Positions 1-64,000 of a stretch of 64,000 nucleotides of DNA are shown in pieces. The first letter of the stretch is position 1, and each line of letters begins with the position of its first letter. The notes beneath the pieces are model-generated. The model saw only the letters and a list, made by a program, of their open reading frames with translations, was not told the origin of the DNA and did not search any database. The DNA lies in NCBI GenBank assembly GCA_016196755.1, contig JACPXC010000001.1, positions 124,001 through 188,000 of the forward strand, in the 5' to 3' direction. Made by a program: the position numbers and the translations under genes. This stretch comes from Elusimicrobiota bacterium. Lineage in GTDB: Bacteria > Elusimicrobiota > Elusimicrobia > UBA1565.

Positions 1-2
1 GG

Positions 3-1724
3 GTCAGCGCGCGGGCTTCCGGGCCGCCGCGGCTCGAGCTCTACATGCCGCTATCGGACGCCACCGACATCCGGCTGTCCTTGGTGCTCAAGTCATTGTG
101 GGACACGATCTCCAAGGAGCGCGTCGGCGGGACCGGCTACGCGATGCTGGTGGGGGCCGGCGGGGTGCCGTTGATCTACCCGGACGCGCGTCTGGCGCGC
201 TCGGACCTCGAGGGCCTCCTGCGCTGGCGCATCGTCTCGGCCGGCCTTACCGCCAACGCGGTGGGCTCGAGCGAGTACGAGGACCCTCGCGGGGTCATGC
301 AGGTCGGAGCGTACGCCCCGGTGCCCGAGATCCAGGCCGCCGTCATCATCCAGCAGCCCAGGGACGAGGCCTACATCGCGGCCAAGCGCATGAAGCGCAC
401 GGCGGCCTTCGTCATCGCCGCGGTGGTGATCGCCGCGCTGGGCTTCTCGCTCTCGCTGGCCCGCGCGCTGACCCGCCCGCTCTTGAGCTTGACCCAGGCC
501 GCCGACACCGTGGCGCGCGGGGGCTTCCCCGAGGAGCTCAAGCTCGGCACGGGCGACGAGCTCCAGGAGTTCGCCGAGACCTTCAACCGCATGGTGGCTC
601 GCCTGCGCGGCTACGCCGAGCTGCAGGTCGACCGGGTGCTCCTCGAGCAGAAGAAGACCGAGGCCATCCTGTTCTCGATCGGCGACGGGATCCTCATGAC
701 CGACAACGACGGCATCGTCCAGTTGGCCAACCGCAAGGCCAAGGAGGCGCTGGAGAGCGAGACCGTGGAGGGCCGGCCCCTCGACGACGTGCTGCCCAAG
801 GACACCGAGCTGCGCCGGATGGTCCTCGAGGTCGTGGCGCATCCCGACGAGAAGGCCGTGCTCGAGGTCGACCTCTCCAACGACGACCGCCGGCTGTTCT
901 TGCGCATCAGCGCCCAGCGCCTGCTCTCTCCCTCCAAGGGGACGGTTCTCGGGACCGTCACCGCGCTCCACGACGTCACCTTCGAGAAGGAGCTCGACAA
1001 GATGAAGGAGGAGTTCCTCCACTCGATCACCCACGACCTGCGCAATCCGCTGGGCTCGATCATCGGCTTTCTCGAGTTTTTGCGCAAGGGCGTGGTCGGG
1101 GTCCTCAACCCCCAGCAGAAAGGGATGGTCGAGTCGATGATAAAGTCGGCCAACCGCCTGATGACCTTGGTCAACAACATCCTCGACGTGGCCAAGATGG
1201 AGACCCACGAGCTCGAGCTCAACTTGAAGGAGGCCTCGCTGGCCGGCCTGGCCAGCCACTCCCTCGACATCCTGGGCTCGCTGGCGCAACGCCGCGGCAT
1301 CAGCCTCGAGCTCGACGCCAGCGAGGAGTTCACCGCGGTCTGCGACCCCGACCAGATCGAGCGCGTGATCACGAACCTCCTCGGCAACGCGATCAAGTTC
1401 GCCCCGGACGACGGGCGCATCGTCGTCCACGTCGACGACATCGGCGCAGCACTCCGGCTCTGCGTGTCGGACAACGGCCCGGGCATCCCGGAGTCCCACC
1501 TCGAGAAGATCTTCGCCAAGTTCGAGCAGGTGCCCGGCCAGCGGCGGGGCGGCACGGGGCTGGGCCTGACCATCTGCAAGCGCTTCGTCGAGGCCCACAA
1601 GGGGCGCATCTGGGTGGAGTCGGAGCTCGGCAAGGGCGCGCGCTTTTACTTCACGATCCCCAAGGACATCCCGCTTCCGGCCGAGGCCGCCGGGGCCGGG
1701 GCGGGCGGGGAGAAGAATGCTTAG
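3..1724 (+). CDS. Sensor histidine kinase (dCache-TM-HAMP-PAS-HisKA-HATPase), 5' end outside window
   Basis: Membrane sensor kinase that would phosphorylate an unseen response regulator. The frame is open to the left edge and the first residues already lie inside an extracytoplasmic Cache-like sensor fold (motifs [17 protein letters not shown] and QVGAYAPV), so the gene starts upstream and the ATG at 45 is probably internal. Counting from that ATG: a membrane segment at about 121-140, HAMP about 141-195, a PAS-like region about 205-300, HisKA with phospho-acceptor His330 in THDLRNPL, and an ATPase domain with N box (NLLGNAIKF), G1 (DNGPGIPE) and G2 (GGTGLGL). All catalytic motifs are intact. 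The stop overlaps the next start by 8 nt, suggesting cotranscription. The ligand cannot be inferred. Confidence 0.93.
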
Positions 1725-3060
1725 CGCCGCCTTGGCCGCGCTGATGGCGCTGGCGTCCGTCCCCGCGCGCGGCGCGCCGGATACCACCCAGGCCATCAAG
1801 GTGATGCCCGGCGACACGCTCTGGAGCATCGCGCAGAAATACCTCAAGGACCCCAAGCGCTGGAACGTCGTCCTGCGCCACAACAAGCTGCCCACCTCCG
1901 ACCCGACGGTGGCCCTGCCGGGGATGACGCTCAAGGTCCCGACCGAGGAGCTCAAGGAGCGCTTCCAGGCCGCCATCCTGGTCCACATGGAGCGCAGGGT
2001 AGCGTTCCGAGAGGCCGACAAGGCGGCCTGGGACGGCGCGGCCTCGGAGATGGAGCTCTTCGAGGACTGGGGCCTGCGCACCCAGGACCAGTCCTGGGCC
2101 CGGGTCAAGTTCCACGGCGGCAGCCTCCTATCGCTCGACCCCAACTCGATGGCGGTGCTCAAGTCCCCGCTCAAGACCGACCATGAGCTCGAGCTCAAGC
2201 GCGGCGCCATCCACACCACCTTGGCCCGGGTCGTCACGCCCTCGGCCCGCGTCACACCCAAGGGCGGCGACACCAAGTACACCGCGCGCATCCTCGACGA
2301 CCTCTCGACCCGGGTCCAGGTCTACAAGGGCGCGGCCGACGTCTCGGACCTCAAGGGAACCAAGTCGGTCGAGGTCAAGGCCGGCTTCTACACCGAGGTG
2401 AAGCTCGACCGCTCGCCGGCTACGCCGAGCAAGATGCCCAGCGTCGACATGTCGATGGCGCCCGAGCTGCAGGACTTCGGCAAGGGCAAGGCCGACTCGG
2501 TCGTCAAGATGCGCGGCGTCGGCGCGCCCAAGCTGGGCGCCCTGGCCGGCGACATCGCCGCGCTCTCGGTCGGCATACCCGTCGCCGCCTACATAGTCCA
2601 GATCGGCAAGGACGCCGCGTTCACGAACATCCTCTTCAAGAAGCAGTTCGACTCCGACGAGGGAATCAACCTGCGCCAGGCGGGACTCAAGGACGGCAGC
2701 TATTTCGTCCGCGTGGCCATCCTGGACCTGCTCGGCGAGCAGGGCAAGTGGTCCGCCCCCAAGCCCTACCGTCCCGGCGGCGACGATGACTTCCAGTCGC
2801 TGTCATTTGCCGCCGACTTCGAGGTGATCCGTCCCGAGGAGGAGGAGGTCAAGGTGCGCGTCTCGCGCTACCGGGTGATGGGGCGCGCTTCGGCTGAGCT
2901 CAACGTGCTCATCAACGGCGACCGCGTCACCAAAGACGCCGACGGGCTGTTCTCGACCGAGGTCCTGCTCAAGGTCGGCGTCAACAACTTCCGCATCGAG
3001 GCCTCCGACGTGCGCGGCAACGAGAAGGTCATCATCCGCCGCGTGGTGTTCGAGCCTTAG
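1717..3060 (+). CDS. Secreted LysM / FecR-like envelope protein
   Basis: Predicted exported 447-residue protein. The N-terminus ([20 protein letters not shown]) is a signal peptide. Residues about 27-75 are a LysM domain ([21 protein letters not shown]), a fold that binds peptidoglycan. Residues about 110-220 resemble a FecR-type beta domain ([22 protein letters not shown]), a pairing seen in other bacterial cell-wall proteins. The C-terminal third is beta-rich with no motif I recognise; its last 70 residues look like an Ig-like fold ([20 protein letters not shown]). It overlaps the upstream kinase gene by 8 nt, so kinase and envelope protein are probably made together. It converges on the next gene with a 4-nt 3' overlap. 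Confidence 0.85.
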
Positions 3061-4562
3061 CGCTCCAAGAGCCGCGCCGCCTTGAGGACGGGCGGCGGCG
3101 CGTCGGACGCCAGGACCCCGGCGTCGGCGCCCAGGTAGCACGCCGGCCCGGCGTCGTCGTCCGGGACGGTCACGACCACGAAGCCCCAGCCCGCCGGATT
3201 GCCGCGCAGGCGCGTTCCCGGCAAGCGCAGTGTTATCTCCCCGCGCTCGGGCGAGGCCTCGACGAGGACGTCCTCGAGGCGCGCCGGCGCGGGCTGGCCG
3301 ACCCGCCACAGCGCCGCGCCGCGGCCATCGGCCGTGACGGCGAACTCCCAGGCGTCCTTGGCCGCGACGACGGCGCGGTGGGCGCCCAGGAGGCGCCTGG
3401 CGCCGGAGCCGGCGAGGCCGTTCATGTCGATGTAGACCTCGAGGGAGACGCCGGTGAAACCGGCGGGAGCGGCGGGGTCGGCCCTCAGGCCCGCCAAGGT
3501 CACGGTCAAGGAGAGGTCCGCGCCTTGGCGCTCGATCGAGAGGGACGCCGGCAGCCACGGGGCGGTCGAGGTGCGCGCGGTGGCCGCGAAAGCGGCGCCG
3601 GTGGTCAAGGCGGAGGCCGTGACCGCTCCGGAGGCGGGTTCCCCGGCGGCCTTGAGCGCGGGTGCTAGGGTGGCGAGGAAGGCGTCGAGCGGAGCGCCCG
3701 GCTTGAAGTGCGCGGCGGCGGCGGCCCGGTTGAGCGCGGTCAAGGCGGCTTCGAGACGGCCCAGCGCCGCGCCGCCCGAGTTCTGGTAGCGCTCCACGGC
3801 CCGGACGGCCTGTCCGTAGAGGTCGCGCTGGCGGCGCATCTCAGCCGCGTCGAGCCAGGCGTCGGCGCCGCCCCAGGCCGGCCAGCTGGAGGGGGCCTCC
3901 GCGAACGGCTCGACGGCCGCCTCCGCCGCCGTGGTCCAGCGCGGTCCGCCGGGGGCCAGGGCCTCGGCCAGGAGCGGCAGGGCGGTCCCGGGCTCCAGGG
4001 CGACGGTCTCCTCCAGCACGGCGCCGGGGGGCTCGTCGGCGGAGGGCGCGCGGCGGGCCTCGCCGGCCGCCAGGGGACGCAGCGGCACCGCGCTCAGGGG
4101 CGCGGCGGCCGGCCAAGGCCGCGGCCCGGCGGCCGGACCGGCGGCGGTCCAGCGGAAGCCCTGGGCGGCGAGGACGCGGCGGGCGTTCTCGTCGAGCGCG
4201 GCGCCGGCGGCGACGAAGCCCTTGGGCTCGGCGCCGAAGGCGGCGCGAAACAGCGCCCGCTCCACGGTCAGCCGCTCGATGAAGGCGCGCGGCCGGAGCA
4301 GCCCGACCAGGGGGTCGCGCTCGAGGCGCAGGGCGAGCTCGACCTTGCCCGCGGCCGCGGCCTCGCGGAGCCAGGGGAGCTGGTCGGCCGGGGTCTCGGC
4401 GGCCGAAAGGGCCGTCGTGAAGCGCGCGGACGCCGAGGAGACTACGGCCCGGAAGCGCGCCCAGTCCAGCGCGGCGGGGTCGGGGGCGAAGAGCAGGGCG
4501 CGCTCCTCGGCGCGGGCGGGGGACGCCGCAACCAGGAGAGCTAGCGCCCATCCGGCGGTCAT
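3057..4562 (-). CDS. Secreted GH57-like protein with glucodextranase C-terminal domain
   Basis: 501 residues with a signal peptide (MTAGWALALLVAASPARA). The middle (EPKGFVAAGAALDENARRVLAAQGFRWTAAG, about residues 95-125) resembles the region of GH57 glycosidases where an acidic catalytic residue precedes an aging-helix motif, but I cannot identify a convincing catalytic pair. It may be degenerate or act as a binding protein. The C-terminal 170 residues match the glucodextranase-C/DOMON-like fold (LEVYIDMNGLAGSGARRLL then WEFAVTADGRGAALWRV). An alpha-glucan substrate is suggested by this domain and by the neighbouring CBM48-like gene, which overlaps its start as ATGA. The start was chosen for the signal peptide; longer frames upstream lie inside the neighbour. 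Confidence 0.7.
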   Translation of the reverse strand: MTAGWALALLVAASPARAEERALLFAPDPAALDWARFRAVVSSASARFTTALSAAETPADQLPWLREAAAAGKVELALRLERDPLVGLLRPRAFIERLTVERALFRAAFGAEPKGFVAAGAALDENARRVLAAQGFRWTAAGPAAGPRPWPAAAPLSAVPLRPLAAGEARRAPSADEPPGAVLEETVALEPGTALPLLAEALAPGGPRWTTAAEAAVEPFAEAPSSWPAWGGADAWLDAAEMRRQRDLYGQAVRAVERYQNSGGAALGRLEAALTALNRAAAAAHFKPGAPLDAFLATLAPALKAAGEPASGAVTASALTTGAAFAATARTSTAPWLPASLSIERQGADLSLTVTLAGLRADPAAPAGFTGVSLEVYIDMNGLAGSGARRLLGAHRAVVAAKDAWEFAVTADGRGAALWRVGQPAPARLEDVLVEASPERGEITLRLPGTRLRGNPAGWGFVVVTVPDDDAGPACYLGADAGVLASDAPPPVLKAARLLER

Positions 4563-5020
4563 CGCACCACCTTCACCGAGACGGGCTTGCCGGCGCGCCG
4601 GCCCCCGGCCGGGCCGTCCGGGTCGGGGAGCCAGCGGCCGTCGACCTCGAAGGCGTATTCGTAGCGGCCCGGGGGGAGGGGCACCAGGGTCTGCCAGGGG
4701 CCCTTGCCCTCGCGGGTGAGGCTGAGGGAGGCGGGGTCGAAGCCGTTGAAGCTGGCCGCCAGGCGCACCGACTTGGCGTCCGGGGCCTCCAGGGCGAACT
4801 CGACGAAGCGTATGTCGGGCAGGTCCTCGGCGGGGCCGTCGTGCTTGGGCAGGCGGCGGACGGTGGTGGGGCGCAGGACCCCGGGGTCCCAGCCGCTCAG
4901 GAAGCGCCAATAGTCCCGGGCCGCGTCGACCAGCACCAGGGAGGGCACCCCGGCGAGGACGACGACGGCCAGGAGCAAGGCCCAAAAAGCCCGGCGGCCG
5001 CGGCGAGTGATATCGGACAT
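4559..5020 (-). CDS. Membrane-anchored CBM48/AMPK-glycogen-binding-like protein
   Basis: 153 residues: a cytoplasmic basic start (MSDITRRGRR), one membrane segment at about 11-31, then after a linker an Ig-like early-set fold typical of CBM48/AMPK-beta modules (VRLAASFNGFDP, then PPGRYEYAFEVDGRWLPDPDGP). Such modules bind starch or glycogen-like glucans. It lies first in a two-gene operon with the GH57-like protein (4-nt ATGA overlap), so both probably act on the same glucan in the envelope. An alternative ATG at 5032 falls inside a TATAAT hexamer, so I use the ATG at 5020. A glycan ligand is inferred, not shown. Confidence 0.75.
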   Translation of the reverse strand: MSDITRRGRRAFWALLLAVVVLAGVPSLVLVDAARDYWRFLSGWDPGVLRPTTVRRLPKHDGPAEDLPDIRFVEFALEAPDAKSVRLAASFNGFDPASLSLTREGKGPWQTLVPLPPGRYEYAFEVDGRWLPDPDGPAGGRRAGKPVSVKVVR

Positions 5021-5030
5021 CGGAGCCTCC

Positions 5031-5036
5031 ATTATA
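5031..5036 (-). promoter_or_regulatory. -10 element for the CBM48/GH57 operon
   Basis: Minus-strand TATAAT. It ends 10 nt before the ATG at 5020, giving a predicted leader of only a few nucleotides. A GGAGG at 5026-5030 would then lie at or before the transcription start and may not be used for ribosome binding. Confidence 0.5.
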
Positions 5037-5085
5037 TACGCCGGGAGCCCCCGAATAGTTCCCTAAAATAGGGGGCATAGGTCCC

Positions 5086-5114
5086 TTGACGGGAGCTCAC
5101 CCGGTCTTTACACT
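5086..5114 (+). promoter_or_regulatory. Sigma70-type promoter of the first mosaic membrane protein
   Basis: TTGACG (5086-5091), 17-nt spacer, TACACT (5109-5114). Transcription would start near 5121, leaving a short leader with a GAGGG ribosome-binding site before the ATG at 5142. The -35 region sits in the 10-mer gtcccttgac, which recurs upstream of the paralogue at 11150. Confidence 0.65.
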
Positions 5115-5141
5115 TTTCTTACGTCCGAAGAGGGTGAACCA

Positions 5142-7478
5142 ATGGCCGAAGAAAAGCCCAAGAAGATGTTCGCCATGCCGCCTATCCCCCCGATGTCGAC
5201 GTCCGGGGGCAAACCCTCGACCGGCGGCGCGAAGAAGAAGGACGACGACAAGGGCGGCGCCGTGGCCCCGCTCCCGATGTGGTCCTCGGCTCCCGGCGAC
5301 AAGCTGGCCGGCATGCCGATGTTCCGCGGCGCGTCGATGCGCACAAACTCCCTGCTCGGCCGCCTGCGCAACCTAAAGACCAAGGACGTGGCCTTCATCG
5401 GCGCCGGCCTGGCCGTCCTCATCATGGCCCCGCTGGCCGAGTACCTGGTCAGCGAGTCCGGCGACTCGGCGGCCACCCTGACCCCGGGCTTTGACCAGAA
5501 GGGCGGCGTTTTCCCGAACGGCTCGGACCCCGCGGAGATGGGCATCCAGCAGCTGGCGCGCGGCGGCCTGCTCGGCGAGAACCCCGACGTGATCACGCCG
5601 GCCAACTACCGCGACCCCAGTTCCCTCATCATGGCCTTCGGCGGCGAGAAGCAGGAGCCCCCCCCGGCGGCCACTCCGACCCCCGACGTCAAGCGCGACG
5701 CGCCCAAGGACAACGTGTGGGACCGCGTCGTCGACTCGGCGAAGGCCGCCGGCACCAGCGTGTCGCGCAAGGTCGGCCTGCCCAAGCCGGGCGGCAAGCT
5801 GGCCGGGGCCCTCAGCGGCCTGCGCGGCCTCGCTAGCGGCTCGTCGGGTGCTAAGTCGAACAACCTCGCCGCGCCGGACTCCAAGGGCTTGTTCAGCTCG
5901 CCGCGCGGCTCCAACGCGCTGACCCAATCTCAGGCCATCCCCGGCTACCGCGGCGCGGGCGCGCGCTCGATGGCGGCGGGCTCCGGCGGCAACGGCTTCG
6001 ACGGCCGGCGCGGCGGCGGCTCGGGCTCGGGCGGCGGCGGCCAGGCCGGCGACGTCACCGGCGGCGGCGTCTCGGGCGGCGGCAAGGTCACGGGCGGCTC
6101 GGCGGCCGACGGCGACCCGACCAAGAACCCCTCGGGCTCGAGCACGAAGGACAACAAGGCGCTGGGCGAGAACCTGGAATTTTTGCGCCGCAAGATGCTG
6201 ATGGAAAAGGAGATGGACCTGAAGTTCGCCAAGCGCCGCTACGACGAGCTCGAGCGCAAGAAGATGATCGAGCAGACGCTGGTGCAGACGGCGCAGCAGG
6301 CCTTCCTCAAGATCTTGGACAAGCTGCTCGAGGGCAAGAAGAAGGAGGAAGGGGGCGGCGGGGGCGGGGGCGGGGGGCCGAGCGGCGGGGCGGGTGGAGC
6401 GCCGACTGGGCCTAAGCCGAAGGATGATACGGCGTTGCCGTCGGCAGGGAACCTGGGTAGCGGCCTCGGTCGAATGGCGGAAGTGCGAGCGGTTGAGAAT
6501 AAGGATGGAGCGCAACAGCAGCTCGAGGCCTCTAAGGCCAAGAAAGTGGAAGTCGGCACTTCGCTCAATACCCTGACCGCTAATGCCGGGTTCATGAAGA
6601 CGAAGGCCGACCTCCTGAAGACCGGCGACACCGACTTCAAGGCGTTGGGAGGGATGGTTCAGGCGGCGGCCGACAAGGTGACGGAAGCCAAGGCGAAGTT
6701 GGGGACTGACTTGGACCAAGTCAATCAGCCTCTTGCCGACCATCAGACGCAGATCACGGCGGTCAAGAGCGACAAGGAAGGGAAGCTGGATACGCTTGCC
6801 ACGAAAATTGCTCCGCTTCCTGGCAAGGTCAACGCTGAACTCGTGAAATTGACCGAGGCCTCCGGCAACCTCACGTCTGGTGGGGCAAGCAAGACCGCCT
6901 ATGACGAGGCCAGGAACCTGAGGCCCACCGCCGATGGGGCCAGGAGACCGGCGAATCCGAATCCTACTCCGGCACCTGAACCTCGTGAGGATGCCAGAGC
7001 CATGGCCGCGGCCATCCGAAACATGGCGGGACCGATCGAGACGAAGATTGGGGCTATGATTACGTCGATGGGTACAGTCAGTCCTGACCCGGGCACCTTG
7101 AGGACGCTGACGGAAGCCCGGACTCTGTATCCCAATCTCGTTCGAGATGCCGCGTCGAACGTGGAAGCTGCCGGGAGGAACGTCCAGACTGGTTTGGCAG
7201 CGGTGACGACATCGCGCGAACGCGTCATCAGCCTTGAGGACAACTACGGGATAGCGCAGCAAACATTCGTGAATAACACGGATAAACTAAAAGATATGGC
7301 CACGGCTTCGGATAGCGCGATCGCTGCCTATGAGCTGGCGCCACCCTCGGGATCGCCGGACGCTACCGTCGCTACTGAATTAAAGGAAACGGCTACCGGA
7401 AGGGTGACGTACTACAATGCGAATAATGTGCGAGAGCAAACGACGAACATGCAGGCGCTTGCTACTCGCCTCCGCTAG
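5142..7478 (+). CDS. Mosaic single-pass membrane protein, copy 1 (unknown function)
   Basis: 778 residues, no family recognised. It has a cytoplasmic Pro/Lys-rich start (KPKKMFAMPPIPP), a single membrane segment at about 83-103 without a cleavable signal, and a conserved segment (GGVFPNGSDPAEMGIQQLARGGLLGENPDV). Next come a Gly/Ser-rich stretch at about 270-330, a charged helical region at about 335-400 (LEFLRRKMLMEKEMDLKFAKRRYDEL, too long to quote fully) and a run of glycines at about 403-420. Up to there it is nearly the same as the 11150 gene. After the glycine run it diverges completely into an Ala/Lys/Thr-rich, probably helical domain, and base composition drops visibly from about 6400. 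An intrinsic terminator follows the stop. The topology suggests the C-terminal domain is outside the inner membrane. Confidence 0.85.
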   Translation: MAEEKPKKMFAMPPIPPMSTSGGKPSTGGAKKKDDDKGGAVAPLPMWSSAPGDKLAGMPMFRGASMRTNSLLGRLRNLKTKDVAFIGAGLAVLIMAPLAEYLVSESGDSAATLTPGFDQKGGVFPNGSDPAEMGIQQLARGGLLGENPDVITPANYRDPSSLIMAFGGEKQEPPPAATPTPDVKRDAPKDNVWDRVVDSAKAAGTSVSRKVGLPKPGGKLAGALSGLRGLASGSSGAKSNNLAAPDSKGLFSSPRGSNALTQSQAIPGYRGAGARSMAAGSGGNGFDGRRGGGSGSGGGGQAGDVTGGGVSGGGKVTGGSAADGDPTKNPSGSSTKDNKALGENLEFLRRKMLMEKEMDLKFAKRRYDELERKKMIEQTLVQTAQQAFLKILDKLLEGKKKEEGGGGGGGGGPSGGAGGAPTGPKPKDDTALPSAGNLGSGLGRMAEVRAVENKDGAQQQLEASKAKKVEVGTSLNTLTANAGFMKTKADLLKTGDTDFKALGGMVQAAADKVTEAKAKLGTDLDQVNQPLADHQTQITAVKSDKEGKLDTLATKIAPLPGKVNAELVKLTEASGNLTSGGASKTAYDEARNLRPTADGARRPANPNPTPAPEPREDARAMAAAIRNMAGPIETKIGAMITSMGTVSPDPGTLRTLTEARTLYPNLVRDAASNVEAAGRNVQTGLAAVTTSRERVISLEDNYGIAQQTFVNNTDKLKDMATASDSAIAAYELAPPSGSPDATVATELKETATGRVTYYNANNVREQTTNMQALATRLR

Positions 7479-7494
7479 TAGCCGGTTCCGATGA

Positions 7495-7548
7495 AACCGG
7501 CGTCAGAACCGGCGTCAGTTGTTGGATTGGTGTCAAGGATTGGTGTCA
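7495..7548 (+). repeat. Two short tandem 12-mers after the first mosaic gene
   Basis: The 12-mer aaccggcgtcag occurs twice back to back (7495-7506, 7507-7518). It is followed by ggattggtgtca twice with a 1-nt gap (7524-7535, 7537-7548). They lie between the stop codon and the terminator. Origin unknown; slippage or recombination scars are possible. Confidence 0.6.
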
Positions 7549-7556
7549 TACATATA

Positions 7557-7594
7557 GAACGAGAGAAGCGGACTGGGGTCCGCTTCTCTCGTTT
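7557..7594 (+). terminator. Strong intrinsic terminator
   Basis: Perfect inverted repeat with arms aacgagagaagcggac and gtccgcttctctcgtt (16 bp), tetraloop tggg, ending in a short T run (gtttct). It lies 80 nt after the mosaic gene's stop and probably ends its transcript. With its A/T-containing base it could act on both strands. Confidence 0.85.
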
Positions 7595-7753
7595 CTGGCT
7601 ACTCCAATCCCGCAGAGCAGCCCCAGTAGCGATGTCAGAGTCGTGGGACTCCCTGGCGCCAGGGGATGACAAACGCGCTTGAGCCTCGCGGCCGTTTACC
7701 CGTCATTGAGTCCAGTGTCAGTTGTTGAATAGTTGAATTGTTCGAGCGAGCCT

Positions 7754-7777
7754 GGGGCCCTTCGAGAGAAGGGCCCC
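7754..7777. repeat. GC-rich hairpin
   Basis: Inverted repeat ggggcccttc / gaagggcccc with tetraloop gaga. There is no T tract, so it is not a classical terminator. It lies about 60 nt upstream of the PIN fragment. Confidence 0.6.
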
Positions 7778-7836
7778 GCGCATTCCGCGCAGGGCAACTC
7801 AGGGGCGCTCAAGAAGGCACGCCGCCAAGCCCCCTG

Positions 7837-7953
7837 ATGGCCGTACCCCAATACCGGGTATTCTTCGACACCAGCGTCTATATCGCCGCCGTCGTCCCCG
7901 CTGACCCGCTCGGGCTGTTCAGGAAATGGATCGAGCCGTTCCTCGGTGAGTAA
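7837..7953 (+). pseudogene. Truncated PIN-domain protein (N-terminal fragment)
   Basis: 38 codons starting MAVPQYRVFFDTSVYIAAVV. This matches the first strand of PIN nucleases, including the first catalytic Asp (FFDTSVYI). The frame stops at 7953 after KWIEPFLGE, leaving about a quarter of a PIN domain with the remaining acidic residues missing. It is most likely the remnant of a toxin gene. Shortly downstream the sequence turns AT-rich and becomes the promoter of the ATPase gene. Confidence 0.6.
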
Positions 7954-8006
7954 GAGCTCGCTACGGCCGCACGCCCGTGTTCTTACCATCACACAGTAAA
8001 TTAGCA

Positions 8007-8035
8007 TTGCAAATTTACGGCATATATATCATAAT
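8007..8035 (+). promoter_or_regulatory. Promoter for the AAA_14/DUF4143 ATPase
   Basis: TTGCAA (8007-8012), 17-nt spacer, CATAAT (8030-8035), in an AT-rich patch unlike its surroundings. The -10 ends 6 nt before the ATG at 8042, so the transcript would start at or next to the start codon (leaderless). Confidence 0.65.
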
Positions 8036-8041
8036 GTATCC

Positions 8042-9220
8042 ATGCCCGCCGCCCTCCCGCGCCTGCTCGCGCCGCCCGGCCGGTCTTTCTTCCTCTTCGG
8101 CCCGCGCGCGACCGGCAAGAGCACCTGGCTTCGCAGCGTCTTGCCCGACGCGCGGAGGCTTGACCTTCTGGATACCAGGTTGGCCCTGGAACTCACCCGC
8201 AGCCCGCACCTGCTGGAGTCCCACCTTGGCGGTCTAAAAGAGGGGGACTGGGCCGTCGTCGACGAGGTCCAGAAGGTCCCGGCGCTGCTCGACGAGGTCC
8301 ACCGGCTCATGGAGGACCGCCGCCTGCGCTTCGCGTTGTGCGGTTCATCGGCGCGCAAGCTCAAGCGCGGCGGGGCCAATCTGCTCGGAGGGCGCGCGCT
8401 CCTGCGCCGCATGGAGGGCTTCACGGCGGTCGAGCTGGGGACGGAGTACGACCTGGAGCGCGCGCTGCGCTGGGGGACTCTCCCCATCGTGCAGTCCTCC
8501 CTCGGCGAGGAGGCCGCGATCCTGGAGTCCTATGTCCACAGCTACATCCAGGAGGAGATCAAGGCGGAGGGGATCGTGCGCCAGGTGCCGCCCTTCCTGC
8601 GCTTCCTGAGCGTGGCGGGCCTACTCAACGGCCAGGCCGTGAACGCCTCGAACGTATCGCGCGAGGCCGCCGTGCCGCGCGTCAGCGTCGACGCCTACTT
8701 CGAGATCCTAGTCGACACCCTCTTCGGGCATTTCCTCCCGGCATGGCAGCCCGGCCTCAAGGTCCGCGAGCGGGCCCGCCCCAAATTCTACTGGTTCGAC
8801 CCCGGCGTGGCCCGGGCGGCGGCGGGGCTGCTCGCCGACCCCGTCGACCGGGCTTGGGTCGGCTTCGCGCTGGAGACACTGATCTTCCATGAGCTGCGAG
8901 TGTTCAACGAGGCCAGCGGCAGCCGTCGCCCGCTGTCGCACTACCGCACCGCCGCGGGAGTCGAGATCGACTTTATCGTCGAGACCCGCCGCCGCTCCGG
9001 GGACGCGAAAGCGGGGGTCGTCTGCATCGAGGTCAAGTCCGCCGAGCGCTGGGACCGGGCATGGGAGCGGCCGATGCGCGAACTGGCCGCTTCCGCGGGC
9101 GTCGGTTCCGCGGACCTCATCGGCGTCTATAGGGGAGACCGGCGGCTCAGGTTTGACGCGGTCCAGGTGCTGCCGGTGCAGGATTTCTTGACCGCTCTAC
9201 ACCGGGGAGAGCTATTCTGA
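8042..9220 (+). CDS. AAA_14 / DUF4143 family ATPase
   Basis: 392 residues. Walker A GPRATGKST is at about 22-30 and Walker B/sensor WAVVDEVQKVP at about 69-79, both intact. The C-terminal half is the DUF4143 region, related to PD-(D/E)XK nucleases, with an acidic/EVK arrangement (VEIDFIVE then CIEVKSAE). This family is common, often strain-specific, and of poorly defined function. It is found near toxin-antitoxin genes and on mobile DNA, which fits the PIN genes on both sides. There is no ribosome-binding site; the promoter predicts a leaderless mRNA. Its 3' end overlaps the convergent unknown gene by 74 nt. Confidence 0.88.
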   Translation: MPAALPRLLAPPGRSFFLFGPRATGKSTWLRSVLPDARRLDLLDTRLALELTRSPHLLESHLGGLKEGDWAVVDEVQKVPALLDEVHRLMEDRRLRFALCGSSARKLKRGGANLLGGRALLRRMEGFTAVELGTEYDLERALRWGTLPIVQSSLGEEAAILESYVHSYIQEEIKAEGIVRQVPPFLRFLSVAGLLNGQAVNASNVSREAAVPRVSVDAYFEILVDTLFGHFLPAWQPGLKVRERARPKFYWFDPGVARAAAGLLADPVDRAWVGFALETLIFHELRVFNEASGSRRPLSHYRTAAGVEIDFIVETRRRSGDAKAGVVCIEVKSAERWDRAWERPMRELAASAGVGSADLIGVYRGDRRLRFDAVQVLPVQDFLTALHRGELF

Positions 9221-10319
9221 GAGGATGCGCGCTCATCCGTTCGGGCAGCCACGAGATCAAATGACGCAGCTTCGACCTCAGGGCCCGATTGCGGCCGGGA
9301 TTCGCCTCGAAGATCCATTGCAGCCGGATGCAGTCGGCGACATCCCATTCGCGCGGGAAGTCATGCCAGGCGTAGCGGATCTCGGAGTCCTCGGGCACGA
9401 CGCCCACCCAATCCTCCTCGAGAAGGCGTTTTTTATAGGACTCCCGATGCGCCAGGCAAAAGGGCAGCCTCGCCTTGTCCAGAGCCAAGGCGATGCGGCA
9501 CGTCTCGACGAGCCGGGAGCTTGAAAAGGCAGCCAGCGCGACGGACCAGCCGCCCGCGGGATGCCTGCCCACCGAGAGGTCGATGTGGGTGGAGTTGCCG
9601 CCACGATAAATCTCCCAAGGGTGGGCTCCAGACCGCTCCTCGGAGTCGAACCAACGTCGGAAAGCCTCCGTGGAGCGCGGCTCGAGGGCTTGGAGTCCCC
9701 CGTCGCGGCCGTCCGCGTAGCGCTTGTAGTAGTCCCTTCCCGCCAGTCCCCGCTTGAAGCCCTGACTTTGGAAAGTCCGGGGGTTGGCCTGGTATGCTGC
9801 GCGGCAGTAATTGAAGAACTTTGCAGCCGTCATCTCCACGATGGGGCCGGGGTCTTCGCGGTCCAGGATTTCCAGGATCGCAATCCTCTCGCTCGAGCTC
9901 AACTCGCGCTCGAGGGGGAGCCAATCCGGGAGCAGCGCCTTGACGTCCCGGCGCAGCAGAACGCCCCGCCGCATGGACAACGGCAGGCGGCGCAGCAGGT
10001 CCGCCTGGGCGCCGACGGGGTCCCGCGCGGCCTCGGCCTTCCAGAGGCGGAGTCCGTGGAGCCAGGACCGCAGGCGCTCCGGATTTTCCGGATATTCCCC
10101 ATGGCCCCGCTCAGGATGCGTGATCGTCTCCGCGTCGCCGCCGGCGATGAAGTAGGTCCCGCGGTATCGCCGCGCGGTGACCCGCGACCACGAGCGTCCC
10201 TCCCGCAGCCAGAATCCCCATACGACGTCGGTGCCGTCATGCCGCGGGATGAACTGGCGCACGAGCGCTAGGAGGTCGGCAGTGAGCCGCTTTGTTTCGG
10301 GACCCTGATCCTGTTTCAT
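9147..10319 (-). CDS. Unknown 390-residue protein in the toxin-antitoxin operon
   Basis: No family recognised. It is soluble with no signal peptide, rich in Trp and Arg, with conserved-looking stretches such as GGNSTHIDLSVGRHPAGGW and WHDFPREWDVADCIRLQW. It starts 1 nt before the stop codon of the PIN gene (10320), so it is probably the third gene of an antitoxin-toxin operon. The last 25 or so codons run antisense through the end of the ATPase gene and read like random Pro/Arg/Ala sequence, so the original C-terminus may have been lost. It could be an accessory factor of the module or an unrelated passenger. Confidence 0.65.
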   Translation of the reverse strand: MKQDQGPETKRLTADLLALVRQFIPRHDGTDVVWGFWLREGRSWSRVTARRYRGTYFIAGGDAETITHPERGHGEYPENPERLRSWLHGLRLWKAEAARDPVGAQADLLRRLPLSMRRGVLLRRDVKALLPDWLPLERELSSSERIAILEILDREDPGPIVEMTAAKFFNYCRAAYQANPRTFQSQGFKRGLAGRDYYKRYADGRDGGLQALEPRSTEAFRRWFDSEERSGAHPWEIYRGGNSTHIDLSVGRHPAGGWSVALAAFSSSRLVETCRIALALDKARLPFCLAHRESYKKRLLEEDWVGVVPEDSEIRYAWHDFPREWDVADCIRLQWIFEANPGRNRALRSKLRHLISWLPERMSAHPLRIALPGVERSRNPAPAAPGPRQT

Positions 10320-10748
10320 CTAAGGGTGAAGGATGGTCAAGAACTGTTCGGGGCTGACGATCGGGATGCCCTGGTACTCTCCCAGGCTGAGCAGGTCTTT
10401 GATGTCCCCCGTCACGAGATAGTGGGCGAGTCCGCCGAGCGCGGCCGCGAGGAATTTATCATCGTCCGAATCCTTCGAGGCCTTGACCGGCGGCAGCTTC
10501 GTGATGAGCTCGGCTTGTTCCCACAAGATAAAGGCGATGTCGAACATATGCTCCGCCAGGCCGTATTTGTCGCGGAGTCGGGGGCGGTCCATGACCTCCA
10601 GGATTTCCTCATTGATAGCCGCGCTGGTGACGAGGACGAACTGCCCGGCCTTGAGAGCCTTGAGGATGCCTGCGGGTGGACCCTTGGGACTTATCAGGCC
10701 GGAAATGACGACGTTCGTGTCCAAGACGACCCGAAGCTTAGCGGGCAC
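10320..10748 (-). CDS. PIN-domain toxin (COG1569-like)
   Basis: 142 residues forming a complete PIN domain. It has the first acidic residue in VVLDTNVVISGL, a middle cluster (SAAINEEILEVMDRP), and the late acidic pair in KDSDDDKFLAAALGG followed by YLVTGDIKDLL. PIN toxins of this family are ribonucleases neutralised by a small DNA-binding partner. The gene overlaps the RHH antitoxin gene by 11 nt, the usual antitoxin-toxin arrangement. RNA target unknown. Confidence is high for the fold, moderate for toxin activity. Confidence 0.88.
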   Translation of the reverse strand: MPAKLRVVLDTNVVISGLISPKGPPAGILKALKAGQFVLVTSAAINEEILEVMDRPRLRDKYGLAEHMFDIAFILWEQAELITKLPPVKASKDSDDDKFLAAALGGLAHYLVTGDIKDLLSLGEYQGIPIVSPEQFLTILHP

Positions 10749-10992
10749 GCCGGGCTTCCTTGATCGCCTGGCGGATTTCCGCCGTTAGTTTCGCCGGCTC
10801 GACTTCCCGGTTCTTTCCCCAGAGCTTCTCCACCGACCGCCAAGGATCGTAGTTCTTGAGCGCCTTCCTGGCCAGTATGGCCTCCATGCAGAGCTGGCTG
10901 ATGGATCGGCCGCTCTCGAAGGCTTCGCGCGCCAGCTCTTTGTGGATCTCAGGCGGCACCCGGAGCAAGATCTTCCCATTAAAAGTCCGCAT
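10738..10992 (-). CDS. Ribbon-helix-helix antitoxin (HicB C-terminal-like)
   Basis: 84 residues. The strand-helix-helix at residues 4-42 (GKILLRVPPEIHKELAREA then GRSISQLCMEAILA) is typical of RHH DNA-binding antitoxins and the C-terminal domain of HicB. The charged C-terminal half would wrap the PIN toxin. GGAGG lies 4 nt before the ATG. It is the first gene of the operon and sits below a perfect palindrome covering the -10 box, which predicts autoregulation by the antitoxin or the toxin-antitoxin complex. Confidence 0.85.
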   Translation of the reverse strand: MRTFNGKILLRVPPEIHKELAREAFESGRSISQLCMEAILARKALKNYDPWRSVEKLWGKNREVEPAKLTAEIRQAIKEARRAR

Positions 10993-11003
10993 CGATCCTC
11001 CGA

Positions 11004-11027
11004 TGATATAATGATATCATTATATCA
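11004..11027. promoter_or_regulatory. Palindromic operator of the toxin-antitoxin operon
   Basis: A perfect 24-bp palindrome with half-site TGATATAATGAT. It contains the minus-strand -10 TATAAT (11024-11019), so binding of the RHH protein would block transcription. RHH antitoxins typically bind such inverted repeats in their own promoters. By symmetry TATAAT also occurs on the plus strand. Confidence 0.8.
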
Positions 11028-11047
11028 GATGCTTGGCGATCCCTCAA
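11019..11047 (-). promoter_or_regulatory. Promoter of the toxin-antitoxin operon
   Basis: Minus-strand TTGAGG (11047-11042), exactly 17-nt spacer, TATAAT (11024-11019). The predicted start is near 11012, giving a leader of about 20 nt that contains GGAGG. Confidence 0.75.
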
Positions 11048-11100
11048 GGGCCCTCCCGAAAGAGTAAGAGTCGAGTAAGACATCGCAACCTGGAGCCAAA

Positions 11101-11138
11101 GTCCCTTGACTCTCCTCGCGCCCGGCGTACCCTATACT
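11101..11138 (+). promoter_or_regulatory. Putative promoter of the second mosaic membrane protein
   Basis: The 10-mer gtcccttgac (11101-11110), identical to that upstream of the paralogue at 5142, supplies TTGACT as -35. The -10 is ambiguous: TACCCT at 16-nt spacing (11128-11133) or TATACT at 21-nt spacing (11133-11138). A GAGGAGG ribosome-binding site follows. Confidence 0.45.
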
Positions 11139-11149
11139 GAGGAGGAACC

Positions 11150-13510
11150 ATGAGCGCCGTCGGGGTAAAGCCCAAAAAACTCTTCGCGATGCCGCCCGTG
11201 CCGCCGTCGACGCCGGGCGCCAAGCAGCCGCCCCTGCCCGCCCTGCCGACCAAGCACAAGCATCATGACGACAAGGGCTCCGCCTCGCCGCTGCCGATCT
11301 GGACCGCCTCGCCCGGCGACAAGCTGGCCGGCCTGCCGATCTTCCGCGGCGCGCGCCTGCGCGGCGGCTCGTGGCTCGGCCGCATGCGGGGCCTCAAGAC
11401 CAAGGACGTCGCCTTCATCGGCGCCGGCCTCGCCGTCCTCCTCCTGGCCCCGCTGGCCGAGTACCTCATCAGCGACTCTAAGGACCCCGCCGACGCGCTG
11501 GTCCCCGGCTTTGACATGAAGGGCGACGTCTTCCCCAACGGCGCCGACCCCGCGGAGATGGGCATCCAGCAGCTGGCGCGGGGGGGGCTCCTCGGCGAGA
11601 ACCCCGACGTCATCACCCCGGCCAACTATCGCGACCCGAGCTCGCTGATCATGGCCTTCGGCGCCGACAAGCCGGCAACGCCTCCCGAGGCCGGCCCCAC
11701 GCCCGAACCCAAGCGCGACGCCCCCAAAGCCGACGTATGGGACAAGGTCGTCGACTCGGCCAAGAAAGGGGCGGCCGCGGCGTCGCGCAAGGTCGGCCTG
11801 CCCAAGCCCGGGGGGAAGTTCAAGGGCGCTCTCAGCGGTCTGCGCGGCCTCACGGGCGGCTCATCGGGCGCTAAGTCGGCCAGCCTCACGGCTCCCAACT
11901 CGAAGGGGCTCTTCAGCTCGCCGCGCGGCTCCAACGCTCTCACCGTATCCCAGTCCATCCCCGGCTACCGCGGCGCCGGGGCGCGCTCGACGGCCGCGGG
12001 GACGGGCGGCAACGGCTTCGACGGCCGCCGCGGCGAGGGCTACGGCCCCGGCGGCGGCGGCTCCTCCGGCGACGTCAGCGGCGGCGGGATCTCCACGGGC
12101 GGCAAGGGCACCGGCGGCTCGGCGGCCGACGGCGAGCCCACCAAGAACCCCTCGGGCTCGAGCACCAAGGACAATAAGGCCATGGGCGAGAACCTCGAGT
12201 TCCTGCGCCGCAAGATGCTCATGGAAAAGGAGATGGACCTCAAGTTCGCCAAGCGCCGCTACGACGAGCTCGAGCGCAAGAAGATGCTCGAGCAAGCGGC
12301 CATGCAGACCGCCCAGCAGGCGCTGCTCAAGATCTTAGACAAGCTGCTCGACAAGAACCGCGGCGGGGGCGGCGAGAAGAAGGGCGGCGGGGGCGGAGGC
12401 CCGAGCGGAGGCGGGGGGGGCGCGCCGAAGGAGGACCCGACGAACTCGGCGCCCACGCCGACGGCCGGTACGGAAGGGATGAACCCGCCCTCCGCCGGCA
12501 ACTCCCAAGTCGGGCAGACGGTCCCCGCCATGGGGGCCAACCGCGACGCCAGGGCCAACGTCGCCGAGCTCGGAACTCAGTCGAGCCATCTTTCGCGCAC
12601 CATCGCGCCGCGACTCATGACTTTCGTCGACGGGATCAATCAGCGTGACCAATACGGCCGCCAAATCCATCCGCCCGCCTCCAGCGCGCAGCAGAAGGTG
12701 GCCGCGGCCGAGACGGCCTACAAAGGAGCCCACGAGAAGCTGGTTTCGGCCCGGGGTCTGCTCGAAACAGCGAACGGCCAAACAAAGACCGTCAACACGG
12801 CCCTCAAGGGCGACGTAGCGAACATCAAGACCCTGGCCACCACCGCGAAGGCCGACGTCGACATACTCGGGGCCGAAGGGGCCGAACCTCCGGGGACGCT
12901 CCCTCCCCTTGGCTCACAGACCGCCCTGACCGCGATCACCGGCCGGACTACCCAGGCGTCGGCCGTGGCCGCGATCGAGCCGGTCCAGCAGGACGCTCGA
13001 TCGCGCGTGGGCGACGCCAATGGAACCATTCGCGGGGCGCCCCGGAACGTCGACCCGGAGATCTCCCAGGTGCAGACTGTTCTGACGGCGAACCCGAACT
13101 GCACGGCCTGCACGTCGGCCCTTACCGCGCTTGGAGCGGCCAACGCCTCGCTGGCCTCTTCCGCCGCGGCGGGCGAGAAGGCGTCGCGAGGGACGGGTTG
13201 GGCCGTCGAGCGGTCGGGTATCGCGACGATCGCGTCGGCCGGTCTCGACGAGCTCATAACGCGGCGCACGCCGGATTTCCAGGATAGCGTGACGAAGCTC
13301 GGAGGCTACCGGACTCAGATGGAGGCGCTGCGGCGGCGCTGGGATACCGAACCCGAGACCGCCCGGCCCGGCATCATCGCCAGCGCCGATGCTCTGCGCG
13401 TCAAGGCGGCAGCCGAGGTAACCAAGCTGGAAGGTTTTCATCGGACTATCGAGCGCAAGCTCATCGACCCTTCACCGACGGAAGGCGTGGAAGCGAAGCT
13501 GGGGACCTGA
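11150..13510 (+). CDS. Mosaic single-pass membrane protein, copy 2 (unknown function)
   Basis: 786 residues, paralogue of the 5142 gene. The N-terminal 410 or so residues track copy 1 almost position for position: KPKKLFAMPPVPP start, membrane segment in DVAFIGAGLAVLLLAPLAEYL, Gly/Ser region, charged helix and poly-glycine linker. After the linker (about residue 425, nt 12420) it is a different Ala/Thr-rich helical sequence containing a CTAC motif (NPNCTACTSALTAL). The conserved part is presumably anchor and stalk, the variable part the effector or recognition end. A strong Shine-Dalgarno (GAGGAGG) precedes the ATG. No immunity-like or partner gene follows on the same strand before the secreted pair. 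Confidence 0.85.
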   Translation: MSAVGVKPKKLFAMPPVPPSTPGAKQPPLPALPTKHKHHDDKGSASPLPIWTASPGDKLAGLPIFRGARLRGGSWLGRMRGLKTKDVAFIGAGLAVLLLAPLAEYLISDSKDPADALVPGFDMKGDVFPNGADPAEMGIQQLARGGLLGENPDVITPANYRDPSSLIMAFGADKPATPPEAGPTPEPKRDAPKADVWDKVVDSAKKGAAAASRKVGLPKPGGKFKGALSGLRGLTGGSSGAKSASLTAPNSKGLFSSPRGSNALTVSQSIPGYRGAGARSTAAGTGGNGFDGRRGEGYGPGGGGSSGDVSGGGISTGGKGTGGSAADGEPTKNPSGSSTKDNKAMGENLEFLRRKMLMEKEMDLKFAKRRYDELERKKMLEQAAMQTAQQALLKILDKLLDKNRGGGGEKKGGGGGGPSGGGGGAPKEDPTNSAPTPTAGTEGMNPPSAGNSQVGQTVPAMGANRDARANVAELGTQSSHLSRTIAPRLMTFVDGINQRDQYGRQIHPPASSAQQKVAAAETAYKGAHEKLVSARGLLETANGQTKTVNTALKGDVANIKTLATTAKADVDILGAEGAEPPGTLPPLGSQTALTAITGRTTQASAVAAIEPVQQDARSRVGDANGTIRGAPRNVDPEISQVQTVLTANPNCTACTSALTALGAANASLASSAAAGEKASRGTGWAVERSGIATIASAGLDELITRRTPDFQDSVTKLGGYRTQMEALRRRWDTEPETARPGIIASADALRVKAAAEVTKLEGFHRTIERKLIDPSPTEGVEAKLGT

Positions 13511-13513
13511 GCC

Positions 13514-13798
13514 CTAGCGCTCCATCGTGGCGGGAGGAGGCGTGAGCTCTTCCCGCCGGTACTTTCTCTTCTCGATTCGCTTGACCTTCATGCGCACCGG
13601 CACCGTCGGCATCGACGTGTCGCCGCCGGGCGGCGGCTCCACGGCGACGGGGCGGGGCCGCGTCGCGGCGGGGCGGCGGCGGCCCCAGCTGAACGGATCG
13701 ACCCGCACCCAGAGGTAGTACGCGATGACGCAGGCGAAGAAGATCAGGGCCACGTAGGCCCAGCGTCTCGGGCCCGCGTATTGGTCGTGGGTGCGCAT
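13514..13798 (-). CDS. Small single-pass membrane protein
   Basis: 94 residues with no recognised family. One membrane segment lies at about 12-32 (RRWAYVALIFFACVIAYYLWV), followed by a Pro/Arg-rich tail and a basic stretch (KVKRIEKRKYRREE). It lies in the gap between the second mosaic gene and the secreted pair, divergent from the latter. The transmembrane profile is convincing, but the composition of the tail could also arise by chance in GC-rich DNA. It might partner the neighbouring membrane protein; that is speculation. Confidence 0.5.
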   Translation of the reverse strand: MRTHDQYAGPRRWAYVALIFFACVIAYYLWVRVDPFSWGRRRPAATRPRPVAVEPPPGGDTSMPTVPVRMKVKRIEKRKYRREELTPPPATMER

Positions 13799-13833
13799 CG
13801 CCCTCCATTATAGCCGTGCAAGCCCCATCTGAA

Positions 13834-13872
13834 CCCTAGGACCTAGGACCTAGGGGTCCAGGGGTCCTAGGG
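13834..13872. repeat. cctagga repeats forming a 10-bp stem
   Basis: Direct repeats of cctagga/cctaggg. The outer arms ccctaggacc (13834-13843) and ggtcctaggg (13863-13872) are perfectly complementary. It lies between the divergent small membrane gene and the secreted pair. It could be an operator for a symmetric regulator or a slippage product; no T tract follows. Confidence 0.55.
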
Positions 13873-13899
13873 GCGCTGGCTACATTCGAGCTTCCCGGC

Positions 13900-13905
13900 T
13901 AAAAT
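13900..13905 (+). promoter_or_regulatory. -10 element of the secreted pair
   Basis: TAAAAT ending 6 nt before the ATG at 13912, with no Shine-Dalgarno. This predicts a leaderless transcript for the two-gene operon. The -35 is weak. Confidence 0.5.
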
Positions 13906-13911
13906 CCCCCT

Positions 13912-15918
13912 ATGCAAGGATGCCGATTCTTGCTGGCAGCGGCGATGTTTTTCGCCGCCGGCCGCGCGTTGGCCGAGGAACCCACGGCCACGGACCGATA
14001 CTGGCAGGAACTCGCGGGTCCCGGCGGGGACATGAACGCCATCATCGGCGAACGCCTTTTCGGACCGGCCACCTTCGGCAGCCGCTCCGCCGCGGAGCAG
14101 GCCGCCATCATCGTCAAGGCCGGCGGCTTTCTCGAGGAGGCGGGCAATACACGGAAGCTGGAGCATGCCCAATGGGGCGAGTACCAGAGGCTGTTGACGA
14201 CAGATAAAGACGCGCTCCGCGGGCTCATGCAGGCGAACCCAACCCTACGCCAGCTTATCTGGGACACCGCCCGGCCCAATAGCGACGCGGCCACCCTTCG
14301 TCTGCTCGACGCATACGCCGTGGCGAAGGAGAAGAAGCCAAGCCTGACCTTCAAGGAATTCCTCGAATCGAACAACGACAACGAGTTCCTCGTCGACGTC
14401 TTGATGAGGGAGGACATCAAGAATAAGAAGGAGGAGCCGAAGACCCCGGCGGCGCCGAAGATGGACGTCGACGGCGCCGCGGCCAAGGCCGCGGCCTCCG
14501 CCGATGTCCTCGCCTCGGTGGGCTTCGACGGCGGCCAGGCCTACGGCAAGCCGGGCGACCGCCACGTCTACAAGGACAAGGCCGGCAACGTCATCTCGCT
14601 GTCGGTGACCACCCGGCGCATGGCCGACGGCTCGATGGAGGACGTACTCCACGTCGTCAACCTCAACAACCGCGCCCAGCCGATGGGGGCCACCTACTCC
14701 CTGCGCACCGACGTCGACAAGCTCCAGGCCGGCGTGCCGGTCTCGATCGGCGGGGTGGCCTTCACGCTGAAGATGAGCCCCAGCGGCGACGACCACGCCA
14801 TCACCATGACCGGCGCCAACGGGCCGCTGGTCAACATGAAGAACCCTCCCGAGCCGCCGATGGGCCTCTCCCAGCTCTACGCCTACCGGGCCGCCAAGGT
14901 GTTCAACTACGGCCATGTAGTCGAGATCGGCGGGGAGGAGTACTACGTCTCCCCGGAGACCTACTCCCAGCTCGAGGGCCCCGCCGACGCGCAGAAGTTC
15001 GTCGGCTACGGGCAGTTCTCGTACTGGCCCAAGAAGGACCTCGACGCCGTCTTCGCGGCCAAAGAGGGCCGCGAGGAGGTCGATCCCCAGACCTTCGACT
15101 TCAAGAAGCTCGACGTGTCGGGCTCCAAGTTCAACAACGTGCGCGGCATCCGCCCGGACATGATGGCCACCGTCATCCGCCGCGAGGGCGCCCAGGACGT
15201 GGCGGTGCCCCAGGCCCAGATGGGCCAGGACGGCCAGGGACGATATTGGAAGGCCGTGCTCAAGAAGGGCGAGTACGTGGTGGAGCCTGGCGAGGCTCCC
15301 AAGCCCGGCACGCCGGGCTGGCCGGCGCCGCCCGAGGTCCCGGTCGATTCCCGCCTCGGGTCCTTCCATCCGGATGCGCCCGAGGACTGGACCAAGCTCC
15401 AGGACCGGTTCGGGAACTGGCTCGTGCCGGTGATCCCGCCGGCTCCACGAACATTGCCCGCCAGAAATCTCCCGGGCTACGCCCTCTATACCAACAAAGA
15501 GGGCAACGAGTATTTCTTCCAGATCACCTTCGTGGCCAACGGGGTGCCTTGGTCGTCGGGCGCGAGCGAGCTCTTCCACAAAGGCCCGACGCCCCCCGGC
15601 AAACGTCCGAAGCCGGGCGTGCCTTCCGTGCCGCTCAATTTCGCCCCGTTCGAATCCGAGCTGGCGATCCACAACAACCGGCTCAGCCACACCGTCCACA
15701 GTTTTGACAACGGCGCCTCCGGCTATGTCATCCTCACGACCCCCGTGAAGCTCGAGCCCAAAGAATATGCGGTCTTGGGCGCGCCGTTGATCTGGGGCAC
15801 CAGATTCCAGACTCACGCCGCCGCGCTGGCGCACTACAACGACCCCCAAAAAACCGAGACCGGCCTTGAGTACGAGAAGGACCCAACCCAAGCCATGCAA
15901 CCAGGGAGCATGCCATGA
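13912..15918 (+). CDS. Secreted paralogous protein A (unknown function)
   Basis: 668 residues with a clear signal peptide (MQGCRFLLAAAMFFAAGRALA). Residues about 24-170 are helical. Residues about 200-400 form a conserved block shared almost unchanged with the next gene: GFDGGQAYGKPGDRHVYKDKAG, RRMADGSMEDVLHVVNLNN, QPMGATYSLR, MGLSQLYAYRAAKVFNYG, YYVSPETYSQLEG. The C-terminal third differs between the two. No known domain is recognised. The alternating strands look like a beta-rich globular domain. It is the first gene of an ATGA-overlapping pair. Periplasmic, surface or secreted location is predicted; function unknown. Confidence 0.85.
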   Translation: MQGCRFLLAAAMFFAAGRALAEEPTATDRYWQELAGPGGDMNAIIGERLFGPATFGSRSAAEQAAIIVKAGGFLEEAGNTRKLEHAQWGEYQRLLTTDKDALRGLMQANPTLRQLIWDTARPNSDAATLRLLDAYAVAKEKKPSLTFKEFLESNNDNEFLVDVLMREDIKNKKEEPKTPAAPKMDVDGAAAKAAASADVLASVGFDGGQAYGKPGDRHVYKDKAGNVISLSVTTRRMADGSMEDVLHVVNLNNRAQPMGATYSLRTDVDKLQAGVPVSIGGVAFTLKMSPSGDDHAITMTGANGPLVNMKNPPEPPMGLSQLYAYRAAKVFNYGHVVEIGGEEYYVSPETYSQLEGPADAQKFVGYGQFSYWPKKDLDAVFAAKEGREEVDPQTFDFKKLDVSGSKFNNVRGIRPDMMATVIRREGAQDVAVPQAQMGQDGQGRYWKAVLKKGEYVVEPGEAPKPGTPGWPAPPEVPVDSRLGSFHPDAPEDWTKLQDRFGNWLVPVIPPAPRTLPARNLPGYALYTNKEGNEYFFQITFVANGVPWSSGASELFHKGPTPPGKRPKPGVPSVPLNFAPFESELAIHNNRLSHTVHSFDNGASGYVILTTPVKLEPKEYAVLGAPLIWGTRFQTHAAALAHYNDPQKTETGLEYEKDPTQAMQPGSMP

Positions 15919-18440
15919 CTCTGCTGAGACCCGTCTTGGCCGTCCTGTTGTTGGGCGCCGCCGTCATGCCGGCCGCGGCGGTCGATCCGACTCCCCAGGA
16001 ACAGGCGGCGGCGCGGTTCTGGACCGATTTTGCCAGGGCACCCGAGCAGCTCGACTCGGCGACGCTCTTCCCGGCGTTCAGGAGTCTCCCCGCCGACGTT
16101 CAGCCGCTCGTTCAGACCCAGATCACCGCGCACATCGTACGCATGGTCCAGGCTCGCACCAACGCCGACCCGGCGAGGGCGACCGAGTTGAAGGGGCTGA
16201 TCTCCGCGGGAGGGGGCGAAAACGTCCGCTCGCTCTTCTGGGACGCGGCGCGCGTCCAACTCGTCTTCGACCGCGTCATCTCGAGCCACACGGCGAGGCA
16301 AGCGGCGCATCCCGGCGAGACCCTCACGGCGTTCGTGACCGGGCTGAGCGCGGAAGACGCCGCGAGAATCATGCTCGGCGACGTGGTCAACCCCGGCACC
16401 CCCGACGGCACGCTCCCCCCGGCCCCGGGGACCGACCCCGGTTCCGGACGCGGCGGAGCGGCGGGGCCCAACACCGGCGAGGTCGGCTTCGAGGGCTCCC
16501 AGGCCTACGGCATGCCCGGCGACCGCCACGTCTACCGCGACGCCGCCGGCAACATGATCTCGCTTCTCATCTCCTCGCGGCGCATGGCCGACGGCACGAT
16601 GGAGGACGTCATCCACGTCGTCAACCTCAACAACCGCTCCCAGCCGATGGGGGCCACCTATTCCCTGCGCAGCGACATGGCCGCGCTGAGCGCCGGCGTG
16701 CCGGTCTCGATCGGCGGGGTGAGCTTCACCCTCAAGCTCACCGGCACCGGCGACGACCACGCGATCTCGATGAGCGGCTCCCGCGGGGCCTTCACCAACA
16801 TGAAGACCCCGCCCGAGGGGCCGATGGGCCTCTCCCAGCTCTACGCCTATAGGGCCGCCCGGGTCTTCAACTACGGCCGCGTCGTCGACATCGGCGGGGT
16901 GGAATACTACGTGTCGCCGGAGACCTACTCCCAGCTCGAAGGGACGCCGCCCGCGCCCCAGCGCTACGTGGGCTACGGCCAGTTCACCTACTGGCCCAAG
17001 TCCGAGCTCGACAAGGTCTTCGCCCAGCGCGCCGGCCCGCCGCCGCGCGACGAGGTCAACCCGCAGACCTTCGATCACCGCTCGCTCGACCTCTCCGGCT
17101 CGGCCTTCGGGGCCGGCGTGCGGAGCTTCCGGCCCTCCTTGGCCGCCACCGTCATCCGCCGCGAGGGCGCCCAGGATGTGACGATGCCGCGGGCCTCGGC
17201 GGGACAGGACGACAAGGGCCAATGGTGGGACGCCGTCCTGCGCAACGGCAAGTACGTCCTCCAGCGCGGCGTGGCTCCCACGCCGGCCGGCGGCCAGCCG
17301 GGCGCCGGTGGCGGTACCGTGCCGCCCGAGGGACTGCCGTTGGAAAACGGGACGATGTACGCGCCCACCGGCAACGCGGCGCGTCTGCAGGCCCTGCTCA
17401 GGCCGCCGGCCTCCACGCGGATACGCTTCCTTGAGAACGCCTCGGCCCCCGCCCACCAGCGCCTGCTCATCGTCGTCGACAACCTGCGCGCGCAGATCGG
17501 CCACCCGCGCTATGACGGCGAGGGGGTCGCCACGACCACCGGCTACAGCGAGGAGATCGTCGACGGCCGCTATCTGGTCACCAACACCAACGTGGGAAAG
17601 AAATGGATCGACCTCAACGTCGCTATGGCGCGCGGCACGATCGAGCCTGCGGGGATCGTGGCGGACACCAAACCCAACGGGTCGATGGTCATCCGCAATG
17701 TCGACGTGCTTTCTACGATCCTGACGAACGCCGGCGGATACTCGGCCGCTGACATCTCCCAGATCCAGCAGAGGGTCCAGGGTCGCGCGGCGGGCCAGCC
17801 CTTCCAGCTCTCCAAGGGCGTGGGCGGGCTGGAGCTCACTCTCACGGTCGGCAACCTGCGCGGGGCGATCTGGCCGACAGAGGCTCCGATGCTCCCCTTC
17901 GAGGGCGGCGACGCAAGCGTCGTCCCGGTGGGCGGCGGCTTCGTCATGAACCCGTTGCCCGGCGTCCCGATCACCCACGCCAACTTCACGCAGGCCGCGA
18001 ACTTCCTGCCGGCGGCCACTTCGGGGGGGCCTCTGCGCAACGGCACGGCGCTTACGCCGCTGCCGGCCGCGGGGACGCCGGGCGGCGTCCTTTATAAGGT
18101 GGACGGCGCGGGGAATCAGGACCATTATCTGAGCTTCACCTACTCCACGCCGAGCGGGCTCATGCGCATGCCTCCCCTCTTGGTGTTCCAGGGTTCGGGG
18201 CAGAACCGCATCACGGCGCCGCCGGCCGCCGTCAGCTTCGGGAACGTGACGGTCACCGAAGATCAGCAGAACAACGGACGCATCACCAGCGGGTTCTTCC
18301 CGTCCGCGGACCGAAACGGCGGAATCGTCGGCGTGTTCACCACCACTGCTCCGAGGACGCTGGTGGGGGTGGCGATGTATTGGGGCTACCCGTCCCTTGC
18401 GGCGGCTGAGGCCGAGGCACGCCGCGTCTTTGCCCCCTAG
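15915..18440 (+). CDS. Secreted paralogous protein B (unknown function)
   Basis: 841 residues with a signal peptide (MTLLRPVLAVLLLGAAVMPAAA). It has the same plan as the preceding gene: a helical N-terminal region, then the conserved block (GFEGSQAYGMPGDRHVY, RRMADGTMEDVIHVVNLNN, MGLSQLYAYRAARVFNYG, YYVSPETYSQLEG). It then has a longer C-terminal region of about 370 residues not found in A. The ATG overlaps the stop of gene A (ATGA), so the two are translationally coupled. Divergent tails on a shared core suggest duplication followed by specialisation. No domain recognised. Confidence 0.85.
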   Translation: MTLLRPVLAVLLLGAAVMPAAAVDPTPQEQAAARFWTDFARAPEQLDSATLFPAFRSLPADVQPLVQTQITAHIVRMVQARTNADPARATELKGLISAGGGENVRSLFWDAARVQLVFDRVISSHTARQAAHPGETLTAFVTGLSAEDAARIMLGDVVNPGTPDGTLPPAPGTDPGSGRGGAAGPNTGEVGFEGSQAYGMPGDRHVYRDAAGNMISLLISSRRMADGTMEDVIHVVNLNNRSQPMGATYSLRSDMAALSAGVPVSIGGVSFTLKLTGTGDDHAISMSGSRGAFTNMKTPPEGPMGLSQLYAYRAARVFNYGRVVDIGGVEYYVSPETYSQLEGTPPAPQRYVGYGQFTYWPKSELDKVFAQRAGPPPRDEVNPQTFDHRSLDLSGSAFGAGVRSFRPSLAATVIRREGAQDVTMPRASAGQDDKGQWWDAVLRNGKYVLQRGVAPTPAGGQPGAGGGTVPPEGLPLENGTMYAPTGNAARLQALLRPPASTRIRFLENASAPAHQRLLIVVDNLRAQIGHPRYDGEGVATTTGYSEEIVDGRYLVTNTNVGKKWIDLNVAMARGTIEPAGIVADTKPNGSMVIRNVDVLSTILTNAGGYSAADISQIQQRVQGRAAGQPFQLSKGVGGLELTLTVGNLRGAIWPTEAPMLPFEGGDASVVPVGGGFVMNPLPGVPITHANFTQAANFLPAATSGGPLRNGTALTPLPAAGTPGGVLYKVDGAGNQDHYLSFTYSTPSGLMRMPPLLVFQGSGQNRITAPPAAVSFGNVTVTEDQQNNGRITSGFFPSADRNGGIVGVFTTTAPRTLVGVAMYWGYPSLAAAEAEARRVFAP

Positions 18441-18464
18441 CGGACCAGCCGGAGCGATTATTGC

Positions 18465-18470
18465 TATAGT
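18465..18470 (+). promoter_or_regulatory. -10 element before the CoA-binding protein gene
   Basis: TATAGT, 15 nt before the ATG at 18486. The leader would be under 10 nt and there is no Shine-Dalgarno. Confidence 0.45.
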
Positions 18471-18485
18471 CGCCAGGCCCGCCTT

Positions 18486-18890
18486 ATGTCCGTCTCAGAC
18501 GACATCGAGCGCCTCCTGAAGCTCCGGACCGTCGCCATGGTCGGCTGCTCCGACGACCCGCGCCGGCCCTCGAACCAGGTCGCACGCTACCTCATCGAGG
18601 TCGGCTACCGGGTCATCCCGGTCAACCCCAACCACGCCGAGATCCTAGGCGAGAAGTGCTACCCCGACCTGGCGTCGATACGCGAGCCTATCGAGGTGGT
18701 CGACGTCTTCCGGCGCTCCGAGTCGGCCGGAGAGGCCGTGGACCAGGCGATCGCGGCCAAGGCCGTGGGCGTCTGGCTGCAGGACGGCGTGCGGGACCCC
18801 GAGGCCGAGGCCAGGGCGCGGGCTAACGGCCTCACCGTGGTGGCCGACGACTGCATCATGCGCCAGCATTTGAGCCGGATGGGACGTTGA
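18486..18890 (+). CDS. CoA-binding protein (CoA_binding_2 / YccU family)
   Basis: 134 residues, the full length of the family: a Rossmann-type CoA-binding domain related to the N-terminus of succinyl-CoA synthetase alpha. Diagnostic stretches are VAMVGCSDDPRRPSNQVARYL, VIPVNPNHAEILGEKCYPDL and VWLQDGVRDPEA, ending VVADDCIMRQH. The precise role of these stand-alone proteins is not established. It lies immediately before glutamate dehydrogenase and probably shares its transcript. Confidence 0.92.
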   Translation: MSVSDDIERLLKLRTVAMVGCSDDPRRPSNQVARYLIEVGYRVIPVNPNHAEILGEKCYPDLASIREPIEVVDVFRRSESAGEAVDQAIAAKAVGVWLQDGVRDPEAEARARANGLTVVADDCIMRQHLSRMGR

Positions 18891-18916
18891 ACCGTCTTAT
18901 TGAGAGGAGAAAGATA

Positions 18917-20218
18917 ATGGCGACGAAGACCCCCGTGAAGCCGTCGGTGATCTCGGTAGAGCAGCGCGAGGCGATGGAGGCCGACGGCTGGCGGCAGGCC
19001 ATGGTCCAGCTCGACCGCGCCCAGGCCAAGCTCGGCATGGAGCAGTTCCTGGTCGAGCGCCTGCGCTACTGCAAGCGCATCCTCACGGTGTCGGTCCCCG
19101 TGGTCATGGACGACGGCACCCTCAAGGTCTTCGAGGGCTACCGGGTCCAGCACAACACCGACCGCGGGCCCGCCAAGGGCGGCATCCGCTACCACCCGCA
19201 GGTCTCGCTCAACGAGGTCAAGGCGCTGGCCTTCTGGATGACGATGAAGTGCGCCGTCGTCGAGCTCCCATACGGCGGGGCCAAGGGCGGCGTCATCTGC
19301 GACCCCAAGACCATGTCCCAGCACGAGCTCGAGCGCATGACCCGGCGCTTCACCTCCGAGATATCGTCTTTTATAGGCCCGGACCGCGACATCCCGGCCC
19401 CCGACGTCAACACCAACCCGCAGGTCATGTCCTGGATGATGGACACCTACTCGCACCTGGCCGGCCACGCCGTGCCCGGTGTGGTCACCGGCAAGCCCAT
19501 CGAGATCGGCGGCTCGCGCGGCCGCGTCGAGGCCACCGGTCGCGGCGTGTTCTACATCACCCGCGAGCTGGCCCAGGCCGAGGGCTTCGAGCTTTCGAAG
19601 GTCTCGGTGGCCATCCAAGGCTTCGGGAACGTCGGCATGAACGCGGCGCGCATCTTCGCCGGCCACGGAGTCAAGGTCGTGGCGGTCAGCGACGTCACGG
19701 GCGGGCTCTACGACAAGAAGGGCCTGGACGTCGAGGACGTGGTGCGCTGGCAGAAGGAGCACGGCACGATCGGCGCCTATCCCGAGGCCGAGCGCGTGCC
19801 GGCCGACAAGTTCGTCGAGCTGCCCTGCGACATCCTAGTCCCGGCCGCGATGGAAAACGAGATCACCCAGCGCAACGCCGCCAAGATCAAGGCCAAGTAC
19901 ATCGTCGAGGGCGCCAACGGCCCGACTTCCACCGAGGCCGACGCCATCCTGCGCGAGCGCGGCGTCATGGTCGTCCCCGACATCCTGGCCAACGCCGGCG
20001 GCGTCACGGTCAGCTACTTCGAGTGGGTCCAGGACATCCAGGCCTACTTCTGGAACGAGAAGGAGATCAACGCCAAGCTCCAGGAGATCCTGGCCCGGAG
20101 TTTCAACGAGATCTACGAGATCCACAAGAAGGACAAGGTCGACATGCGCCTGGCCGCTTTCATGCTCGCCTTGCGCCGCCTGGGTGCGGCCGTGCGTCTG
20201 CGCGGCGTCTTCCCCTGA
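18917..20218 (+). CDS. gdhA: Glutamate dehydrogenase
   Basis: 433 residues. Catalyses reversible oxidative deamination of glutamate to 2-oxoglutarate, linking nitrogen and carbon metabolism. All landmarks are present: GGAKGGV with the catalytic Lys region, PAPDVNTNPQVMSWMMDTYS, the nucleotide-binding motif IQGFGNVG, EGANGPTSTEAD, and FEWVQDIQAYFW. Length fits the hexameric Glu/Leu/Phe/Val dehydrogenase family. A longer frame begins with TTG at 18887, but AGAGGAG sits 7 nt before the ATG at 18917, which I take as the start. Cofactor preference cannot be read with certainty. The stop overlaps the putative CTG start of the glycerate kinase. Confidence 0.95.
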   Translation: MATKTPVKPSVISVEQREAMEADGWRQAMVQLDRAQAKLGMEQFLVERLRYCKRILTVSVPVVMDDGTLKVFEGYRVQHNTDRGPAKGGIRYHPQVSLNEVKALAFWMTMKCAVVELPYGGAKGGVICDPKTMSQHELERMTRRFTSEISSFIGPDRDIPAPDVNTNPQVMSWMMDTYSHLAGHAVPGVVTGKPIEIGGSRGRVEATGRGVFYITRELAQAEGFELSKVSVAIQGFGNVGMNAARIFAGHGVKVVAVSDVTGGLYDKKGLDVEDVVRWQKEHGTIGAYPEAERVPADKFVELPCDILVPAAMENEITQRNAAKIKAKYIVEGANGPTSTEADAILRERGVMVVPDILANAGGVTVSYFEWVQDIQAYFWNEKEINAKLQEILARSFNEIYEIHKKDKVDMRLAAFMLALRRLGAAVRLRGVFP

Positions 20219-22020
20219 GCCCGCGGGTCCTCGTCGCTCCGAACGCCTTCAAGGGCTGCCTCGGCGCGGCCGAGGCGGCCGCGCTCATCGCCCGGGGCTT
20301 GCGCCGCGCGGCGCCGGGTCTTGAGGCCGACCTCATGCCGGTGGCCGACGGCGGCGACGGGCTCGTGGCGGTCCTGCTCGCGCGCCGCGGCGGACGCCTG
20401 GTCCGCGCGCGCGTCCGGGGCCCCCTCGGCGAGAACCGCCTGGCCGAGTACGCCCTCTTGGCCGACGGCCTCACGGCCGTAATCGAGATGGCGCGCGCCT
20501 CCGGCCTGGCGCTCGTGGCGCCGGGGCGCCGCGACCCGCTGGGCGCTACCACATTCGGGACAGGACAACTCGTGGCCGACGCCCTGCGCCGCGGCCGGCG
20601 GCGCATCCTCGTGGGTCTGGGCGGCAGCGCCGCCAACGACGGCGGGGCGGGCTTTGCCGCCGCCTTGGGGGCGCGGCTGCTCGACGCGGACGGCCGCGGC
20701 CTGCCGCTGGGGGCTGAGGCCCTGGCCAGGCTCGCAAAGGTGGAGACCTCGGAGCTCCGGCGCCGTCTCGGGCGAGCCGTCGTCATCGGGATCTCCGACG
20801 TGACCAATCCTCTGCTCGGCCCGCGCGGCTCGGCTCGGGTCTACGGTCCGCAGAAGGGAGCGACGCCGGCGCAGGTGGGCATCCTCGAGCGCGCGCTGGC
20901 GCGTTGGGCCGGGGTCGTCGGACGGCGCGCGGCCGGGCTGCCCGGCGCGGGCGCGGCCGGAGGGCTGGGCTTCGCCTTGGCGGCATTCTGCGGGGCCCGG
21001 CTGGTGAACGGGGCGGAATGGGTCCTTGGAGAGCTCGGCGCCGCCGGGCGCCTGCGCAGGGCCTCGCTCCTCGTCACGGGGGAAGGCTCGGTCGATGCTT
21101 CGAGCTTCTTCGGAAAGGCGCCGGTGGCTCTCCTGCGTCTGGCTGGAGGATTAGGCCGTCCCGCGGCGGTCGTTTGCGGGCGTCTCGAGCCCGGAGCCGG
21201 GGCGCGCCTGCGTCGCGCGGGGGCAGGGGCCATAGAGGTGCTCTCCCGACCCGGCGAAGCCGACGCCGCGGCGATGCGCGCCGCGCGAGCGCGCCTGCCT
21301 CTGGCCGCCGAGCGTTTGGGCCGCGCGCTCTTGGCCGTCGTCTTGCTCGCTCCCGCCGCGTTCGCCGAAACGCTGGCCGAGGCCGACGCGCTCTATTTCC
21401 GCCGCGACCGGCCCGGGGCGCTCGAGCGCTCGAACGCGGCGCTCGAGGCCCGCGTAGAGGCGGCGCCAGACGACGCCGAGGCTTTGTGGCGGCTCGCTCG
21501 CGGCCTGGTGCGCGCCGGCGAGCGCAAGGGGAAGGGGCCCGAGGCCCTGGCCCTCTTCGACCGCGCCGAGGACCTGGCCGGCCGCGCCGTGTCGCTGTCC
21601 TCGGCGACGGCCGAGGCTTGGTTCATGCAGGGGCTGGCTCTGGGCCGCCGCGGCGAGGCGCGCGGGATGATGCGCTCGCTGTTTATGATAAAGCCCATGC
21701 GCCGGCGCATGGAGGCCGCCCTCGCGCTGGACCCCAAGCACGCCGGGGCGCACCACGTCCTGGGCGAGCTGTACTGGCAGGTGCCGGCGATGCTCGGAGG
21801 CTCGAAGGCCGGGGCCCTCAAGGAGCTCGAGGCCGCATTGGCCGCCGACCCGTCGTATACCGGGTCCTATTCGACCTTGGCGGCGGTCTACCTGGCCGCC
21901 GGCCGCAAAGTCGACGCTCAGGCCCTGCTCGAGCGCATCCAAAAGGTCGACCGCCCCGCCGACCCCGTTGAATATCCATACGACGTCGCTGAGCTAAAAA
22001 AGATCCTGGCTGGAAGTTAA
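20215..22020 (+). CDS. Glycerate 2-kinase fused in frame to a TPR protein (CTG start)
   Basis: 601 residues. Positions 1-365 are a GlxK-type glycerate kinase: VLVAPNAFKGCLGAAEAA, MPVADGGDG, TTFGTGQLV, GLGGSAANDGGAGF, GISDVTNPLLG, GEGSVDASSFFGKAP. This enzyme phosphorylates D-glycerate. No ATG, GTG or TTG precedes VLVAPNAF in frame. CTG at 20215 overlaps the gdhA stop as CTGA and gives the expected N-terminus. Without a stop, the frame continues into LGRALLAVVLLAPAAFA, which looks exactly like a signal peptide, and then a TPR protein of about 220 residues (AEADALYFRRDRPGALE, AGAHHVLGELYWQVPAMLGG). Either this is a true fusion, or a second gene starts at TTG 21316 inside the frame. Confidence 0.75.
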   Translation: MSPRVLVAPNAFKGCLGAAEAAALIARGLRRAAPGLEADLMPVADGGDGLVAVLLARRGGRLVRARVRGPLGENRLAEYALLADGLTAVIEMARASGLALVAPGRRDPLGATTFGTGQLVADALRRGRRRILVGLGGSAANDGGAGFAAALGARLLDADGRGLPLGAEALARLAKVETSELRRRLGRAVVIGISDVTNPLLGPRGSARVYGPQKGATPAQVGILERALARWAGVVGRRAAGLPGAGAAGGLGFALAAFCGARLVNGAEWVLGELGAAGRLRRASLLVTGEGSVDASSFFGKAPVALLRLAGGLGRPAAVVCGRLEPGAGARLRRAGAGAIEVLSRPGEADAAAMRAARARLPLAAERLGRALLAVVLLAPAAFAETLAEADALYFRRDRPGALERSNAALEARVEAAPDDAEALWRLARGLVRAGERKGKGPEALALFDRAEDLAGRAVSLSSATAEAWFMQGLALGRRGEARGMMRSLFMIKPMRRRMEAALALDPKHAGAHHVLGELYWQVPAMLGGSKAGALKELEAALAADPSYTGSYSTLAAVYLAAGRKVDAQALLERIQKVDRPADPVEYPYDVAELKKILAGS

Positions 22021-22028
22021 GAAGTTTA

Positions 22029-22047
22029 GGTGCCTGGCACCGTTTTT
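22029..22047. terminator. Palindrome plus T run between convergent genes
   Basis: ggtgcctggcacc (22029-22041) followed by gttttt, lying between the stops of the converging TPR and PDZ genes. The stem is short (4-6 bp), so its strength as a terminator is doubtful; it could be a copy of a dispersed repeat. Confidence 0.4.
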
Positions 22048-23623
22048 AGTCGGAGTCGGCGGGGGCGTAGGGGACGGGCTTGGCGTTGATCGTGACGGTG
22101 ACCGGGTACCAGCCGCGCGAGAGCATGAGGGTCTTCTCTTTACCGCCGTCTGTCGCGAAGACGAACTCGCGGGCGGCGTCGTCCGTGCCTTCGAGCAGGG
22201 CTTTGAGGGCGGCGCGGTCGAGGTCCGGAGCGGCGTTCTCGGCGACGCGGATGAGGCGCGCCCCGGCTTTGACCCCGGCCGCGGCGGCGGGGGAGCCGGG
22301 CGATACCTCTTGGCAGACGATCAGATCCCCGTCGCGGCGCAGGCGCAGGCCGTAGCCGCGCCGCCAGGACGCGCCGCGCTGGAGCTTGAGGGTCTCGGGC
22401 TTGGTATTGGCGCGCCGGGCTACCCTGAGCGCCGCCGCGCTGCCCGGCGCCCCGTAGAGCGCGTCGAGCGAGGCGGCAAACCCCAGGCGGGAGGCGGCCT
22501 TGCCGTTGACCGAATAGACGCGGTCCCCGGCCTTGAGGCCGGCATGGTCGGCCGAGCGGCCCGGTACGACCAAGGTGATCTCGAGCGCCTTCTCCGAGCC
22601 TTCGCCGACCTCCTTGACCCACAGGCCGGGGCCGGCTCGGAAGTAGGCCTCGGGCTCGCTGAGCGTCAGCGGCTCGAGCAGGCGTACCTGGAGAGTCCAA
22701 TCCTCGCCCAGGGCCAGCTTGGCGTCGTCCTCGGGGGCGGTGACCAGCGTGCCGCCCGGGGTCACGCGGGCGAAGGCCCCGGAGCCGGCGATGGCCGCGG
22801 GGAGAGCGGAGAGCGGATAGACCCGGCCTCCGGCCAGGCCGATCTTGAAGGCGTGCAGGCGTACGGCGCGGACCGGGCCCTCGTCGCGTGCGGAGACCGC
22901 GTTCAGCCAGACCTTGCTGCCCGGGGGGATGGCGAGGAAGTCGAGCTTCTTGTCGGCGGCCAGCGGGGCGGCGGTCTCGGCCACGACGACGTCGCCGGCT
23001 TTCAGCGCGGAGGAGAGGCCCTCGGGGAACTTGAGCCAGAGCCTCTCGCCGGCCGGGATGCTCAGGCGCGGATAGGACAGGAGCTCCAGCGGGTCCCCGG
23101 AGCGGGCGGCGGCGAGGCTGGCGTCGCGGACAGCCTCCTCGCGCGCCGTGAGGGCGTCCGCGGCGCGCGACGGCGCGGAGAGCGGGGCGACGAAGGCGGT
23201 CTCAAGACCCACCGGTTCGCCGGAGCGCAGGACGACCGCCCAGAGCCGTTCGCCGGGATGCCAGGCCGCCAGCGCCTCGCGGAGGTCTCTCTCGGCGTCG
23301 GTGCGGGCTCCCGCCACGTGGGTGAGCAGATCGCCTTCCCGGAGTTCGAGCGCGCTCAGCGCGCCGAAAGCGGGGGCGGCGTCGACCCGCAGGGCGCCGC
23401 GCTCAGGCTGAAGGCCCATGGCGGCCAGCCCCCCCGGGACCCTGCCGGCCGGCTTCTTTGGCAGGAAGGACGGGGCGAGAGGCGGCTCTGGGGCCGGTTC
23501 GGCCGGCGCGGCGACGGGCGCTGTGCGCGGCAGGCCGCGGCGGGGGCGCCGCGGGCCGTCCGCCGCGTCCGCGGCGGGCGCCAGGGCGGTCAACAGGGCG
23601 ACGACGAGGGCTAGGGGTCTCAT
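22046..23623 (-). CDS. Secreted PDZ-domain protein
   Basis: 525 residues with a signal peptide (MRPLALVVALLTALAPAADA). Three PDZ-like modules can be seen. One is near residues 60-130 (GALSALELREGDLLTHVAGART), one near 355-420 (VVPGRSADHAGLKAGDRVYSVNG), and one near 440-495 (EVSPGSPAAAAGVKAGARLIRV). No protease catalytic residues are present, so it is a binding or scaffold protein of the periplasm rather than a DegP/CtpA enzyme. The start overlaps the stop of the 23620 gene (ATGA), so both are coexpressed. A much longer frame runs upstream, but it is antisense noise over the neighbouring gene. Confidence 0.8.
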   Translation of the reverse strand: MRPLALVVALLTALAPAADAADGPRRPRRGLPRTAPVAAPAEPAPEPPLAPSFLPKKPAGRVPGGLAAMGLQPERGALRVDAAPAFGALSALELREGDLLTHVAGARTDAERDLREALAAWHPGERLWAVVLRSGEPVGLETAFVAPLSAPSRAADALTAREEAVRDASLAAARSGDPLELLSYPRLSIPAGERLWLKFPEGLSSALKAGDVVVAETAAPLAADKKLDFLAIPPGSKVWLNAVSARDEGPVRAVRLHAFKIGLAGGRVYPLSALPAAIAGSGAFARVTPGGTLVTAPEDDAKLALGEDWTLQVRLLEPLTLSEPEAYFRAGPGLWVKEVGEGSEKALEITLVVPGRSADHAGLKAGDRVYSVNGKAASRLGFAASLDALYGAPGSAAALRVARRANTKPETLKLQRGASWRRGYGLRLRRDGDLIVCQEVSPGSPAAAAGVKAGARLIRVAENAAPDLDRAALKALLEGTDDAAREFVFATDGGKEKTLMLSRGWYPVTVTINAKPVPYAPADSD

Positions 23624-25749
23624 TGGGCCTCCCCGGTCGCGTTGGGGGCCTGGACGCTCTCGGCTTCGCTTCGGCGTTCGTCCTTCTCGGCTTGGCGGCG
23701 TTCCCAGTCCCTCCGGGCTTCCTCGAGCACGGGGGTGAGCGGGTCGGAGGGAAGCTTGAGGGTCCCGGCTTCGCGGGCGCTCAGCGCCGCGCCCGCGGCC
23801 TGGGTAAGCTCCGCGGCGGCGCGCGACGGGCCCGACCAGCAGCGCGCGTCGGGCAGGCGGCCCAGCGCGGTCGCCAGCGGCAGGGCGGACTCCAGCGCGC
23901 CGGCGGGGTCGCCCGCGGAGAGCCGCTGGCGGGAGCGGCCGAGCTCCCCGTCGAGGGCCGCGCTCAGCCGGTCGGCCGCGGCGGCGCGCGGCAGATCGCT
24001 CATGCGCACCGCGGCGTATTCCTGCTCCAGGGCCCCGCAGCGCGCGCCCGCGTCGGAATCGAGGAGGGCCATGGCGCCGGCATAGAGCTCGGCGGCCTCG
24101 GAGGCCTTGCAGGCGGCCTCGCGGTCCCGGGCCTTGGCCACGGCGGCGCGAAAGCCCTCCTGGAGTCTGCGGCGCGAGTCGGTCTCGGAGGCCAGCTTGG
24201 AGAGCTCGGCGGCCACCGAGGAGTCTGCGATCCTCTCGCAGCCGGCCGGCAGGGACTTGAGGATGGTCAGCGCGCGCTCGGCGCGGTCGGTGCGGTATTC
24301 GCAGCGCTCCTTGGATGCGTAGAGGCGCGCGCCGTCGAGCGATTCCTCGAGCTCGCGACGCGCGGAGGCCCAGGATTCGACGGCCTTGAGCCGCGCGCGC
24401 GCCGCGGAGGCCAAGCGCGCCCGGGCGGGCTTCTTGGAGTCGGCGATCTGCTCGATGAGGGCCTTCCAGGCCGCGGAGGACTCCTCGAGCCGGCAGGCTC
24501 GGCCCAAGGCCTCGGCCGCGGCGGCTTCCGCGCGCAGGACCGCCAGCTCGGAGGATACCTCCTGCGCGGTCTCGCGCCGGGCCGGGTCGGCGTCGGGCGC
24601 GTCGAGATAGAGGCGGTAGTCCGCGCGGCCGTCCGGGGCCGGGGTCTTGAGCGTCAGGGCGTAGGGGCCGCCGGAAGCCCGCTTGGAGAGCGCGCGAGAG
24701 AGCAGGACCAGGCCCTTGTCGCCGTCGTCGCGGTAGAGGAGCTCGGCGACCTCGGAGCGCTTTCCCGCGGGGACGCCGTCGAGCCAATAGGCGACGCTGA
24801 GGACCAGATCGTCGCCGGGCTCGACCGGATCCTCCGCCGCGGGGCGCACGTGCAGGGCGGGTCCGGTGAGGGTCGCCGAGGCGGCCTCGTCCTTTTCGGC
24901 CAAGAGGTCCTTGAGGCGCGCGGCCAGGTCCGCGCTCAGGCGCGGGGCCGCGGCGCGCAGGTCGTCGAGCTGGCGCCGGGAGTCCGAGTCGCGCTCGAGG
25001 CGCGTCAGCTTCTCGCGGACGGCCAGCAGCGTCTCGACGCGGGCCTGGTCGGCGAGGTAGTCCTCGAGCGTCTGCTTGAGGGTGGGGGACGGCTGGCCCG
25101 AGGACTTGGCGGCCTCGAGCTGTTCTTTGACATCGGCGCGGCCGCGCACCGCGGCCCACTTGAGCAGATGCTCGGCGGCCTTCGCCGGGGCGTCCGGGGC
25201 CGCCAGCGACGCCGTGTAGAACTGCTCGGCGCCGTTGGACAGGGCGCGGCCGCCCAGCTCGGCATGGGTACGCTCGCTCAAGGCCCTGCCCCAGGCGGTC
25301 CTATATAGGGAACCGGCGGCCAGCAGTGCCGGCCCGGCGTCCTCCAAGCCGCGCGCGGCGGAGGCGCGCTCGGCGAGGCCGGCCAGAGCGGAGCGCGCCG
25401 CGCCCGCCAGCAGGCCTCCGGCGGGCATACCGCGCAGGTCGGCGAAGGCGTCGAGCGCGTCGGCCGGCTCGGCGCCCTTGCGGACGGCGTCGTAGGCGGC
25501 GACAAGCTCGCTGAGTCGTGGGCCCGCGGCGGCATGGCGCTCCAGGGTTTCCCAAGCCACCACCGCCAGGCGGCGGGGTTTTGAAGAACCGGTGGTGAGC
25601 AGGAGCCCGCGGCGCTCCAAGGCCTCCACGGCGGGCAGGCCCAACTCGCTCTCGAGCAGGGCGGCGGCTTTCGTCCGTGCGGGCGCGGCCCCGGCATGAA
25701 GCGGCTGGAGCAGGGTCAGGACCGCGAAAAGCGCTGGAAATCGAGTCAT
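23620..25749 (-). CDS. Large secreted helical protein (unknown function)
   Basis: 709 residues with a signal peptide (MTRFPALFAVLTLLQPLHAGAA). Almost entirely Ala/Leu/Arg/Glu-rich predicted helix, TPR-like in flavour but without a clear repeat register. A beta insert near 290-380 (LHVRPAAEDPVEPGDDLVLSVAYWLDG) interrupts it, and about six Cys lie in the C-terminal half. No family recognised. It lies 11 nt after panC and overlaps the PDZ gene, so an envelope pair appears attached to the end of the pantothenate operon. A partnership with the PDZ protein is likely from coupling, but its nature is unknown. Confidence 0.75.
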   Translation of the reverse strand: MTRFPALFAVLTLLQPLHAGAAPARTKAAALLESELGLPAVEALERRGLLLTTGSSKPRRLAVVAWETLERHAAAGPRLSELVAAYDAVRKGAEPADALDAFADLRGMPAGGLLAGAARSALAGLAERASAARGLEDAGPALLAAGSLYRTAWGRALSERTHAELGGRALSNGAEQFYTASLAAPDAPAKAAEHLLKWAAVRGRADVKEQLEAAKSSGQPSPTLKQTLEDYLADQARVETLLAVREKLTRLERDSDSRRQLDDLRAAAPRLSADLAARLKDLLAEKDEAASATLTGPALHVRPAAEDPVEPGDDLVLSVAYWLDGVPAGKRSEVAELLYRDDGDKGLVLLSRALSKRASGGPYALTLKTPAPDGRADYRLYLDAPDADPARRETAQEVSSELAVLRAEAAAAEALGRACRLEESSAAWKALIEQIADSKKPARARLASAARARLKAVESWASARRELEESLDGARLYASKERCEYRTDRAERALTILKSLPAGCERIADSSVAAELSKLASETDSRRRLQEGFRAAVAKARDREAACKASEAAELYAGAMALLDSDAGARCGALEQEYAAVRMSDLPRAAAADRLSAALDGELGRSRQRLSAGDPAGALESALPLATALGRLPDARCWSGPSRAAAELTQAAGAALSAREAGTLKLPSDPLTPVLEEARRDWERRQAEKDERRSEAESVQAPNATGEAQ

Positions 25750-25760
25750 GGCTCCAATAT

Positions 25761-26606
25761 TTACACCCGCAGCGCCAGGTTGTCAATGAGGCGCGTGTTG
25801 CCGAGCCAAGCGGCGGCCAGCAGACGCTGGCGCCCCCCCAGGCGTTCGGCGGGACGCAGGGTCTCTTCATCGACGAGGGCGAGATAGTCGAGCCGGAAGG
25901 CCTTGGCGCGGGAGAGGGCCGCGCGGCCCGCGCGCAGGACCGAGGCGGGGCCGGCGCCGCGCAGCCGCGCCGCGGCGGCGGCGGCCTTGAGCGCCGCGTA
26001 GAGGGCCGGCGCGGCCGCGCGCCGCTCGGGACTCAGGTACATGTTCCGGCTCGAGAGCGCCAGGCCGTCCGGGGCGCGCAAGAGACGGCAGCCCACGACC
26101 TCCACGCCTAGGTCCAAGTCCGCGGCCATGCGGCGCACGACGCTCAACTGCTGGAAGTCCTTCTCCCCGAGATAGAGCCTGTCGGGGCGGACCTGGTTGA
26201 GGAGCTTGAGCACCACGGTGGCCACGCCTTCGAAGTGTCCCGGGCGGCTGGCGCCGCAATGCAGCTCGGAGAGGCCGGCGACCGAGACCGAGGTCGCAAA
26301 GCCGGTCCCGTACATGGCGGCCGGAGACGGGTGATAGAGGGCGTCGGTCCCGGCGCCGCGGCAGAGCTCCGCGTCGCGCCCAAACGGGCGGGGGTAGCGG
26401 GCCAGGTCCTCCTCGGGGCCGAACTGCAGGGGATTGACGAAGATCGAGACGACGACGCGGTCGTTCTCGCGCCGCGCGCGCCGCACCAGGGACAGATGGG
26501 CCTCGTGGAGCGCGCCCATCGTCGGCACGAGGCCGACGCTGAGGCCTCGGCGCCGCCAGCCGGCGGTCGACCGGCCGATCTGGGCGGGCGTGCGGACTAT
26601 CTTCAT
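25761..26606 (-). CDS. panC: Pantoate--beta-alanine ligase
   Basis: 281 residues, the usual family size. Joins pantoate and beta-alanine with ATP to make pantothenate, the precursor of CoA. Signature elements: PTMGALHEAHLSLV (the HIGH-like nucleotide site), FVNPLQFGPEEDLARYPR, HFEGVATVVLKLLNQVRPD, GEKDFQQLSVVRRM and SSRNMYLS (the KMSKS-like loop). Its start overlaps the stop of the alpha/beta hydrolase gene (ATGA). With panB two genes upstream, the operon holds two steps of pantothenate synthesis; panD and panE are not in the window. Confidence 0.97.
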   Translation of the reverse strand: MKIVRTPAQIGRSTAGWRRRGLSVGLVPTMGALHEAHLSLVRRARRENDRVVVSIFVNPLQFGPEEDLARYPRPFGRDAELCRGAGTDALYHPSPAAMYGTGFATSVSVAGLSELHCGASRPGHFEGVATVVLKLLNQVRPDRLYLGEKDFQQLSVVRRMAADLDLGVEVVGCRLLRAPDGLALSSRNMYLSPERRAAAPALYAALKAAAAAARLRGAGPASVLRAGRAALSRAKAFRLDYLALVDEETLRPAERLGGRQRLLAAAWLGNTRLIDNLALRV

Positions 26607-27478
26607 AGATGCAGGGCGAAGAACTCGACGACGCGCCGCTCGTACTCCGGACCCACGGCCTCATGGCATTTCCCGTGCGTGCCGCCCGGCACCACCCAGA
26701 GCTCCTTGGGCTCGGGCGAGGCGTCAAAGACTGCGCGCACCTCGGAGAGCGGCATGAGCCGGTCGTGCTCCCCGGAGACGTAGAGGAGCGGGATGGGCGG
26801 CATGCGCGGCGCGTGGTAGACCGGACTGTAGGGCTCGGACTCGAACCCGATGCGCAGGCGGATGATGACGAGGGTCAGCCAGACGAACGGATAGTACGGC
26901 AGGTGGTAGGCGTTCGAGCAGAATTGGCGGATGACCTCGTTGAAGGAGCGGAACGGCGACTCGAGCAGCGCGCAGCGGAAGCCTCCGTGCACCGCCTGGC
27001 CGCGGATGGCCATGCCGGCGCCCATCGACAGGCCGAGCAGGCCCAGGCGCTCGGTCCAGGCGGGGCGGTGGGCCTTGAGCCAGGCCAGGGCGGCGTCGAA
27101 GTCGCGCGCCTCCAGGGAGCCTATCGTCGAGAGGGCGCCCTCGCTCTCCCCATGGTGGCGGCTGTCGAACAAGAACAGGTTCCAGCGCTTGGCGAGGAAA
27201 TGGAAGCGGCTGAGCAGGTCGCCCTTGTTGTCGCCCCAGCCGTGGCACATGAAGATCGTCTTGTCGGTGGCCGCGGCGGCGGGGATCAGCCAGCCGCGCA
27301 GGGTCAGTCCGTCGGAGCTCGCAAACGAGACCTTCTCATAGCGCAGGGAATACTGCTCCGGAAACACCGTCATGGGCAGCATGCGCGGGGGGAAGAAGAC
27401 CACGTTGGAACCCCACCAGCAGGCGGCGACGACGCCGAGGACGAGCACCGCGCCGAGCAGCGCCGGCCAGGCCGTCAC
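26603..27478 (-). CDS. Membrane-anchored alpha/beta hydrolase
   Basis: 291 residues starting at GTG. An N-terminal membrane segment (about 4-24) is followed by an alpha/beta hydrolase core. It has an oxyanion region near MCHGWGDNKGD, nucleophile Ser in GLSMGAG, acid in SGEHDRLMP and His in GGTHGK, so the triad is complete. It resembles the bem46/YqkD-like group of esterases or peptidases; substrate unknown. It lies between panB (3 nt) and panC (4-nt overlap), so it is coexpressed with them, though no role in pantothenate synthesis is known for this family. Confidence 0.88.
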   Translation of the reverse strand: MTAWPALLGAVLVLGVVAACWWGSNVVFFPPRMLPMTVFPEQYSLRYEKVSFASSDGLTLRGWLIPAAAATDKTIFMCHGWGDNKGDLLSRFHFLAKRWNLFLFDSRHHGESEGALSTIGSLEARDFDAALAWLKAHRPAWTERLGLLGLSMGAGMAIRGQAVHGGFRCALLESPFRSFNEVIRQFCSNAYHLPYYPFVWLTLVIIRLRIGFESEPYSPVYHAPRMPPIPLLYVSGEHDRLMPLSEVRAVFDASPEPKELWVVPGGTHGKCHEAVGPEYERRVVEFFALHL

Positions 27479-27481
27479 GTC

Positions 27482-28324
27482 CTACGGGCGCCGCTCGCGC
27501 GGCTCGCGGGCGGCGGGAGGCTTGGTCCCGTAGGTCTGCTCCGGGCCGGGGAAAGCCGCGGTGCGCACGTCGCCCGACCAGCGCTTGATGGCGTCGAGCA
27601 TCTGGGGGCGCAGGTCGGCGTAGCGCTTGACGAACTTGGGCGTGGGCCCCTGGCCCATGCCCAGGAGGTCGTCGACGACGAGGATCTGGCCGTCGCAGCC
27701 GGCCCCGGCGCCGATGCCGATGGTCGGGACCGAGAGCTTGCGGGTCACCTCGCGGGCCAGGTCCTCGGGGACGCATTCCAGCACGATGGCGAAGACGCCG
27801 GCCCCCTCGAGGATGCGCGCGTCGGTGACGATCTTCTCGGCGTCCTGGGGACGCCGGCCCTGGACCTTGAAGCCGCCCAGCTTGTTGACGGCCTGGGGGG
27901 TGAGCCCGAGGTGGCCCATGACCGGGACGTTGATGCGCAAGAGCTCCTTGACGACCGGGGCCACTTCGAGGCCGCCCTCGACCTTGACCGCCTCGGCTCC
28001 GCCCTCTTTGACGAGCCGGCCGGCGTGACGGAGGGCCTCGCGGGCGTCGAGCTCGTAGGAGAGGTAAGGCATGTCGGCCACGAGAAGCGCCCTCTCGAGC
28101 CCGCGGCGGACCGCCTTGACGTGGTGGAGCATCTCGTCGACCGTGACGGGGATCGTGTTGGCGTAGCCCAGCTTCACGTTGGCCACCGAGTCGCCCACGA
28201 GGGCCACGTCGACGCCGGCCTCGTCGAGGAGGCGGGCGGTCGGGGCGTCGTAGGCGGTCAGGGCGACGATGCGCTCGCCCTTGCGCTTGAGCTCGCCCAG
28301 GCTGGAGGTGGTCACCTTGGTCAT
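27482..28324 (-). CDS. panB: 3-methyl-2-oxobutanoate hydroxymethyltransferase
   Basis: 280 residues. Transfers a hydroxymethyl group from methylenetetrahydrofolate to 2-oxoisovalerate, the first committed step of pantothenate synthesis. Diagnostic motifs: VALTAYDAPTARLLDEAGVD, VGDSVANVKLGY, EGGLEVAPVVKELLRINVPVMGHLGLTPQ (quoted in parts), VLECVPEDLA, TIGIGAGAGCDGQILVVDDLLGM. It is the first gene of the operon. A TACAAT -10 lies 10 nt before the ATG. Confidence 0.97.
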   Translation of the reverse strand: MTKVTTSSLGELKRKGERIVALTAYDAPTARLLDEAGVDVALVGDSVANVKLGYANTIPVTVDEMLHHVKAVRRGLERALLVADMPYLSYELDAREALRHAGRLVKEGGAEAVKVEGGLEVAPVVKELLRINVPVMGHLGLTPQAVNKLGGFKVQGRRPQDAEKIVTDARILEGAGVFAIVLECVPEDLAREVTRKLSVPTIGIGAGAGCDGQILVVDDLLGMGQGPTPKFVKRYADLRPQMLDAIKRWSGDVRTAAFPGPEQTYGTKPPAAREPRERRP

Positions 28325-28334
28325 GCGAGACGAG

Positions 28335-28340
28335 ATTGTA
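28335..28340 (-). promoter_or_regulatory. -10 element of the panB operon
   Basis: Minus-strand TACAAT ending 10 nt before the panB ATG, so the leader is at most a few nucleotides. It lies in the short gap between the HEPN stop and panB. Confidence 0.45.
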
Positions 28341-28351
28341 CTACTTCGCGT

Positions 28352-28753
28352 CTACCCTAGGATCGACTCGGCCCAGCTCTGGAAGCGCTCGAGATGCTTC
28401 CATAAATGAGCGGCCTTCTTCTCCGTATAGGCTTCTCCACTATACGACACGATGCTTTTCTCCGCGAGTATCTCTCGAAGGCGGCTCACGGCCTTCTTGC
28501 TCGCATCGTCAGATCTGACTACCTCTTCGAGGAGGTCGGCTGCGGCCATGTGGTCGCCTCCTCCGCTCTTGGCTCCGCTTACCCTGATGCAAACCGCATC
28601 AGCGTAGGCGATCGCGGAGGTGGCGATAAGGACGCCGGCGGAATTCCATGCCCTGCACTTCATATCCCTTTCGGCGCTCACGAAGAATTGCTCCGCGATC
28701 CGGCGATAATCGTCGGCCTTGGAACGTACCTGCGAGAGCCGGTAGGACGTCAG
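28352..28753 (-). CDS. HEPN-domain protein, partner of the MNT nucleotidyltransferase (probable CTG start)
   Basis: 133 residues if started at CTG 28753, which overlaps the stop of the MNT gene as CTGA. The nearest conventional start is GTG at 28681, and using it would remove the first HEPN helix (YRRIAEQFFVSAERDM). The rest is helical: WNSAGVLIATSAIAYADAVCIRV, then helices ending WKHLERFQSWAESIL. HEPN proteins pair with minimal nucleotidyltransferases as type VII-like toxin-antitoxin systems, the HEPN part being an RNase or RNA binder. The usual RX4-6H motif is not obvious here, so toxicity is uncertain. Confidence 0.72.
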   Translation of the reverse strand: MTSYRLSQVRSKADDYRRIAEQFFVSAERDMKCRAWNSAGVLIATSAIAYADAVCIRVSGAKSGGGDHMAAADLLEEVVRSDDASKKAVSRLREILAEKSIVSYSGEAYTEKKAAHLWKHLERFQSWAESILG

Positions 28754-29364
28754 AGGAGTTCCTCGAGTCTGGACGGGAGAAGGTCGATGCCTTCACGGCG
28801 GATGTTCGAGATCAGCGGGCTCCCGGCCTTCAACTGATTCCTGAGCTCTTGACGCGTGAAAACGATGGGAGAGATGCGCAGGTCATGGTCTCGCTTGAAC
28901 TGAGAGGCTAAGTCGCGGGCCTCTTGAGCCAGCCGAGCTTTCGAGTTGGGGGGGGCGACGAGTAAAAGGTCGATGTCGCTTCCGAGTTCAGCGTCGCCGC
29001 GCGCCACGCTTCCGAAGATCGTCGCGGAGAGCGCTCGGCCGCGGAACCGGTCGCTGATGGCCGACCTCAGCCCGGACATGATCCTGCGTTCCGCCTGGAG
29101 CAAGGGAACCAGGGCTTCTTTGACCAAAACGCGCTGGAAGCGCAATCTTACCAGCTGCGTCTTGCCTGACCCCATGCGCGAGATTACACCGGCCTCTTCG
29201 AGCCTGCGCAGGGCTACCGCGCAAGCTTGATGGTTGATTCCCGCCATCCGGGCTGCCGCCCGCCCGCTCATGCCTTCGCGCGAATCCAAGAGCGCGCGGA
29301 GAATCGCGATATGGCTCGGCGCCGAGAATATCGCGTCCAGCGGAGCGAAGAGCAGATGCTTCAT
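28750..29364 (-). CDS. Minimal nucleotidyltransferase with N-terminal HTH
   Basis: 204 residues. The N-terminal 70 residues are a winged helix-turn-helix ([26 protein letters not shown]). The catalytic domain has [19 protein letters not shown], the G-S-x(n)-D-x-D signature of the nucleotidyltransferase fold. It is followed by HEPN with CTGA overlap, the MNT-HEPN arrangement in which the MNT antitoxin may modify the HEPN protein. The HTH and the inverted repeat inside its own promoter predict autoregulation. The ATG overlaps the folK stop (ATGA), yet it has its own strong promoter. Confidence 0.88.
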
Positions 29365-29813
29365 ATGTCTACTATAACAGACAACTGTCTGTTTTTCAAG
29401 ACAAAAGCGGATGCTAACTCCCGAGCAGGGATAGCCACGAAAGGTCTCTTCCGAGCCAATGGGTGAGGAATCCTCAGCAACGCCGAGCGCAGTCGCCGCC
29501 GGCCGTAAGAAACGATGTCGAGATCCAATGGGCGCGGGCCCCAGCGCCGGCCCGGACGGCGCCCGGCCCTGGCCTCGAGGCGCTTAAGCTCGACGAGGAG
29601 GCTAAGAGGGCGGAAGCTTGTCTCGATCAGCGCCGCCGCGTTGAGATAGGTCCGCTGGCGTCCCGGGCCGATGGGGGCCGAGCTGTAAGCCGAGGAGACG
29701 CGCAAGACTCGCGTGGCGGGCAGCGTCCCTAGGTCGTGGAGGGCCTTGCGCAGGTGGCTCAGGCGGTCGCCCTGGTTCGAGCCCAAGGCGACGACGACGC
29801 GGACCGGCCTCAA
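29361..29813 (-). CDS. folK: 2-amino-4-hydroxy-6-hydroxymethyldihydropteridine pyrophosphokinase
   Basis: 150 residues from TTG 29813. Transfers pyrophosphate from ATP to hydroxymethyldihydropterin in folate synthesis. Motifs: [52 protein letters not shown]. The final 14 residues (from VLKNRQL) are encoded by the MNT promoter and operator and do not resemble folK, so the normal C-terminal tail was probably replaced when the module arrived. The catalytic core is complete. Its start overlaps the upstream membrane-protein stop (TTGA). Confidence 0.93.
29371..29399 (-). promoter_or_regulatory. Promoter of the MNT-HEPN module
   Basis: Minus-strand TTGAAA (29399-29394), 17-nt spacer, TATAGT (29376-29371). 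The -10 ends 6 nt before the ATG at 29364, predicting a leaderless mRNA. This AT-rich promoter lies inside the folK 3' coding end. Confidence 0.8.
29376..29393. promoter_or_regulatory. Operator between -35 and -10 of the MNT-HEPN promoter
   Basis: Inverted repeat aacagaca-ac-tgtctgtt (8-bp arms) filling the promoter spacer. It is the likely site for the HTH domain of the MNT protein, by position. Confidence 0.7.
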
Positions 29814-30190
29814 CCGCGGTCCCTAGCCGCCCGCTCGGCACGGCGCCACTCCGCGCGCAGGCACCAGAGGACGACGGCGCAGAGCAGGACGGCCGCGATA
29901 TTGCCGGCCCAGCCCTCGAATGCTCCCCGATCCCAGGGACCCTCGTAGCCCAGCGAAGCGAGCGAGGCGCCGCCGGCCAAGCGCAGGACGGCGCCGGCCT
30001 TGACGGCGATCCCGCCTTCGAAGACGAAGGCGGTCCAGAGCAGCCAATACAGCGCCCCGGCGGCGGCCATGACCGAGACCAGGACGCCGCCTATGTGGAC
30101 GGGGTCGTACAAAGGCTCTCCGGCGGGCGGCTCATCGTCGAAGGACTCGACCAGGACGCGCAGCCGCGTCAAGGCGTCTCGGACCGTCAT
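29810..30190 (-). CDS. Small membrane protein between dapB and folK
   Basis: 126 residues, no family recognised. There are two hydrophobic segments near 40-62 ([22 protein letters not shown]) and 95-112 ([21 protein letters not shown]), with a third weaker one between. The ATG at 30190 overlaps the dapB stop (ATGA) and the end overlaps folK (TTGA), so it is translated as part of a dapB-orf-folK operon. A longer version from 30244 is possible but would overlap dapB for no reason. Confidence 0.75.
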
Positions 30191-30870
30191 CGCGCCAAAA
30201 GGTCGGACATGCCGTAGAGGCCGGGACGCCGGCCCGCCAGCCAACGCGCGGCGCGCAGGGCCCCGCGCGCGAAGACCTCGCGCGAGTGGGCGCGGTGGAC
30301 GAGCTCGAGGCGTTCTCCAGGGCCGGCCAGGACGACGGTGTGGTCCCCGGCGACGTCGCCGACGCGCAGGCTCAGCGCGGGGGCGGCCATCCCACCGGCG
30401 GCCAGGGCCGCCTGCAGCCGCTTGGCGCTGCCCGAGGGCGCGTCCTTCTTGGCGGCGTGGTGGATGTCGATGACCGCGGCCTCATAGCCGGGCAGGGCCG
30501 CGGCGGCGCGGCGCGCCAGGTCGGCCAGCACGCTCATCCCCGGGCTCATGTTGGGCGCCCAGAACACCGGTACCCGGCGCGCCAGCGTCTTGAGCCGCCG
30601 TCCCTGGGCCGCGGAGAGGCCGGTGGTCCCGCTGACGACGGCCACGCGCCGGGCCGCGGCGGCGGCGGCAAATCCCAGCGCCGCGGCGGGAAGGCTGAAG
30701 TCGATGAGGACTTCGGCCTCGTCAAGCAGCTTGAGCAGGAGTCCGTCGGGGGTTCCGCGGCCGACCCCGCCTATGACGCGGAACCGCCGGTCGCCCTGCG
30801 CGGCGGCGGCCACCGCCCGCCCCATGCGGCCGCCGGCGCCGGACAGGACGATGCGGAGGGGGGAGGCCAT
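30187..30870 (-). CDS. dapB: 4-hydroxy-tetrahydrodipicolinate reductase
   Basis: 227 residues, slightly short for the family. Reduces hydroxy-tetrahydrodipicolinate with NAD(P)H in the lysine/diaminopimelate pathway. Nucleotide-binding SGAGGRMGRAV starts the protein. VLIDFSLP and VVSGTTGL follow, then WAPNMSPGMSVL, and the catalytic stretch IDIHHAAKKDAPSGSA carries the His pair and Lys. The C-terminal oligomerisation part is compact. A TATAAT box ends 6 nt before the ATG. Confidence 0.95.
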   Translation of the reverse strand: MASPLRIVLSGAGGRMGRAVAAAAQGDRRFRVIGGVGRGTPDGLLLKLLDEAEVLIDFSLPAAALGFAAAAAARRVAVVSGTTGLSAAQGRRLKTLARRVPVFWAPNMSPGMSVLADLARRAAAALPGYEAAVIDIHHAAKKDAPSGSAKRLQAALAAGGMAAPALSLRVGDVAGDHTVVLAGPGERLELVHRAHSREVFARGALRAARWLAGRRPGLYGMSDLLAR

Positions 30871-30876
30871 GCGGGG

Positions 30877-30882
30877 ATTATA
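30877..30882 (-). promoter_or_regulatory. -10 element of the dapB operon
   Basis: Minus-strand consensus TATAAT, 6 nt before the dapB ATG. With a 17-nt spacer the -35 would be GTAACA. A leaderless transcript is predicted. Confidence 0.65.
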
Positions 30883-30973
30883 CCGAAGGTATCAGCAGAT
30901 GTTACGTCCCGGTACCCCTGCGTAGGCCTTGCCAGGCGGGACGGCCGCGGTTATCGTATCATGCCGACCCTAT

Positions 30974-32998
30974 ATGGGAGCCGCAGAAGACACCCCAGGT
31001 TCCAGGCCGCGCGTCCCTGCCGAGGACCGGCCCGCGCGCCTGTGCGAGGTCGTGGAGCGCAGTTGGCATGCGCTGGCTTTCGACCACTTCGAGGGCCTCT
31101 TCGTCATCGTCACCCTCCTGGTCCTGGGCGCCATCCTGCACTTCATCGACCAGAAGATCTCCCTGCTCGACCTATATTTCGTGCCGGTGCTGGTCGCCGG
31201 CGTCTTCATGGACGCGCGCCGCGCCGTCCTGGGTGCTATCCTGGCCGTGGCCTGGGTGTCGTTCTTTGCCGTCATCGACCCGGAAAGCTTCTCCCAGGAC
31301 ATGATGACGTCGCAGGGCCTGTACCTGCACCTGCTGAGCTGGGGTTCCCTGCTCGTCCTGACCGGGGCGATCACGGGCCGGATGGCCGAGCGCCTCCAGG
31401 AGCGCTACCGGCGCGCCGCCGAGGCCCTGGCCGAGACCAGCCGCCTGCGCGAGGACCTGGCCAAGGTCAACGCCCGGCTCGAGGAGAAGAACCTCACCCT
31501 CGAGGTCACCAAGAGCAAGGTCGAAGCCGTCCTGTACGCCTCGATGGACCCCTACGTCGCCAAGCTCATCATCGACCGGCGCCTGCGCAACGAGAAGCGC
31601 CTGATCACCGTCCTGTTCGCCGACCTGGCCGACTTCACCCGCACCTCCGAGGAGAGCGCGCCCGAGACGGTCATCGAGGAATTGAACCGCCTCTTCGCCG
31701 AGATGGAACCGGCCGTCGCCCGCTTCCGCGGCCACGTCGACAAATACATCGGCGACGGGCTGATGGTCGAGTTCGGCGTGCCCCTGCCCAGCGAGAACCA
31801 CGCGCTCCTGGGCGTGCTCGCCGCGGTGGCGATGCAGAAGCGCATGCACGAGCGGCGTTTTCCGTGGAAGATGCGCATCGGGGTGGCCACCGGCCAGGCC
31901 TTGGTCGGGCTGGTCGGCTCGGACAACAGGAAGAACTACACGGCCATCGGCGACCCCGTGAACCTCGCCTCGCGCCTGCAGGGCCTCTGCCCTCAAGGGG
32001 TGGTCTGCGTCGACGAGCCCACCCATGAGGCCATCAAGCGCTTCTTCAAGACCCGCCGGGTGCGCGACGGCCTTAGCGCCGAGGACTCCAAGGACATCGA
32101 GGGCCGGCTCGAGCTGACGGTGCAGACGCTGGAGGGAGCGCCGACGGCCAAGCTGGCGATGGAGGCGGCCGACCTGGCCAGCCGGCTGGGGGACATGCAG
32201 GCCGCGCTCAAATGGCACCGCCGCGCCCTGGAGCTCGACCCCGCCTTGCGCGCGCCCATCGAGCGGGCCATCACCACGGCGTTCTTGACCGGGCCGGACC
32301 GCGACGTGGCGGTGCGGGGCAAGCGCGAGCGCCAGGCGGTCTTCGAGGTCCAAGGGCTCAGGGACCCTATCGACGACGCCAAGCGCGTGCCTCCCGCGGC
32401 CGTCGAGGTGTTCCGTCAGTTCGCGCGCGAGCTGTGGCTGGCCGAGGAGCATCTGCTCGGCGTGGAGGCGGTCTCGGGCTCCATCGGCCATGGACAGGTG
32501 ACGGCGGCCCTGAGCGGGGCGCTGGCGCGCGCGGCCGGCCTCGACGACCGGCAGTGCAAAGAGACCTTCATGGCGGGCTATTACCACGACATCGGCAAGC
32601 GCGCGGTCCCGGACTTCCTGCTGGCCCGCGAGCACCGCATCGACGAGCTGCCCGCCTCGGACCGCGAGCTCCTGCGCTCGCACGTGCTCGAGGCCGAGCG
32701 CACCATCACCGAGTGGGGCCTGCCGCGCTCTCCCGAGGCGATCGAGGCCATCGTCCAGCACCACGAGCGCCTCGACGGCACCGGCTACCCGTACGGCCTC
32801 AAGGGCGCGCAGATCTCGGGGCCGGCGCGGATCCTCGCCATCGCCGAGTCCTACGAGGACCTGACCGCCTGGCGCCCGTCGCGGGCGCCGCTGACCGCGC
32901 GGGCCGCGTTGGCCGAACTCCGGGCCGAGGCGGAGCGCGGCCGGCTCGACGGCCCTCTGGTCGCGCGCCTGGCGTCCGTCCTGACTCCCATCGTATAA
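30974..32998 (+). CDS. Membrane class III nucleotidyl cyclase fused to an HD-GYP domain
   Basis: 674 residues from the ATG at 30974 (a longer frame begins at 30929). Three or four membrane helices lie at about 40-135, then a coiled coil to about 190. The class III cyclase domain at about 208-385 has metal-binding Asp217 (LFADLADFT) and Asp261 (YIGDGLMVEFG), and Asn330/Arg334 (GDPVNLASRLQ), so it looks active. A short TPR-like linker follows. The HD-GYP domain at about 500-640 has His538-Asp539 (YYHDIGK), His570, His596-597 and GTGYP (HHERLDGTGYP). The late metal Asp of HD-GYP (normally in aDvyDA) is Glu625 here. Product (cAMP or cGMP) and cyclic-dinucleotide activity cannot be told from sequence. 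Confidence 0.88.
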   Translation: MGAAEDTPGSRPRVPAEDRPARLCEVVERSWHALAFDHFEGLFVIVTLLVLGAILHFIDQKISLLDLYFVPVLVAGVFMDARRAVLGAILAVAWVSFFAVIDPESFSQDMMTSQGLYLHLLSWGSLLVLTGAITGRMAERLQERYRRAAEALAETSRLREDLAKVNARLEEKNLTLEVTKSKVEAVLYASMDPYVAKLIIDRRLRNEKRLITVLFADLADFTRTSEESAPETVIEELNRLFAEMEPAVARFRGHVDKYIGDGLMVEFGVPLPSENHALLGVLAAVAMQKRMHERRFPWKMRIGVATGQALVGLVGSDNRKNYTAIGDPVNLASRLQGLCPQGVVCVDEPTHEAIKRFFKTRRVRDGLSAEDSKDIEGRLELTVQTLEGAPTAKLAMEAADLASRLGDMQAALKWHRRALELDPALRAPIERAITTAFLTGPDRDVAVRGKRERQAVFEVQGLRDPIDDAKRVPPAAVEVFRQFARELWLAEEHLLGVEAVSGSIGHGQVTAALSGALARAAGLDDRQCKETFMAGYYHDIGKRAVPDFLLAREHRIDELPASDRELLRSHVLEAERTITEWGLPRSPEAIEAIVQHHERLDGTGYPYGLKGAQISGPARILAIAESYEDLTAWRPSRAPLTARAALAELRAEAERGRLDGPLVARLASVLTPIV

Positions 32999-32999
32999 T
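32994..32999 (+). promoter_or_regulatory. -10 element of the speD operon
   Basis: Consensus TATAAT, 8 nt before the ATG at 33008 and overlapping the stop region of the cyclase gene. No Shine-Dalgarno; a leaderless or near-leaderless start is predicted. Confidence 0.6.
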
Positions 33000-33007
33000 C
33001 GTCCCCG

Positions 33008-33970
33008 ATGTTCTTCGAGGGAGCCGAGAAGAAAGCCGAGCTCGTGGTCGTGCCCGGGAGCCCGTCGCTCCGCGCGCTGGGCCGCCCGTTCTGGGAAGGG
33101 GTGGTGCTCAAGGCCAGGGCGAAGGTACTCTCCACGCTCTCCAACGCCGACTGCGACGCCTACCTGCTCTCCGAGTCGAGCCTTTTCGTCTGGGACGAGC
33201 GCGCCCTCCTCATCACCTGCGGGCGCACGACCCTGGTGCCGGCCGTGCTCGAGCTCGTGGACAGGGTCGGCAGCGACAAGGTCGCCGCTCTGATCTACGA
33301 GCGCAAGGACCAGATCTTCCCGGAGTACCAGCCGACCAACTTTCTTGACGATGCCAGGGTCCTGGGCGCCGTGCTGCCCGGCAAGGCCGTGCGCTTCGGG
33401 GAGGAGGACGAGCACCACGTCTGCCTGTTCCACAGCGACCGGGGGTTCAAGCCCGACACCCGCGACGTCACGCTCGAGATCCTCATGCACGGGATCGACG
33501 CGCGCGCCCGCGCGGCCTTCTTCAAGGGCCCCGAGCACACCCTCGAGTTCATCCACCGCGAGACCGGGGTGCGGGGCATCGTCGACGGCTTCGAGGTCGA
33601 CGACCACGTCTTCGAGCCCACCGGCTACTCGCTCAACGCCCTGCGCGGGCGCGAGTACTACACGATCCACGTCACGCCCCAGCGGGTGGGCTCCTACGTC
33701 AGCTTCGAGACGAACCACTTCTTCAATGAAGACTTGGACAAGGTCGTCACGCGCGTTCTCGACATCTTCCGGCCGTCCTCGGTCGACGTGCTGGCCTTCT
33801 CGCGAGAGCTCGACCCGGTCACCGTCCCCAAGCCCTACCTGCCGCGCCGCTCGGTGGTCGACCGCCTGGGCTGCGGCTACGGCGTGCAGTTTTTGAGCTT
33901 CTTTAAGCCGCAGTCCCGCCCCTCCAAGGCGCAAGCCCTCGAGGTGCCGGAGCTCTCGCCGCGTGGCTAA
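33008..33970 (+). CDS. speD: S-adenosylmethionine decarboxylase, eukaryotic (AMD1-like) type
   Basis: 320 residues, about the size of eukaryotic enzymes and much longer than the usual bacterial SpeD. It makes decarboxylated AdoMet, the aminopropyl donor. Landmarks match the AMD1 family: FEGAEKK at the N-terminus, self-cleavage site YLLSESSLFVW (Ser57 would become the pyruvoyl group), ITCGRTTL (Cys71), and EYYTIHVTPQ...SYVSFETN carrying the processing His. It overlaps speE by 8 nt. Function is well supported because spermidine synthase follows directly. Eukaryotic-type forms are uncommon in bacteria. Confidence 0.93.
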   Translation: MFFEGAEKKAELVVVPGSPSLRALGRPFWEGVVLKARAKVLSTLSNADCDAYLLSESSLFVWDERALLITCGRTTLVPAVLELVDRVGSDKVAALIYERKDQIFPEYQPTNFLDDARVLGAVLPGKAVRFGEEDEHHVCLFHSDRGFKPDTRDVTLEILMHGIDARARAAFFKGPEHTLEFIHRETGVRGIVDGFEVDDHVFEPTGYSLNALRGREYYTIHVTPQRVGSYVSFETNHFFNEDLDKVVTRVLDIFRPSSVDVLAFSRELDPVTVPKPYLPRRSVVDRLGCGYGVQFLSFFKPQSRPSKAQALEVPELSPRG

Positions 33971-34820
33971 GCTTCCTCCTCTTAAGGAGTGGGTCGAGGA
34001 GGTCCAGGACGGCGCCTACGGGATGAAGTGGCGCGTCAAGGCGAGGCTCTTCGAGGGCAAGAGCCCGTTCCAGTCGGTGGCGGTCTACGACACCGTCAGC
34101 CACGGCCGGATGCTCCTCATCGACGGCCTGCTGATGACCTCGGAGCGCGACGAGTTCGTCTACCACGAGATGATCGCCCATGTCCCGCTGTTTCTGCACC
34201 CGAGGCCGCGGCGCGTCCTCGTCATCGGCGGCGGAGACGGCGGCACGGTGCGCGAGACTCTCAAGCACCCGACCGTCGAGTCCGTGACGCTCGTCGAGAT
34301 CGACGGGATGGTCGTCGACGCGGCGCGCGAGTATCTGCCCTCGACGTCCGCCTGCCTGGCCGACCCGCGCGTCTCGGTCCGCATCGAGGACGGCGTCAAG
34401 TTCATGGCCGCGCATGAGAGCGAGCCATTCGACGTCATCCTCATCGACTCGACCGACCCCATCGGCCCGGCCCAGCCGCTCTTCGGGCCGGGATTCTACG
34501 CCGACGTCAAGAAACGCCTCTCCGCGGACGGCATCGTGGTCGCCCAGGGCGAATGCCCTTTCTACCGGCTCGACGTCCAGGCCGCCCTTCGCAAGGTCGT
34601 CGCGGGCGTCTTCGGCTCGGGGACGCTCTACAACTACCACAACCTGACCTACCCGGGCGGGCTCTGGTCGTTTGTCATCGCCTCGAAGCTCCCGCGCGAC
34701 CTCGCGGCCCCCGACCCTGAGCGGGTCGCGGCGCTCCAGGCCGGACTGTCGTACTACAACCTCGAGACGCACCGGGCGGCCTTCGCCCTGCCCGAGTTCA
34801 TGAAGCGAGGTCTCCGCTGA
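33963..34820 (+). CDS. speE: Spermidine synthase
   Basis: 285 residues from GTG 33963. Transfers the aminopropyl group of decarboxylated AdoMet to putrescine. It has the N-terminal beta domain (YDTVSHGRMLLIDGLLMTSERDEFVYHEM), nucleotide site VIGGGDGGTVRE, acidic VEIDGMVV, catalytic Asp in LIDSTDPIGP, and GGLWSFVIAS. It overlaps speD by 8 nt and touches glpF at a TGATG junction. A different amine acceptor is possible but not indicated. Confidence 0.95.
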   Translation: MAKLPPLKEWVEEVQDGAYGMKWRVKARLFEGKSPFQSVAVYDTVSHGRMLLIDGLLMTSERDEFVYHEMIAHVPLFLHPRPRRVLVIGGGDGGTVRETLKHPTVESVTLVEIDGMVVDAAREYLPSTSACLADPRVSVRIEDGVKFMAAHESEPFDVILIDSTDPIGPAQPLFGPGFYADVKKRLSADGIVVAQGECPFYRLDVQAALRKVVAGVFGSGTLYNYHNLTYPGGLWSFVIASKLPRDLAAPDPERVAALQAGLSYYNLETHRAAFALPEFMKRGLR

Positions 34821-35553
34821 TGTCTCCCTACCTGGCCGAACTGATCGGAACCATGATCCTCGTCGTGCTCGGCAACGGCGTGGTCGCCAACGTCGTGCTG
34901 AATAGATCCAAAGGGCAGAACTCCGGCTGGATCGTGATCACGGCGGGCTGGGCCTTCGCCGTCACCGTGGCGGTCTATTGCGTGGGTTCCTTCAGCGGCG
35001 CGCATCTGAATCCGGCGGTGACGCTGGCGATGGCGGCGCTGGGGAAGTTCGACGCCGGCCTGGTGCCGGGCTACGTCGCAGCACAGCTCACCGGCGGGTT
35101 CCTCGGCGGCGTCGTGGTCTGGCTGGCGTATCTGCCGCACTGGGCGGTCACCGAGGACCAGGGGGGCAAGCTCGCCGTCTTCTGCACCGCTCCAGCCATC
35201 CGCCATCCGGCCTCGAATCTCCTCGCGGAGGTCATCGGCGCCTTCGTCCTGGTTCTAGGCGTGCTCGCCATCCTGCGTCCCGAGAACCTCGTCCCCAACT
35301 CCGGCTTCGACAAAGGCTTCGCCCCGGCTCTGGTCGGCGTCCTGGTCTGGTCCATCGGCTTGTCTCTGGGCGGGGCGACGGGCTATGCGATCAATCCCGC
35401 GCGCGACCTGGGGCCGCGCCTTGCCCACGCCGTCCTGCCGATCGCGGGAAAGGGCGGCTCCGACTGGGGCTACGCCTGGGTGCCCGTCGTCGGCCCCATC
35501 ATCGGGGGGGGCCTCGGCGCGCTGTTCTTCGGCGCGCTGTTTCCACACGCGCG

Positions 35554-35557
<4 letters not shown>
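34820..35557 (+). CDS. glpF: Glycerol facilitator (MIP/aquaporin family)
   Basis: 245 residues with six membrane helices and two half-helix loops, NPA in [12 protein letters not shown] and NPA in [12 protein letters not shown]. The Asp after the second NPAR is typical of aquaglyceroporins rather than water-only channels. Followed with ATGA overlap by glycerol kinase, which traps entering glycerol as glycerol-3-phosphate. Coupling to polyamine genes upstream (TGATG junction) is unusual and suggests shared transcription. Confidence 0.95.
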
Positions 35558-37035
<1,478 letters not shown>

Positions 37036-37045
37036 ATTATGTTGG

Positions 37046-37051
37046 TAGAAT
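37046..37051 (+). promoter_or_regulatory. -10 element before tRNA-Lys
   Basis: TAGAAT, 8 nt upstream of the first tRNA base, the expected spacing for a tRNA promoter. The -35 is weak. Confidence 0.45.
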
Positions 37052-37059
37052 CTCCCTGG

Positions 37060-37131
37060 GAGTCCGTAGCTCAGGGGTAGAGCACGTGCCTTTTAAGCAT
37101 GGGGTCGTGGGTTCGAATCCCACCGGGCTCA
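37060..37131 (+). tRNA. tRNA-Lys (UUU)
   Basis: 72 nt. Acceptor stem GAGTCCG/CGGGCTC, D arm GCTC...GAGC, anticodon stem CGTGC/GCATG with loop CTTTTAA (anticodon TTT), T arm GTGGG-TTCGAAT-CCCAC, discriminator A. CCA is not encoded (ct follows). Confidence 0.97.
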
Positions 37132-37136
37132 CTTTA

Positions 37137-37211
37137 GCCTCCTTCGTCTAACGGTTAGGACGCCGCCCTTTCAAGGCGGTAACAGGGGTTCGATTCCCCT
37201 AGGAGGCGCCA
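37137..37211 (+). tRNA. tRNA-Glu (UUC)
   Basis: Acceptor GCCTCCT/AGGAGGC, D arm GTC...GAC, anticodon stem CCGCC/GGCGG with loop CTTTCAA (anticodon TTC), T arm AGGGG-TTCGATT-CCCCT, discriminator G. Here CCA is encoded (37209-37211). It lies 5 nt after tRNA-Lys. Confidence 0.97.
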
Positions 37212-37225
37212 CTTTCGCCAGCGCA

Positions 37226-38170
37226 CTAGCGCCGCAGCTTCGGCGCCGGCAGCACCCGGCCGACCTCGTCGCGCCCGAAGCGCCAGCCCAGGCTCAGCAG
37301 GTGCGACATCCCGAGCTCGCCATAGGGCGTCAGCGCGTAGTCGACGTTCAGCGCCCCCCACTCGATGCCGAAGCCGCCGGTGACGCCGAGTCCGGCGTCG
37401 TTGCGGCCGTTGTAGCCGACCCGCAGGGCGATGAGGTCGTTTAAAGGGGAGGTCAGGCCCGCCTGCATCACCAGCCGCCCGGTCTCGTCGTGATTGGCGT
37501 CGGCCAAGAGGGCGAAGGGGCGGTCGAGGAAGTCGAAGACCACGGCCGAGCCCCAACGCACGTTGAGCGGCAAAGACTCGCGCGCGGACTGGAACTTGGT
37601 CGCCGGGCCGGCGTTCTGGATGGACACGCCGATGCGCACGAGCGGGGCGTCCATCAGGACGGCCTGCGCGCCGACGTCGGCGGAGTACGCCGAGCCGGTC
37701 GTCTGGTCGATCGACTCTCGCGTGTGCCGCAGGGCCGCCCCGACGGAGACCTCGTCGGTCAGCGGCAGCCCTATCCCCAGCGCTGCGCTCAGCGCGTACG
37801 GCGAGAACGTGCCCAGGCCCGTCCCGTCGGGGTTCGACAGCGTGCGGCGGTGGAGTTGGCCGTAGCGCAGGTAGTCGACCGTGGCGCCCCAGCCCGGAGC
37901 CCCGACGGCGATGTGCTCGCGCGAGACGTCCTGGAAGTGGGAGGTGTGCATCAGCGAGGCTCGCGGACCCTCGAGCGTGGCCAGGCCCGCGGGATTATAA
38001 GCCAGGACGTTGGGGTCGTCGGCGCCCGCCCCGAAGGCCCCGCCCAAGGCTCCCTGGGCCGCGCCGGCGTCCAGAAACAGGAGCTCGAAGGGCCGGGAAC
38101 CGCCGTAGCCCCGGGCGCCGGCGGGCACGGCCAGGAGTATGCAGAGCGCCGCGGCGAGCAGGCCCCTCAT
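37226..38170 (-). CDS. PorV/PorQ-like outer-membrane protein (UPF0164 family)
   Basis: 314 residues with a signal peptide (MRGLLAAALCILLAVPAGARG). The opening FLDAGAAQGALGGAFGAGADDPNVLAYNPAGLA is characteristic of the PorV/PorQ group. It is followed by amphipathic beta strands compatible with a 14-stranded FadL-like barrel. PorV proteins shuttle cargo of the type IX secretion system at the outer membrane. The upstream, overlapping gene (38167) encodes a giant protein ending in a sorting-domain-like module, so the two likely form a carrier/cargo pair. No other T9SS component is in the window. Confidence 0.85.
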   Translation of the reverse strand: MRGLLAAALCILLAVPAGARGYGGSRPFELLFLDAGAAQGALGGAFGAGADDPNVLAYNPAGLATLEGPRASLMHTSHFQDVSREHIAVGAPGWGATVDYLRYGQLHRRTLSNPDGTGLGTFSPYALSAALGIGLPLTDEVSVGAALRHTRESIDQTTGSAYSADVGAQAVLMDAPLVRIGVSIQNAGPATKFQSARESLPLNVRWGSAVVFDFLDRPFALLADANHDETGRLVMQAGLTSPLNDLIALRVGYNGRNDAGLGVTGGFGIEWGALNVDYALTPYGELGMSHLLSLGWRFGRDEVGRVLPAPKLRR

Positions 38171-41100
38171 CGGATCACCGCCAGCTTCTCGACGCGGGTG
38201 TTGCCGTCCGGGCCGGTGACGACGAGGAAATAGACCCCCGAGGCCGCGTCGCGCCCGTCGCCGTTGCGCCCGTCCCAGCGCCGCAGGCCGCCCTGGGCGG
38301 GGCCCGGCGCCTCCCAGACCAGGGAGCCGGCCACCGTGTAGATCGACAGCCGGGACTCGGGCGGCAGGTTGTCGAAGATGATCCCCGAAGTGGGGTCGCC
38401 CGCGCTCCAGGCCTTGCCGTCGTCGGTGTCGGCGTTGTTGGGCCGCCAGGGGACCGGATAGACGCGCAGGGTGCCGAGGTCGGCGGCGGCCGGCGAGAGC
38501 AGGGCGAAGAGCGTGAAGTGGCTGCTGGCCCCGGTCAGCGTCCCGCCGTCGTCTTGCGTGAAGACGCTCGGGAAGTCGAAGCGCCAGCGCCCGGTCAGCG
38601 GGTCGAAGAACGCGATGAGCAGGTTGTCGGAGCGGGTCTCCGTGCCGTCGACGCGGCGGTCGCCGTCGACGTCCAGGCGGCCGAAGCTCAGCGTGGCGCA
38701 GCGGCCGTTGGTCAGGACGGCCTGCCCGCTCTCCAGGGAGACGTCGCGGAAGATCCCCGAGGCCGAGAAGGACGAGGGCACGAGCGGGACGGCGGCCGGC
38801 GCGCCGTCGATGCGCAGGACGTCGCTTTCGGCCGCCACGCAGGCCGTGGCCAGCGCGACCCGGGTGGTGAAGGCCTCATCGGGATCGGTGGCCTCGGCCG
38901 CGGCCGGAGCGGCGCGGTAGACCTTGACCCGGGTCAGCACCCGCCCCGAGGACAGCCGGGTGGCCTGCTGGTCGGGGTCGGTCGGGTCGACGAGCACCGT
39001 GCCGACGGGGGGGGCCGCGTCGTCGGTCCCGGAGGCGTCGCGCGCCACGGCGCGCACCTGGTAGCGGCCGGGGGTCAGGGTGGTGACGTCCCAGAGGGTC
39101 GTGAAGGGGGCGTCCACGGCCGGGTTGGGGCGCGCGGCCTCGGCCGCGGCCATGTCGGCCCAGGGCGCCGCCGACGAGGACCGGAACTGAAACGCCACTC
39201 GGCGCACCTCGCCCGCGCTCCCGGCGGCCACCCCGGCGGCCACCGTCAAGCGGTCGCCCCAGACTTTCGCGCCGCCCGGCGGGGAGCGGATGAAGGTCGA
39301 GAGCGGCGAGCCGGTGGAGAGGGCGAGCGCGGCGGCTAGCACGTCGACGTTCTTCTCGGAGATCCCGCGCTCGTCGACCACGCGGATGCCGAAGGTGTAT
39401 GTGGCGTCGGGCGTCAGCGGCGCGCTCGTGTAGGTGGTGGCCGAGGCCGCCGTGCTGGCTAGCAGGACGCCGTAGTCGACCGTGCCGGTTGCGGAGTCCG
39501 AGAAGAGTTCGTAACGGGCCGCCGTCGTCGACGGGGATATCCCCCAGGAGAGGCGGATGCGCGCCCCGCCGACCGGCACGGCCAGGAACGCGGAGACGCG
39601 CTGGGGGAGGCGGCCGGCTATGAAGGTCGAGAGGGCCGCGTCATAGTCGGTGGTCAGGCCGTCGCCGTTGGCCGCCCGCACGCGCAGCGAGTAGGTGGTG
39701 TCGGCCAGGAGATTGACGATGACGCCCAGCGTGCCGGTGCCGGCCGTCACTTGGAGGAAGGCGCCGCCAGGGGTGGAGCGTTCGACCAAATAGACCGTGC
39801 GGCCGGGGTTCCCATTGGCCGACCACGACAGCGTGACGCTGTCGACGAAGACCGCGGCCAGCGCGCTGGCGGTCGGCGGCGCGGCCAGCGTGAAGACGGT
39901 GGTCGCGGCGGAGAGCGCCCCCAGTCCGGTCCCGCCGATGGCGCGCAGGCTGAGGCCGAAGGGGGTGTCGGTGGACAGCGACGTCTCGACGAAGGCGGCG
40001 GCGGCGGTCGTGGCGATGACGACGCCGTCGGAGGCGCGGATGACGGCGTAGCCCGTGACGGCCGGACCCGCGGTGCTGTTCCAGGTCCAAGACAGCGACG
40101 ACACGCCGAGCGCCGCGCCCGCAGGGGCGCCCAGCGCCCCGGGCAGGGTCTGGGTCGAGGCTAGGGCGAAGATGCTGCCTACGGAGTCGCCGTTGAAGGC
40201 CCGCACGCGGACGAAGTGGGAGGTGCCCGCTGCCAAGCCGATGAAGGTCGTGGCGGTCGCCGTGAAACCGGCGCCCAGGGCGACCGGGGTGGAGACCGCC
40301 AACGGGAAGCCGACCGTCGAGAGCGAGACCTCGTAGCGGGTCCCGGCCGGGTTGCCGCCAGCGGCCCAAGAGAGGGCTATCGTGCCGGTGGATAGACCGG
40401 AGGCGGTGAAGCCGGCGGGTACCGCGGCCTGGGTGAAGACCGTGGCCGCGGCCGACAGCGCGCCTTCGGCCGAGGAGTCGTAGGGACGGACCCGGATGCC
40501 GAAGGCGGTGTTGGTCGAGAGTCCGGTCAGCGTGAAGCTGCTCGCCGCCGCGTCGGCCAATTGGGTCCCGTCGGCCGCGGCATGCACCCGGTAGCGCGCC
40601 GCCGGGCCGCTGGTGTCCCAGGTCCAGGTGATCGACGAGGTCCCCAGCGCGGAGCCGGCCAGGCCGCTGAGCGGGGCCGGGACGGTGACGGTGGTGAAGA
40701 CGACCGAGAACGGCGACGGGATGGCGTTGCCGTTGAGCGCCCGCACGCGAAACGAGTAGGTGGTGCCGGCCGCGAGGGAGAGGATGTCGGTCGTCGTCGC
40801 GGTCAGGCCGTCGGCGAAGGCGACCGGGGTGGATACGTCCGCCGCGAAGCCGTCGGTCGAGGCCGTGACTTCGTAGGGCGTGTTGCCCGGGTTGCCGGCC
40901 GAGCTCCAGCTCAGCGTCGCGCTCGCCAGGAAGACCGCGTCGGCGGAGAGCGCGGAGGGGGCATTGGCCAGCGTGAAGGCGTTGAGCTCGTTGGAGAACG
41001 CCGAGAGCAGGCCGTCGGGGGTGTTGCGGGCGCGCAGGCGCACGAAGTAGGCCGTGTTGGGGTTGAGTCCCGTGATCGTGATCGCCTGCGACCCGCCGAC

Positions 41101-43143
41101 CCCGGCCGAAGAGGCCGTCGGCGTGGAGGCGCCGAGGTTCAGCGCCCCGGGCAGGGTACCCGAGGAGACCACGAAGTCGGTCTCGTTGTCGGAGCCGTCG
41201 GTCAGGGTCAGCGAGAGCTCGGCCGTGGAGAGCGCCACGAGCGCCGTCGCGGAGGGCGCGGCCGGCAGGGAGTTGACGGTGAGCGTCACCGTGGAGATCG
41301 CCGCCGGGATGACCGTACCCGAGGTGATGAGGACGGCCCGGTACTGGAAGAAGCGGTCGAGCAGGCCGTCGGAGTGGGACGGGTTGACGGTCTCCCCGCC
41401 GTCGGGGTCGCGGTAGGAGTCCGTCGCCGAGACCGGCCCGAGCCAGGCGGTCCAGGTCCCCGGCTGGCCGGAGCCGTCGCTGGGCGCGGTGCGGAGCTGG
41501 AACTGCGAGGTGGTGCCGGGCTGGAAGCTGCCGTTCCAGCGCAGGCGGCGCAGGACGTTGCCGTCGCGCCCGGAGTCGAAGGCGCTCGAGGTCAGCGTGC
41601 CGCTGGGGGCCGTCTGGCCGTAGGCGATCGAGACGTCCGAGAGGGCCGGGCTCGTGGCGACGTTGACGGTCGTGAAGGTGGCCGAGTACTGGAGATAGCG
41701 CGTGGCCCCAAGGGCCGTCAGCGAGGCTCCGTTGGCGAAAGCCGCGAAGGCCCCGCCGTTGGACCAGGTGGGACCCGGGGTCGCCACGTTGCCGGCCCTA
41801 AACGACAGGCCTAGGGCCGTCGAGGTGTCAGCCTGGACGGCGGGGGTCCAGTCGGCGGCCCCCAAGAGCGAGAGGTTTCCGGTGTCGAACACCGACGACT
41901 GGTAGACGCCCGAGGCGATCAGGATGTTCTCGAGCACGTCGCTGAAGCCGGCGGCCGTTCCGGTGCCGCCGAATACGAACAGGCGCAGGCGGTCGGTGTC
42001 AACGGCCGCCGCGGCGCGCGCGCGGGCGGCGGGGAGGACCGGGCCGCGGGCGGCAACGGTCCGGGGGCCGGGGTCGTACTCGAGGACCTGAGCGCTCGGC
42101 GTCCCGGCGTTCTCGCCGCCATAGAGGTATATCCTGCCGCTGAAGGGGTGGCGCGCGGCCGTCAGCGCCGCCATCGGGCCGGGGAGGGGGGACAGGAGGG
42201 TCGTCGAGCTGCCCGCTGGGTGAAAGGCAACCACGTCGTTGAGATAGGTTCCGGTGGCGTTGCCGCCGAATACCAATACGTCGCCGCTGGCCGGGTCGAA
42301 GGCCGCGGCCGTCTCGATGCGGCCGGAGGGGAGGGTCGTGGCGACGTTGACGACCGCTTCGGAGGTTGGATCGAAGTCGACGATGCTGGCCAGGTGCACG
42401 CCGACCCCGAACTGCATGCCGCCGAATACGTATATCCGGCCGGTCGACGAGACGTAGGCCGCCGAGGTATGCGAGCGGGCGGTGGGCAGAAGGCCGACCG
42501 AGGACTGGACCGAGTGGGCGATGGGGTCGTACTTGATTATCTGGGCCTGCGCGAAGCCGCCGGAATCGAATCCGCCGAACACGTAGATCTTGTTGGTGGC
42601 TGGGTCGTAGGCCGCCGAGGTGCCGGCGCGGGCGGTCGGCAGAGCATCGGCAGAGACGGCCACCGAGTCGGCGACGGGGTCGTACTCCAGTACCTCGTTG
42701 GTGAGCGTGCCGTCGGCCTTGCGGCCCCCGAAGAGGTAGATGCGCTTCGTCTGAGGATGGTAAGCGGCGGCCGTCAGCTCGCGGGCCTGCGGCAGTTGGG
42801 CGGCGCGGACGACGACCGACTCCTGGAGCGCCAGCGACAGGAACGCGCCCGTGCCCGAGCCTTGCAGCGTCGTCGAGCTTAGCAGGCTCCCGGCCCGCGC
42901 GAAGCCCGCGTCGCCGCCGCCGTCGTCGGTCTGCAGCCAGACGCGCGGGATCCCGGTCAACGACCGGATGGCCGTGCTCAGCGAGACGACGTTGCCGTCC
43001 TGGGAGTCGTAGGCGGTCCAGCCGCTCTGGACGCTGGTGGTCGACGCCGAGGCGGCGCCGGCGCTCCAGTCGCGCTGGACGTAGTCGATGTCGGCGGCAC
43101 GGGCCGGGGCCCAGAGCAGCAGCAGAAGCGGCAGAAGGCGCAT
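38167..43143 (-). CDS. Giant secreted Kelch-propeller / fibronectin III protein with T9SS-like sorting domain
   Basis: 1658 residues. Signal peptide MRLLPLLLLLWAPARA. About six Kelch blades lie at 90-400 (for example HPQTKRIYLFGG, DPATNKIYVFGG, SSTGRIYVFGG), making one closed propeller. A lectin-like stretch follows, then a long series of fibronectin type III domains (repeating LSWSANGNPGRTVY / YSLRVRAANGDG themes) to about 1290. The C-terminus (LRVYPVPWRPNN, LSIYTVAGSLVWE, SGVYFLVVTGPDG) is a FlgD/T9SS type A-like sorting domain. It is probably surface-exposed or released and binds glycans or proteins. It overlaps the PorV gene (ATGA). Confidence 0.9.
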   Translation of the reverse strand: MRLLPLLLLLWAPARAADIDYVQRDWSAGAASASTTSVQSGWTAYDSQDGNVVSLSTAIRSLTGIPRVWLQTDDGGGDAGFARAGSLLSSTTLQGSGTGAFLSLALQESVVVRAAQLPQARELTAAAYHPQTKRIYLFGGRKADGTLTNEVLEYDPVADSVAVSADALPTARAGTSAAYDPATNKIYVFGGFDSGGFAQAQIIKYDPIAHSVQSSVGLLPTARSHTSAAYVSSTGRIYVFGGMQFGVGVHLASIVDFDPTSEAVVNVATTLPSGRIETAAAFDPASGDVLVFGGNATGTYLNDVVAFHPAGSSTTLLSPLPGPMAALTAARHPFSGRIYLYGGENAGTPSAQVLEYDPGPRTVAARGPVLPAARARAAAAVDTDRLRLFVFGGTGTAAGFSDVLENILIASGVYQSSVFDTGNLSLLGAADWTPAVQADTSTALGLSFRAGNVATPGPTWSNGGAFAAFANGASLTALGATRYLQYSATFTTVNVATSPALSDVSIAYGQTAPSGTLTSSAFDSGRDGNVLRRLRWNGSFQPGTTSQFQLRTAPSDGSGQPGTWTAWLGPVSATDSYRDPDGGETVNPSHSDGLLDRFFQYRAVLITSGTVIPAAISTVTLTVNSLPAAPSATALVALSTAELSLTLTDGSDNETDFVVSSGTLPGALNLGASTPTASSAGVGGSQAITITGLNPNTAYFVRLRARNTPDGLLSAFSNELNAFTLANAPSALSADAVFLASATLSWSSAGNPGNTPYEVTASTDGFAADVSTPVAFADGLTATTTDILSLAAGTTYSFRVRALNGNAIPSPFSVVFTTVTVPAPLSGLAGSALGTSSITWTWDTSGPAARYRVHAAADGTQLADAAASSFTLTGLSTNTAFGIRVRPYDSSAEGALSAAATVFTQAAVPAGFTASGLSTGTIALSWAAGGNPAGTRYEVSLSTVGFPLAVSTPVALGAGFTATATTFIGLAAGTSHFVRVRAFNGDSVGSIFALASTQTLPGALGAPAGAALGVSSLSWTWNSTAGPAVTGYAVIRASDGVVIATTAAAAFVETSLSTDTPFGLSLRAIGGTGLGALSAATTVFTLAAPPTASALAAVFVDSVTLSWSANGNPGRTVYLVERSTPGGAFLQVTAGTGTLGVIVNLLADTTYSLRVRAANGDGLTTDYDAALSTFIAGRLPQRVSAFLAVPVGGARIRLSWGISPSTTAARYELFSDSATGTVDYGVLLASTAASATTYTSAPLTPDATYTFGIRVVDERGISEKNVDVLAAALALSTGSPLSTFIRSPPGGAKVWGDRLTVAAGVAAGSAGEVRRVAFQFRSSSAAPWADMAAAEAARPNPAVDAPFTTLWDVTTLTPGRYQVRAVARDASGTDDAAPPVGTVLVDPTDPDQQATRLSSGRVLTRVKVYRAAPAAAEATDPDEAFTTRVALATACVAAESDVLRIDGAPAAVPLVPSSFSASGIFRDVSLESGQAVLTNGRCATLSFGRLDVDGDRRVDGTETRSDNLLIAFFDPLTGRWRFDFPSVFTQDDGGTLTGASSHFTLFALLSPAAADLGTLRVYPVPWRPNNADTDDGKAWSAGDPTSGIIFDNLPPESRLSIYTVAGSLVWEAPGPAQGGLRRWDGRNGDGRDAASGVYFLVVTGPDGNTRVEKLAVIR

Positions 43144-43174
43144 GGGATGCGCGCACGCTCGCGCGCGTACTGAT

Positions 43175-43203
43175 AGTCTAGGGGGGAGGTGTTACGGCTA
43201 CAA
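43175..43203 (-). promoter_or_regulatory. Putative promoter of the Kelch/FN3-PorV operon
   Basis: Minus-strand TTGTAG (43203-43198), 17-nt spacer, TAGACT (43180-43175), leaving a leader of about 25 nt before the ATG at 43143 with no clear Shine-Dalgarno. Confidence 0.4.
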
Positions 43204-43210
43204 GTCTAGG

Positions 43211-43729
43211 CTAGCGCTTTTGGGCGGGGTTCTCGCCGCAGTTTACGAAGGCGCTGCCGGACACCGGACCCGAGCCGGACAGACGCAGATAGCTGCCGCT
43301 CCGAAAGCCCCGGACGTGGAAGCTGCCGCCGACGACGGTCGAGCCGACCGGACGGCCCGAGCAATAAAGGGCGACGTTCTGGCGGACGCTGACCGTCTGG
43401 TAGACGGCCGACTGTCCGGGCGGCAGGTAGAGCGTCACGGTCTGCGATATCGCCGCGTTCCCGGTCTGCACCTTTCCGCCGTCCCCGCTGGCGCTCAATT
43501 GGCCGGAGAGCGTGACCGTGACGTAGGACGTATGTTGTCCGATGATCCAGCCTGTGCCGCTCAGGCTGGCTTGGCCGCGCAGCTGCACCATGCGCTGGGC
43601 CTTGAACGCCTTGGTGAGGGGAGTCGCGGTCTGGGCGAGGGCCGCGGAAGCGGCCAGGCGCGCGGCTTCGGGCGATCCCGCCGCGGAGGCGGCGGTGACG
43701 GAGAGGAGGACGGCTAGGAAGATTCTCAT
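43211..43729 (-). CDS. Small secreted beta-rich protein (unknown function)
   Basis: 172 residues from ATG 43729 (signal peptide MRIFLAVLLSVTAASAAGS); a longer frame from 43762 adds a non-signal extension. The mature part is Ser/Gly/Val-rich with short alternating strands (YVTVTLSGQLSASGDGG, GSYLRLSGSGPVSGSAFV) and two Cys, suggesting a beta-helix or jelly-roll. No family recognised. It lies just upstream of the Kelch/FN3 gene on the same strand but has its own -10. Confidence 0.7.
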   Translation of the reverse strand: MRIFLAVLLSVTAASAAGSPEAARLAASAALAQTATPLTKAFKAQRMVQLRGQASLSGTGWIIGQHTSYVTVTLSGQLSASGDGGKVQTGNAAISQTVTLYLPPGQSAVYQTVSVRQNVALYCSGRPVGSTVVGGSFHVRGFRSGSYLRLSGSGPVSGSAFVNCGENPAQKR

Positions 43730-43735
43730 GCGAGG

Positions 43736-43741
43736 ATTGTG
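43736..43741 (-). promoter_or_regulatory. -10 element of the small secreted protein gene
   Basis: Minus-strand CACAAT, 6 nt before the ATG at 43729; a leaderless start is predicted and supports this start over 43762. Confidence 0.45.
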
Positions 43742-43780
43742 CCAACCAAAGGCCTGGAGCAAAATAGGCCTTTGGACCTA

Positions 43781-44635
43781 CTAGCTGGCGAAGCCTTCCA
43801 GGAACTCTTCGATGAGGAGCGGCAGGTCTTCGGAGTAACCGCCCTCGAGGAGGGCGAAGCGGGGCAGGCCGGTGTCCGCGCACAGCCGTCCGAGGCGGCG
43901 GTAGGTCTTCTTGTCGAGCTTGAGCTGGGCCAGCGGGTCGTCCTTGTAGGTGTCGAAGCCCGCCGACACCGCCAGCAGGTCGGGCTTGAAGGCCAGCAGG
44001 TCCTCGAGCGCCGGCTCGAGCTTGCGCAGATAGTCGTCCTCGCCGGTGAACGGGGCCAGCGGCACGTTCCGGCAGTTGTCGCGGCTTTCTTGGCCGGTGC
44101 CGGGATAGAGCGGGACTTGGTGAAGAGAACAGACTCGGACTCCCTCTCGTCCCAGCATGATGCTCTCGGTGCCGTCGCCATGGTGGACGTCGATGTCCAA
44201 GATGACGGCGCGCTTGACTTTCCCGCCGTCGAGCGCGGCGGTCACGGCCACGGCCATGTTGTTGTAGTAGCAGAAGCCCGCCACGCGCGCGGCGCCGGCA
44301 TGGTGTCCGGGCGGCCGCATCAGCGAGAAGGCCGGGACGCCGGCCAGTCCCGAGCGCATCGCGGACATCGCGCCGGCCGCGCTGACGCGCGCCGACTTGT
44401 CGATGCCGGGGTGGGCCGCCGTATCGGGGTCGGCGAACGAGCCTTGGCGCACGGACTGGAGGTGCGACTCCAGGTGGACTCGGAGCAGGTCGGGGTCGGA
44501 GGCCGGGATGTCCGGCAGTTCGAGCTTGTGCCCCGCGGCCTTCAAGCGCTGGGCCGAGCGCGCCACACGGAAGGGCGCCTCGGGATGCCCGGGCGCGCCG
44601 TAGCCGGCGACGGACGGGTCGGAGAATATCCTCAA
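43781..44635 (-). CDS. Histone-deacetylase-family protein (AcuC/acetylpolyamine amidohydrolase-like)
   Basis: 284 residues from TTG 44635. Zn-dependent amidohydrolase fold with all key residues: RPPGHHAGAARVAGFCYYNNMAVA (tandem catalytic His), VILDIDVHHGDGTESIM (metal Asp and His), AVSAGFDTYKDDPL (metal Asp) and LEGGYSEDLP. Bacterial members deacetylate acetyl-CoA synthetase, acetylpolyamines or other small substrates. The window also holds speD/speE, so an acetylpolyamine substrate is conceivable but unproven. TTG overlaps the upstream stop (TTGA). Confidence 0.92.
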   Translation of the reverse strand: MRIFSDPSVAGYGAPGHPEAPFRVARSAQRLKAAGHKLELPDIPASDPDLLRVHLESHLQSVRQGSFADPDTAAHPGIDKSARVSAAGAMSAMRSGLAGVPAFSLMRPPGHHAGAARVAGFCYYNNMAVAVTAALDGGKVKRAVILDIDVHHGDGTESIMLGREGVRVCSLHQVPLYPGTGQESRDNCRNVPLAPFTGEDDYLRKLEPALEDLLAFKPDLLAVSAGFDTYKDDPLAQLKLDKKTYRRLGRLCADTGLPRFALLEGGYSEDLPLLIEEFLEGFAS

Positions 44636-45552
44636 GACGGCGTCAGCCAGAAGAAATCGGCCATCTTGAGTCGGCCTTCGACCGGGTCGCGCAGCTTCCG
44701 GAGCAGCTCGTCGAGAGGCGCCGGCGGCTCGCCGTCGGGAAACGGCAGGACGACCTTCTGCGCCTCAGCCCGCCGACGCGCCACGCTCTCGGCGATCCCC
44801 GAGCGGTAGAGCATGTGGCCCGAGCCGGCGATGACGAGGACGCAGTCGGCCCCGCCGTCGAGCGCGGCGAGGACGCTCTCGCCCATCGTCTCGTTCCAGG
44901 CCTGCTGGGCCTCGAGCATGCGGGCCAGGCGCTCGGGCGTCACGTTCCCATGGCCCTCGGTCATGGCGCGCGTCGCGTACGCCAGGTAGTCGGCGTCGGC
45001 GATCGGGGCTACCACGGCTGGGAGCTGCGCGCGTTCCTCCGGCGTCAGGCCGATGAGGCCGCGGGCGTAGACCCTGGAGACGACCGCGATCGGGGCGTTG
45101 AGCGCCTTGAGCGGGATGCCGTTGGACTTCGCGTACTCGAGGATCGGCGCGTAGAGCGAGTACTCGAAGCCCCAGGCCTTGGCCCAGAACGCCTTGAAGT
45201 CGGCGTCGCTCATGCGGCCGGAGCTCCAGTCGTCGAGCGTCGACTGCTTGTCGCGCGAGACCATCTCCAGCCCGACGGCCAGCTTGGGCTTTCGGGCGTG
45301 CAGGCCCTTGAGCACGGCCAGTTGTATCCGGTGGGCCATGGCGTCGTCGTGCTTTTCGCCGGCGTAGACGACCTTCGCCGCGGCCAAGGCGTCGAAGAGG
45401 GCGCTCTCGGAGACGACTCCGCCGGCCGGAGCGGCGATCACTATCGATTGGGGGGAGCTTAATGCCGTCGCCGACCGGATCGGCGCTTCAGACGTGAGAA
45501 TCGGTGAACCGATAAGCGGGATCGTCAGCAGCGCCGGGGCCAAGGAGTTCAC
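44632..45552 (-). CDS. ChaN-like (haem-binding uptake / Tiki superfamily) protein
   Basis: 306 residues with an N-terminal signal-like segment (MNSLAPALLTIPLIGSPILTS). The core matches the ChaN fold: VVYAGEKHDDAMAHRIQLAVLKGL, LAVGLEMVSRDKQSTLDDW, WGFEYSLYAPILEYAKSNGIPLKALNAP, and a C-terminal VLVIAGSGHMLYRSGIAESV. Family members bind haem or resemble Tiki metalloproteases (GE...H and GxxH motifs). Iron or haem handling is the usual suggestion. It is embedded between DoxX-like and HDAC-like genes with 4-nt overlaps on both sides. Confidence 0.83.
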   Translation of the reverse strand: MNSLAPALLTIPLIGSPILTSEAPIRSATALSSPQSIVIAAPAGGVVSESALFDALAAAKVVYAGEKHDDAMAHRIQLAVLKGLHARKPKLAVGLEMVSRDKQSTLDDWSSGRMSDADFKAFWAKAWGFEYSLYAPILEYAKSNGIPLKALNAPIAVVSRVYARGLIGLTPEERAQLPAVVAPIADADYLAYATRAMTEGHGNVTPERLARMLEAQQAWNETMGESVLAALDGGADCVLVIAGSGHMLYRSGIAESVARRRAEAQKVVLPFPDGEPPAPLDELLRKLRDPVEGRLKMADFFWLTPS

Positions 45553-45953
45553 GCGCGACAGCTCCAGAGCGTGTCCTCGTCACGAAGGAGGTACAAGCTC
45601 CAGCACGCCGCAAGCATCGGCCACGCCGCGAAAAAGAGCAGGTTCAAGCCCTCGAACGGCGAGAGATACTGCTTGTACGACGAGAGCGTCGATACGGCGT
45701 GAAAGAGAAGGACGAGCCCGTACGAGAGGCGCTTCTTGTAGCCCGCGATGAAGGCGGCGAGGACCAGCGCCTCGGAAAGGCCGATCACGAGGAACGCGGC
45801 CTTGCCCCACTCCGGCAGCAGGTAGAAGTTCGCGAAGACCTTGCCCGCATGTGCGGGCCTCAGGAACTTGTCCGCCGTCCACGCCATCATGACGATGAAT
45901 ACGGCGAACCTTAGGCTGAAAAGCGACCAGCGCAGTCTCTCATCTCTGTTCAT
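45549..45953 (-). CDS. DoxX-like four-helix membrane protein
   Basis: 134 residues with four membrane helices. The first (LRFAVFIVMMAWTADKFLRPAHAGKVFANFYLLP) has the FxxxG/K-P pattern of DoxX-like proteins; helix 2 starts at AAFLVIGLSEALVLAAFI. Precise function unknown; relatives are quinone-associated or redox-linked membrane proteins. It is the first gene of the three-gene overlapping series DoxX-ChaN-HDAC. An ACGGAG ribosome-binding site lies 6 nt upstream of the ATG. Confidence 0.8.
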   Translation of the reverse strand: MNRDERLRWSLFSLRFAVFIVMMAWTADKFLRPAHAGKVFANFYLLPEWGKAAFLVIGLSEALVLAAFIAGYKKRLSYGLVLLFHAVSTLSSYKQYLSPFEGLNLLFFAAWPMLAACWSLYLLRDEDTLWSCRA

Positions 45954-45972
45954 CGCGTTCTCCGTTCGCGTC

Positions 45973-45978
45973 AGTATA
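45973..45978 (-). promoter_or_regulatory. -10 element of the DoxX-ChaN-HDAC operon
   Basis: Minus-strand TATACT, 19 nt before the ATG at 45953, leaving a short leader that contains GGAG. Confidence 0.45.
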
Positions 45979-46114
45979 CGAATCCTAGGCGGCCATGCTG
46001 CGCGGTCTATGGGCGCCGTCGCGCGCCGCCCCCTCGTGGAGGTGACAGAGAAGGCATGGACGAAGTCCGTCTCCCTTGGGCCTTTGGGCCCTTCCCGCGC
46101 CCGTCCCGCTCTTG

Positions 46115-46120
46115 TATCAT
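46115..46120 (+). promoter_or_regulatory. -10 element of the coiled-coil gene
   Basis: TATCAT, 6 nt before the GTG at 46127; a leaderless start is predicted. Confidence 0.45.
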
Positions 46121-46126
46121 GGCCTC

Positions 46127-46603
46127 GTGGAGCGCAAATCCCAGCCGCCCGCCTCCAAGGCCGACCTCGCCGCCGTCAAGTCCGAGCTCAAGGGCGACCT
46201 CGCCGCCGTCAAGTCTGAGCTCAAGGCCGACCTCGCCGCCGTCAAGTCCGAGCTCAAGGGCGACCTCGCCGCCGTCAAGTCTGAGCTCAAGGGCGACCTC
46301 GCCGCCGTCAAGTCCGAGCTCAAAGGCGACATCGCCCGGCTGGACGTCAAAACAGACCGCATCGCCGCTGAGCTGGTCAAGACCCAGGGCCGCATGAAGG
46401 CCATCGAGGAAACCATGGCCACCAAGGACGACATCGGACGCGTCATCAAGGCCATCGACGCCTTTGCCGGCAAGCTCGAGACCTACGGCCGCGAGACCAT
46501 CCTTATCCCGAACGCCCTCGACGAACACGGCAAGACGCTCCGCAGTCACGGCTCCAAGCTCGATGACCATGAACGGCGGCTCGCCGAGGTCGAGAAGACT
46601 TAG
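46127..46603 (+). CDS. Coiled-coil protein with five hendecad repeats
   Basis: 158 residues from GTG 46127. After a short start (ERKSQPPASKA), five near-identical 11-residue units DLAAVKSELKG are followed by a degenerate sixth, then a longer heptad-like coil to the C-terminus (IEETMATKDDIGRVIKAID). An 11-residue period gives a slightly right-handed coil. No signal peptide, so cytoplasmic. It resembles DUF1640-like or phage/HTH-associated coiled-coil proteins, but no function can be assigned. An alternative longer start at 46076 lacks promoter support. Confidence 0.72.
   Translation: MERKSQPPASKADLAAVKSELKGDLAAVKSELKADLAAVKSELKGDLAAVKSELKGDLAAVKSELKGDIARLDVKTDRIAAELVKTQGRMKAIEETMATKDDIGRVIKAIDAFAGKLETYGRETILIPNALDEHGKTLRSHGSKLDDHERRLAEVEKT
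46163..46327 (+). repeat. Five tandem 33-bp repeats inside the coiled-coil gene
   Basis: Units start at 46163, 46196, 46229, 46262 and 46295, each encoding DLAAVKSELK plus G or A, with only one or two silent differences (tccgag/tctgag). The near identity points to recent expansion and a length that may vary between strains. Confidence 0.92.
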
Positions 46604-46621
46604 GCGCCGGCAAACGCGCAG

Positions 46622-46855
46622 CTGATCAGCCTGAAGGTTTCGGGCATGGACTGCGCGGCCTGCACCTCGGCGATCAAGAAATCCGTGGAGAAAGTCCCAG
46701 GAGTCTATTCGGCCAGCGTGGATTTCGACGCCCAGAGGGCACTGGTGGCCACGGACGGCAAAGCCGATTCCCAGGCGGTCCTTAAAGCTGTCGCCGTAGC
46801 CGGCTACAGGGCGGAAATTCTAGACGGAGGGGGCCATGGAAAGCCGCGCTCCTAG
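46622..46855 (+). CDS. HMA-type metal chaperone (possible CTG start)
   Basis: Single heavy-metal-associated domain with metal motif GMDCAACTSAIKKSVEKVPGV and C-terminal VAVAGYRAEIL. The first beta strand (LISLKVSG) lies upstream of the ATG at 46646. Only CTG codons (46622, 46631) can start it, since an in-frame stop ends the previous gene at 46603. I therefore extend to CTG 46622 (77 residues); with ATG 46646 the domain would lack strand 1 (69 residues). Such domains carry Cu(I), Hg(II) or other thiophilic metals. It overlaps the following CopZ-type gene by 20 nt. Confidence 0.7.
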   Translation: MISLKVSGMDCAACTSAIKKSVEKVPGVYSASVDFDAQRALVATDGKADSQAVLKAVAVAGYRAEILDGGGHGKPRS

Positions 46856-47303
46856 CCACGAGGCTTGCTGCCGGGTCAAGACGACGACCTGCCCCTGCCC
46901 GCTGTGCGGCAACGCCGGGCGCAAGGTGACCGCCGTGACGCTGGATCACCACGTCCCTCAGCGCTTGAGGGCCGCGATCGGCGACGACGCCGCCTTCTGC
47001 CTCAACCCCGCCTGCGAAGTCGTCTACTGCAATCCCGGCGGATTTGTCGTCCGAAAAGGGCAGACGACCCTGCCCGTGACGATAAAGGATTCGGGAGATC
47101 TTGTACCGGTCTGCTACTGCTTCGACTTCAAGCGCGGCGCCCTCCGGAAAGACCTGGCGGAGCGGGGGAAGACCGATATCCCGGAGCGAATCCGGCAGGG
47201 CATCGCCGAGGGCCGCTGCGCCTGCGAGCGCAAGAACCCGCAGGGAGCGTGCTGTCTGGGCAATGTGGCCGGAGCGATCAAGAAAATTCAAGGTGAGACT
47301 TGA
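46836..47303 (+). CDS. CopZ-type iron-sulfur metallochaperone
   Basis: 155 residues matching the N-terminal redox domain of Archaeoglobus CopZ, which binds a [2Fe-2S] cluster and Zn. Cys pairs are at CPCPLCGNAG, FCLNPACEVVYC, VCYCFDFK, CACERKNPQGACCLG. In Archaeoglobus this domain and an HMA domain form one protein; here the HMA domain is the preceding overlapping gene, so the two probably act together in Cu or Hg handling. A strong ribosome-binding site (GGAGGGGG) precedes the ATG. Confidence 0.88.
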   Translation: MESRAPSHEACCRVKTTTCPCPLCGNAGRKVTAVTLDHHVPQRLRAAIGDDAAFCLNPACEVVYCNPGGFVVRKGQTTLPVTIKDSGDLVPVCYCFDFKRGALRKDLAERGKTDIPERIRQGIAEGRCACERKNPQGACCLGNVAGAIKKIQGET

Positions 47304-47479
47304 ACAAAGGTTGCTCTACCGACGAGGACCGGACCAAGGCGAAGCGCCGGTTCCCTCCCGAGGCGGTCGCTTTGCTTTACGGCCACGCGGATTACACCGT
47401 CCCGCCCAGGGCCCCCAAGCCCACCTCCGGCCTGGTGGACCAGCAGCGCTGGTTCATGAAGGCCGCGCGTCGTGATTGA
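47300..47479 (+). CDS. Short ORF before the broken nucleotidyltransferase
   Basis: 59 residues from TTG 47300, overlapping the CopZ-type stop as TTGA: MNKGCSTDEDRTKAKRRFPP start, then EAVALLYGHADYTVPPRAPKPTSGL and a basic end. No family recognised. It overlaps the start of the nucleotidyltransferase remnant by 8 nt, an arrangement typical of a small antitoxin-like or accessory gene upstream of such a gene. Codon pattern and overlaps make it plausible but small. Confidence 0.5.
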   Translation: MNKGCSTDEDRTKAKRRFPPEAVALLYGHADYTVPPRAPKPTSGLVDQQRWFMKAARRD

Positions 47480-47676
47480 GCTCCTGCGCGCCGCCTCCGA
47501 GGTCCAAGCCGTTTGCGAGTCGGAGCGCTGGAGGTACTGTTTCATCGGCGGGTTGGCGCGCGACGCGGCCCCGGGACTGGCTGGATATCGAGGGAGTCAT
47601 CGTGCGCCAGTCCGGCAAGCTCGACTGGCCCTACATCATGAGCCAATTGGAGCCGCTGGCCGAGCTCGAGCGCTAG
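47472..47676 (+). pseudogene. Nucleotidyltransferase (AbiEii-like) remnant with internal deletion
   Basis: Starts at GTG with IELLRAASEVQAVCESERWRYCFIGGLA, the N-terminus of a nucleotidyltransferase. It then jumps in another frame (from about 47560) directly to the C-terminal signature RPRDWLDIEGVIVRQSGKLDW and SQLEPLAELER. The catalytic DxD region and over a hundred residues between are missing. It is clearly a deleted, frameshifted pseudogene. Confidence 0.75.
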
Positions 47677-47799
47677 CCCGCGTCTCTTCCGCACCCGGTC
47701 CGGGTCGAGGCGCCCGAAGTAGTCTTCGGGAGGAGCTCTCCCTCGGCCGCTAGGGCGCCGACGTGCATCTGGAGGGCGCGGAGCCCATCTTGCACTCCT

Positions 47800-50307
47800 T
47801 CAGCAGCAACTCCCCTCCGGCGCGCAGCAGGCCTCTTCCGCCGCGGGGCCGGTCGGCTCGCCCGACACGAAGAAACTCCCCGCATAGGGCGGGTGGGAGA
47901 GCTTCGCGGCGGTGTCGGTGCAGACTTCGACCGGCTCGTAGCGCGGGAAGAGATGGCCCTCCTCGTCGATGACGGCCTTGTGCGGGCCCAGATAGAGCGC
48001 GGTCTGGCCCACGAAGCGGCAGCCCGCTTTCTTCTCGAACTTGAAGCCGCGCACGGTCAGCGAGAAGAACTTGTAGCCTTCGACTTCCTTCCAGAACGTC
48101 CGCTTCAGGACCGAGACCCCGTAGAAGCCGGCCCGTTCGAGGCCGCTCAGGAACTCCTCCTCGGAAAGCGAGCCCGAGATGCACTCGCCCCACAGGTCCT
48201 TGTGGGCCTGGAGGTTGAGGGGCACGGGGCGGTCCGCCACGATGTCGGCCACCACGAGGCGGCCGTGGTCTTTGAGGATACGCCAGATTTCCGCGAAGAC
48301 CTTGGGCTTGTCGGGGGAGAGGTTGACTACGCAGTTGGAGGTCACGAGGTCCACGCTCTTGTCCTCGGCCGGCACCGTCTCGAGGTAGCCCTCGCGGAAG
48401 TCGACCACGTCGTAGCCGAGTTTCGCGGCCACCTGGGGACGGCACTCGCGCGCGACCTTGAGCATCTCGGCCGTCATATCGACGCCGATGACCTTTCCTG
48501 TCGGGCCGACCTTCTTGGCGGCGATGAAGCAGTCGATTCCTGCGCCGGAGCCCAGGTCCAAGGTCGTCTCCCCGGGCCGCACGCCGGCCGAGGAGATGGG
48601 GGAGCCGCAGCCGTAGAAGCGGTCGAGCACGGCCTGCGGGATATGCCCCACCTCGTCGTCCGAGTACTTCACGGGGCAGCAGAGCTCCTTTTGGGGCTCG
48701 ACGGCGGCCTTGCCGTAGAACCCCTGGACGATGCGGTAGGGGCGCTCCACGTCGAAGGCGAGGACGCAGTTGGAGTGGGTGAGGCGCACTTCCGGGGTCT
48801 TGCCGTCCTCCCCCAGCCAGTCCGTGGCGTCGTCGGAGCAGGTGAAGGCGTCCTGTCCCATGGCATGGAGGACGACCGGGGGACGGAACCCCGAGCGGGC
48901 GTTGAAGGCCGCGCGTTTGCCCTCGGCGAGCGCGAACATCTCGTCTTTCATGAGCTCCACATAGAGCGGGTGGTAGGGGTCGTGGCCTACCAGCGAGCCG
49001 GTATGCCCGTTCGAACTGAAGAAATAGCTGTGCTCGACGTCGCCGCCCCCGGTGAGGAACCTGAAGGGGTCGTTTTCCGCGCCCCCGGCCAGCGTCGCTT
49101 CCCGGAACTTCCGGGCCACGGGGCTGTCGAGCCATAAGGCTTTGAGGGAAGGCGTGTCCACGTCGCCGAGCTTAAGCTCCGGCAGGCCGGCCGTGGCCGC
49201 CGACGGGTAGACCCCGCCGTCCCGGTACAGGCACAGGCTCTCCCAGCACTGGTTGCCGAGATCGTTCTTGACGCCCGGGCGCCCGTTGGCGCGGCGGCGC
49301 AGGGACTCGGCGTTGTCGAGGACGAGACCGAGCCTGCCGGCCCCGTCCCGGACGCGGCGGGCCAGCGCGAGGAGTTCGGCGTTGGTCGGAAACGGGTCGC
49401 CGCCGGAGGAGACGATGCGGCCGCGCTTGTGGGCCCACATGAGGTGGAGCGACTTGGCTCCCAGGCGGGCGCCCAGCTCCGGCAGGGCTTCCAGGTCCTT
49501 GAGGTTCTCGCGCGTGACGACGGCGGTCAAGGAGGTCTCGAACCCCGCTTCGGCCAAGGCCGTCAGGCCCGCCGAGGCCTTCTGGAAGACCCCCTTGCCG
49601 CGGATGGCGTCGTTGACCGCGGCGGTCGCCCCGTCGAGGCTGACCTGGAACTTGAGCCTCGCCAGGTCGAAGGCGGCGAGCTTGGCCAGGCGCTCCGCCG
49701 TCAGCAAAGTCGCGTTGGTCATGATGACCAGCTCGGAGGCCTTCGTTTCGGTGACGAAGCCGACGAGGTCGAAGAGGTCGGGCCGGACGAACGGCTCGCC
49801 GCCGGTGAAAAAGAATCGGCGCGCGCCGAGGGCGTGCGCCTGTTCGATGACGGCTTCGAGAAACGCCTTCTCGGGGCCCTTCTCGCCGTCCGGACCCGAA
49901 GAGACCAGGCAGTGGGTGCAGGAGATGTTGCAGGTTTGCAGGAGGTGGACCCAGAACTCGGAGAGGCGCCGGGGCTCGAGGTGGGCGGAGCGTCCGGCGT
50001 AGCGCCGGTGGGGGATCGGCGAGAAGGAGAGGAGGCCGGCGTGGAGCAGCCCTCTGCTCAGGGATTGAACGTCAAGCCAGGATTGGGAAGCGTCCGCGCC
50101 CGACGACTCCGCGTGCAGGCGGCGGACCTCGCCGAGCGTCCGCGCGCCGTCGACGAGGGAGTAAAGGCCGGCGCCGCGCGCGTCCAGGGCCGCCCAATTG
50201 GGCGCGTCGCCGTCCACGAACACGAAGAGCCCGCCGCGCTCAAAGCGCGCTGCGTCCGGCTTATGGAGGATGGACGAGTCCTTGAGTTCCGCCGTGGTCG
50301 CAATCAT
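47800..50307 (-). CDS. Radical SAM enzyme fused to an ArsM-like methyltransferase
   Basis: 835 residues, start ATG 50307 with AAGGAGAT upstream. Domains: PqqD-like peptide-binding-type N-terminus at about 12-75; radical SAM core at about 117-330 with 4Fe-4S Cys126, Cys130, Cys133 (CNISCTHC) and TGGEP; short SPASM-like segment with Cys354 and Cys359; a linker region of about 130 residues; then a Rossmann methyltransferase at about 540-755. The last part has ELCCPVKYSDDEV, YGCGSP, LDLGSGAG, SNCVVNLSPDK and WGECISGSL. These last two match the As(III)-binding Cys of ArsM (here Cys659 and Cys709, with Cys543/544 and Cys567). It ends in a Cys-rich tail CCAPEGSCC. Predicted cytoplasmic, acting on a thiophilic metalloid or on a thiol-bound substrate; the reaction is unknown. 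It overlaps the PiT transporter gene (ATGA). Confidence 0.87.
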   Translation of the reverse strand: MIATTAELKDSSILHKPDAARFERGGLFVFVDGDAPNWAALDARGAGLYSLVDGARTLGEVRRLHAESSGADASQSWLDVQSLSRGLLHAGLLSFSPIPHRRYAGRSAHLEPRRLSEFWVHLLQTCNISCTHCLVSSGPDGEKGPEKAFLEAVIEQAHALGARRFFFTGGEPFVRPDLFDLVGFVTETKASELVIMTNATLLTAERLAKLAAFDLARLKFQVSLDGATAAVNDAIRGKGVFQKASAGLTALAEAGFETSLTAVVTRENLKDLEALPELGARLGAKSLHLMWAHKRGRIVSSGGDPFPTNAELLALARRVRDGAGRLGLVLDNAESLRRRANGRPGVKNDLGNQCWESLCLYRDGGVYPSAATAGLPELKLGDVDTPSLKALWLDSPVARKFREATLAGGAENDPFRFLTGGGDVEHSYFFSSNGHTGSLVGHDPYHPLYVELMKDEMFALAEGKRAAFNARSGFRPPVVLHAMGQDAFTCSDDATDWLGEDGKTPEVRLTHSNCVLAFDVERPYRIVQGFYGKAAVEPQKELCCPVKYSDDEVGHIPQAVLDRFYGCGSPISSAGVRPGETTLDLGSGAGIDCFIAAKKVGPTGKVIGVDMTAEMLKVARECRPQVAAKLGYDVVDFREGYLETVPAEDKSVDLVTSNCVVNLSPDKPKVFAEIWRILKDHGRLVVADIVADRPVPLNLQAHKDLWGECISGSLSEEEFLSGLERAGFYGVSVLKRTFWKEVEGYKFFSLTVRGFKFEKKAGCRFVGQTALYLGPHKAVIDEEGHLFPRYEPVEVCTDTAAKLSHPPYAGSFFVSGEPTGPAAEEACCAPEGSCC

Positions 50308-51290
50308 GTCGATCTCCTTAAAATCCAATAACAGGCCACTCCCAATGCGCCGGCCGTCGGGATGGTGACGAGCCAAGCCAAGGCGATCTGCCCGACGGTC
50401 GCCAGATTCAGGCCGCCCTTGCCGCCGCGCAAGCCGATGCCGATGATAGCGGAACTTGAGACATGCGTGGTGGACACCGGAAACCCCTGGAGGGCCGTGC
50501 CCACCACGAGCGCCGTCGTGGCCAAGTTCGCCGCGAAGCCCTCCAGGTGGTCCATTTTCGTCACCTTGTGGGCCAGGGTCTCGGTGACCTTGAGCCCCAT
50601 CACGATGCCGCCGACGGCGTTGGCCGCCGCGAGGACCAAGAAGAACCAGCGCGGCGCCACCGTCACCGAGGGGTCCAGGACCGCGTAAAAGAAGAAGCCC
50701 AGCCCCGCGATCTTCGGGGTGTCATTTAGCCCGCGGGCGAAGCCGCTGGCCAGGGCGCTCGCCCAGTGGGCCCAATGGCAGTTGAGGCAGTACTGCTCCC
50801 GGCAGAGCCAATGGAGGAATCGGAAGGAGAGCCAGGCTCCGCCGAAGGCGACGAAGGGCGAGAGGAGGAGGGGGAGGGCCACCTTGCGGCCCACGCTCGA
50901 CCACAGCACCTGGTCGAACCCGAAGGCGTAGACCCCGGTCAGGACGGTGGCGCCGACGATGGCGTGGGTGGTCGAGACGGGCATGCCGAAGCGGGCCGCC
51001 AGCAGGACCCAGCCGACGGCGCCGCCGAGGATGGCGAGGGCGAAGGCCTGGTTGAGCTGGACCTGCGGCGAGAGCATCCCTTTGGTGAAAAGCAGGATCA
51101 TCTTCACCGCCCAGGCCGAGGCCAACACCCCGCCGGCGGCCACCGCCAGCGAGGTGACGAGCACGGCCTTTCGGTAATCGGACTCCCCGCTGCCGACCAA
51201 GGTGGCGATGGATTTCGAGATGTCGTTGGCGCCGTTGGCGAAGGCCAGCGCCGCGGCGGCGCCCATCCCTATGATGATCGTGGTTTCCAT
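50304..51290 (-). CDS. PiT-family inorganic phosphate transporter
   Basis: 328 residues with about ten membrane helices and the duplicated PiT signatures: GANDISKSIATLVGSG near the start, GMPVSTTHAIVGA, GLNDTPK, and GFPVSTTHVSSSAIIGIG. Transports phosphate (as metal phosphate) with protons or Na+; low-affinity PiT carriers also admit arsenate. It is cotranscribed with the radical SAM-methyltransferase fusion, whose ATG overlaps its stop. It is divergent from the TVP38/MerA-like genes. A GACAAT -10 ends 6 nt before the ATG. Confidence 0.93.
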   Translation of the reverse strand: METTIIIGMGAAAALAFANGANDISKSIATLVGSGESDYRKAVLVTSLAVAAGGVLASAWAVKMILLFTKGMLSPQVQLNQAFALAILGGAVGWVLLAARFGMPVSTTHAIVGATVLTGVYAFGFDQVLWSSVGRKVALPLLLSPFVAFGGAWLSFRFLHWLCREQYCLNCHWAHWASALASGFARGLNDTPKIAGLGFFFYAVLDPSVTVAPRWFFLVLAAANAVGGIVMGLKVTETLAHKVTKMDHLEGFAANLATTALVVGTALQGFPVSTTHVSSSAIIGIGLRGGKGGLNLATVGQIALAWLVTIPTAGALGVACYWILRRST

Positions 51291-51296
51291 CGGCCC

Positions 51297-51302
51297 ATTG
51301 TC
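51297..51302 (-). promoter_or_regulatory. -10 element of the PiT operon
   Basis: Minus-strand GACAAT, 6 nt before the ATG at 51290; a leaderless start is predicted. The -35 is weak. Confidence 0.4.
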
Positions 51303-51343
51303 CCAAATGTCGGTCCCTTTGGGCCGGGATTCGTTACATCTGC

Positions 51344-51349
51344 TAATAT
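51344..51349 (+). promoter_or_regulatory. -10 element of the TVP38/MerA-like unit
   Basis: TAATAT, 6 nt before the ATG at 51356 of a short reading frame. Confidence 0.4.
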
Positions 51350-51355
51350 CGGGCC

Positions 51356-51543
51356 ATGGCCACGACTACCATCCGCGGGGGAATCGACGATGCCGCGGCG
51401 GACGTCGCCCCGCTCGAGAAGCGGATTCTGGCCCGCTTGGCCGGCCTCTGAGATCCGGGTCCGTAACGATTCACGCCTTTCGCGGACTCAGGGGCATGGA
51501 GACGATCCTGCTGACGCTGTCGCTCAACGAGGGCAAGAGATGA
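51356..51543 (+). other. Short, probably frameshifted leader gene before TVP38
   Basis: From ATG 51356 the frame reads 31 codons (MATTTIRGGIDDAAADVAPL then EKRILARLAGL) to a stop at 51451. Another frame with METILLTLSLNEGKR ends at 51543 in an ATGA overlap with TVP38. The promoter spacing at one end and the coupling at the other suggest one gene of about 62 codons broken by an indel, or a sequencing error. Family unknown. Confidence 0.3.
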
Positions 51544-52151
51544 GGGAGCTATTGTCCTCCGCGTTGGTCTGGGTCGGCGCGTCCGGCGTCGTCGGCCAGG
51601 CGGCCTTCGTGGCGCTCTACGTCCTTGCCTGCGTGGCCTTCCTCCCGGGGTCGGTCCTCACGCTGGGGGCCGGGGCGATCTTCGGGCTTTGGCGGGGATT
51701 TTTCCTCGTCTCGCTGGCTTCGACGCTGGGCGCCTGCGCGGCCATGCTGGTCGGCCGGTTCCTCCTGCGCGATTGGGTCGCGCGCCGCCTCGCGGCCTTC
51801 CCGGCCTTCGAGGCGGTTCGGGGCGCGGTGGCGGCGGAGGGCTGGAAGGTCGTCGCGTTGACCCGGCTCTCGCCGGTCCTCCCTTTCTCCCTGCTGAACT
51901 ATGCCTACGGCCTGACCGACGTGGGCCTCAAGGAGTACGCGCTGGCCTCCTGGCTGGGGATGATGCCGGGGACGCTGCTGTTCGTCTATCTCGGGGCGGC
52001 GGCGGGCGAAGTGGCGCGCTCCGGCCGGCAGGGCCGGTCCCCCGCGGAATGGGCGTTTTTCGCCGCGGGGCTGGGCGCCACGGCCCTGGCGGCCTGGCTG
52101 GTCGGCAAGAAGGCCAAGGCGGCGTTGGCCGCCAGGGTGGAGGTCCGATGA
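51540..52151 (+). CDS. TVP38/TMEM64-family membrane protein
   Basis: 203 residues with about five hydrophobic segments and the SNARE-associated/VTT-domain core: FLPGSVLTLGAGAIFGLWRGF, GACAAMLVGRFLLRDWV, then ALTRLSPVLPFSLLNYAYGLT and MMPGTLLFVYLGAAAGE. The family includes DedA-like lipid scramblase relatives; a transport role with the partner reductase has been proposed but not shown. The gene order TVP38-pyridine nucleotide disulfide reductase, here with ATGA overlap, recurs in many bacteria. Confidence 0.9.
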   Translation: MRELLSSALVWVGASGVVGQAAFVALYVLACVAFLPGSVLTLGAGAIFGLWRGFFLVSLASTLGACAAMLVGRFLLRDWVARRLAAFPAFEAVRGAVAAEGWKVVALTRLSPVLPFSLLNYAYGLTDVGLKEYALASWLGMMPGTLLFVYLGAAAGEVARSGRQGRSPAEWAFFAAGLGATALAAWLVGKKAKAALAARVEVR

Positions 52152-53656
52152 GTCTCGTTTCCCCGATGGACGCGCACAATACCCGATTGCTGGCGAGCGT
52201 CCACCCTCCGGATTGGGCCAACCCGGAGCCCGCCGGGCGCTACAACCTCGTGGTCTTGGGGGCGGGCACCGCGGGGCTCGTCACGGCCATCGGAGCCGCC
52301 GGGCTGGGCGCCAAGGTGGCGCTCGTCGAGCGCCATCTGATGGGGGGAGACTGCCTGAACGTCGGCTGCGTCCCTTCGAAGGCCCTCATCCGGGCCTCGC
52401 GCGCGGCCGCGGCCGCGCGCCGCGCCGGCGACTTCGGGGTGCGGGTCTCAGGAGTCTCGGTGGACTTCGCGGCCGTGATGGAACGGCTCCGCCGCCTGCG
52501 GGCCGACATCGGCGCCAACGACTCCGCCAAACGGTTCAAGGACGCCGGGGTCGACGTGTTCCTGGGACCGGCGCGCTTCAGCGGCCCCGACACGGTCTCG
52601 GTCGAAGGGAAGACGCTGCGTTTTTCTAAGGCGGTCATCGCTACCGGCGCCCGGGCGGTAGAATTGCCCATCCCCGGCCTCAAAGAGGCGGGGTACCTGA
52701 CAAACGAGACGGTCTTCAACCTGACCGAGCTGCCGCGCAGGCTGGCCGTCATCGGGGCGGGCCCCATCGGCTGCGAGCTGGCCCAGGCTTTCCGGCGCCT
52801 GGGCTCCGCGGTGCACCTCCTCGAGGCGATGGGCCAGATCCTCATCCGCGAGGACCGGGACGCGGCCGTCATCGTCGAGAAGACCTTCGCGCGCGAAGGC
52901 ATCATGTTTTCCTGCAACCACGACGTCTCGCGCGTGGAGCGGCGCGGGAAGGAGAAGGTGCTCTTCACGAAATGCGACTGCCATCCCGACGGCCTGACGG
53001 TCGATGAGATCCTCGTGGGCGTCGGGCGCGCCCCGAACGTCGAAGGCCTCAATCTCGAAGGGGTCGGAGTCGAGTTCTCGAAGACCGGGGTCAAGGTGGA
53101 CGACTTCCTGCGTACGACCAACCCGCGCATCTTCGCCGCCGGGGACATCTGCCTGGGCCCCAAGTTCACCCACACGGCGGATTTTTCCGCGCGCATCGTC
53201 ATCCAGAACGCGCTCTTCTTCGGCCGCAAGCGCATGAGCGCCTTGACCATCCCCTGGTGCACCTACACCGACCCGGAAATCGCCCATGTCGGCCTTTACG
53301 AGAAGGACGCCAAGGACCGAGGGCTCCGGGTGCGGACCTTCGTGCAGGAGCTCAAAGACGTGGACCGGGCGGTCCTGGACGGGGAGGCGGAAGGCTTCGC
53401 CAAGATTCTCGTCGAGGTTGGGACGGACCGCATCCTCGGGGCGACCATAGTGGCCGCCCATGCCGGGGACATGATCAGCGAGGTCTCGGTGGCGATCAAC
53501 AACGGGGTCGGGCTCGCCGGCATCGGCGCCACCATCCATCCCTACCCGACCCAGGCCGAGGCTCTGCGGCGTTTGGGGGACGCCTACAACCGCACGCGCC
53601 TGACCCCGCTCATTCGAAATTTCTTAGGCGCCTGGCTATCCTGGACTCGCGGCTGA
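52148..53656 (+). CDS. MerA/lipoamide dehydrogenase-like flavoprotein disulfide reductase
   Basis: 502 residues. FAD site VLGAGTAGLVTAIGAAGLG, redox-active Cys69 and Cys74 in GGDCLNVGCVPSKA, NAD(P) site VIGAGPIGCELAQAF, second FAD site NPRIFAAGDICLGPKFTH, and C-terminal HPYPTQAEA. It lacks the N-terminal HMA domain and the C-terminal Cys pair of true mercuric reductase, so reduction of Hg(II) is doubtful. An HMA domain is nevertheless encoded separately 5 kb away. It is coupled to TVP38 (ATGA). Substrate unknown. Confidence 0.9.
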   Translation: MSLVSPMDAHNTRLLASVHPPDWANPEPAGRYNLVVLGAGTAGLVTAIGAAGLGAKVALVERHLMGGDCLNVGCVPSKALIRASRAAAAARRAGDFGVRVSGVSVDFAAVMERLRRLRADIGANDSAKRFKDAGVDVFLGPARFSGPDTVSVEGKTLRFSKAVIATGARAVELPIPGLKEAGYLTNETVFNLTELPRRLAVIGAGPIGCELAQAFRRLGSAVHLLEAMGQILIREDRDAAVIVEKTFAREGIMFSCNHDVSRVERRGKEKVLFTKCDCHPDGLTVDEILVGVGRAPNVEGLNLEGVGVEFSKTGVKVDDFLRTTNPRIFAAGDICLGPKFTHTADFSARIVIQNALFFGRKRMSALTIPWCTYTDPEIAHVGLYEKDAKDRGLRVRTFVQELKDVDRAVLDGEAEGFAKILVEVGTDRILGATIVAAHAGDMISEVSVAINNGVGLAGIGATIHPYPTQAEALRRLGDAYNRTRLTPLIRNFLGAWLSWTRG

Positions 53657-53662
53657 CCGGCC

Positions 53663-55762
53663 TCATTTCAGCTGCCATTCGAGGAACGAGAACACGTCGG
53701 CCCACTCCGCGGCTTTCAAGCTGGCGGGCTTGCCGGCCCCGTGCCCGGCCTTGCCCTCGACGCGCAGCAGGACCGGCCGTCCTGAGGTGGTCGCGGCCTG
53801 CAGGGCGGCCGCCATCTTGCGGGCGTGGAACGGGTCGACCCGGGTGTCCGAGGCCCCGGTCGTGATGAGCACGCCGGGATACGCCGCCGGCGCGGCGCGG
53901 TGATAGGGGGAATAGGCCTTGAGCCAGGCGAAGTCCTCGGGCTTCTCGGGGTCGCCGTACTCCGGGATCCACAGCCGCCCGATCAGCGAGCGCGGATAGC
54001 GCAGCATGTCGGCCAGCGGGACCTGGGCCACCGCGCCGCCGAACTTCTCGGGCGCCTGCGTGATGGCGGCCAGGACCAGGAGCCCGCCGTTGGAGCCGCC
54101 CATCGCGGCCAGCTGGCCGGGCCTTGCCACGCCTTCGCTCGTCAGCGTCTCGGCGCAGGCCAGGAAGTCGTCGAACACGTTCTGCTTCTCGCCGAGCATG
54201 CCGGCGTGGTGCCAGTCGGCGCCGAACTCCGAGCCGCCGCGCAGGGTGGCCTGGGCCCAGACCCCGCCGCGCTCGAGCCAGGCGAAGACCTCGGGGCGGA
54301 AAACCGGCGGCACCGGGACGTTGAAGCCTCCGTAGCCGGTGAGTATGGTCGGGCGCGGGCCCTTGAGCCCGACCTTGCGGACGATGACGAGCGGGACCTG
54401 GGTGCCGTCCGAGGAGGGGCAGCGCCCCAGGCTGACCGCGAAGCGGTCCGGGGCTATCGGGGAGGGCAGAGCGTCGGCCGGCGTCGCGGCGCCGGTGGCC
54501 GGGTCCAGCACGAGGACCATCGGCGGGTTGAGAGGGGACTCGTAGCGCAGGGTGGCGCGCGCCGCGCCGGGCTCCGCCGAGAGGCCGGCGACCGAGCCGA
54601 GTCCGGGCAGGGGCGCCTCGCGGAGGTCGGAGCCGTCGAGAGCCGCCGTCTTGAGAAGCGACGCCGGCCCGGCGCGCTCGAGGAGGACCAGGCGCTCGCG
54701 GGTGAGCGCGAAGGACTCGAGGATGCGCCGGGACTCGCCGACGAGCTCCTTCCAGCCGGCGCGCGCGGGCGCGGCGGCCGGGGCGCTCATGAGGCGCCCG
54801 TGCGGGGCGCCCTCGTCGGTCAACACGTAGAGCGTGCCGCGGTCGATGAGGCCCTCGTAGAGCGACTCCTTGCCGACGACGGCATCGGACCAGCGGCCGG
54901 TCCGGCGGTCGAGCACGCGCAGCTCGGACTTGGACCAGCCCTCGGCGGTGGTGAGCAGCAGCCAGCGGCCGTCCTCGGAGAGCGAGACGTGCGACCACTC
55001 TTCCTTCGGACGGCCCTTGCCCCAGACCGGCACGTCCTTGGCGGGGTCGTCGCCGAGCTTGTGAAGAAAGACGCGGCGGTGGTAGCGCTCTTCGCCGGCC
55101 GGTACCGTGTCCGGCGCGGGGTAGCGCGTGTAATAAAGGGCCGAGGCGTCCGGCAGCCAGGCGACGCTGGCGTGGCGCGCGCGATCGATCGTATCGGGGA
55201 GGTCGGTCCCGTCGGAGACCCGGCGCAGGCGCAGGACGGAGTCCTCGCTGCCGCCGATGGAGACCCCATAGGCCACGAGCGCGCCGTCGGGCGAGGGCGA
55301 CCACCAGTCGAGCGAGGCGGCGCCCTCCTTGGAAACGGCGTTGGGGTCGACTACGGGCTTGATGGACCCGTCGGGCCCGCGGACGACCAGGACGGCCTGC
55401 TCCTGGCCGGCCAGCCGCTTGGTGTAGAAGAGGAGTCCTTTGCGCTCGACGGCGGCGCCCAGCGCGCCTACCTCGAGCAGGCGCTCGACGCGCTCGGCGT
55501 ACTTGGCCCGCCACGGGAGGGCGGCGAGCGCCGCGCGGGTCCGCGAGTCTTGGGCACCGGCCCACTTCGTGACCTCGCCGGCCGCGCCGTCCTCGAGCCA
55601 GCGGTAGGGGTCGGAGACGGCCGCGCCGTGCAGGGTCTCGACTAGCGGGACCTGGCGCGCGGACGGCGCCGCGGGGGCTCCCGCCGGGAACCCGGTGGGC
55701 GGCAGGCCGGCGCAGCCGGCGGCGAGGATGGCGGCTAGCGGGAGGAGGAATCGCGTTTTCAT
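53663..55762 (-). CDS. Prolyl oligopeptidase-family (S9A) lipoprotein
   Basis: 699 residues with a lipoprotein signal (lipobox LAAGC at residues 14-18). The N-terminal part is a seven-bladed beta-propeller ([14 protein letters not shown]-type opening near [35 protein letters not shown]). The C-terminal hydrolase domain holds the triad: Ser in GGSNGGLL, Asp in [18 protein letters not shown], His in [10 protein letters not shown]. Cleaves short peptides after proline. Extracytoplasmic, membrane-anchored. It is divergent from murB. Confidence 0.95.
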
Positions 55763-55773
55763 CGTCGAGCGCG

Positions 55774-55779
55774 ACTATA
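55774..55779 (-). promoter_or_regulatory. -10 element of the S9 peptidase gene
   Basis: Minus-strand TATAGT, 11 nt before the ATG at 55762, in the short divergent gap with murB. Confidence 0.45.
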
Positions 55780-55799
55780 CAATATCCTCGGCGGCGCGA

Positions 55800-55805
55800 T
55801 ATAAT
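55800..55805 (+). promoter_or_regulatory. -10 element of the murB-fts operon
   Basis: Consensus TATAAT, 7 nt before the murB ATG at 55813; a leaderless start is predicted for the cell-division operon. Confidence 0.6.
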
Positions 55806-55812
55806 CAGCACG

Positions 55813-56736
55813 ATGCCGAGCGCCTCCTGGCGTGCCCGTCTCAAGCGCCTCCTCCCCGACGTCCTCCTCGATGAGCCGATGTCGCGCCACACCACCTTCC
55901 GCATCGGCGGCCCGGCCGATGCGTTCGTCACGGCCAAGCGCGCCGGAGACCTCTCGGAACTCTACGGCTTCGCGCGCGCCGAGGACCTGCCGGTCACCCC
56001 GGTCGGCTGGGGCTCGAACCTGCTGGTACTCGACGGCGGCGTGCGCGGCATCGTGCTGGCCCTCGGCGGCCCGTACGCGCGCCTGCGCTTTTCCGAGGGC
56101 GGCCTGGTCTGGGCCGGGGCGGCGGTCCGCCTGCCGCGCATGATCGTCGCCTGCGCCGAGAAGGGACTGGGCGGCGCGGAGCCGCTGGTGGGCGTGCCCG
56201 GGACGGTGGGCGGGGCCCTGGTGATGAACGCCGGCACCCGCGAGCTCGAGATCGGCGACGTCACGGAGTCGGTCGATGTCTTCGACCCGGAGTCGCTCGA
56301 GACGCGGCGCCTGGGCGGCGCCGAGGTGCGTTTCGCCTACCGCTCCAGCAGCCTCGCGGGCTCGCTGGTCCTCGGCGGGACTCTTTCGTTGAAGGCCGGT
56401 GAGCCAGGTGATATAATGGAGCGCGTCAGGCGGTTCCAGCGGCAGCGTCTCCAGACCCAGCCTGTCCACACCTTCAACGTGGGCTCCACTTTTAAAAACC
56501 CCTCCGGCCGTTTCGTGGCGAAGCTCATTGAGGAGGCGGGGCTCAAGGGGCGCGTCCACGGCGGGGCGCGGATCTCCCCGATGCACGCGAATTTTATCGA
56601 GAATTTCAGCGCCGCCGCGGCGGCCGACGTGCTGGCGCTCGTGGAACTGGCCCGCTCCGAGGTCCGTCGGCGGGAAGGGCTCGAGCTCGAGCTCGAGATG
56701 AAGATCATCGGTGAAGCGGCACCGCGTCCGGCTTAG
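55813..56736 (+). CDS. murB: UDP-N-acetylenolpyruvoylglucosamine reductase
   Basis: 307 residues. FAD enzyme of peptidoglycan precursor synthesis. TTFRIGGPADAFV, GWGSNLLVLDGGVRGIVL, GVPGTVGGALVMNAGTRE, RFAYRSSSLAGS, HTFNVGSTFKNPSG with the active-site Ser, and GGARISPMHANFIEN with the C-terminal signature. It lacks the MurB type I insert. It overlaps ftsQ by 26 nt, so peptidoglycan synthesis is tied to division genes, the classical dcw arrangement. Confidence 0.97.
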   Translation: MPSASWRARLKRLLPDVLLDEPMSRHTTFRIGGPADAFVTAKRAGDLSELYGFARAEDLPVTPVGWGSNLLVLDGGVRGIVLALGGPYARLRFSEGGLVWAGAAVRLPRMIVACAEKGLGGAEPLVGVPGTVGGALVMNAGTRELEIGDVTESVDVFDPESLETRRLGGAEVRFAYRSSSLAGSLVLGGTLSLKAGEPGDIMERVRRFQRQRLQTQPVHTFNVGSTFKNPSGRFVAKLIEEAGLKGRVHGGARISPMHANFIENFSAAAAADVLALVELARSEVRRREGLELELEMKIIGEAAPRPA

Positions 56737-57520
56737 GCCCAAGGCCCGCGCGGCGCGGCGCTCGACGGTCGGCCGCGCGGCCGGCGTCGCCGCGCTGGCG
56801 GCCGCGGCGGCGCTGGTCCTCATGCTCAAGCCGTGGGAGCGCGTGAGCCTGCCCACTGTCGGCTGGGGGCCGCTCGGAAAATTCTTGGCGGTGGAGTCGG
56901 CGGTCGTGCAGGGGGTCCCGCCGGAAGCGGCCCATGAGCTCGAGGCCGCCTTGGCGCTGGTCCCCGGCGAGCCGTGGGGGCCGTTCGAGGCCCAGCGGCG
57001 CGCCGAGCTCCTCCTCGAGCGCTTCGCCTGGCTGGAGCAAGTCAGCGCCTCGCGCTCGTGGCTGCGCCGTTCGGCCTTCTTCATGGCCGTGCCGCGGGGT
57101 GCCGTGGCGGCGGTCTCCGGCGCGCGGCGCCTGGGGCCGGGGCCGGCGTGGCTGGGTGAAGATGGTAGGCTGTTTTCGGCGCCGGCGGGCGTGGTGCCGG
57201 CGGAGGGGCTGCCGCGACTGGACCTCGCGGGCTGGCCCGACGGCGCCGAACTGGCGCCGGCGGCCCGGCTGATCGCGGCGGCGGCGGCGCCGGACGCTCT
57301 GCCGGCCAATCCCTCGGCGTTCGCCTACGACGCGCGCGAGAAGGGCTGGCGCGTGGAACTGGAGGACGGTACGCGCCTGGTGTGGGGCGGGCCGGAGTGG
57401 ACGCCGGAGAAGCTCGTGCGCCTGCGCGAGGTGCTGGCCGACGCCGGCCCGCGCCTGGGGCGGGGATTTACGGCCGATTTGAGATATTTCGAGGACGGGC
57501 GCATCCTGGTGCGCCCCTAG
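56711..57520 (+). CDS. ftsQ: FtsQ/DivIB-like cell-division protein
   Basis: 269 residues from GTG 56711. A basic cytoplasmic tail, one membrane helix at about 26-41 (GVAALAAAAALVLML), then a POTRA-like domain (FLAVESAVVQGVPPEAAHELEAAL) and a beta domain. The sequence is diverged from model FtsQ, so the assignment rests on topology and position between murB and ftsA. It is the bitopic scaffold of the divisome. Confidence 0.82.
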   Translation: MKRHRVRLRPKARAARRSTVGRAAGVAALAAAAALVLMLKPWERVSLPTVGWGPLGKFLAVESAVVQGVPPEAAHELEAALALVPGEPWGPFEAQRRAELLLERFAWLEQVSASRSWLRRSAFFMAVPRGAVAAVSGARRLGPGPAWLGEDGRLFSAPAGVVPAEGLPRLDLAGWPDGAELAPAARLIAAAAAPDALPANPSAFAYDAREKGWRVELEDGTRLVWGGPEWTPEKLVRLREVLADAGPRLGRGFTADLRYFEDGRILVRP

Positions 57521-57527
57521 AGGGACG

Positions 57528-58772
57528 ATGGCGAAATCCGAGGTCGTGGCGGGTCTGGACATGGGGTCGGCGCGGGTGACCTGCGTCATCGGCGCCCCGG
57601 ACCCGGAGGGGCAGGGGATGAAGGTCCTCGGCGGCGCCTCGGTGCCCTGCGTAGGCGTCAAGGGCGGCGTGGTCATCAACATCCAGGACGCCGCGCGCTC
57701 GATCCGCCAGGCCGTCGAGAAGGCCGAGGCCCAGGCCGGCGCCGACGTCGACAGCGTCTACCTCGGCGTGCGCGGCACCCACATCGAGTCGTTCAACAAC
57801 CGCGGCGCCTACAACATCGCGCGTTCCGACAAGGAGATCACCTCCGAGGACGTGGCCGCCGTCATCGAGAACGCCAAGGCCATCCCCATATCGAACGACC
57901 GCGAGATCCTGCACGTCATCCCCCAGGGCTTCGGGCTCGACCGCCAGCGCGGGGTGCCCGACCCGGTGGGGATGGAGGGCTCGCTCCTCGAGGTCGAGGT
58001 CCACATCGTCACCGCCTCGAGCAACCATCTCAACAACTTGAACCGCGCCGCCTCCGAGGCCGGCTTCAAGGTCATCGAGCCGATCTACAGCCCGCTGGCG
58101 CTGGGCGAGTTCCTGGTCACTCTCGAGGAGCGCGACCTGGGGTCCTTGCTCATCGACCTGGGCGGCCAGACCATCTCGGTGGTCGTCTACTCGGAGGGTT
58201 CGGTGCGCTTCACGCGCGAGCTGGCCCCCGGCACCGACGCGATCACCCGCGACATGGCCATCGGCCTGCAGACCCATATGCCCACCGCCGAGCGCATCAA
58301 GATCGAGCACGGCGTGGCCCACCCGGCGCTGGTCAACGGCGGCGGCGAGACGCTGATCTCCTTCAAGGGCCTCGACGGCCGCAGCGAGAAGCAGGTGCGT
58401 CTGCAGGTGCTCACCGAGATCATCCTGCCCCGCGTCGAGGAGATCTTGACCATCGTCGGCACCGCCGTGCAGGGCTCGAACTACGCCGACGTCGTCTTGC
58501 CCTGCGGCTCGATCCTGACCGGCGGCGGGGCGATGATGAAGGGCTTCCCCGAAGCCGCCAAGCAGGTCCTCAACATGTCGGCCCGGCTCGGCCTGCCCCA
58601 CGACGGCATCGTGCAGGCCCCCGAGAACCTGCTCGACTCCGCGTTCTCGACGGCGCTGGCGCTGGTCTGCTATCCGCAGAGCACGATGCACCGCGCCTCC
58701 GGCCTGGCCCGCAAGACCCCGGCCTCCGGCATGCTCCGGAGCCTCAAGCGCTTCTTCAAGGACTTCATGTGA
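57528..58772 (+). CDS. ftsA: Cell-division actin-like protein FtsA
   Basis: 414 residues. Actin-fold ATPase that tethers FtsZ to the membrane: VVAGLDMGSARVTCVIGAP, SHA/1C domain region FGLDRQRGVPDPVGMEG, LIDLGGQTISVVVYSEGSV, VLPCGSILTGGGAMMKGF, and a C-terminal amphipathic helix [15 protein letters not shown] for membrane binding. The stop overlaps the ftsZ GTG start (GTGA). Confidence 0.97.
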   Translation: MAKSEVVAGLDMGSARVTCVIGAPDPEGQGMKVLGGASVPCVGVKGGVVINIQDAARSIRQAVEKAEAQAGADVDSVYLGVRGTHIESFNNRGAYNIARSDKEITSEDVAAVIENAKAIPISNDREILHVIPQGFGLDRQRGVPDPVGMEGSLLEVEVHIVTASSNHLNNLNRAASEAGFKVIEPIYSPLALGEFLVTLEERDLGSLLIDLGGQTISVVVYSEGSVRFTRELAPGTDAITRDMAIGLQTHMPTAERIKIEHGVAHPALVNGGGETLISFKGLDGRSEKQVRLQVLTEIILPRVEEILTIVGTAVQGSNYADVVLPCGSILTGGGAMMKGFPEAAKQVLNMSARLGLPHDGIVQAPENLLDSAFSTALALVCYPQSTMHRASGLARKTPASGMLRSLKRFFKDFM

Positions 58773-59890
58773 GCGATTTCAACAAGCTGCGCCCGGTCCT
58801 CAAGGTCATCGGTCTCGGCGGCGCCGGCGGCAACGCCGTCAACCGCATGAGCGAGGTCGGCCTGCGCGACGTCGAGCTCATCGCCGCCAATACCGACGCC
58901 CAGGCGCTCGAGCGCAGCCAGGCCCAGGTCAAGATCCAGCTCGGCGCGAACCTCACCCAGGGCCTCGGCGCCGGCGGCGAGCCGTCGAAGGGCCAGCTGG
59001 CTGCGCTAGACTCCAAGGAGGACCTGCGCGAGGTCCTTCATGGGGCTCACCTGGTCTTCATCACCGCCGGGATGGGCGGCGGCACCGGTACCGGCGCGGC
59101 CCCGGTGGCCGCCCAGGTGGCCAAGGACTGCGGCGCCTTGACGATCGGCGTCGTGACCCGTCCCTTCAACTTCGAGGGCATGCAGCGCGGGGCCGCCGCG
59201 GCGGAGGGCATCGCCCAGCTCCGCGAGGCGGTCGACACGCTGCTCATCGTCCCCAACGACAAGCTCATCGAGCTGGCCGGCCAGCACATGACGACCGCGG
59301 AGGCCTTCCGCAAGGCCGACGACGTCCTGCGGCAGGCCGTCCAGTCGATCTCCGACGTCATCACCCAGTCGGGCAGCATCAACATGGACTTAAACGACAT
59401 CAAGGCCGTCATGACCGGCGCCGGCCAGGCCCTGATCGGCATCGGCGAGGCCACCGGGCGCGAGCGTGCCCTCGAGGCCGCCCAGCTGGCGGTGCGCTCG
59501 CCGCTGCTCGAGAACGTCACCATCGACGGGGCCCGGGGCCTGATCGTCAACATCGTCGGCCCGCGCGCGATGACCATGGCCGAGATGGACGTCATCATGG
59601 GATTTCTCAACAAGGCCGCCAGCCCCGAGGCCAAGATCAAGATGGGCCACGTCTACGACGACGACATCGGCGACCGCCTGCGCGTCACCGTCATCGCCAC
59701 GGGCTTCCCGCCCCAGGGCGCGGCCCGCACCCACGCCGCGCTGGGACGCCTGACCGAGGGCGGCGCTCGTTTGGCCCCGCGGGGGGGCGCTCCGGTATTC
59801 GGGCCGTCGTCGGCCCCGCGCCCCGACGAGGGCGACCTATCCAAGCCGGCGTTCATGCGCTGGCCCGCCAAGGTGCGCAAATTGAAGTAA
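58769..59890 (+). CDS. ftsZ: Cell-division tubulin-like GTPase FtsZ
   Basis: 373 residues from GTG 58769. Forms the Z ring. GTP site [15 protein letters not shown] and tubulin signature [14 protein letters not shown]7 loop [14 protein letters not shown] with catalytic Asp. The tail is unusually short after the globular domain and ends with [18 protein letters not shown], a recognisable C-terminal peptide that binds FtsA. Confidence 0.98.
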
Positions 59891-59903
59891 CATCTGAGGA
59901 CCC

Positions 59904-60986
59904 ATGGACCTTCAAACCCTTCTTCAGACGATGATCAACCGCAAGGCCTCCGACCTCCACGTCCGGCAGGGCGGCAAGGCGTTCCTGCGCATTGACGGCG
60001 ACCTCGAGGCGGTGGGCGAGGCCGACCTGACCCAGGCCGAGGTCGAGCAGATGATGGCGCAGGTGGCCACCCCGCGCGCCAAGAAGCTCTTCGTCGAGAG
60101 CTCGGAGTGCGACTTCTCGTTCCAGGTCGGCGAGGTGGCGCGCTTCCGCGTCAACGCGTTCAAACGCATGGGCAAGCTCTCGCTGTCGGTGCGCATCATC
60201 CCGATGAACATCCCCACCGTCGACGACCTGCGCCTGCCGGTGGCCACCGTCAAGAAGATCGCCGAGAACGAGCGCGGCCTGGTGCTCGTCACCGGGATCA
60301 CCGGTTCGGGCAAATCCTCGAGCTTGGCCGCGATGATCGACTACATCAATACCACCCGCGCGGTCCACATTTTGACCGTCGAGGACCCCATCGAGTTCGT
60401 GCACCGCGACAAGATGTCCATCATCAGCCAGCGCCAGATCGGCGAGGACACCTTCGACTTCGCCCAGGCCCTGCGCATGGCGATGCGCCAGGACCCCGAC
60501 GTCATCCTCATGGGCGAGATGCGCGACGCCGAGTCGGTCTCGGCCGCGATCACCGCGGCCCAGACCGGCCACCTGGTCTTCGGCACCCTGCATACCATCG
60601 ACGCGGTGCAGACCGTCAACCGCATCATCGACCTCTATCCGCCCCACCAGCAGGGGCTCATGCGAATCCAGCTGGCCGAGTCGCTCAAGGCCGTCATCAG
60701 CCAGCGGCTCCTGCCCTGCCTCAAGGGCGGCCGCATCCCGGCCGTCGAGGTCATGATCAACACCGCCCACGTCAAAAAGCAGATCGAGGACAACTCCTCG
60801 GCGGGGATCACCCAGGCGCTGGCCAAGGGCGCCTTCTACGGGATGCAGACTTTCAACCAGAGCCTGGTCAAGCTCTACAAGGACGGGATGGTCAAGGAGG
60901 AGGACGTCCTCGCCGCGGCCACCAACCCCGACGACGTGAAGCTGGCCATGCGCGGTATCGAGCAGGAAGTGCGGAGCGGGGGCTGA
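59904..60986 (+). CDS. pilT: Type IV pilus retraction ATPase PilT
   Basis: 360 residues. Walker A GITGSGKSSSLAAM, Asp box HILTVEDPIEFVH, Walker B LMGEMRDAESVSAAITAAQTGH, His box LVFGTLHTIDAV, and the PilT-specific AIRNLIRE-like region replaced by GMQTFNQSLVKLY. Retracts pili. GAGGA before the ATG. It lies in the division operon 13 nt after ftsZ; other pilus genes are not in the window, so an adhesion/motility role is inferred from family. Confidence 0.96.
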   Translation: MDLQTLLQTMINRKASDLHVRQGGKAFLRIDGDLEAVGEADLTQAEVEQMMAQVATPRAKKLFVESSECDFSFQVGEVARFRVNAFKRMGKLSLSVRIIPMNIPTVDDLRLPVATVKKIAENERGLVLVTGITGSGKSSSLAAMIDYINTTRAVHILTVEDPIEFVHRDKMSIISQRQIGEDTFDFAQALRMAMRQDPDVILMGEMRDAESVSAAITAAQTGHLVFGTLHTIDAVQTVNRIIDLYPPHQQGLMRIQLAESLKAVISQRLLPCLKGGRIPAVEVMINTAHVKKQIEDNSSAGITQALAKGAFYGMQTFNQSLVKLYKDGMVKEEDVLAAATNPDDVKLAMRGIEQEVRSGG

Positions 60987-60987
60987 C

Positions 60988-61728
60988 ATGTTCGCGGAAG
61001 GCTACATCGGCATCGCGGGGACCATCGGCGTCGGGAAGTCGACGCTGACCACAGACCTGGCCAAGGCGCTCAATTTCGAGTCCATCCTCGAGGAAGTGGA
61101 CGGGAACCCGTACCTCGAGCCGTTCTACAGAGACATGAAGGAATACGGGACGATGATGCAGGTCTGGCTGCTCAACCACCGCTTCCGCCAGCACCGCGAG
61201 TTCGTGACCCGCATCAGCCTCGGCAAGATCCGCGGCGTGGTCCAGGACCGGACGATCTGGGAGGACACGATCTTCGCGCGGATGCTCAACCGCCATCCCG
61301 ACAAGATCATCTCGGACCTGGATTACAACACCTACCTCGACCTCTTCGACAACATGGTCCTGCGCGAGCTCGTGTTCCCGCAGATCATGATCTACCTGGA
61401 CTGCCGCGCGGAGTCCGCCTTCAAGCGCATCCAGGCCCGCGGGCGGGTCATGGAGCGGACCATCACGCTGGACTATCTCAAGGCGCTCAAGGAGAACTAC
61501 GAGGAGTTCATCGCCGAGATGGAAGGGGCGGGTGTGCGCATCCTGCGCCTGAACTGGGAGGAGTTCGTCCCGATCCCCGAGGTGGCGCGCCTGGTCCACG
61601 AGTACAGCCTCAAGCCGTCGAGCTTCACGAAGTGGGTGCGGCCGCTGCGCCGGGCGCCCAAGATGGACCCGCGCCCCGAGCTCATCGCCGACACCAAGGG
61701 CGCCATGCCCCAGAAGGCGCATGCCTGA
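60988..61728 (+). CDS. Deoxynucleoside kinase
   Basis: 246 residues. P loop GIAGTIGVGKSTLTTDLA, VVQDRTIWEDTIFARML (the DR-[ST] motif), YLDCRAESAFKRIQARGRVMERTI with LID arginines. Phosphorylates deoxyadenosine/deoxyguanosine or other deoxynucleosides in salvage; specificity cannot be told. It starts 1 nt after pilT. Confidence 0.93.
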   Translation: MFAEGYIGIAGTIGVGKSTLTTDLAKALNFESILEEVDGNPYLEPFYRDMKEYGTMMQVWLLNHRFRQHREFVTRISLGKIRGVVQDRTIWEDTIFARMLNRHPDKIISDLDYNTYLDLFDNMVLRELVFPQIMIYLDCRAESAFKRIQARGRVMERTITLDYLKALKENYEEFIAEMEGAGVRILRLNWEEFVPIPEVARLVHEYSLKPSSFTKWVRPLRRAPKMDPRPELIADTKGAMPQKAHA

Positions 61729-62425
61729 GGCGACCGTCGTGGCGACCGACTGGACCCTGTCGGAGGGGCTCTTCACCGAGCCGCGCCTCGCGGCGGCGGG
61801 CCTGCGCCACGGCATGACGGGCGCCGCGCTCGGCGACATGACCGAGCCGGAGCGGCGCGCCGCGCTGGCCGGTCGACTCGGCATCCCGTCCCTCCTGGCT
61901 CTGCGGCAGGTCCACGGCACGACGGTGGAGCGCGCCTGCACGCGCAAAGACCTGAGCGAGGCCGACGGCTGGGTCTCGACCAAGGCCGGGCTGGGCGTCG
62001 GGGTGTTCGCGGCCGACTGTCTGCCGCTGCTGTTCTGGACCGACGACGGCAAGACGGTCGGCGCGTTCCACGCCGGCTGGCGGGGTTTGGCTGACGGGAT
62101 GGCCGAGTCCGCGCTGAAGGCGCTGGCCGACGCCGGCGCGCCGGCCGCGCGGCTCAACGCCGCGGTCGGGCCGCACATCGGATCCTGCTGCTACGAGGTC
62201 GGCGCCGAACTCGAGGCGCGCTTTTCGCCCGGGCGCTTCTCGCGCCGCGTCGGGAAGCTCTTCCTCGACCTGGGGGCGGACGCCCGCGCCCGGCTCGAGG
62301 CGGCCGGCCTCGCGCCCGAGCGCGTCTCGGTCTCGGCGCGCTGCACCGCCTGCTCCGACGAATTCTTCAGCTGGCGCCGCGACCGCGTGCGCCGCAGCAT
62401 GATGGCCTTCGTGGTCCCCGCGTGA
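61721..62425 (+). CDS. YfiH/LACC1-family purine nucleoside-active protein (polyphenol oxidase-like)
   Basis: 234 residues. Zn/Cu-type motifs RQVHGTTV, FAADCLPLLFW, HAGWRGLADGM and GPHIGSCCYEVG are all intact. Family members have been described as adenosine deaminase/purine phosphorylase-like and as laccase-like, and as factors for peptidoglycan fidelity, so a name is not safe. It overlaps the kinase by 8 nt and hisC by 4 nt (GTGA), in the dcw-linked block. Confidence 0.93.
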   Translation: MPEATVVATDWTLSEGLFTEPRLAAAGLRHGMTGAALGDMTEPERRAALAGRLGIPSLLALRQVHGTTVERACTRKDLSEADGWVSTKAGLGVGVFAADCLPLLFWTDDGKTVGAFHAGWRGLADGMAESALKALADAGAPAARLNAAVGPHIGSCCYEVGAELEARFSPGRFSRRVGKLFLDLGADARARLEAAGLAPERVSVSARCTACSDEFFSWRRDRVRRSMMAFVVPA

Positions 62426-63531
62426 ACATGGAGACCCTCGGCCGCCCCTGCCTGCGCACGGTCGAGGCCTACCGGCCCGGCAAGCCGATCGCCGAGGTCC
62501 AGCGCGAGCTCGGCCTGCGCAAGGTCGTGAAGCTCGCCTCCAACGAGAACTTCCTCGGCGCCTCGCCGCGGGCCTTGGCCGAGCTGCGCCGGGCCGTGAA
62601 GGACAGCCATCTCTATCCCGAGGGCGCCAGCCCGCTTCTGCGCCGCGCGCTGGCCGCGGCCCACGGGGTCTCCGAGGGCCAGGTCATCGTCGGCAACGGC
62701 TCCGACGAGGTCATCCGCCTGCTCTGCGAGGCCCTGCTCGGCCCCGAGGACGAGGTGGTCTGCTCGCGCCACGGCTTCATCCGATTCAAACAACAGGCGA
62801 TGCTGATGGGGGCGGGCGTCGTCGAGACCCCGATGCGCGGCCATACCCACGACCTCGCGGCCATGGCGCGGGCGGTGACCAAGCGCACGAAGCTCGTGTT
62901 CGTGGCCAGCCCCAACAACCCCACCGGGACTTATAACACGAGGTCCGAGGTCGACGCCCTGCTCGCGGCGCTCCCGTCTCAGTGCCTCCTGATCCTCGAT
63001 GAGGCCTACGCCCACTACGCCGAGGCCCGGCCGGACTATCCGCGCAGCCTCCCCGGCCTCGTGCGCCAGCGGCCGAACCTAGTTGTTCTGCGCACCTTCT
63101 CGAAGGCCTACGGCCTGGCCGGCCTGCGTGTCGGCTACGGGGTCGGCGACGCGGGCCTCGTGGCCTGGCTCGACCGCATCCGGATGCCTTTCAACGTGGC
63201 GTTGGCGTCCCAGCGCGCCGCTCTGGCGGGCCTGGCCGACGCGGCCTTCGTGCGCCGCAGCGTCGCGCTGACCGCCAAGAACCGCGCCGCTCTGGTCCGC
63301 GCCCTCTCGGCTCTTGGGCTCAAGACCGAGGAGTCGGCGACCAACTTCCTGTTCTGCGAGGCGCCGCTCCCCGGCCGCGAGCTCTTCGAGCGCCTGCTCA
63401 AGCGCGGGGTGATCGTCCGCTCTCTCGATGAGTACGGCCTCACGCGGCACGTGCGCATCTCGGTGGGCTCGGCCTCCCAGAACCGGGCCTTGCTGTTTGC
63501 CCTGCGCGGCGCGCTGGGAGAAACCCGATGA
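62422..63531 (+). CDS. hisC: Histidinol-phosphate aminotransferase-family enzyme
   Basis: 369 residues from GTG 62422 (ATG 62428 also possible). PLP-dependent class I aminotransferase: LASNENFLGASPRALAEL, LILDEAYAHYAEA, catalytic Lys in RTFSKAYGLAGLRVGYG, and HVRISVG at the end. It serves histidine synthesis, and in organisms without other aromatic aminotransferases also phenylalanine/tyrosine synthesis; adjacency to cmk, often linked with tyrA/aroA, makes the second possible. Confidence 0.94.
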   Translation: MNMETLGRPCLRTVEAYRPGKPIAEVQRELGLRKVVKLASNENFLGASPRALAELRRAVKDSHLYPEGASPLLRRALAAAHGVSEGQVIVGNGSDEVIRLLCEALLGPEDEVVCSRHGFIRFKQQAMLMGAGVVETPMRGHTHDLAAMARAVTKRTKLVFVASPNNPTGTYNTRSEVDALLAALPSQCLLILDEAYAHYAEARPDYPRSLPGLVRQRPNLVVLRTFSKAYGLAGLRVGYGVGDAGLVAWLDRIRMPFNVALASQRAALAGLADAAFVRRSVALTAKNRAALVRALSALGLKTEESATNFLFCEAPLPGRELFERLLKRGVIVRSLDEYGLTRHVRISVGSASQNRALLFALRGALGETR

Positions 63532-64000
63532 AGCGCGCCCCTAAGTCCAAAAGGGGCTACGTCATCGCCATAGACGGCCCCGCCGGGGTCGGCAAGTCCA
63601 CGATCGGCACCTTGGTCGCCAAGGAACTGGGCTACCGCTTCATCAACACCGGCGAGATGTACCGGGCCCTGACCTGGAAGGCGCTCGAGGACGGCGTCGA
63701 CACGCGCGACGGCGGCGCGCTGACCCGCTTGGCCGAGCGCCTCTCGTGGGATTTCAAGGCCAACGAGGACGGCGTCATCATCCGCACCGTCATCGACGGA
63801 CGTCCCGTGACGACCCAGATCCGCGAGGAGCGCGTCGGGATGAACTCGAGCCTGGTGGCCGGGGTCCCCGGAGTGCGCCGCAAGCTGCGCTCGCTGCAGC
63901 GCAAGCTCGGCCAGCAGGGCTCGATCGTGATGGAGGGCCGCGACATCACCACGGTCGTGTTCCCGGACGCCGATTTCAAAGTTTACCTGGACGCCTCGAT
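63528..64000 (+). CDS. cmk: Cytidylate kinase, 3' end outside window
   Basis: 157 residues visible. P loop IAIDGPAGVGKSTIG, GYRFINTGEMYRALTWKA, LRSLQRKLGQQGSIVMEGRDITTVVFPDA with the CMP-binding region, then cut at KVYLDAS. It phosphorylates CMP and dCMP. The ATG overlaps hisC's stop (ATGA). Confidence 0.96.
   Translation, partial: MKRAPKSKRGYVIAIDGPAGVGKSTIGTLVAKELGYRFINTGEMYRALTWKALEDGVDTRDGGALTRLAERLSWDFKANEDGVIIRTVIDGRPVTTQIREERVGMNSSLVAGVPGVRRKLRSLQRKLGQQGSIVMEGRDITTVVFPDADFKVYLDAS

What the first reader, a model, noticed from the sequence alone, without database searches (positions are those of the whole stretch)
30974..32998. One protein with a class III cyclase and an HD-GYP domain
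Both catalytic motif sets are present in a membrane protein with a coiled-coil signalling linker. HD-GYP domains degrade cyclic dinucleotides, while class III cyclases make cAMP/cGMP. Their fusion would let one signal make one messenger and remove another, or the HD-GYP might hydrolyse the cyclase product.
Basis: partly seen in the sequence, partly recalled or inferred. Interest (0 to 1): 0.55.

Follow-up and report, generated by a model that had tools for sequence, protein, structure and literature searches.

The report
Cyclic-AMP enzyme fused to c-di-GMP domain
A membrane protein of an uncultured bacterium joins an enzyme predicted to make cyclic AMP to a domain that binds or destroys another messenger, c-di-GMP; its relatives suggest that the second domain may control the first, which would link the two signals directly.

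Summary
ORF 30974-32998 (674 aa) encodes a membrane region, a long helix, a class III cyclase with a complete adenylyl-type catalytic set, a TPR-like insert before the cyclase's last strand, and an HD-GYP domain. The HD-GYP keeps six of eight PmGH metal ligands, has Glu for D305 and lacks E185.
The genome is from Elusimicrobiota: no EAL match, five HD-GYPs, two of them cyclase fusions.
Full-length relatives: 14 of 340 Elusimicrobiota genomes, 7 of 395 in the phylum of a Syntrophobacterales genome, 1 of 398 in that of a Chitinilyticum genome. In 12 genomes of other lineages, 0 of 108 HD-GYP matches share an ORF with a cyclase.
Of 28 readable family HD-GYPs, nine lost metal ligands, by at least three routes; all nine kept the cyclase metal, Asn and Arg residues. 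One clade shows the reverse: dead cyclase, intact HD-GYP.
Best reading: an adenylate cyclase gated by c-di-GMP, with hydrolysis retained where the metal site survives. The chemistry is untested.

The parts
30974..32998 (+). Whole gene: membrane region, long helix, class IIIb cyclase with TPR-like insert, HD-GYP (674 aa plus stop)
31079..31393 (+). Membrane region, residues 36-140, DUF4118/MASE1-like below Pfam cut-offs; three strong hydrophobic segments and a weaker fourth
31310..31543 (+). Long helix, residues 113-190, reaching from the last membrane helix to the cyclase (signalling-helix position)
   Evidence: position compared with PMC1592074 passages
31580..32059 (+). Class III cyclase core, residues 203-362, with D217, K257, D261, T323, N330, R334
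32078..32290 (+). TPR-like helices, residues 369-439, inserted before the last strand of the cyclase
   Evidence: (matches to TPR domains at model residues 375-439)
32339..32359 (+). Last strand of the cyclase fold, residues 456-462 (AVFEVQG)
   Evidence: (cyclase chains align up to model residues 460-465)
32393..32995 (+). HD-GYP domain, residues 474-674; H506, H538, D539, K542, H570, H596, H597, GYP 604-606, I614, E625, R634, R637
33008..33970 (+). Downstream neighbour: eukaryote-type S-adenosylmethionine decarboxylase (PF01536), 9 bases after the fusion; same order in the two other genomes of the genus (L051, L052)
33963..34820 (+). Downstream neighbour: spermidine synthase speE, overlapping the decarboxylase gene

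Best explanation
A membrane-anchored class IIIb adenylate cyclase whose C-terminal HD-GYP domain couples it to c-di-GMP. Two chains dimerise through the membrane region and the long helix. The cyclase dimer makes cAMP from ATP. c-di-GMP bound in the HD-GYP pocket changes the dimer geometry and so sets the cyclase rate. Where the metal site is intact or nearly so, as in the window protein, the HD-GYP probably also hydrolyses bound c-di-GMP slowly, which would let the switch reset itself. Shown by sequence and models: architecture, residues, folds, conservation and the two patterns of domain decay. Inferred: cAMP as product, dimerisation, c-di-GMP as ligand, the allosteric link and its direction, and residual hydrolysis.
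For: Complete cyclase catalytic set with the adenylyl-type Lys/Thr pair; best solved matches by sequence include CyaB (2.5e-24) and CyaC, and Foldseek TM 0.87 to CyaB over the cyclase, with an alignment long enough to span the insert. HD-GYP fold: VIA Z 22.2 (184 aligned, rmsd 2.8) to c-di-GMP-bound DvhD and 21.1 (187, 2.9) to PmGH, tied with PA4781 at 20.8. The HD-GYP helices start about 12 residues after the last cyclase strand, so the two are tightly joined. In 9 of 28 readable family HD-GYPs the six-ligand metal set is broken; all nine keep cyclase D217, D261, N330 and R334 (8 of 9 keep K257), the positions of PmGH R314 and K317 stay mostly basic (R or K at 634 in 9 of 9; R at 637 in 8 of 9), Y605 stays in 8 and I614 in 9. 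No single ligand is lost in all nine (L025 keeps H538 but not D539; the seven L175-L181 keep D539 but not H538; L185 loses only D539 of the six), so at least three separate losses are needed if loss is not reversed. A degenerate HD-GYP that binds c-di-GMP without metal and moves its stalk helices is proven for DvhD (PMC13090378 section 10). The genome has 7 GGDEF matches, at least three with GGEEF, and 11 cNMP-binding matches, so both messengers are plausible there.
Against: No activity or binding data. The window protein itself keeps six metal ligands, so a purely receptor-type HD-GYP is not shown for it. One clade (L011, L027) has a dead cyclase and intact HD-GYP, so gating the cyclase cannot be the role in all members. 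Basic residues at 634/637 are also kept in 10 of 10 degenerate HD-GYPs of this bacterial family outside the fusions, so they may be structural, and PmGH R314A/K317A did not substantially reduce hydrolysis (PMC4159591). Seven of the nine degenerate cases come from one phylum sample. The set 'broken' was chosen by its ligands, so comparing ligand and contact retention is biased.
Confidence: 0.45

Rival explanations
1. Two-output enzyme: one membrane signal drives cAMP synthesis and c-di-GMP hydrolysis together, with no control of one domain by the other.
For: In 19 of 28 readable family members the six core HD-GYP ligands are intact, and in 17 of these 19 the readable cyclase residues are too. 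The genome has no EAL domain at E 1e-8, so HD-GYPs are its only recognised c-di-GMP phosphodiesterases, and two of five are these fusions.
Against: HD-GYP metal sites were lost at least three times with the cyclase kept. In the window genus the HD-GYP changes faster than the cyclase (dN/dS 0.34-0.57 against 0.20-0.30, ratios) and the acidic residue 501 kept elsewhere in Elusimicrobiota is gone. E625 replaces the D305 ligand, whose change to Ala in PmGH markedly reduced activity (PMC4159591).
Confidence: 0.3
2. The HD-GYP acts on another cyclic dinucleotide, such as 3'3'-cGAMP, rather than c-di-GMP.
For: Some HD-GYPs are cGAMP-specific (V-cGAPs, PmxA; PMC8177086). V-cGAP3 (5z7c) is among the solved matches.
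Against: The PmGH guanine-contact positions (R634, R637) are kept, and the genome has several GGDEF proteins with GGEEF. No test for cGAMP synthases was made.
Confidence: 0.1
3. The HD-GYP hydrolyses the cyclase's own product, cAMP, giving a self-limiting pulse.
For: Only that HD-superfamily enzymes of other branches hydrolyse cAMP or cGMP (PMC8177086).
Against: The domain belongs to the HD-GYP branch by Pfam, sequence and fold; the pocket residues match dinucleotide-binding HD-GYPs; the HD-GYP centre is lost repeatedly while the cyclase stays.
Confidence: 0.05
4. The HD-GYP is only a dimerisation scaffold with no nucleotide ligand in this protein.
For: Faster change of the HD-GYP than of the cyclase in the genus; E185 equivalent absent and D305 equivalent changed.
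Against: Six ligands, K542, the whole GYP signature and R634/R637 remain.
Confidence: 0.1

Closest known systems
CyaB of Pseudomonas aeruginosa and CyaC of Spirulina (class III adenylyl cyclases; 3r5g, 1wc1)
   Same: Cyclase fold and catalytic residues; membrane region upstream in CyaB (recalled)
   Different: Their cyclase chains align without the TPR-like insert; no HD-GYP (recalled)
PmGH, PA4781 (HD-GYP c-di-GMP phosphodiesterases; 4mcw, 4r8z)
   Same: HD-GYP fold, six metal ligands, GYP loop, guanine-contact basic residues
   Different: PmGH has E185 and D305 (trinuclear site); the window protein has Gly and Glu, and a cyclase in front
DvhD of Desulfovibrio vulgaris (degenerate HD-GYP, c-di-GMP receptor; 9rbz)
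   Same: Top-ranked structural match of the HD-GYP, tied with PmGH; the relatives L175-L181 resemble it in having lost metal ligands
   Different: DvhD sits behind a PAS domain and signals to the periplasm; here the partner domain is a cyclase, and the window protein keeps six ligands
Bd1971, Lcd1 and Tlr0485 (cAMP-sensing c-di-GMP enzymes)
   Same: One protein linking cAMP and c-di-GMP; Tlr0485 pairs GAF with HD-GYP
   Different: They sense cAMP and change c-di-GMP; here the protein is predicted to make cAMP and the likely flow is the other way

Membership tests
Class III nucleotidyl cyclase, IIIb type | Pfam PF00211 above its cut-off | tested here: met
   76.3 bits against 21.9
Class III nucleotidyl cyclase, IIIb type | Two metal Asp, substrate Lys and Thr, catalytic Asn and Arg (roles recalled; places read off the alignment with CyaB) | tested here: met
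   D217, D261, K257, T323, N330, R334
Class III nucleotidyl cyclase, IIIb type | Cyclase fold | tested here: met
   pLDDT 93.1 model; CyaB TM 0.87 on the target, rmsd 2.0
Class III nucleotidyl cyclase, IIIb type | Synthesis of cAMP from ATP as a dimer | not testable with these tools
   needs an enzyme assay
HD-GYP | HD plus the HHExxDGxGYPx7I signature | tested here: met
   H538-D539 and residues 596-614; PF13487 122.8 bits; signature from PMC4159591
HD-GYP | HD-GYP fold | tested here: met
   VIA Z 22.2 DvhD, 21.1 PmGH, 20.8 PA4781
HD-GYP, trinuclear E/D-T-G subgroup | All eight PmGH ligands | tested here: not met
   E185 position is G502 and D305 position is E625
HD-GYP | Hydrolysis of c-di-GMP or cGAMP | not testable with these tools
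   needs an assay
DvhD-type HD-GYP receptor | Loss of core metal ligands | tested here: not met
   The window protein keeps six of six core ligands; the feature is met in L025, L175-L181 and L185
DvhD-type HD-GYP receptor | Binds c-di-GMP | not testable with these tools
   needs a binding assay

The most novel reading that the evidence does not exclude
This is a family of c-di-GMP-gated adenylate cyclases, found in three phylum-level samples, in which an HD-GYP, catalytic in some lineages and reduced to a receptor in others, directly converts c-di-GMP status into cAMP output within one polypeptide. That would be the reverse of the known cAMP-sensing c-di-GMP enzymes.
Probability: 0.4. Interest if true: 0.7.

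Novelty: new variant of a known kind. Interest (0 to 1): 0.5.

Why it matters
cAMP and c-di-GMP are two central nucleotide messengers of bacteria, and the direct protein-level links I found in print run from cAMP to c-di-GMP. A protein that carries a cAMP-making domain and a c-di-GMP domain side by side makes the opposite link testable with a single purified protein. The family also offers natural controls: members with a dead cyclase, with a dead HD-GYP, and with both intact.

Tried and rejected
Product hydrolysis by the HD-GYP: rejected as unlikely, see rivals. A family confined to Elusimicrobiota: first suggested by the genome-contig scan (17 of the 80 loci kept hold the fusion, from records titled Elusimicrobia or, in two cases, only 'bacterium'; 63 other loci had a cyclase and none an HD-GYP in the same ORF), then overturned; that scan had used one short cyclase motif. 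The first genome-contig scan found no relative. Plasmids and phages: no place covered 80% of the protein. Phylum of a Calditrichaeota record: 0 of 40, which alone shows little. Gene neighbours outside the genus gave no shared partner among those looked at. No Rfam family at 28000-36000. Literature: ten searches gave no paper, among the titles, abstract starts and passages I saw, that describes a class III cyclase fused to HD-GYP; lists longer than shown were not all opened. One search (Slr2100) found nothing. Limits of the census: searches scored only the best three candidates per genome, so counts are lower bounds; the 12-genome intersection is a small sample, chosen because those genomes hold cyclases like this one; six of the 18 genomes had no HD_5 match and were dropped.

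Full report
What is there. ORF 30974-32998 on the + strand starts with ATG and encodes 674 residues. Pfam finds a class III cyclase (PF00211, residues 209-360, E 3e-21) and an HD-GYP domain (HD_5 PF13487, residues 503-660, E 1.6e-35); the N-terminus resembles DUF4118 and MASE1 below their cut-offs. A whole-chain AlphaFold model was poor in the cyclase (mean pLDDT 72.3); a second model of residues 190-674 from 58 sequences (A2) is confident nearly throughout (mean pLDDT 93.1, pTM 0.89). The Pfam hits are far beyond chance, and the domain order is conserved in relatives.

Anatomy. The cyclase matches CyaB best among solved chains by sequence (2.5e-24) and by fold (TM 0.87 on the target, rmsd 2.0). 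VIA-align matches cyclase chains up to model residues 460-465 and TPR domains at 375-439, so about 70 residues of TPR-like helices sit between the cyclase core and its last strand (456-462). The HD-GYP helices begin at 474. The HD-GYP matches DvhD (Z 22.2), PmGH (21.1) and PA4781 (20.8).

Catalytic residues. Cyclase: D217, K257, D261, T323, N330 and R334 are present. The guanylyl cyclase Cya2 (2w01) has Glu where the window protein has K257 (alignment); Lys with Thr is the adenylyl pattern (recalled). HD-GYP, numbered against PmGH from PMC4159591 (passages read) and the alignment: H506, H538, D539, H570, H596 and H597 match six of eight metal ligands; E625 stands for D305 and G502 for E185; K542, Y605, I614, R634 and R637 stand for K225, Y285, I294, R314 and K317. 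In PmGH, E185A and D305A reduced but did not abolish hydrolysis, while the other ligand mutants essentially abolished it. Elusimicrobiota relatives have Glu or Asp at position 501, one residue before the E185 place; the window protein and its two genus relatives have Ser, Ala and Thr.

Setting. The closest named relatives are Elusimicrobia MAGs. In the window's genome: 5 HD_5 matches, 12 PF00211 matches, 7 GGDEF matches, no EAL match at E 1e-8 and 11 cNMP-binding matches. Three GGDEF ORFs of this genome were seen to have GGEEF (three of the seven matches; another stretch fetched, L172, showed no motif by my pattern, and the rest were not read). Of the five HD-GYPs, two are cyclase fusions (this one and G000:C52, 49% identical over query residues 158-662), two more have the six ligands (L135, L137) and one is degenerate (L136). 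Over the eight genomes of the bacterial family, 13 of 47 HD_5 matches share an ORF with a PF00211 match (my comparison of the place lists; 83 PF00211 matches). The fusion is followed by a SAM decarboxylase and speE in all three genomes of the genus (window, L051, L052) and not in the other loci compared, some of which are short.

Distribution. With alignment A1 (18 fusions), 14 of 340 Elusimicrobiota genomes have a match at E 1e-60 or better (7 of 191 good-quality ones; 7 of 100 genera). In the phylum of a Syntrophobacterales genome (Thermodesulfobacteriota in NCBI) 13 of 395 genomes matched at 1e-45; seven of these hold both domains and six rows are cyclase only. In the phylum of a Chitinilyticum genome (Pseudomonadota) 1 of 398 at 1e-60, and 0 of 40 in that of a Calditrichaeota record. 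As a check on unrelated fusions, I took 18 genomes behind cyclase loci of other lineages: 12 have HD_5 (108 matches) and those 12 hold 73 PF00211 matches; by comparison of the places, none lie in one ORF. The fusion is therefore not common in what I sampled, but the sample is small.

Decay patterns. I compared 29 family members (L006 lacks the end of the HD-GYP and L040 the start of the cyclase). Of 28 readable HD-GYPs, 19 keep all six core ligands and nine do not (L025, L175-L181, L185). All nine keep cyclase D217, D261, N330 and R334; L181 has His for K257. No ligand is lost in all nine, so the losses are at least three (L025, L185 and the L175-L181 group). In the nine, position 634 is R in eight and K in one, 637 is R in eight and H in one, Y605 is kept in eight, I614 and P606 in nine; H538 is kept in two. 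Conversely L011 and L027 have lost cyclase residues (D217, K257, N330; D261 too in L011), lack the TPR-like insert, and keep all six ligands. A tree of the shared part puts the eight from the two other phylum samples on one side and the 19 from Elusimicrobiota on the other (100/99), with L025 the first Elusimicrobiota branch (27 rows, L006 and L040 left out); L185 is a long branch. Cyclase and HD-GYP trees agree on the small clades, consistent with a single fusion, although the cyclase tree, which is weakly resolved at depth, puts L025 with the other group.

Mechanism. The repeated loss of the metal site, with the cyclase kept, points to a role of the HD-GYP that does not need hydrolysis. DvhD shows that a degenerate HD-GYP can bind c-di-GMP without metal, dimerise on binding and splay its stalk helices (PMC13090378 section 10 read). 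As class III cyclases work as dimers with sites at the interface (recalled), an HD-GYP that changes dimer geometry right behind the cyclase could set its rate. I therefore favour a c-di-GMP-coupled adenylate cyclase, with hydrolysis remaining where the ligands survive. Against this: basic 634/637 are also kept in 10 of 10 degenerate HD-GYPs outside the fusions in this bacterial family and in 13 of 24 intact ones, so they do not prove binding; and the window protein's own ligands are mostly kept, so it may still be an enzyme. In the genus, the HD-GYP evolves faster than the cyclase (approximate Nei-Gojobori dN/dS 0.34, 0.49, 0.57 against 0.20, 0.30, 0.22 for the three pairs; ratios computed), yet all ratios are below 1.

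Known systems. cAMP-sensing c-di-GMP enzymes are known: Bd1971 (EAL; PMC6717892 abstract), and Lcd1 (GGDEF) and Tlr0485 (GAF with HD-GYP) as told in the review PMC8846402 (passages). In Xanthomonas a class III cyclase XC_0250 makes cGMP and a linked gene, XC_0249, takes part in the pathway (PMC3770947, start of abstract in the listing). The signalling-helix paper PMC1592074 (passages) describes such helices before cyclases and HD-GYPs separately. The 2005 census PMC1183210 (passages) counts both domain kinds but I saw no fusion there. Galperin and Chou 2022 is known to me only from a reference list and is not held, so the architecture may already be listed there. PMC12943098, PMC9756655, PMC7288161, PMC9239204, PMC13232838 and PMC6416229 were searched for terms only. 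PMC8177086 was read in passages.

Verdict. A real, conserved, sparsely distributed fusion; parts of known kinds in an uncommon combination, with an evolutionary pattern that makes a c-di-GMP-to-cAMP link testable.

Noticed in passing
window 33008-33970: Eukaryote-type S-adenosylmethionine decarboxylase (PF01536, E 2.6e-62; below the TIGR00535 cut-off) in a bacterium, followed by speE; its LLSESS stretch resembles the self-cleavage site of the eukaryotic enzyme (recalled).
   Followed up: partly
window 28750-29364: HTH plus nucleotidyltransferase protein with weak MntA/HalB-like matches between panB and folK; by spacing there is no room for it between the same genes in L051 and L052.
   Followed up: no
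G000:C52:49392-50906 (L021): Second fusion of the same genome, aligning only from the helix before the cyclase onward; its relatives L022, L023, L024 and L010 form a clade whose alignment to the membrane region also fails.
   Followed up: partly
L011:1354-3213 and L027:2669-4531: Fusions with a dead cyclase, no TPR-like insert and an intact HD-GYP; a response regulator gene lies just upstream of the L027 copy (L170:3723-4469).
   Followed up: partly
L136, L139, L142, L144, L147, L153, L157, L164: Conserved degenerate HD-GYP group of this bacterial family (HG, HS or QG for HD; HQ for HH; N for the D of DG), possibly another c-di-GMP receptor.
   Followed up: no
window 38167-43143: 1658-aa protein with Kelch repeats and fibronectin type III domains, with an UPF0164 gene beside it.
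   Followed up: no

Follow-up and report, generated by a model that had tools for sequence, protein, structure and literature searches.

Which reaction is carried out by a protein that joins a radical SAM enzyme to an arsenite methyltransferase in one polypeptide chain? This question is raised by a gene in a 64,000-nucleotide stretch of Elusimicrobiota DNA, hereafter called the window. The first steps of arsenosugar biosynthesis in Synechocystis are catalyzed by the two separate enzymes ArsM and ArsS, of which ArsS adenosylates arsenic in oxo-arsenosugar biosynthesis with ArsM as its partner (PMC12159101, PMC8552651). The analysis described below suggests that the fusion protein is probably a one-chain counterpart of this pair.

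The Fusion Gene and Its Domains

The gene is located on the minus strand at positions 47800..50307, with an ATG at 50307 and a stop codon at 47802-47800. It constitutes an uninterrupted open reading frame of 835 amino acids plus stop. An initial annotation of the DNA had described a single 835-residue protein with exactly these coordinates, without giving the strand. The motifs on which that description was based were located in the translated protein: CNISCTHC (residues 126-133), ELCC (541-544), YGCG (565-568), SNCVVNLSPDK (657-667), WGECISGSL (706-714) and the tail CCAPEGSCC (827-835).

Pfam assigned the family Radical_SAM (PF04055) to residues 124-275 (2.5e-19) and Methyltransf_31 to residues 578-725 (4.5e-32), and NCBIfam models matched both halves of the protein. 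In a phmmer search of the PDB residues 554-817 matched solved arsenite methyltransferases (8e-40), while the best matches of the N-terminal half were radical SAM enzymes. A profile of the fusion family aligned residues 20-437 to CteB (5wgg) and residues 520-824 to ArsM (5evj). The structure predicted by AlphaFold (mean pLDDT 75.6, pTM 0.59) contains a winged helix, a radical SAM barrel, a flexible linker and a complete ArsM-like domain. Foldseek searches with this model placed ArsM and AS3MT on top, followed by SkfB, SuiB and CteB. ArsM and human AS3MT were likewise the closest solved structures of the methyltransferase half when compared by sequence.

Based on these data five regions were distinguished, all encoded on the minus strand. 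A PqqD/RRE-like winged-helix domain (residues 13-95, positions 50023..50271) was assigned from PF05402 matches in relatives, the predicted fold and the CteB alignment. It is followed by the radical SAM core (residues 116-300, 49408..49962; PF04055) with the motif CX3CX2C at residues 126/130/133 and by a SPASM/twitch-like region with the motif GGGDxEH (residues 350-430, 49018..49260). The latter is reduced in the clade of the window, with C354 and C359 kept and the later cysteines lost. A family-specific, partly flexible linker without a Pfam match carries C490 and C514 (residues 431-525, 48733..49017). The remainder of the protein is an ArsM-type As(III) methyltransferase as judged by its matches to ArsM structures in the PDB, in both sequence and fold (residues 526-835, 47803..48732).

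Co-linear full-length homologues, including the linker, were found in more than 30 genomes, far more than a chance arrangement would allow. Their hosts are Elusimicrobiota, anammox and other Planctomycetota, Nitrospirota and Acidobacteriota. Identity to the protein of the window was 55-84% in Elusimicrobiota, 45-49% in anammox Planctomycetota, 55-59% in a Nitrospiria and 52% in an Acidobacteria MAG. When the linker alone was used as query, the fusion was detected in 10 of 248 Elusimicrobiota genomes and in 12 of 294 Planctomycetota genomes. A misassembly of two genes, which by the initial annotation's own account would have refuted its reading, was rejected because the same architecture, linker included, recurs in more than 30 independent genomes. 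Longer reading frames of 1372-1423 amino acids at two Planctomycetota loci (L104/L105) turned out to be artefacts of upstream open frames in high-GC DNA and encode no extra domains. Spread by plasmids was not indicated by a plasmid collection, which contained no full-length match and only two matches to the methyltransferase half with an identity of at most 40%. In the literature searched no description of a radical SAM-ArsM fusion was found, which is weak evidence since subscription papers were largely beyond reach.

The Methyltransferase Half Is of the ArsM Type

Comparison of the predicted structure with solved structures by Foldseek yielded 4fs8 (E=8.9e-24, 37% identity) and also 5evj and 8xt7, revealing an ArsM fold that includes the C-terminal domain. 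The methyltransferase half carries the cysteines C567, C659 and C709, and its C-terminal domain contains C763, C796 and the CC...CC tail. Residues C514, C543/544, C567, C659, C709, C763, C796 and C834/835 do not vary among the 33 homologues compared. By motif we take C567, C659 and C709 to be the arsenic-binding cysteines of ArsM (C72/C174/C224 of CmArsM). The pair C543/C544 corresponds to the upstream CC motif of ArsM, again in 33/33 sequences. A grouping of this half with non-metalloid families devoid of the conserved cysteines, which would have spoken against the original assignment, was not observed; the arsenic-binding cysteines are present in all relatives.

The half does not reach the cut-offs of the NCBIfam ArsM models (NF008823, 231 of 263 bits; NF040538, 200 of 500; NF038099, 150 of 400). 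Since it remains below all curated ArsM cut-offs, we term it ArsM-type and do not count it as a member of those models. The separate ArsM adjoining a true ArsS at locus L048 likewise misses these cut-offs.

In a phylogenetic tree of methyltransferase halves, which was midpoint-rooted and has long branches and limited sampling, all 22 fused sequences formed one group (support 97). This group joined the stand-alone ArsM proteins encoded in arsenosugar cassettes (97), apart from other stand-alone ArsM-like proteins. Thus, the fused half is nearer to the ArsM of arsenosugar cassettes than to stand-alone ArsM. The cysteine-rich tail is not specific for the fusion, as a terminal ...CC is shared by the stand-alone ArsM proteins from such cassettes. 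A selenoprotein tail was rejected because the examined tails finish in CC and not in selenocysteine.

The N-Terminal Half Differs from ArsS

The PqqD-like N-terminus of the initial annotation proved to be right, though divergent. No Pfam match to the PqqD domain was obtained for the protein of the window up to E=10. Among the relatives PF05402 was recognized in L046 with 28.7 bits (cut-off 23.4) and, below the cut-off, in L013 (20.6), L002 (17.6) and L045 (17.5). In the predicted structure approximately residues 13-90 form a winged helix of three strands and three helices with a pLDDT of about 90.

The radical SAM motif CX3CX2C (C126, C130, C133) is unchanged in 33/33 homologues. The SPASM-like motif CxxCxxxxxCGGGDxEH is complete in the relatives from Planctomycetota and Acidobacteriota, and SPASM-family models extend through the counterpart of residues 350-430 in L002. 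The SPASM cysteines are gone from the Elusimicrobiota fusions including that of the window and from the Nitrospirota member; GGGDxEH is retained in the clade of the window. For the linker no Pfam match was found up to E=10. Its C514 is present in 33/33 and its C490 in 31/33 homologues. The pLDDT drops below 50 at residues 487-504 and 511-546.

The ArsS model TIGR04167 matched the fusion with 66.8 bits at a cut-off of 300 and covered only model positions 2-151 of 303. Neither the C-terminal cysteine-rich domain of ArsS nor a CTAGAGSSC-type motif, as present in the ArsS proteins of L048 and L069, was detected in the fusion, and no corresponding Pfam domain matched. Judged by its sequence, the radical SAM half belongs to a non-orthologous RRE and SPASM type and is no ArsS. 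Because it is this far from ArsS and lacks the C-terminal domain and motif of that enzyme, an identical reaction can only be assumed. A model for ArsL was absent from the best 25 NCBIfam matches of the fusion.

The Fusion Gene Lies in an Arsenosugar Cassette

In the window the gene for a PHO4-family permease (50304..51290, minus strand; PF01384, 2e-56) overlaps the start of the fusion gene by 4 bases, so both genes are probably part of one transcription unit. On the plus strand follow a TVP38/VTT-domain membrane protein, which is a cassette member (51471..52151, start approximate; PF09335, 1.9e-25), and a mercuric-reductase-like FAD-containing oxidoreductase (52154..53656; NF004991, 801 bits over a cut-off of 620) with 62% identity to the copy in the cassette of locus L001. 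A CopZ-N-terminal-like [2Fe-2S]/zinc metallochaperone is encoded at 46836..47303 on the plus strand (NF047645, 110 bits over 100; PF18423), and its gene is also found in the cassettes of L048, L052 and L094. An open reading frame for an HMA (MerP-like) metal-binding domain (46604..46855, plus strand, start codon uncertain) shows 48% identity to the C-terminal part of the MerT-HMA protein of L044, whose HMA domain is recognized by Pfam. While PHO4, TVP38 and FAD oxidoreductase genes are thus close to the fusion gene, a TIGR04283-TIGR04282 glycosyltransferase pair lies on another contig of the same genome (C3:59426-60660) and represents the only copy over the cut-off for each model in that genome. 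ArsS was not detected over its cut-off in the genome of the window or in 14 other fusion genomes searched.

Gene neighbourhoods in other genomes were established by tblastn with the cassette proteins, since calling of the longest open reading frames errs in high-GC loci. Clustering of shared neighbours revealed a recurrent set composed of PHO4, the fusion, the glycosyltransferases TIGR04283 and TIGR04282, DUF547 or DUF3047, TVP38/VTT and a PRK06370-type FAD oxidoreductase. MerR, MerT-HMA and CopZ genes are found near the cassette in some loci. TIGR04282 and TIGR04283 are named arsenosugar biosynthesis glycosyltransferases in NCBIfam; at L001 both follow directly downstream of the fusion (TIGR04283, 233 bits at a cut-off of 182; TIGR04282, 191 bits at a cut-off of 134). 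The set recurs beside the diverged fusions of Acidobacteriota and Planctomycetota, and glycosyltransferase genes lie near the fusion in Elusimicrobiota too. At the anammox loci, as in the window, they do not adjoin it. Within 10 kb of the fusion a cassette glycosyltransferase was present at 18 of 39 loci, PHO4 at 24/39 and any cassette gene at 35/39. The corresponding value for stand-alone arsM-like loci, several of which are short, was 0/12.

The same cassette also accommodates other core enzymes. At L048, a sister genome from the same taxonomic order as the window, a true ArsS with 425 bits (cut-off 300) adjoins a separate ArsM, surrounded by PHO4, TVP38, DUF547, FAD oxidoreductase, CopZ, MerR and both glycosyltransferases (GT83, GT82). 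The cassettes of L052 and L054 contain ArsM together with a different radical SAM protein of approximately 280 amino acids that scores below the ArsS cut-off. Their PHO4 proteins are 83-84% identical to that of the window and thus closer to it than the PHO4 proteins from most cassettes with the fusion, which is what an exchange of the core beneath a conserved flank would produce. A third type of radical SAM protein, without ArsM, occurs in the cassettes of L060-L062.

The distribution of these genes agrees with their arrangement. Among 294 Planctomycetota genomes TIGR04282 was found in 11 of the 12 that carry the fusion and in 99 of the 282 that do not (P=1.2e-4). The 110 TIGR04282-positive genomes comprised 11 with the fusion only, 58 with ArsS only, 41 with neither and none with both (P=1.4e-4). 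In 57 Elusimicrobiota TIGR04282 was present in 8 of 9 fusion genomes compared to 8-9 of the 48 others (P about 1e-4); all these P values ignore shared ancestry. We regard this genomic context as the decisive evidence: the fusion sits at the core of the arsenosugar cassette, and it and ArsS exclude each other. Taken by itself, the assignment of the fusion to the arsenosugar pathway is well supported and very probable. Its position and the exclusion of ArsS also suggest that it most likely covers the steps of both ArsM and ArsS. The proposal of the initial annotation, that one chain does the work of the radical SAM and ArsM pair of arsenosugar-type pathways, is strongly supported by these two observations.

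Comparison with Known Systems

The pair of ArsM and ArsS (SsArsM/SsArsS of Synechocystis; TIGR04167 and NF038099) shares with the fusion the cassette, as at L048, the two enzyme types by domain, and the C-terminal domain and CC tail of ArsM. In contrast, the fusion is one chain instead of two, its methyltransferase half forms a separate clade, and its radical SAM half is of the RRE and SPASM type with 67 of 300 bits and without the C-terminal ArsS motif. With ArsM and AS3MT (PDB 4fs8, 5evj, 8xt7) it has in common the fold of the whole domain, the three presumed arsenic-binding cysteines and the CC motif, but it carries in addition a radical SAM enzyme and scores below all curated NCBIfam ArsM cut-offs. 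The order of RRE-like, radical SAM and SPASM domains is that of CteB-type maturases (PDB 5wgg/5why), MftC and PqqE, and CteB, alignable over residues 20-437, is the closest solved relative of the N-terminal half. Unlike these maturases the fusion has no precursor peptide gene, has partly lost the SPASM cysteines in the clade of the window, is joined to ArsM and resides in an arsenic cassette. Selenoprotein fusions (NF041537, ArsM/AhpD; NF041536, ArsM/DUF2284) also combine ArsM with a further domain, but their partner domains are different, they contain selenocysteine and they lack a radical SAM domain.

ArsL and ArsM of arsinothricin biosynthesis likewise represent a radical SAM enzyme and an ArsM that cooperate in C-As bond formation. 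They are separate proteins without a glycosyltransferase cassette, and ArsL transfers an ACP group, whereas the fusion is one chain.

Proposed Function and Alternative Explanations

We interpret the protein as the fused, non-orthologous core of the arsenosugar cassette. According to this best reading, which we consider probable, it replaces ArsM and ArsS in one chain: it would methylate As(III) and attach a 5'-deoxyadenosyl group, with a direct hand-over between the two sites. The ArsM-type half would bind As(III) via C567, C659 and C709 and methylate it twice, probably to dimethylarsenite. The radical SAM/SPASM-type half would cleave another SAM molecule, and the resulting 5'-deoxyadenosyl group would be coupled to the trivalent methylated arsenic as by Synechocystis ArsS. 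Thiols of the linker (C490, C514, C543/544) and of the tail may serve for the hand-over. The glycosyltransferases TIGR04282 and TIGR04283 and their partners would then complete the arsenosugar. The RRE-like domain counts against this reading, since the usual task of such domains is the binding of peptides, which is not needed for arsenosugar synthesis. Further points against it are the remote similarity of the radical SAM half to ArsS, the ArsM model scores below cut-off, the glycosyltransferase genes lying apart from the fusion in the window and at anammox loci, and the 41 TIGR04282-positive Planctomycetota genomes with neither core.

Could the fusion instead be another organoarsenical synthase, whose radical SAM half transfers a 3-amino-3-carboxypropyl group to As(III) as ArsL does, before the ArsM half methylates once and the cassette decorates the product? 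ArsL and ArsM are a proven partnership of a radical SAM enzyme and ArsM (PMC8552651), the radical SAM half is distinct from ArsS, and among the NCBIfam models matched by the methyltransferase half the arsinothricin ArsM NF040538 takes second place with 200 bits, whereas AsSugarArsM reaches 150 bits. However, the L048 ArsM beside a true ArsS gives the identical order of models (156 versus 118 bits), so that this order does not discriminate between arsinothricin and arsenosugar ArsM. Furthermore, the cassette contains glycosyltransferases of the sugar pathway, the fusion excludes ArsS among TIGR04282-positive genomes, and the permease is of the PHO4 family, with no arsQ-type GntP permease seen. 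We regard such a synthase as unlikely. Rather unlikely, too, is a role of the radical SAM half in some other step of arsenosugar formation, such as nucleoside or sugar remodelling or the addition of a third carbon substituent, with an unrecognized enzyme performing the adenosylation. Its SPASM-type architecture, non-orthologous to ArsS, would fit, and the 41 TIGR04282-positive Planctomycetota genomes without ArsS and fusion imply that further core enzymes may exist. Yet the fusion takes the exact place of ArsS and ArsM, the common cassette neighbours include no second recurring radical SAM gene, and the exclusion of ArsS speaks for the ArsS step being covered.

A peptide substrate, the other possibility raised by the initial annotation, is suggested by the PqqD domain recognized in fusion relatives and by the N-terminal profile, whose best alignment is to the sactipeptide maturase CteB, an enzyme containing RRE and SPASM domains. 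The RRE-like domain would recruit a peptide, the radical SAM/SPASM part would modify it, and the methyltransferase would load or methylate a metalloid to give a metal-thiol peptide as in a RiPP-type pathway. A conserved precursor-peptide gene was not found, and there is no room for one upstream of the fusion in the window, where the 4-base overlap occurs, or on either side at L001, where the gaps to the neighbouring genes measure about 10-20 bases. Most SPASM cysteines are lost in the Elusimicrobiota clade, and the cassette is common to ArsS, an enzyme which needs no peptide. Domains resembling PqqD are also present in radical SAM proteins for which no peptide substrate is known. The suggestion of a peptide substrate is not supported, and a peptide-modifying function is very improbable. 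To a similarly low degree we expect plain arsenite detoxification by a methyltransferase with an accessory radical SAM domain for redox or regulatory purposes only. Mer-type regulators, HMA, CopZ and the mercuric-reductase-like enzyme are encoded close by, but the CX3CX2C cysteines are invariant in 33/33 homologues, which indicates selection of the radical SAM half as a catalyst, and none of the 12 stand-alone arsM-like loci is accompanied by the cassette.

A quite speculative variant of the fused core assigns a task to the RRE-like domain. It might have been repurposed to hold the protein's own cysteine-rich linker (C490/C514) and CC...CC tail as a carrier arm in cis, by which thiol-bound trivalent arsenic would be passed to the SPASM-type radical SAM site for C-As chemistry independent of ArsS. 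If this were true, the protein would be a self-carrying metalloid assembly enzyme without known counterpart.

In marine food chains, organic arsenic consists to a large extent of arsenosugars and arsenolipids. To our knowledge, ArsS is the sole adenosylating enzyme known for these compounds. The fusion as arsenosugar core may thus represent an unrecognized bacterial route, anammox bacteria included, from toxic arsenite to arsenosugars. It would extend the pathway to hosts that lack ArsS and seemingly the pathway itself, namely Elusimicrobiota, the anammox genera Scalindua and Anammoxibacter, other Planctomycetota, Nitrospirota and Acidobacteriota. It would also exemplify how different radical SAM enzymes are slotted into one cassette, and it would offer a single polypeptide for studying the passage of a toxic trivalent intermediate between two active sites.

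Cysteine Residues of the Fusion and Further Radical SAM Proteins

The SPASM-type cysteines of the radical SAM/ArsM-type fusion (residues 380-419, window approximately 49050-49170) have disappeared from the Elusimicrobiota/Nitrospirota clade and are retained in Planctomycetota and Acidobacteriota. This clade-limited loss suggests that an auxiliary Fe-S cluster was lost in one branch.

In one Scalindua MAG (L011), the complete gene is followed downstream by a second, partial copy of the fusion C-terminus (10458-11325), perhaps a duplication remnant. In the window, an open reading frame with repeated, coiled-coil-like KSELKGDLAAV units (46076-46603, + strand) directly precedes the HMA and CopZ genes.

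In several Elusimicrobiota (loci L049-L055 and L057; for example L052, 7174-8205) a stand-alone ArsM is adjoined by a radical SAM protein of approximately 280 residues, which scored below the ArsS threshold and ends with ...HCASFCVLGGGSC. Among these loci, only L052 and L054 contain strong TIGR04282/TIGR04283 neighbours.

A third radical SAM type, with the C-terminal end ACYTCHATGFSCRT or similar, was found at L060 (6730-7605), L061 (6268-7137) and L062 (4173-5024). It is accompanied by TIGR04283 and TIGR04282 glycosyltransferases and, in L060, additionally by metallophosphoesterase, DUF547, TVP38 and MerR/MerT. No ArsM was detected in its vicinity at the three loci. This type may represent another core of the arsenosugar cassette, or the cassette may be put to a non-arsenic use.

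In the Planctomycetota sample, 41 of the 110 TIGR04282-positive genomes possess neither the fusion nor an ArsS above the cut-off (300 bits). Thus, other roles of TIGR04282 or further core types probably exist.
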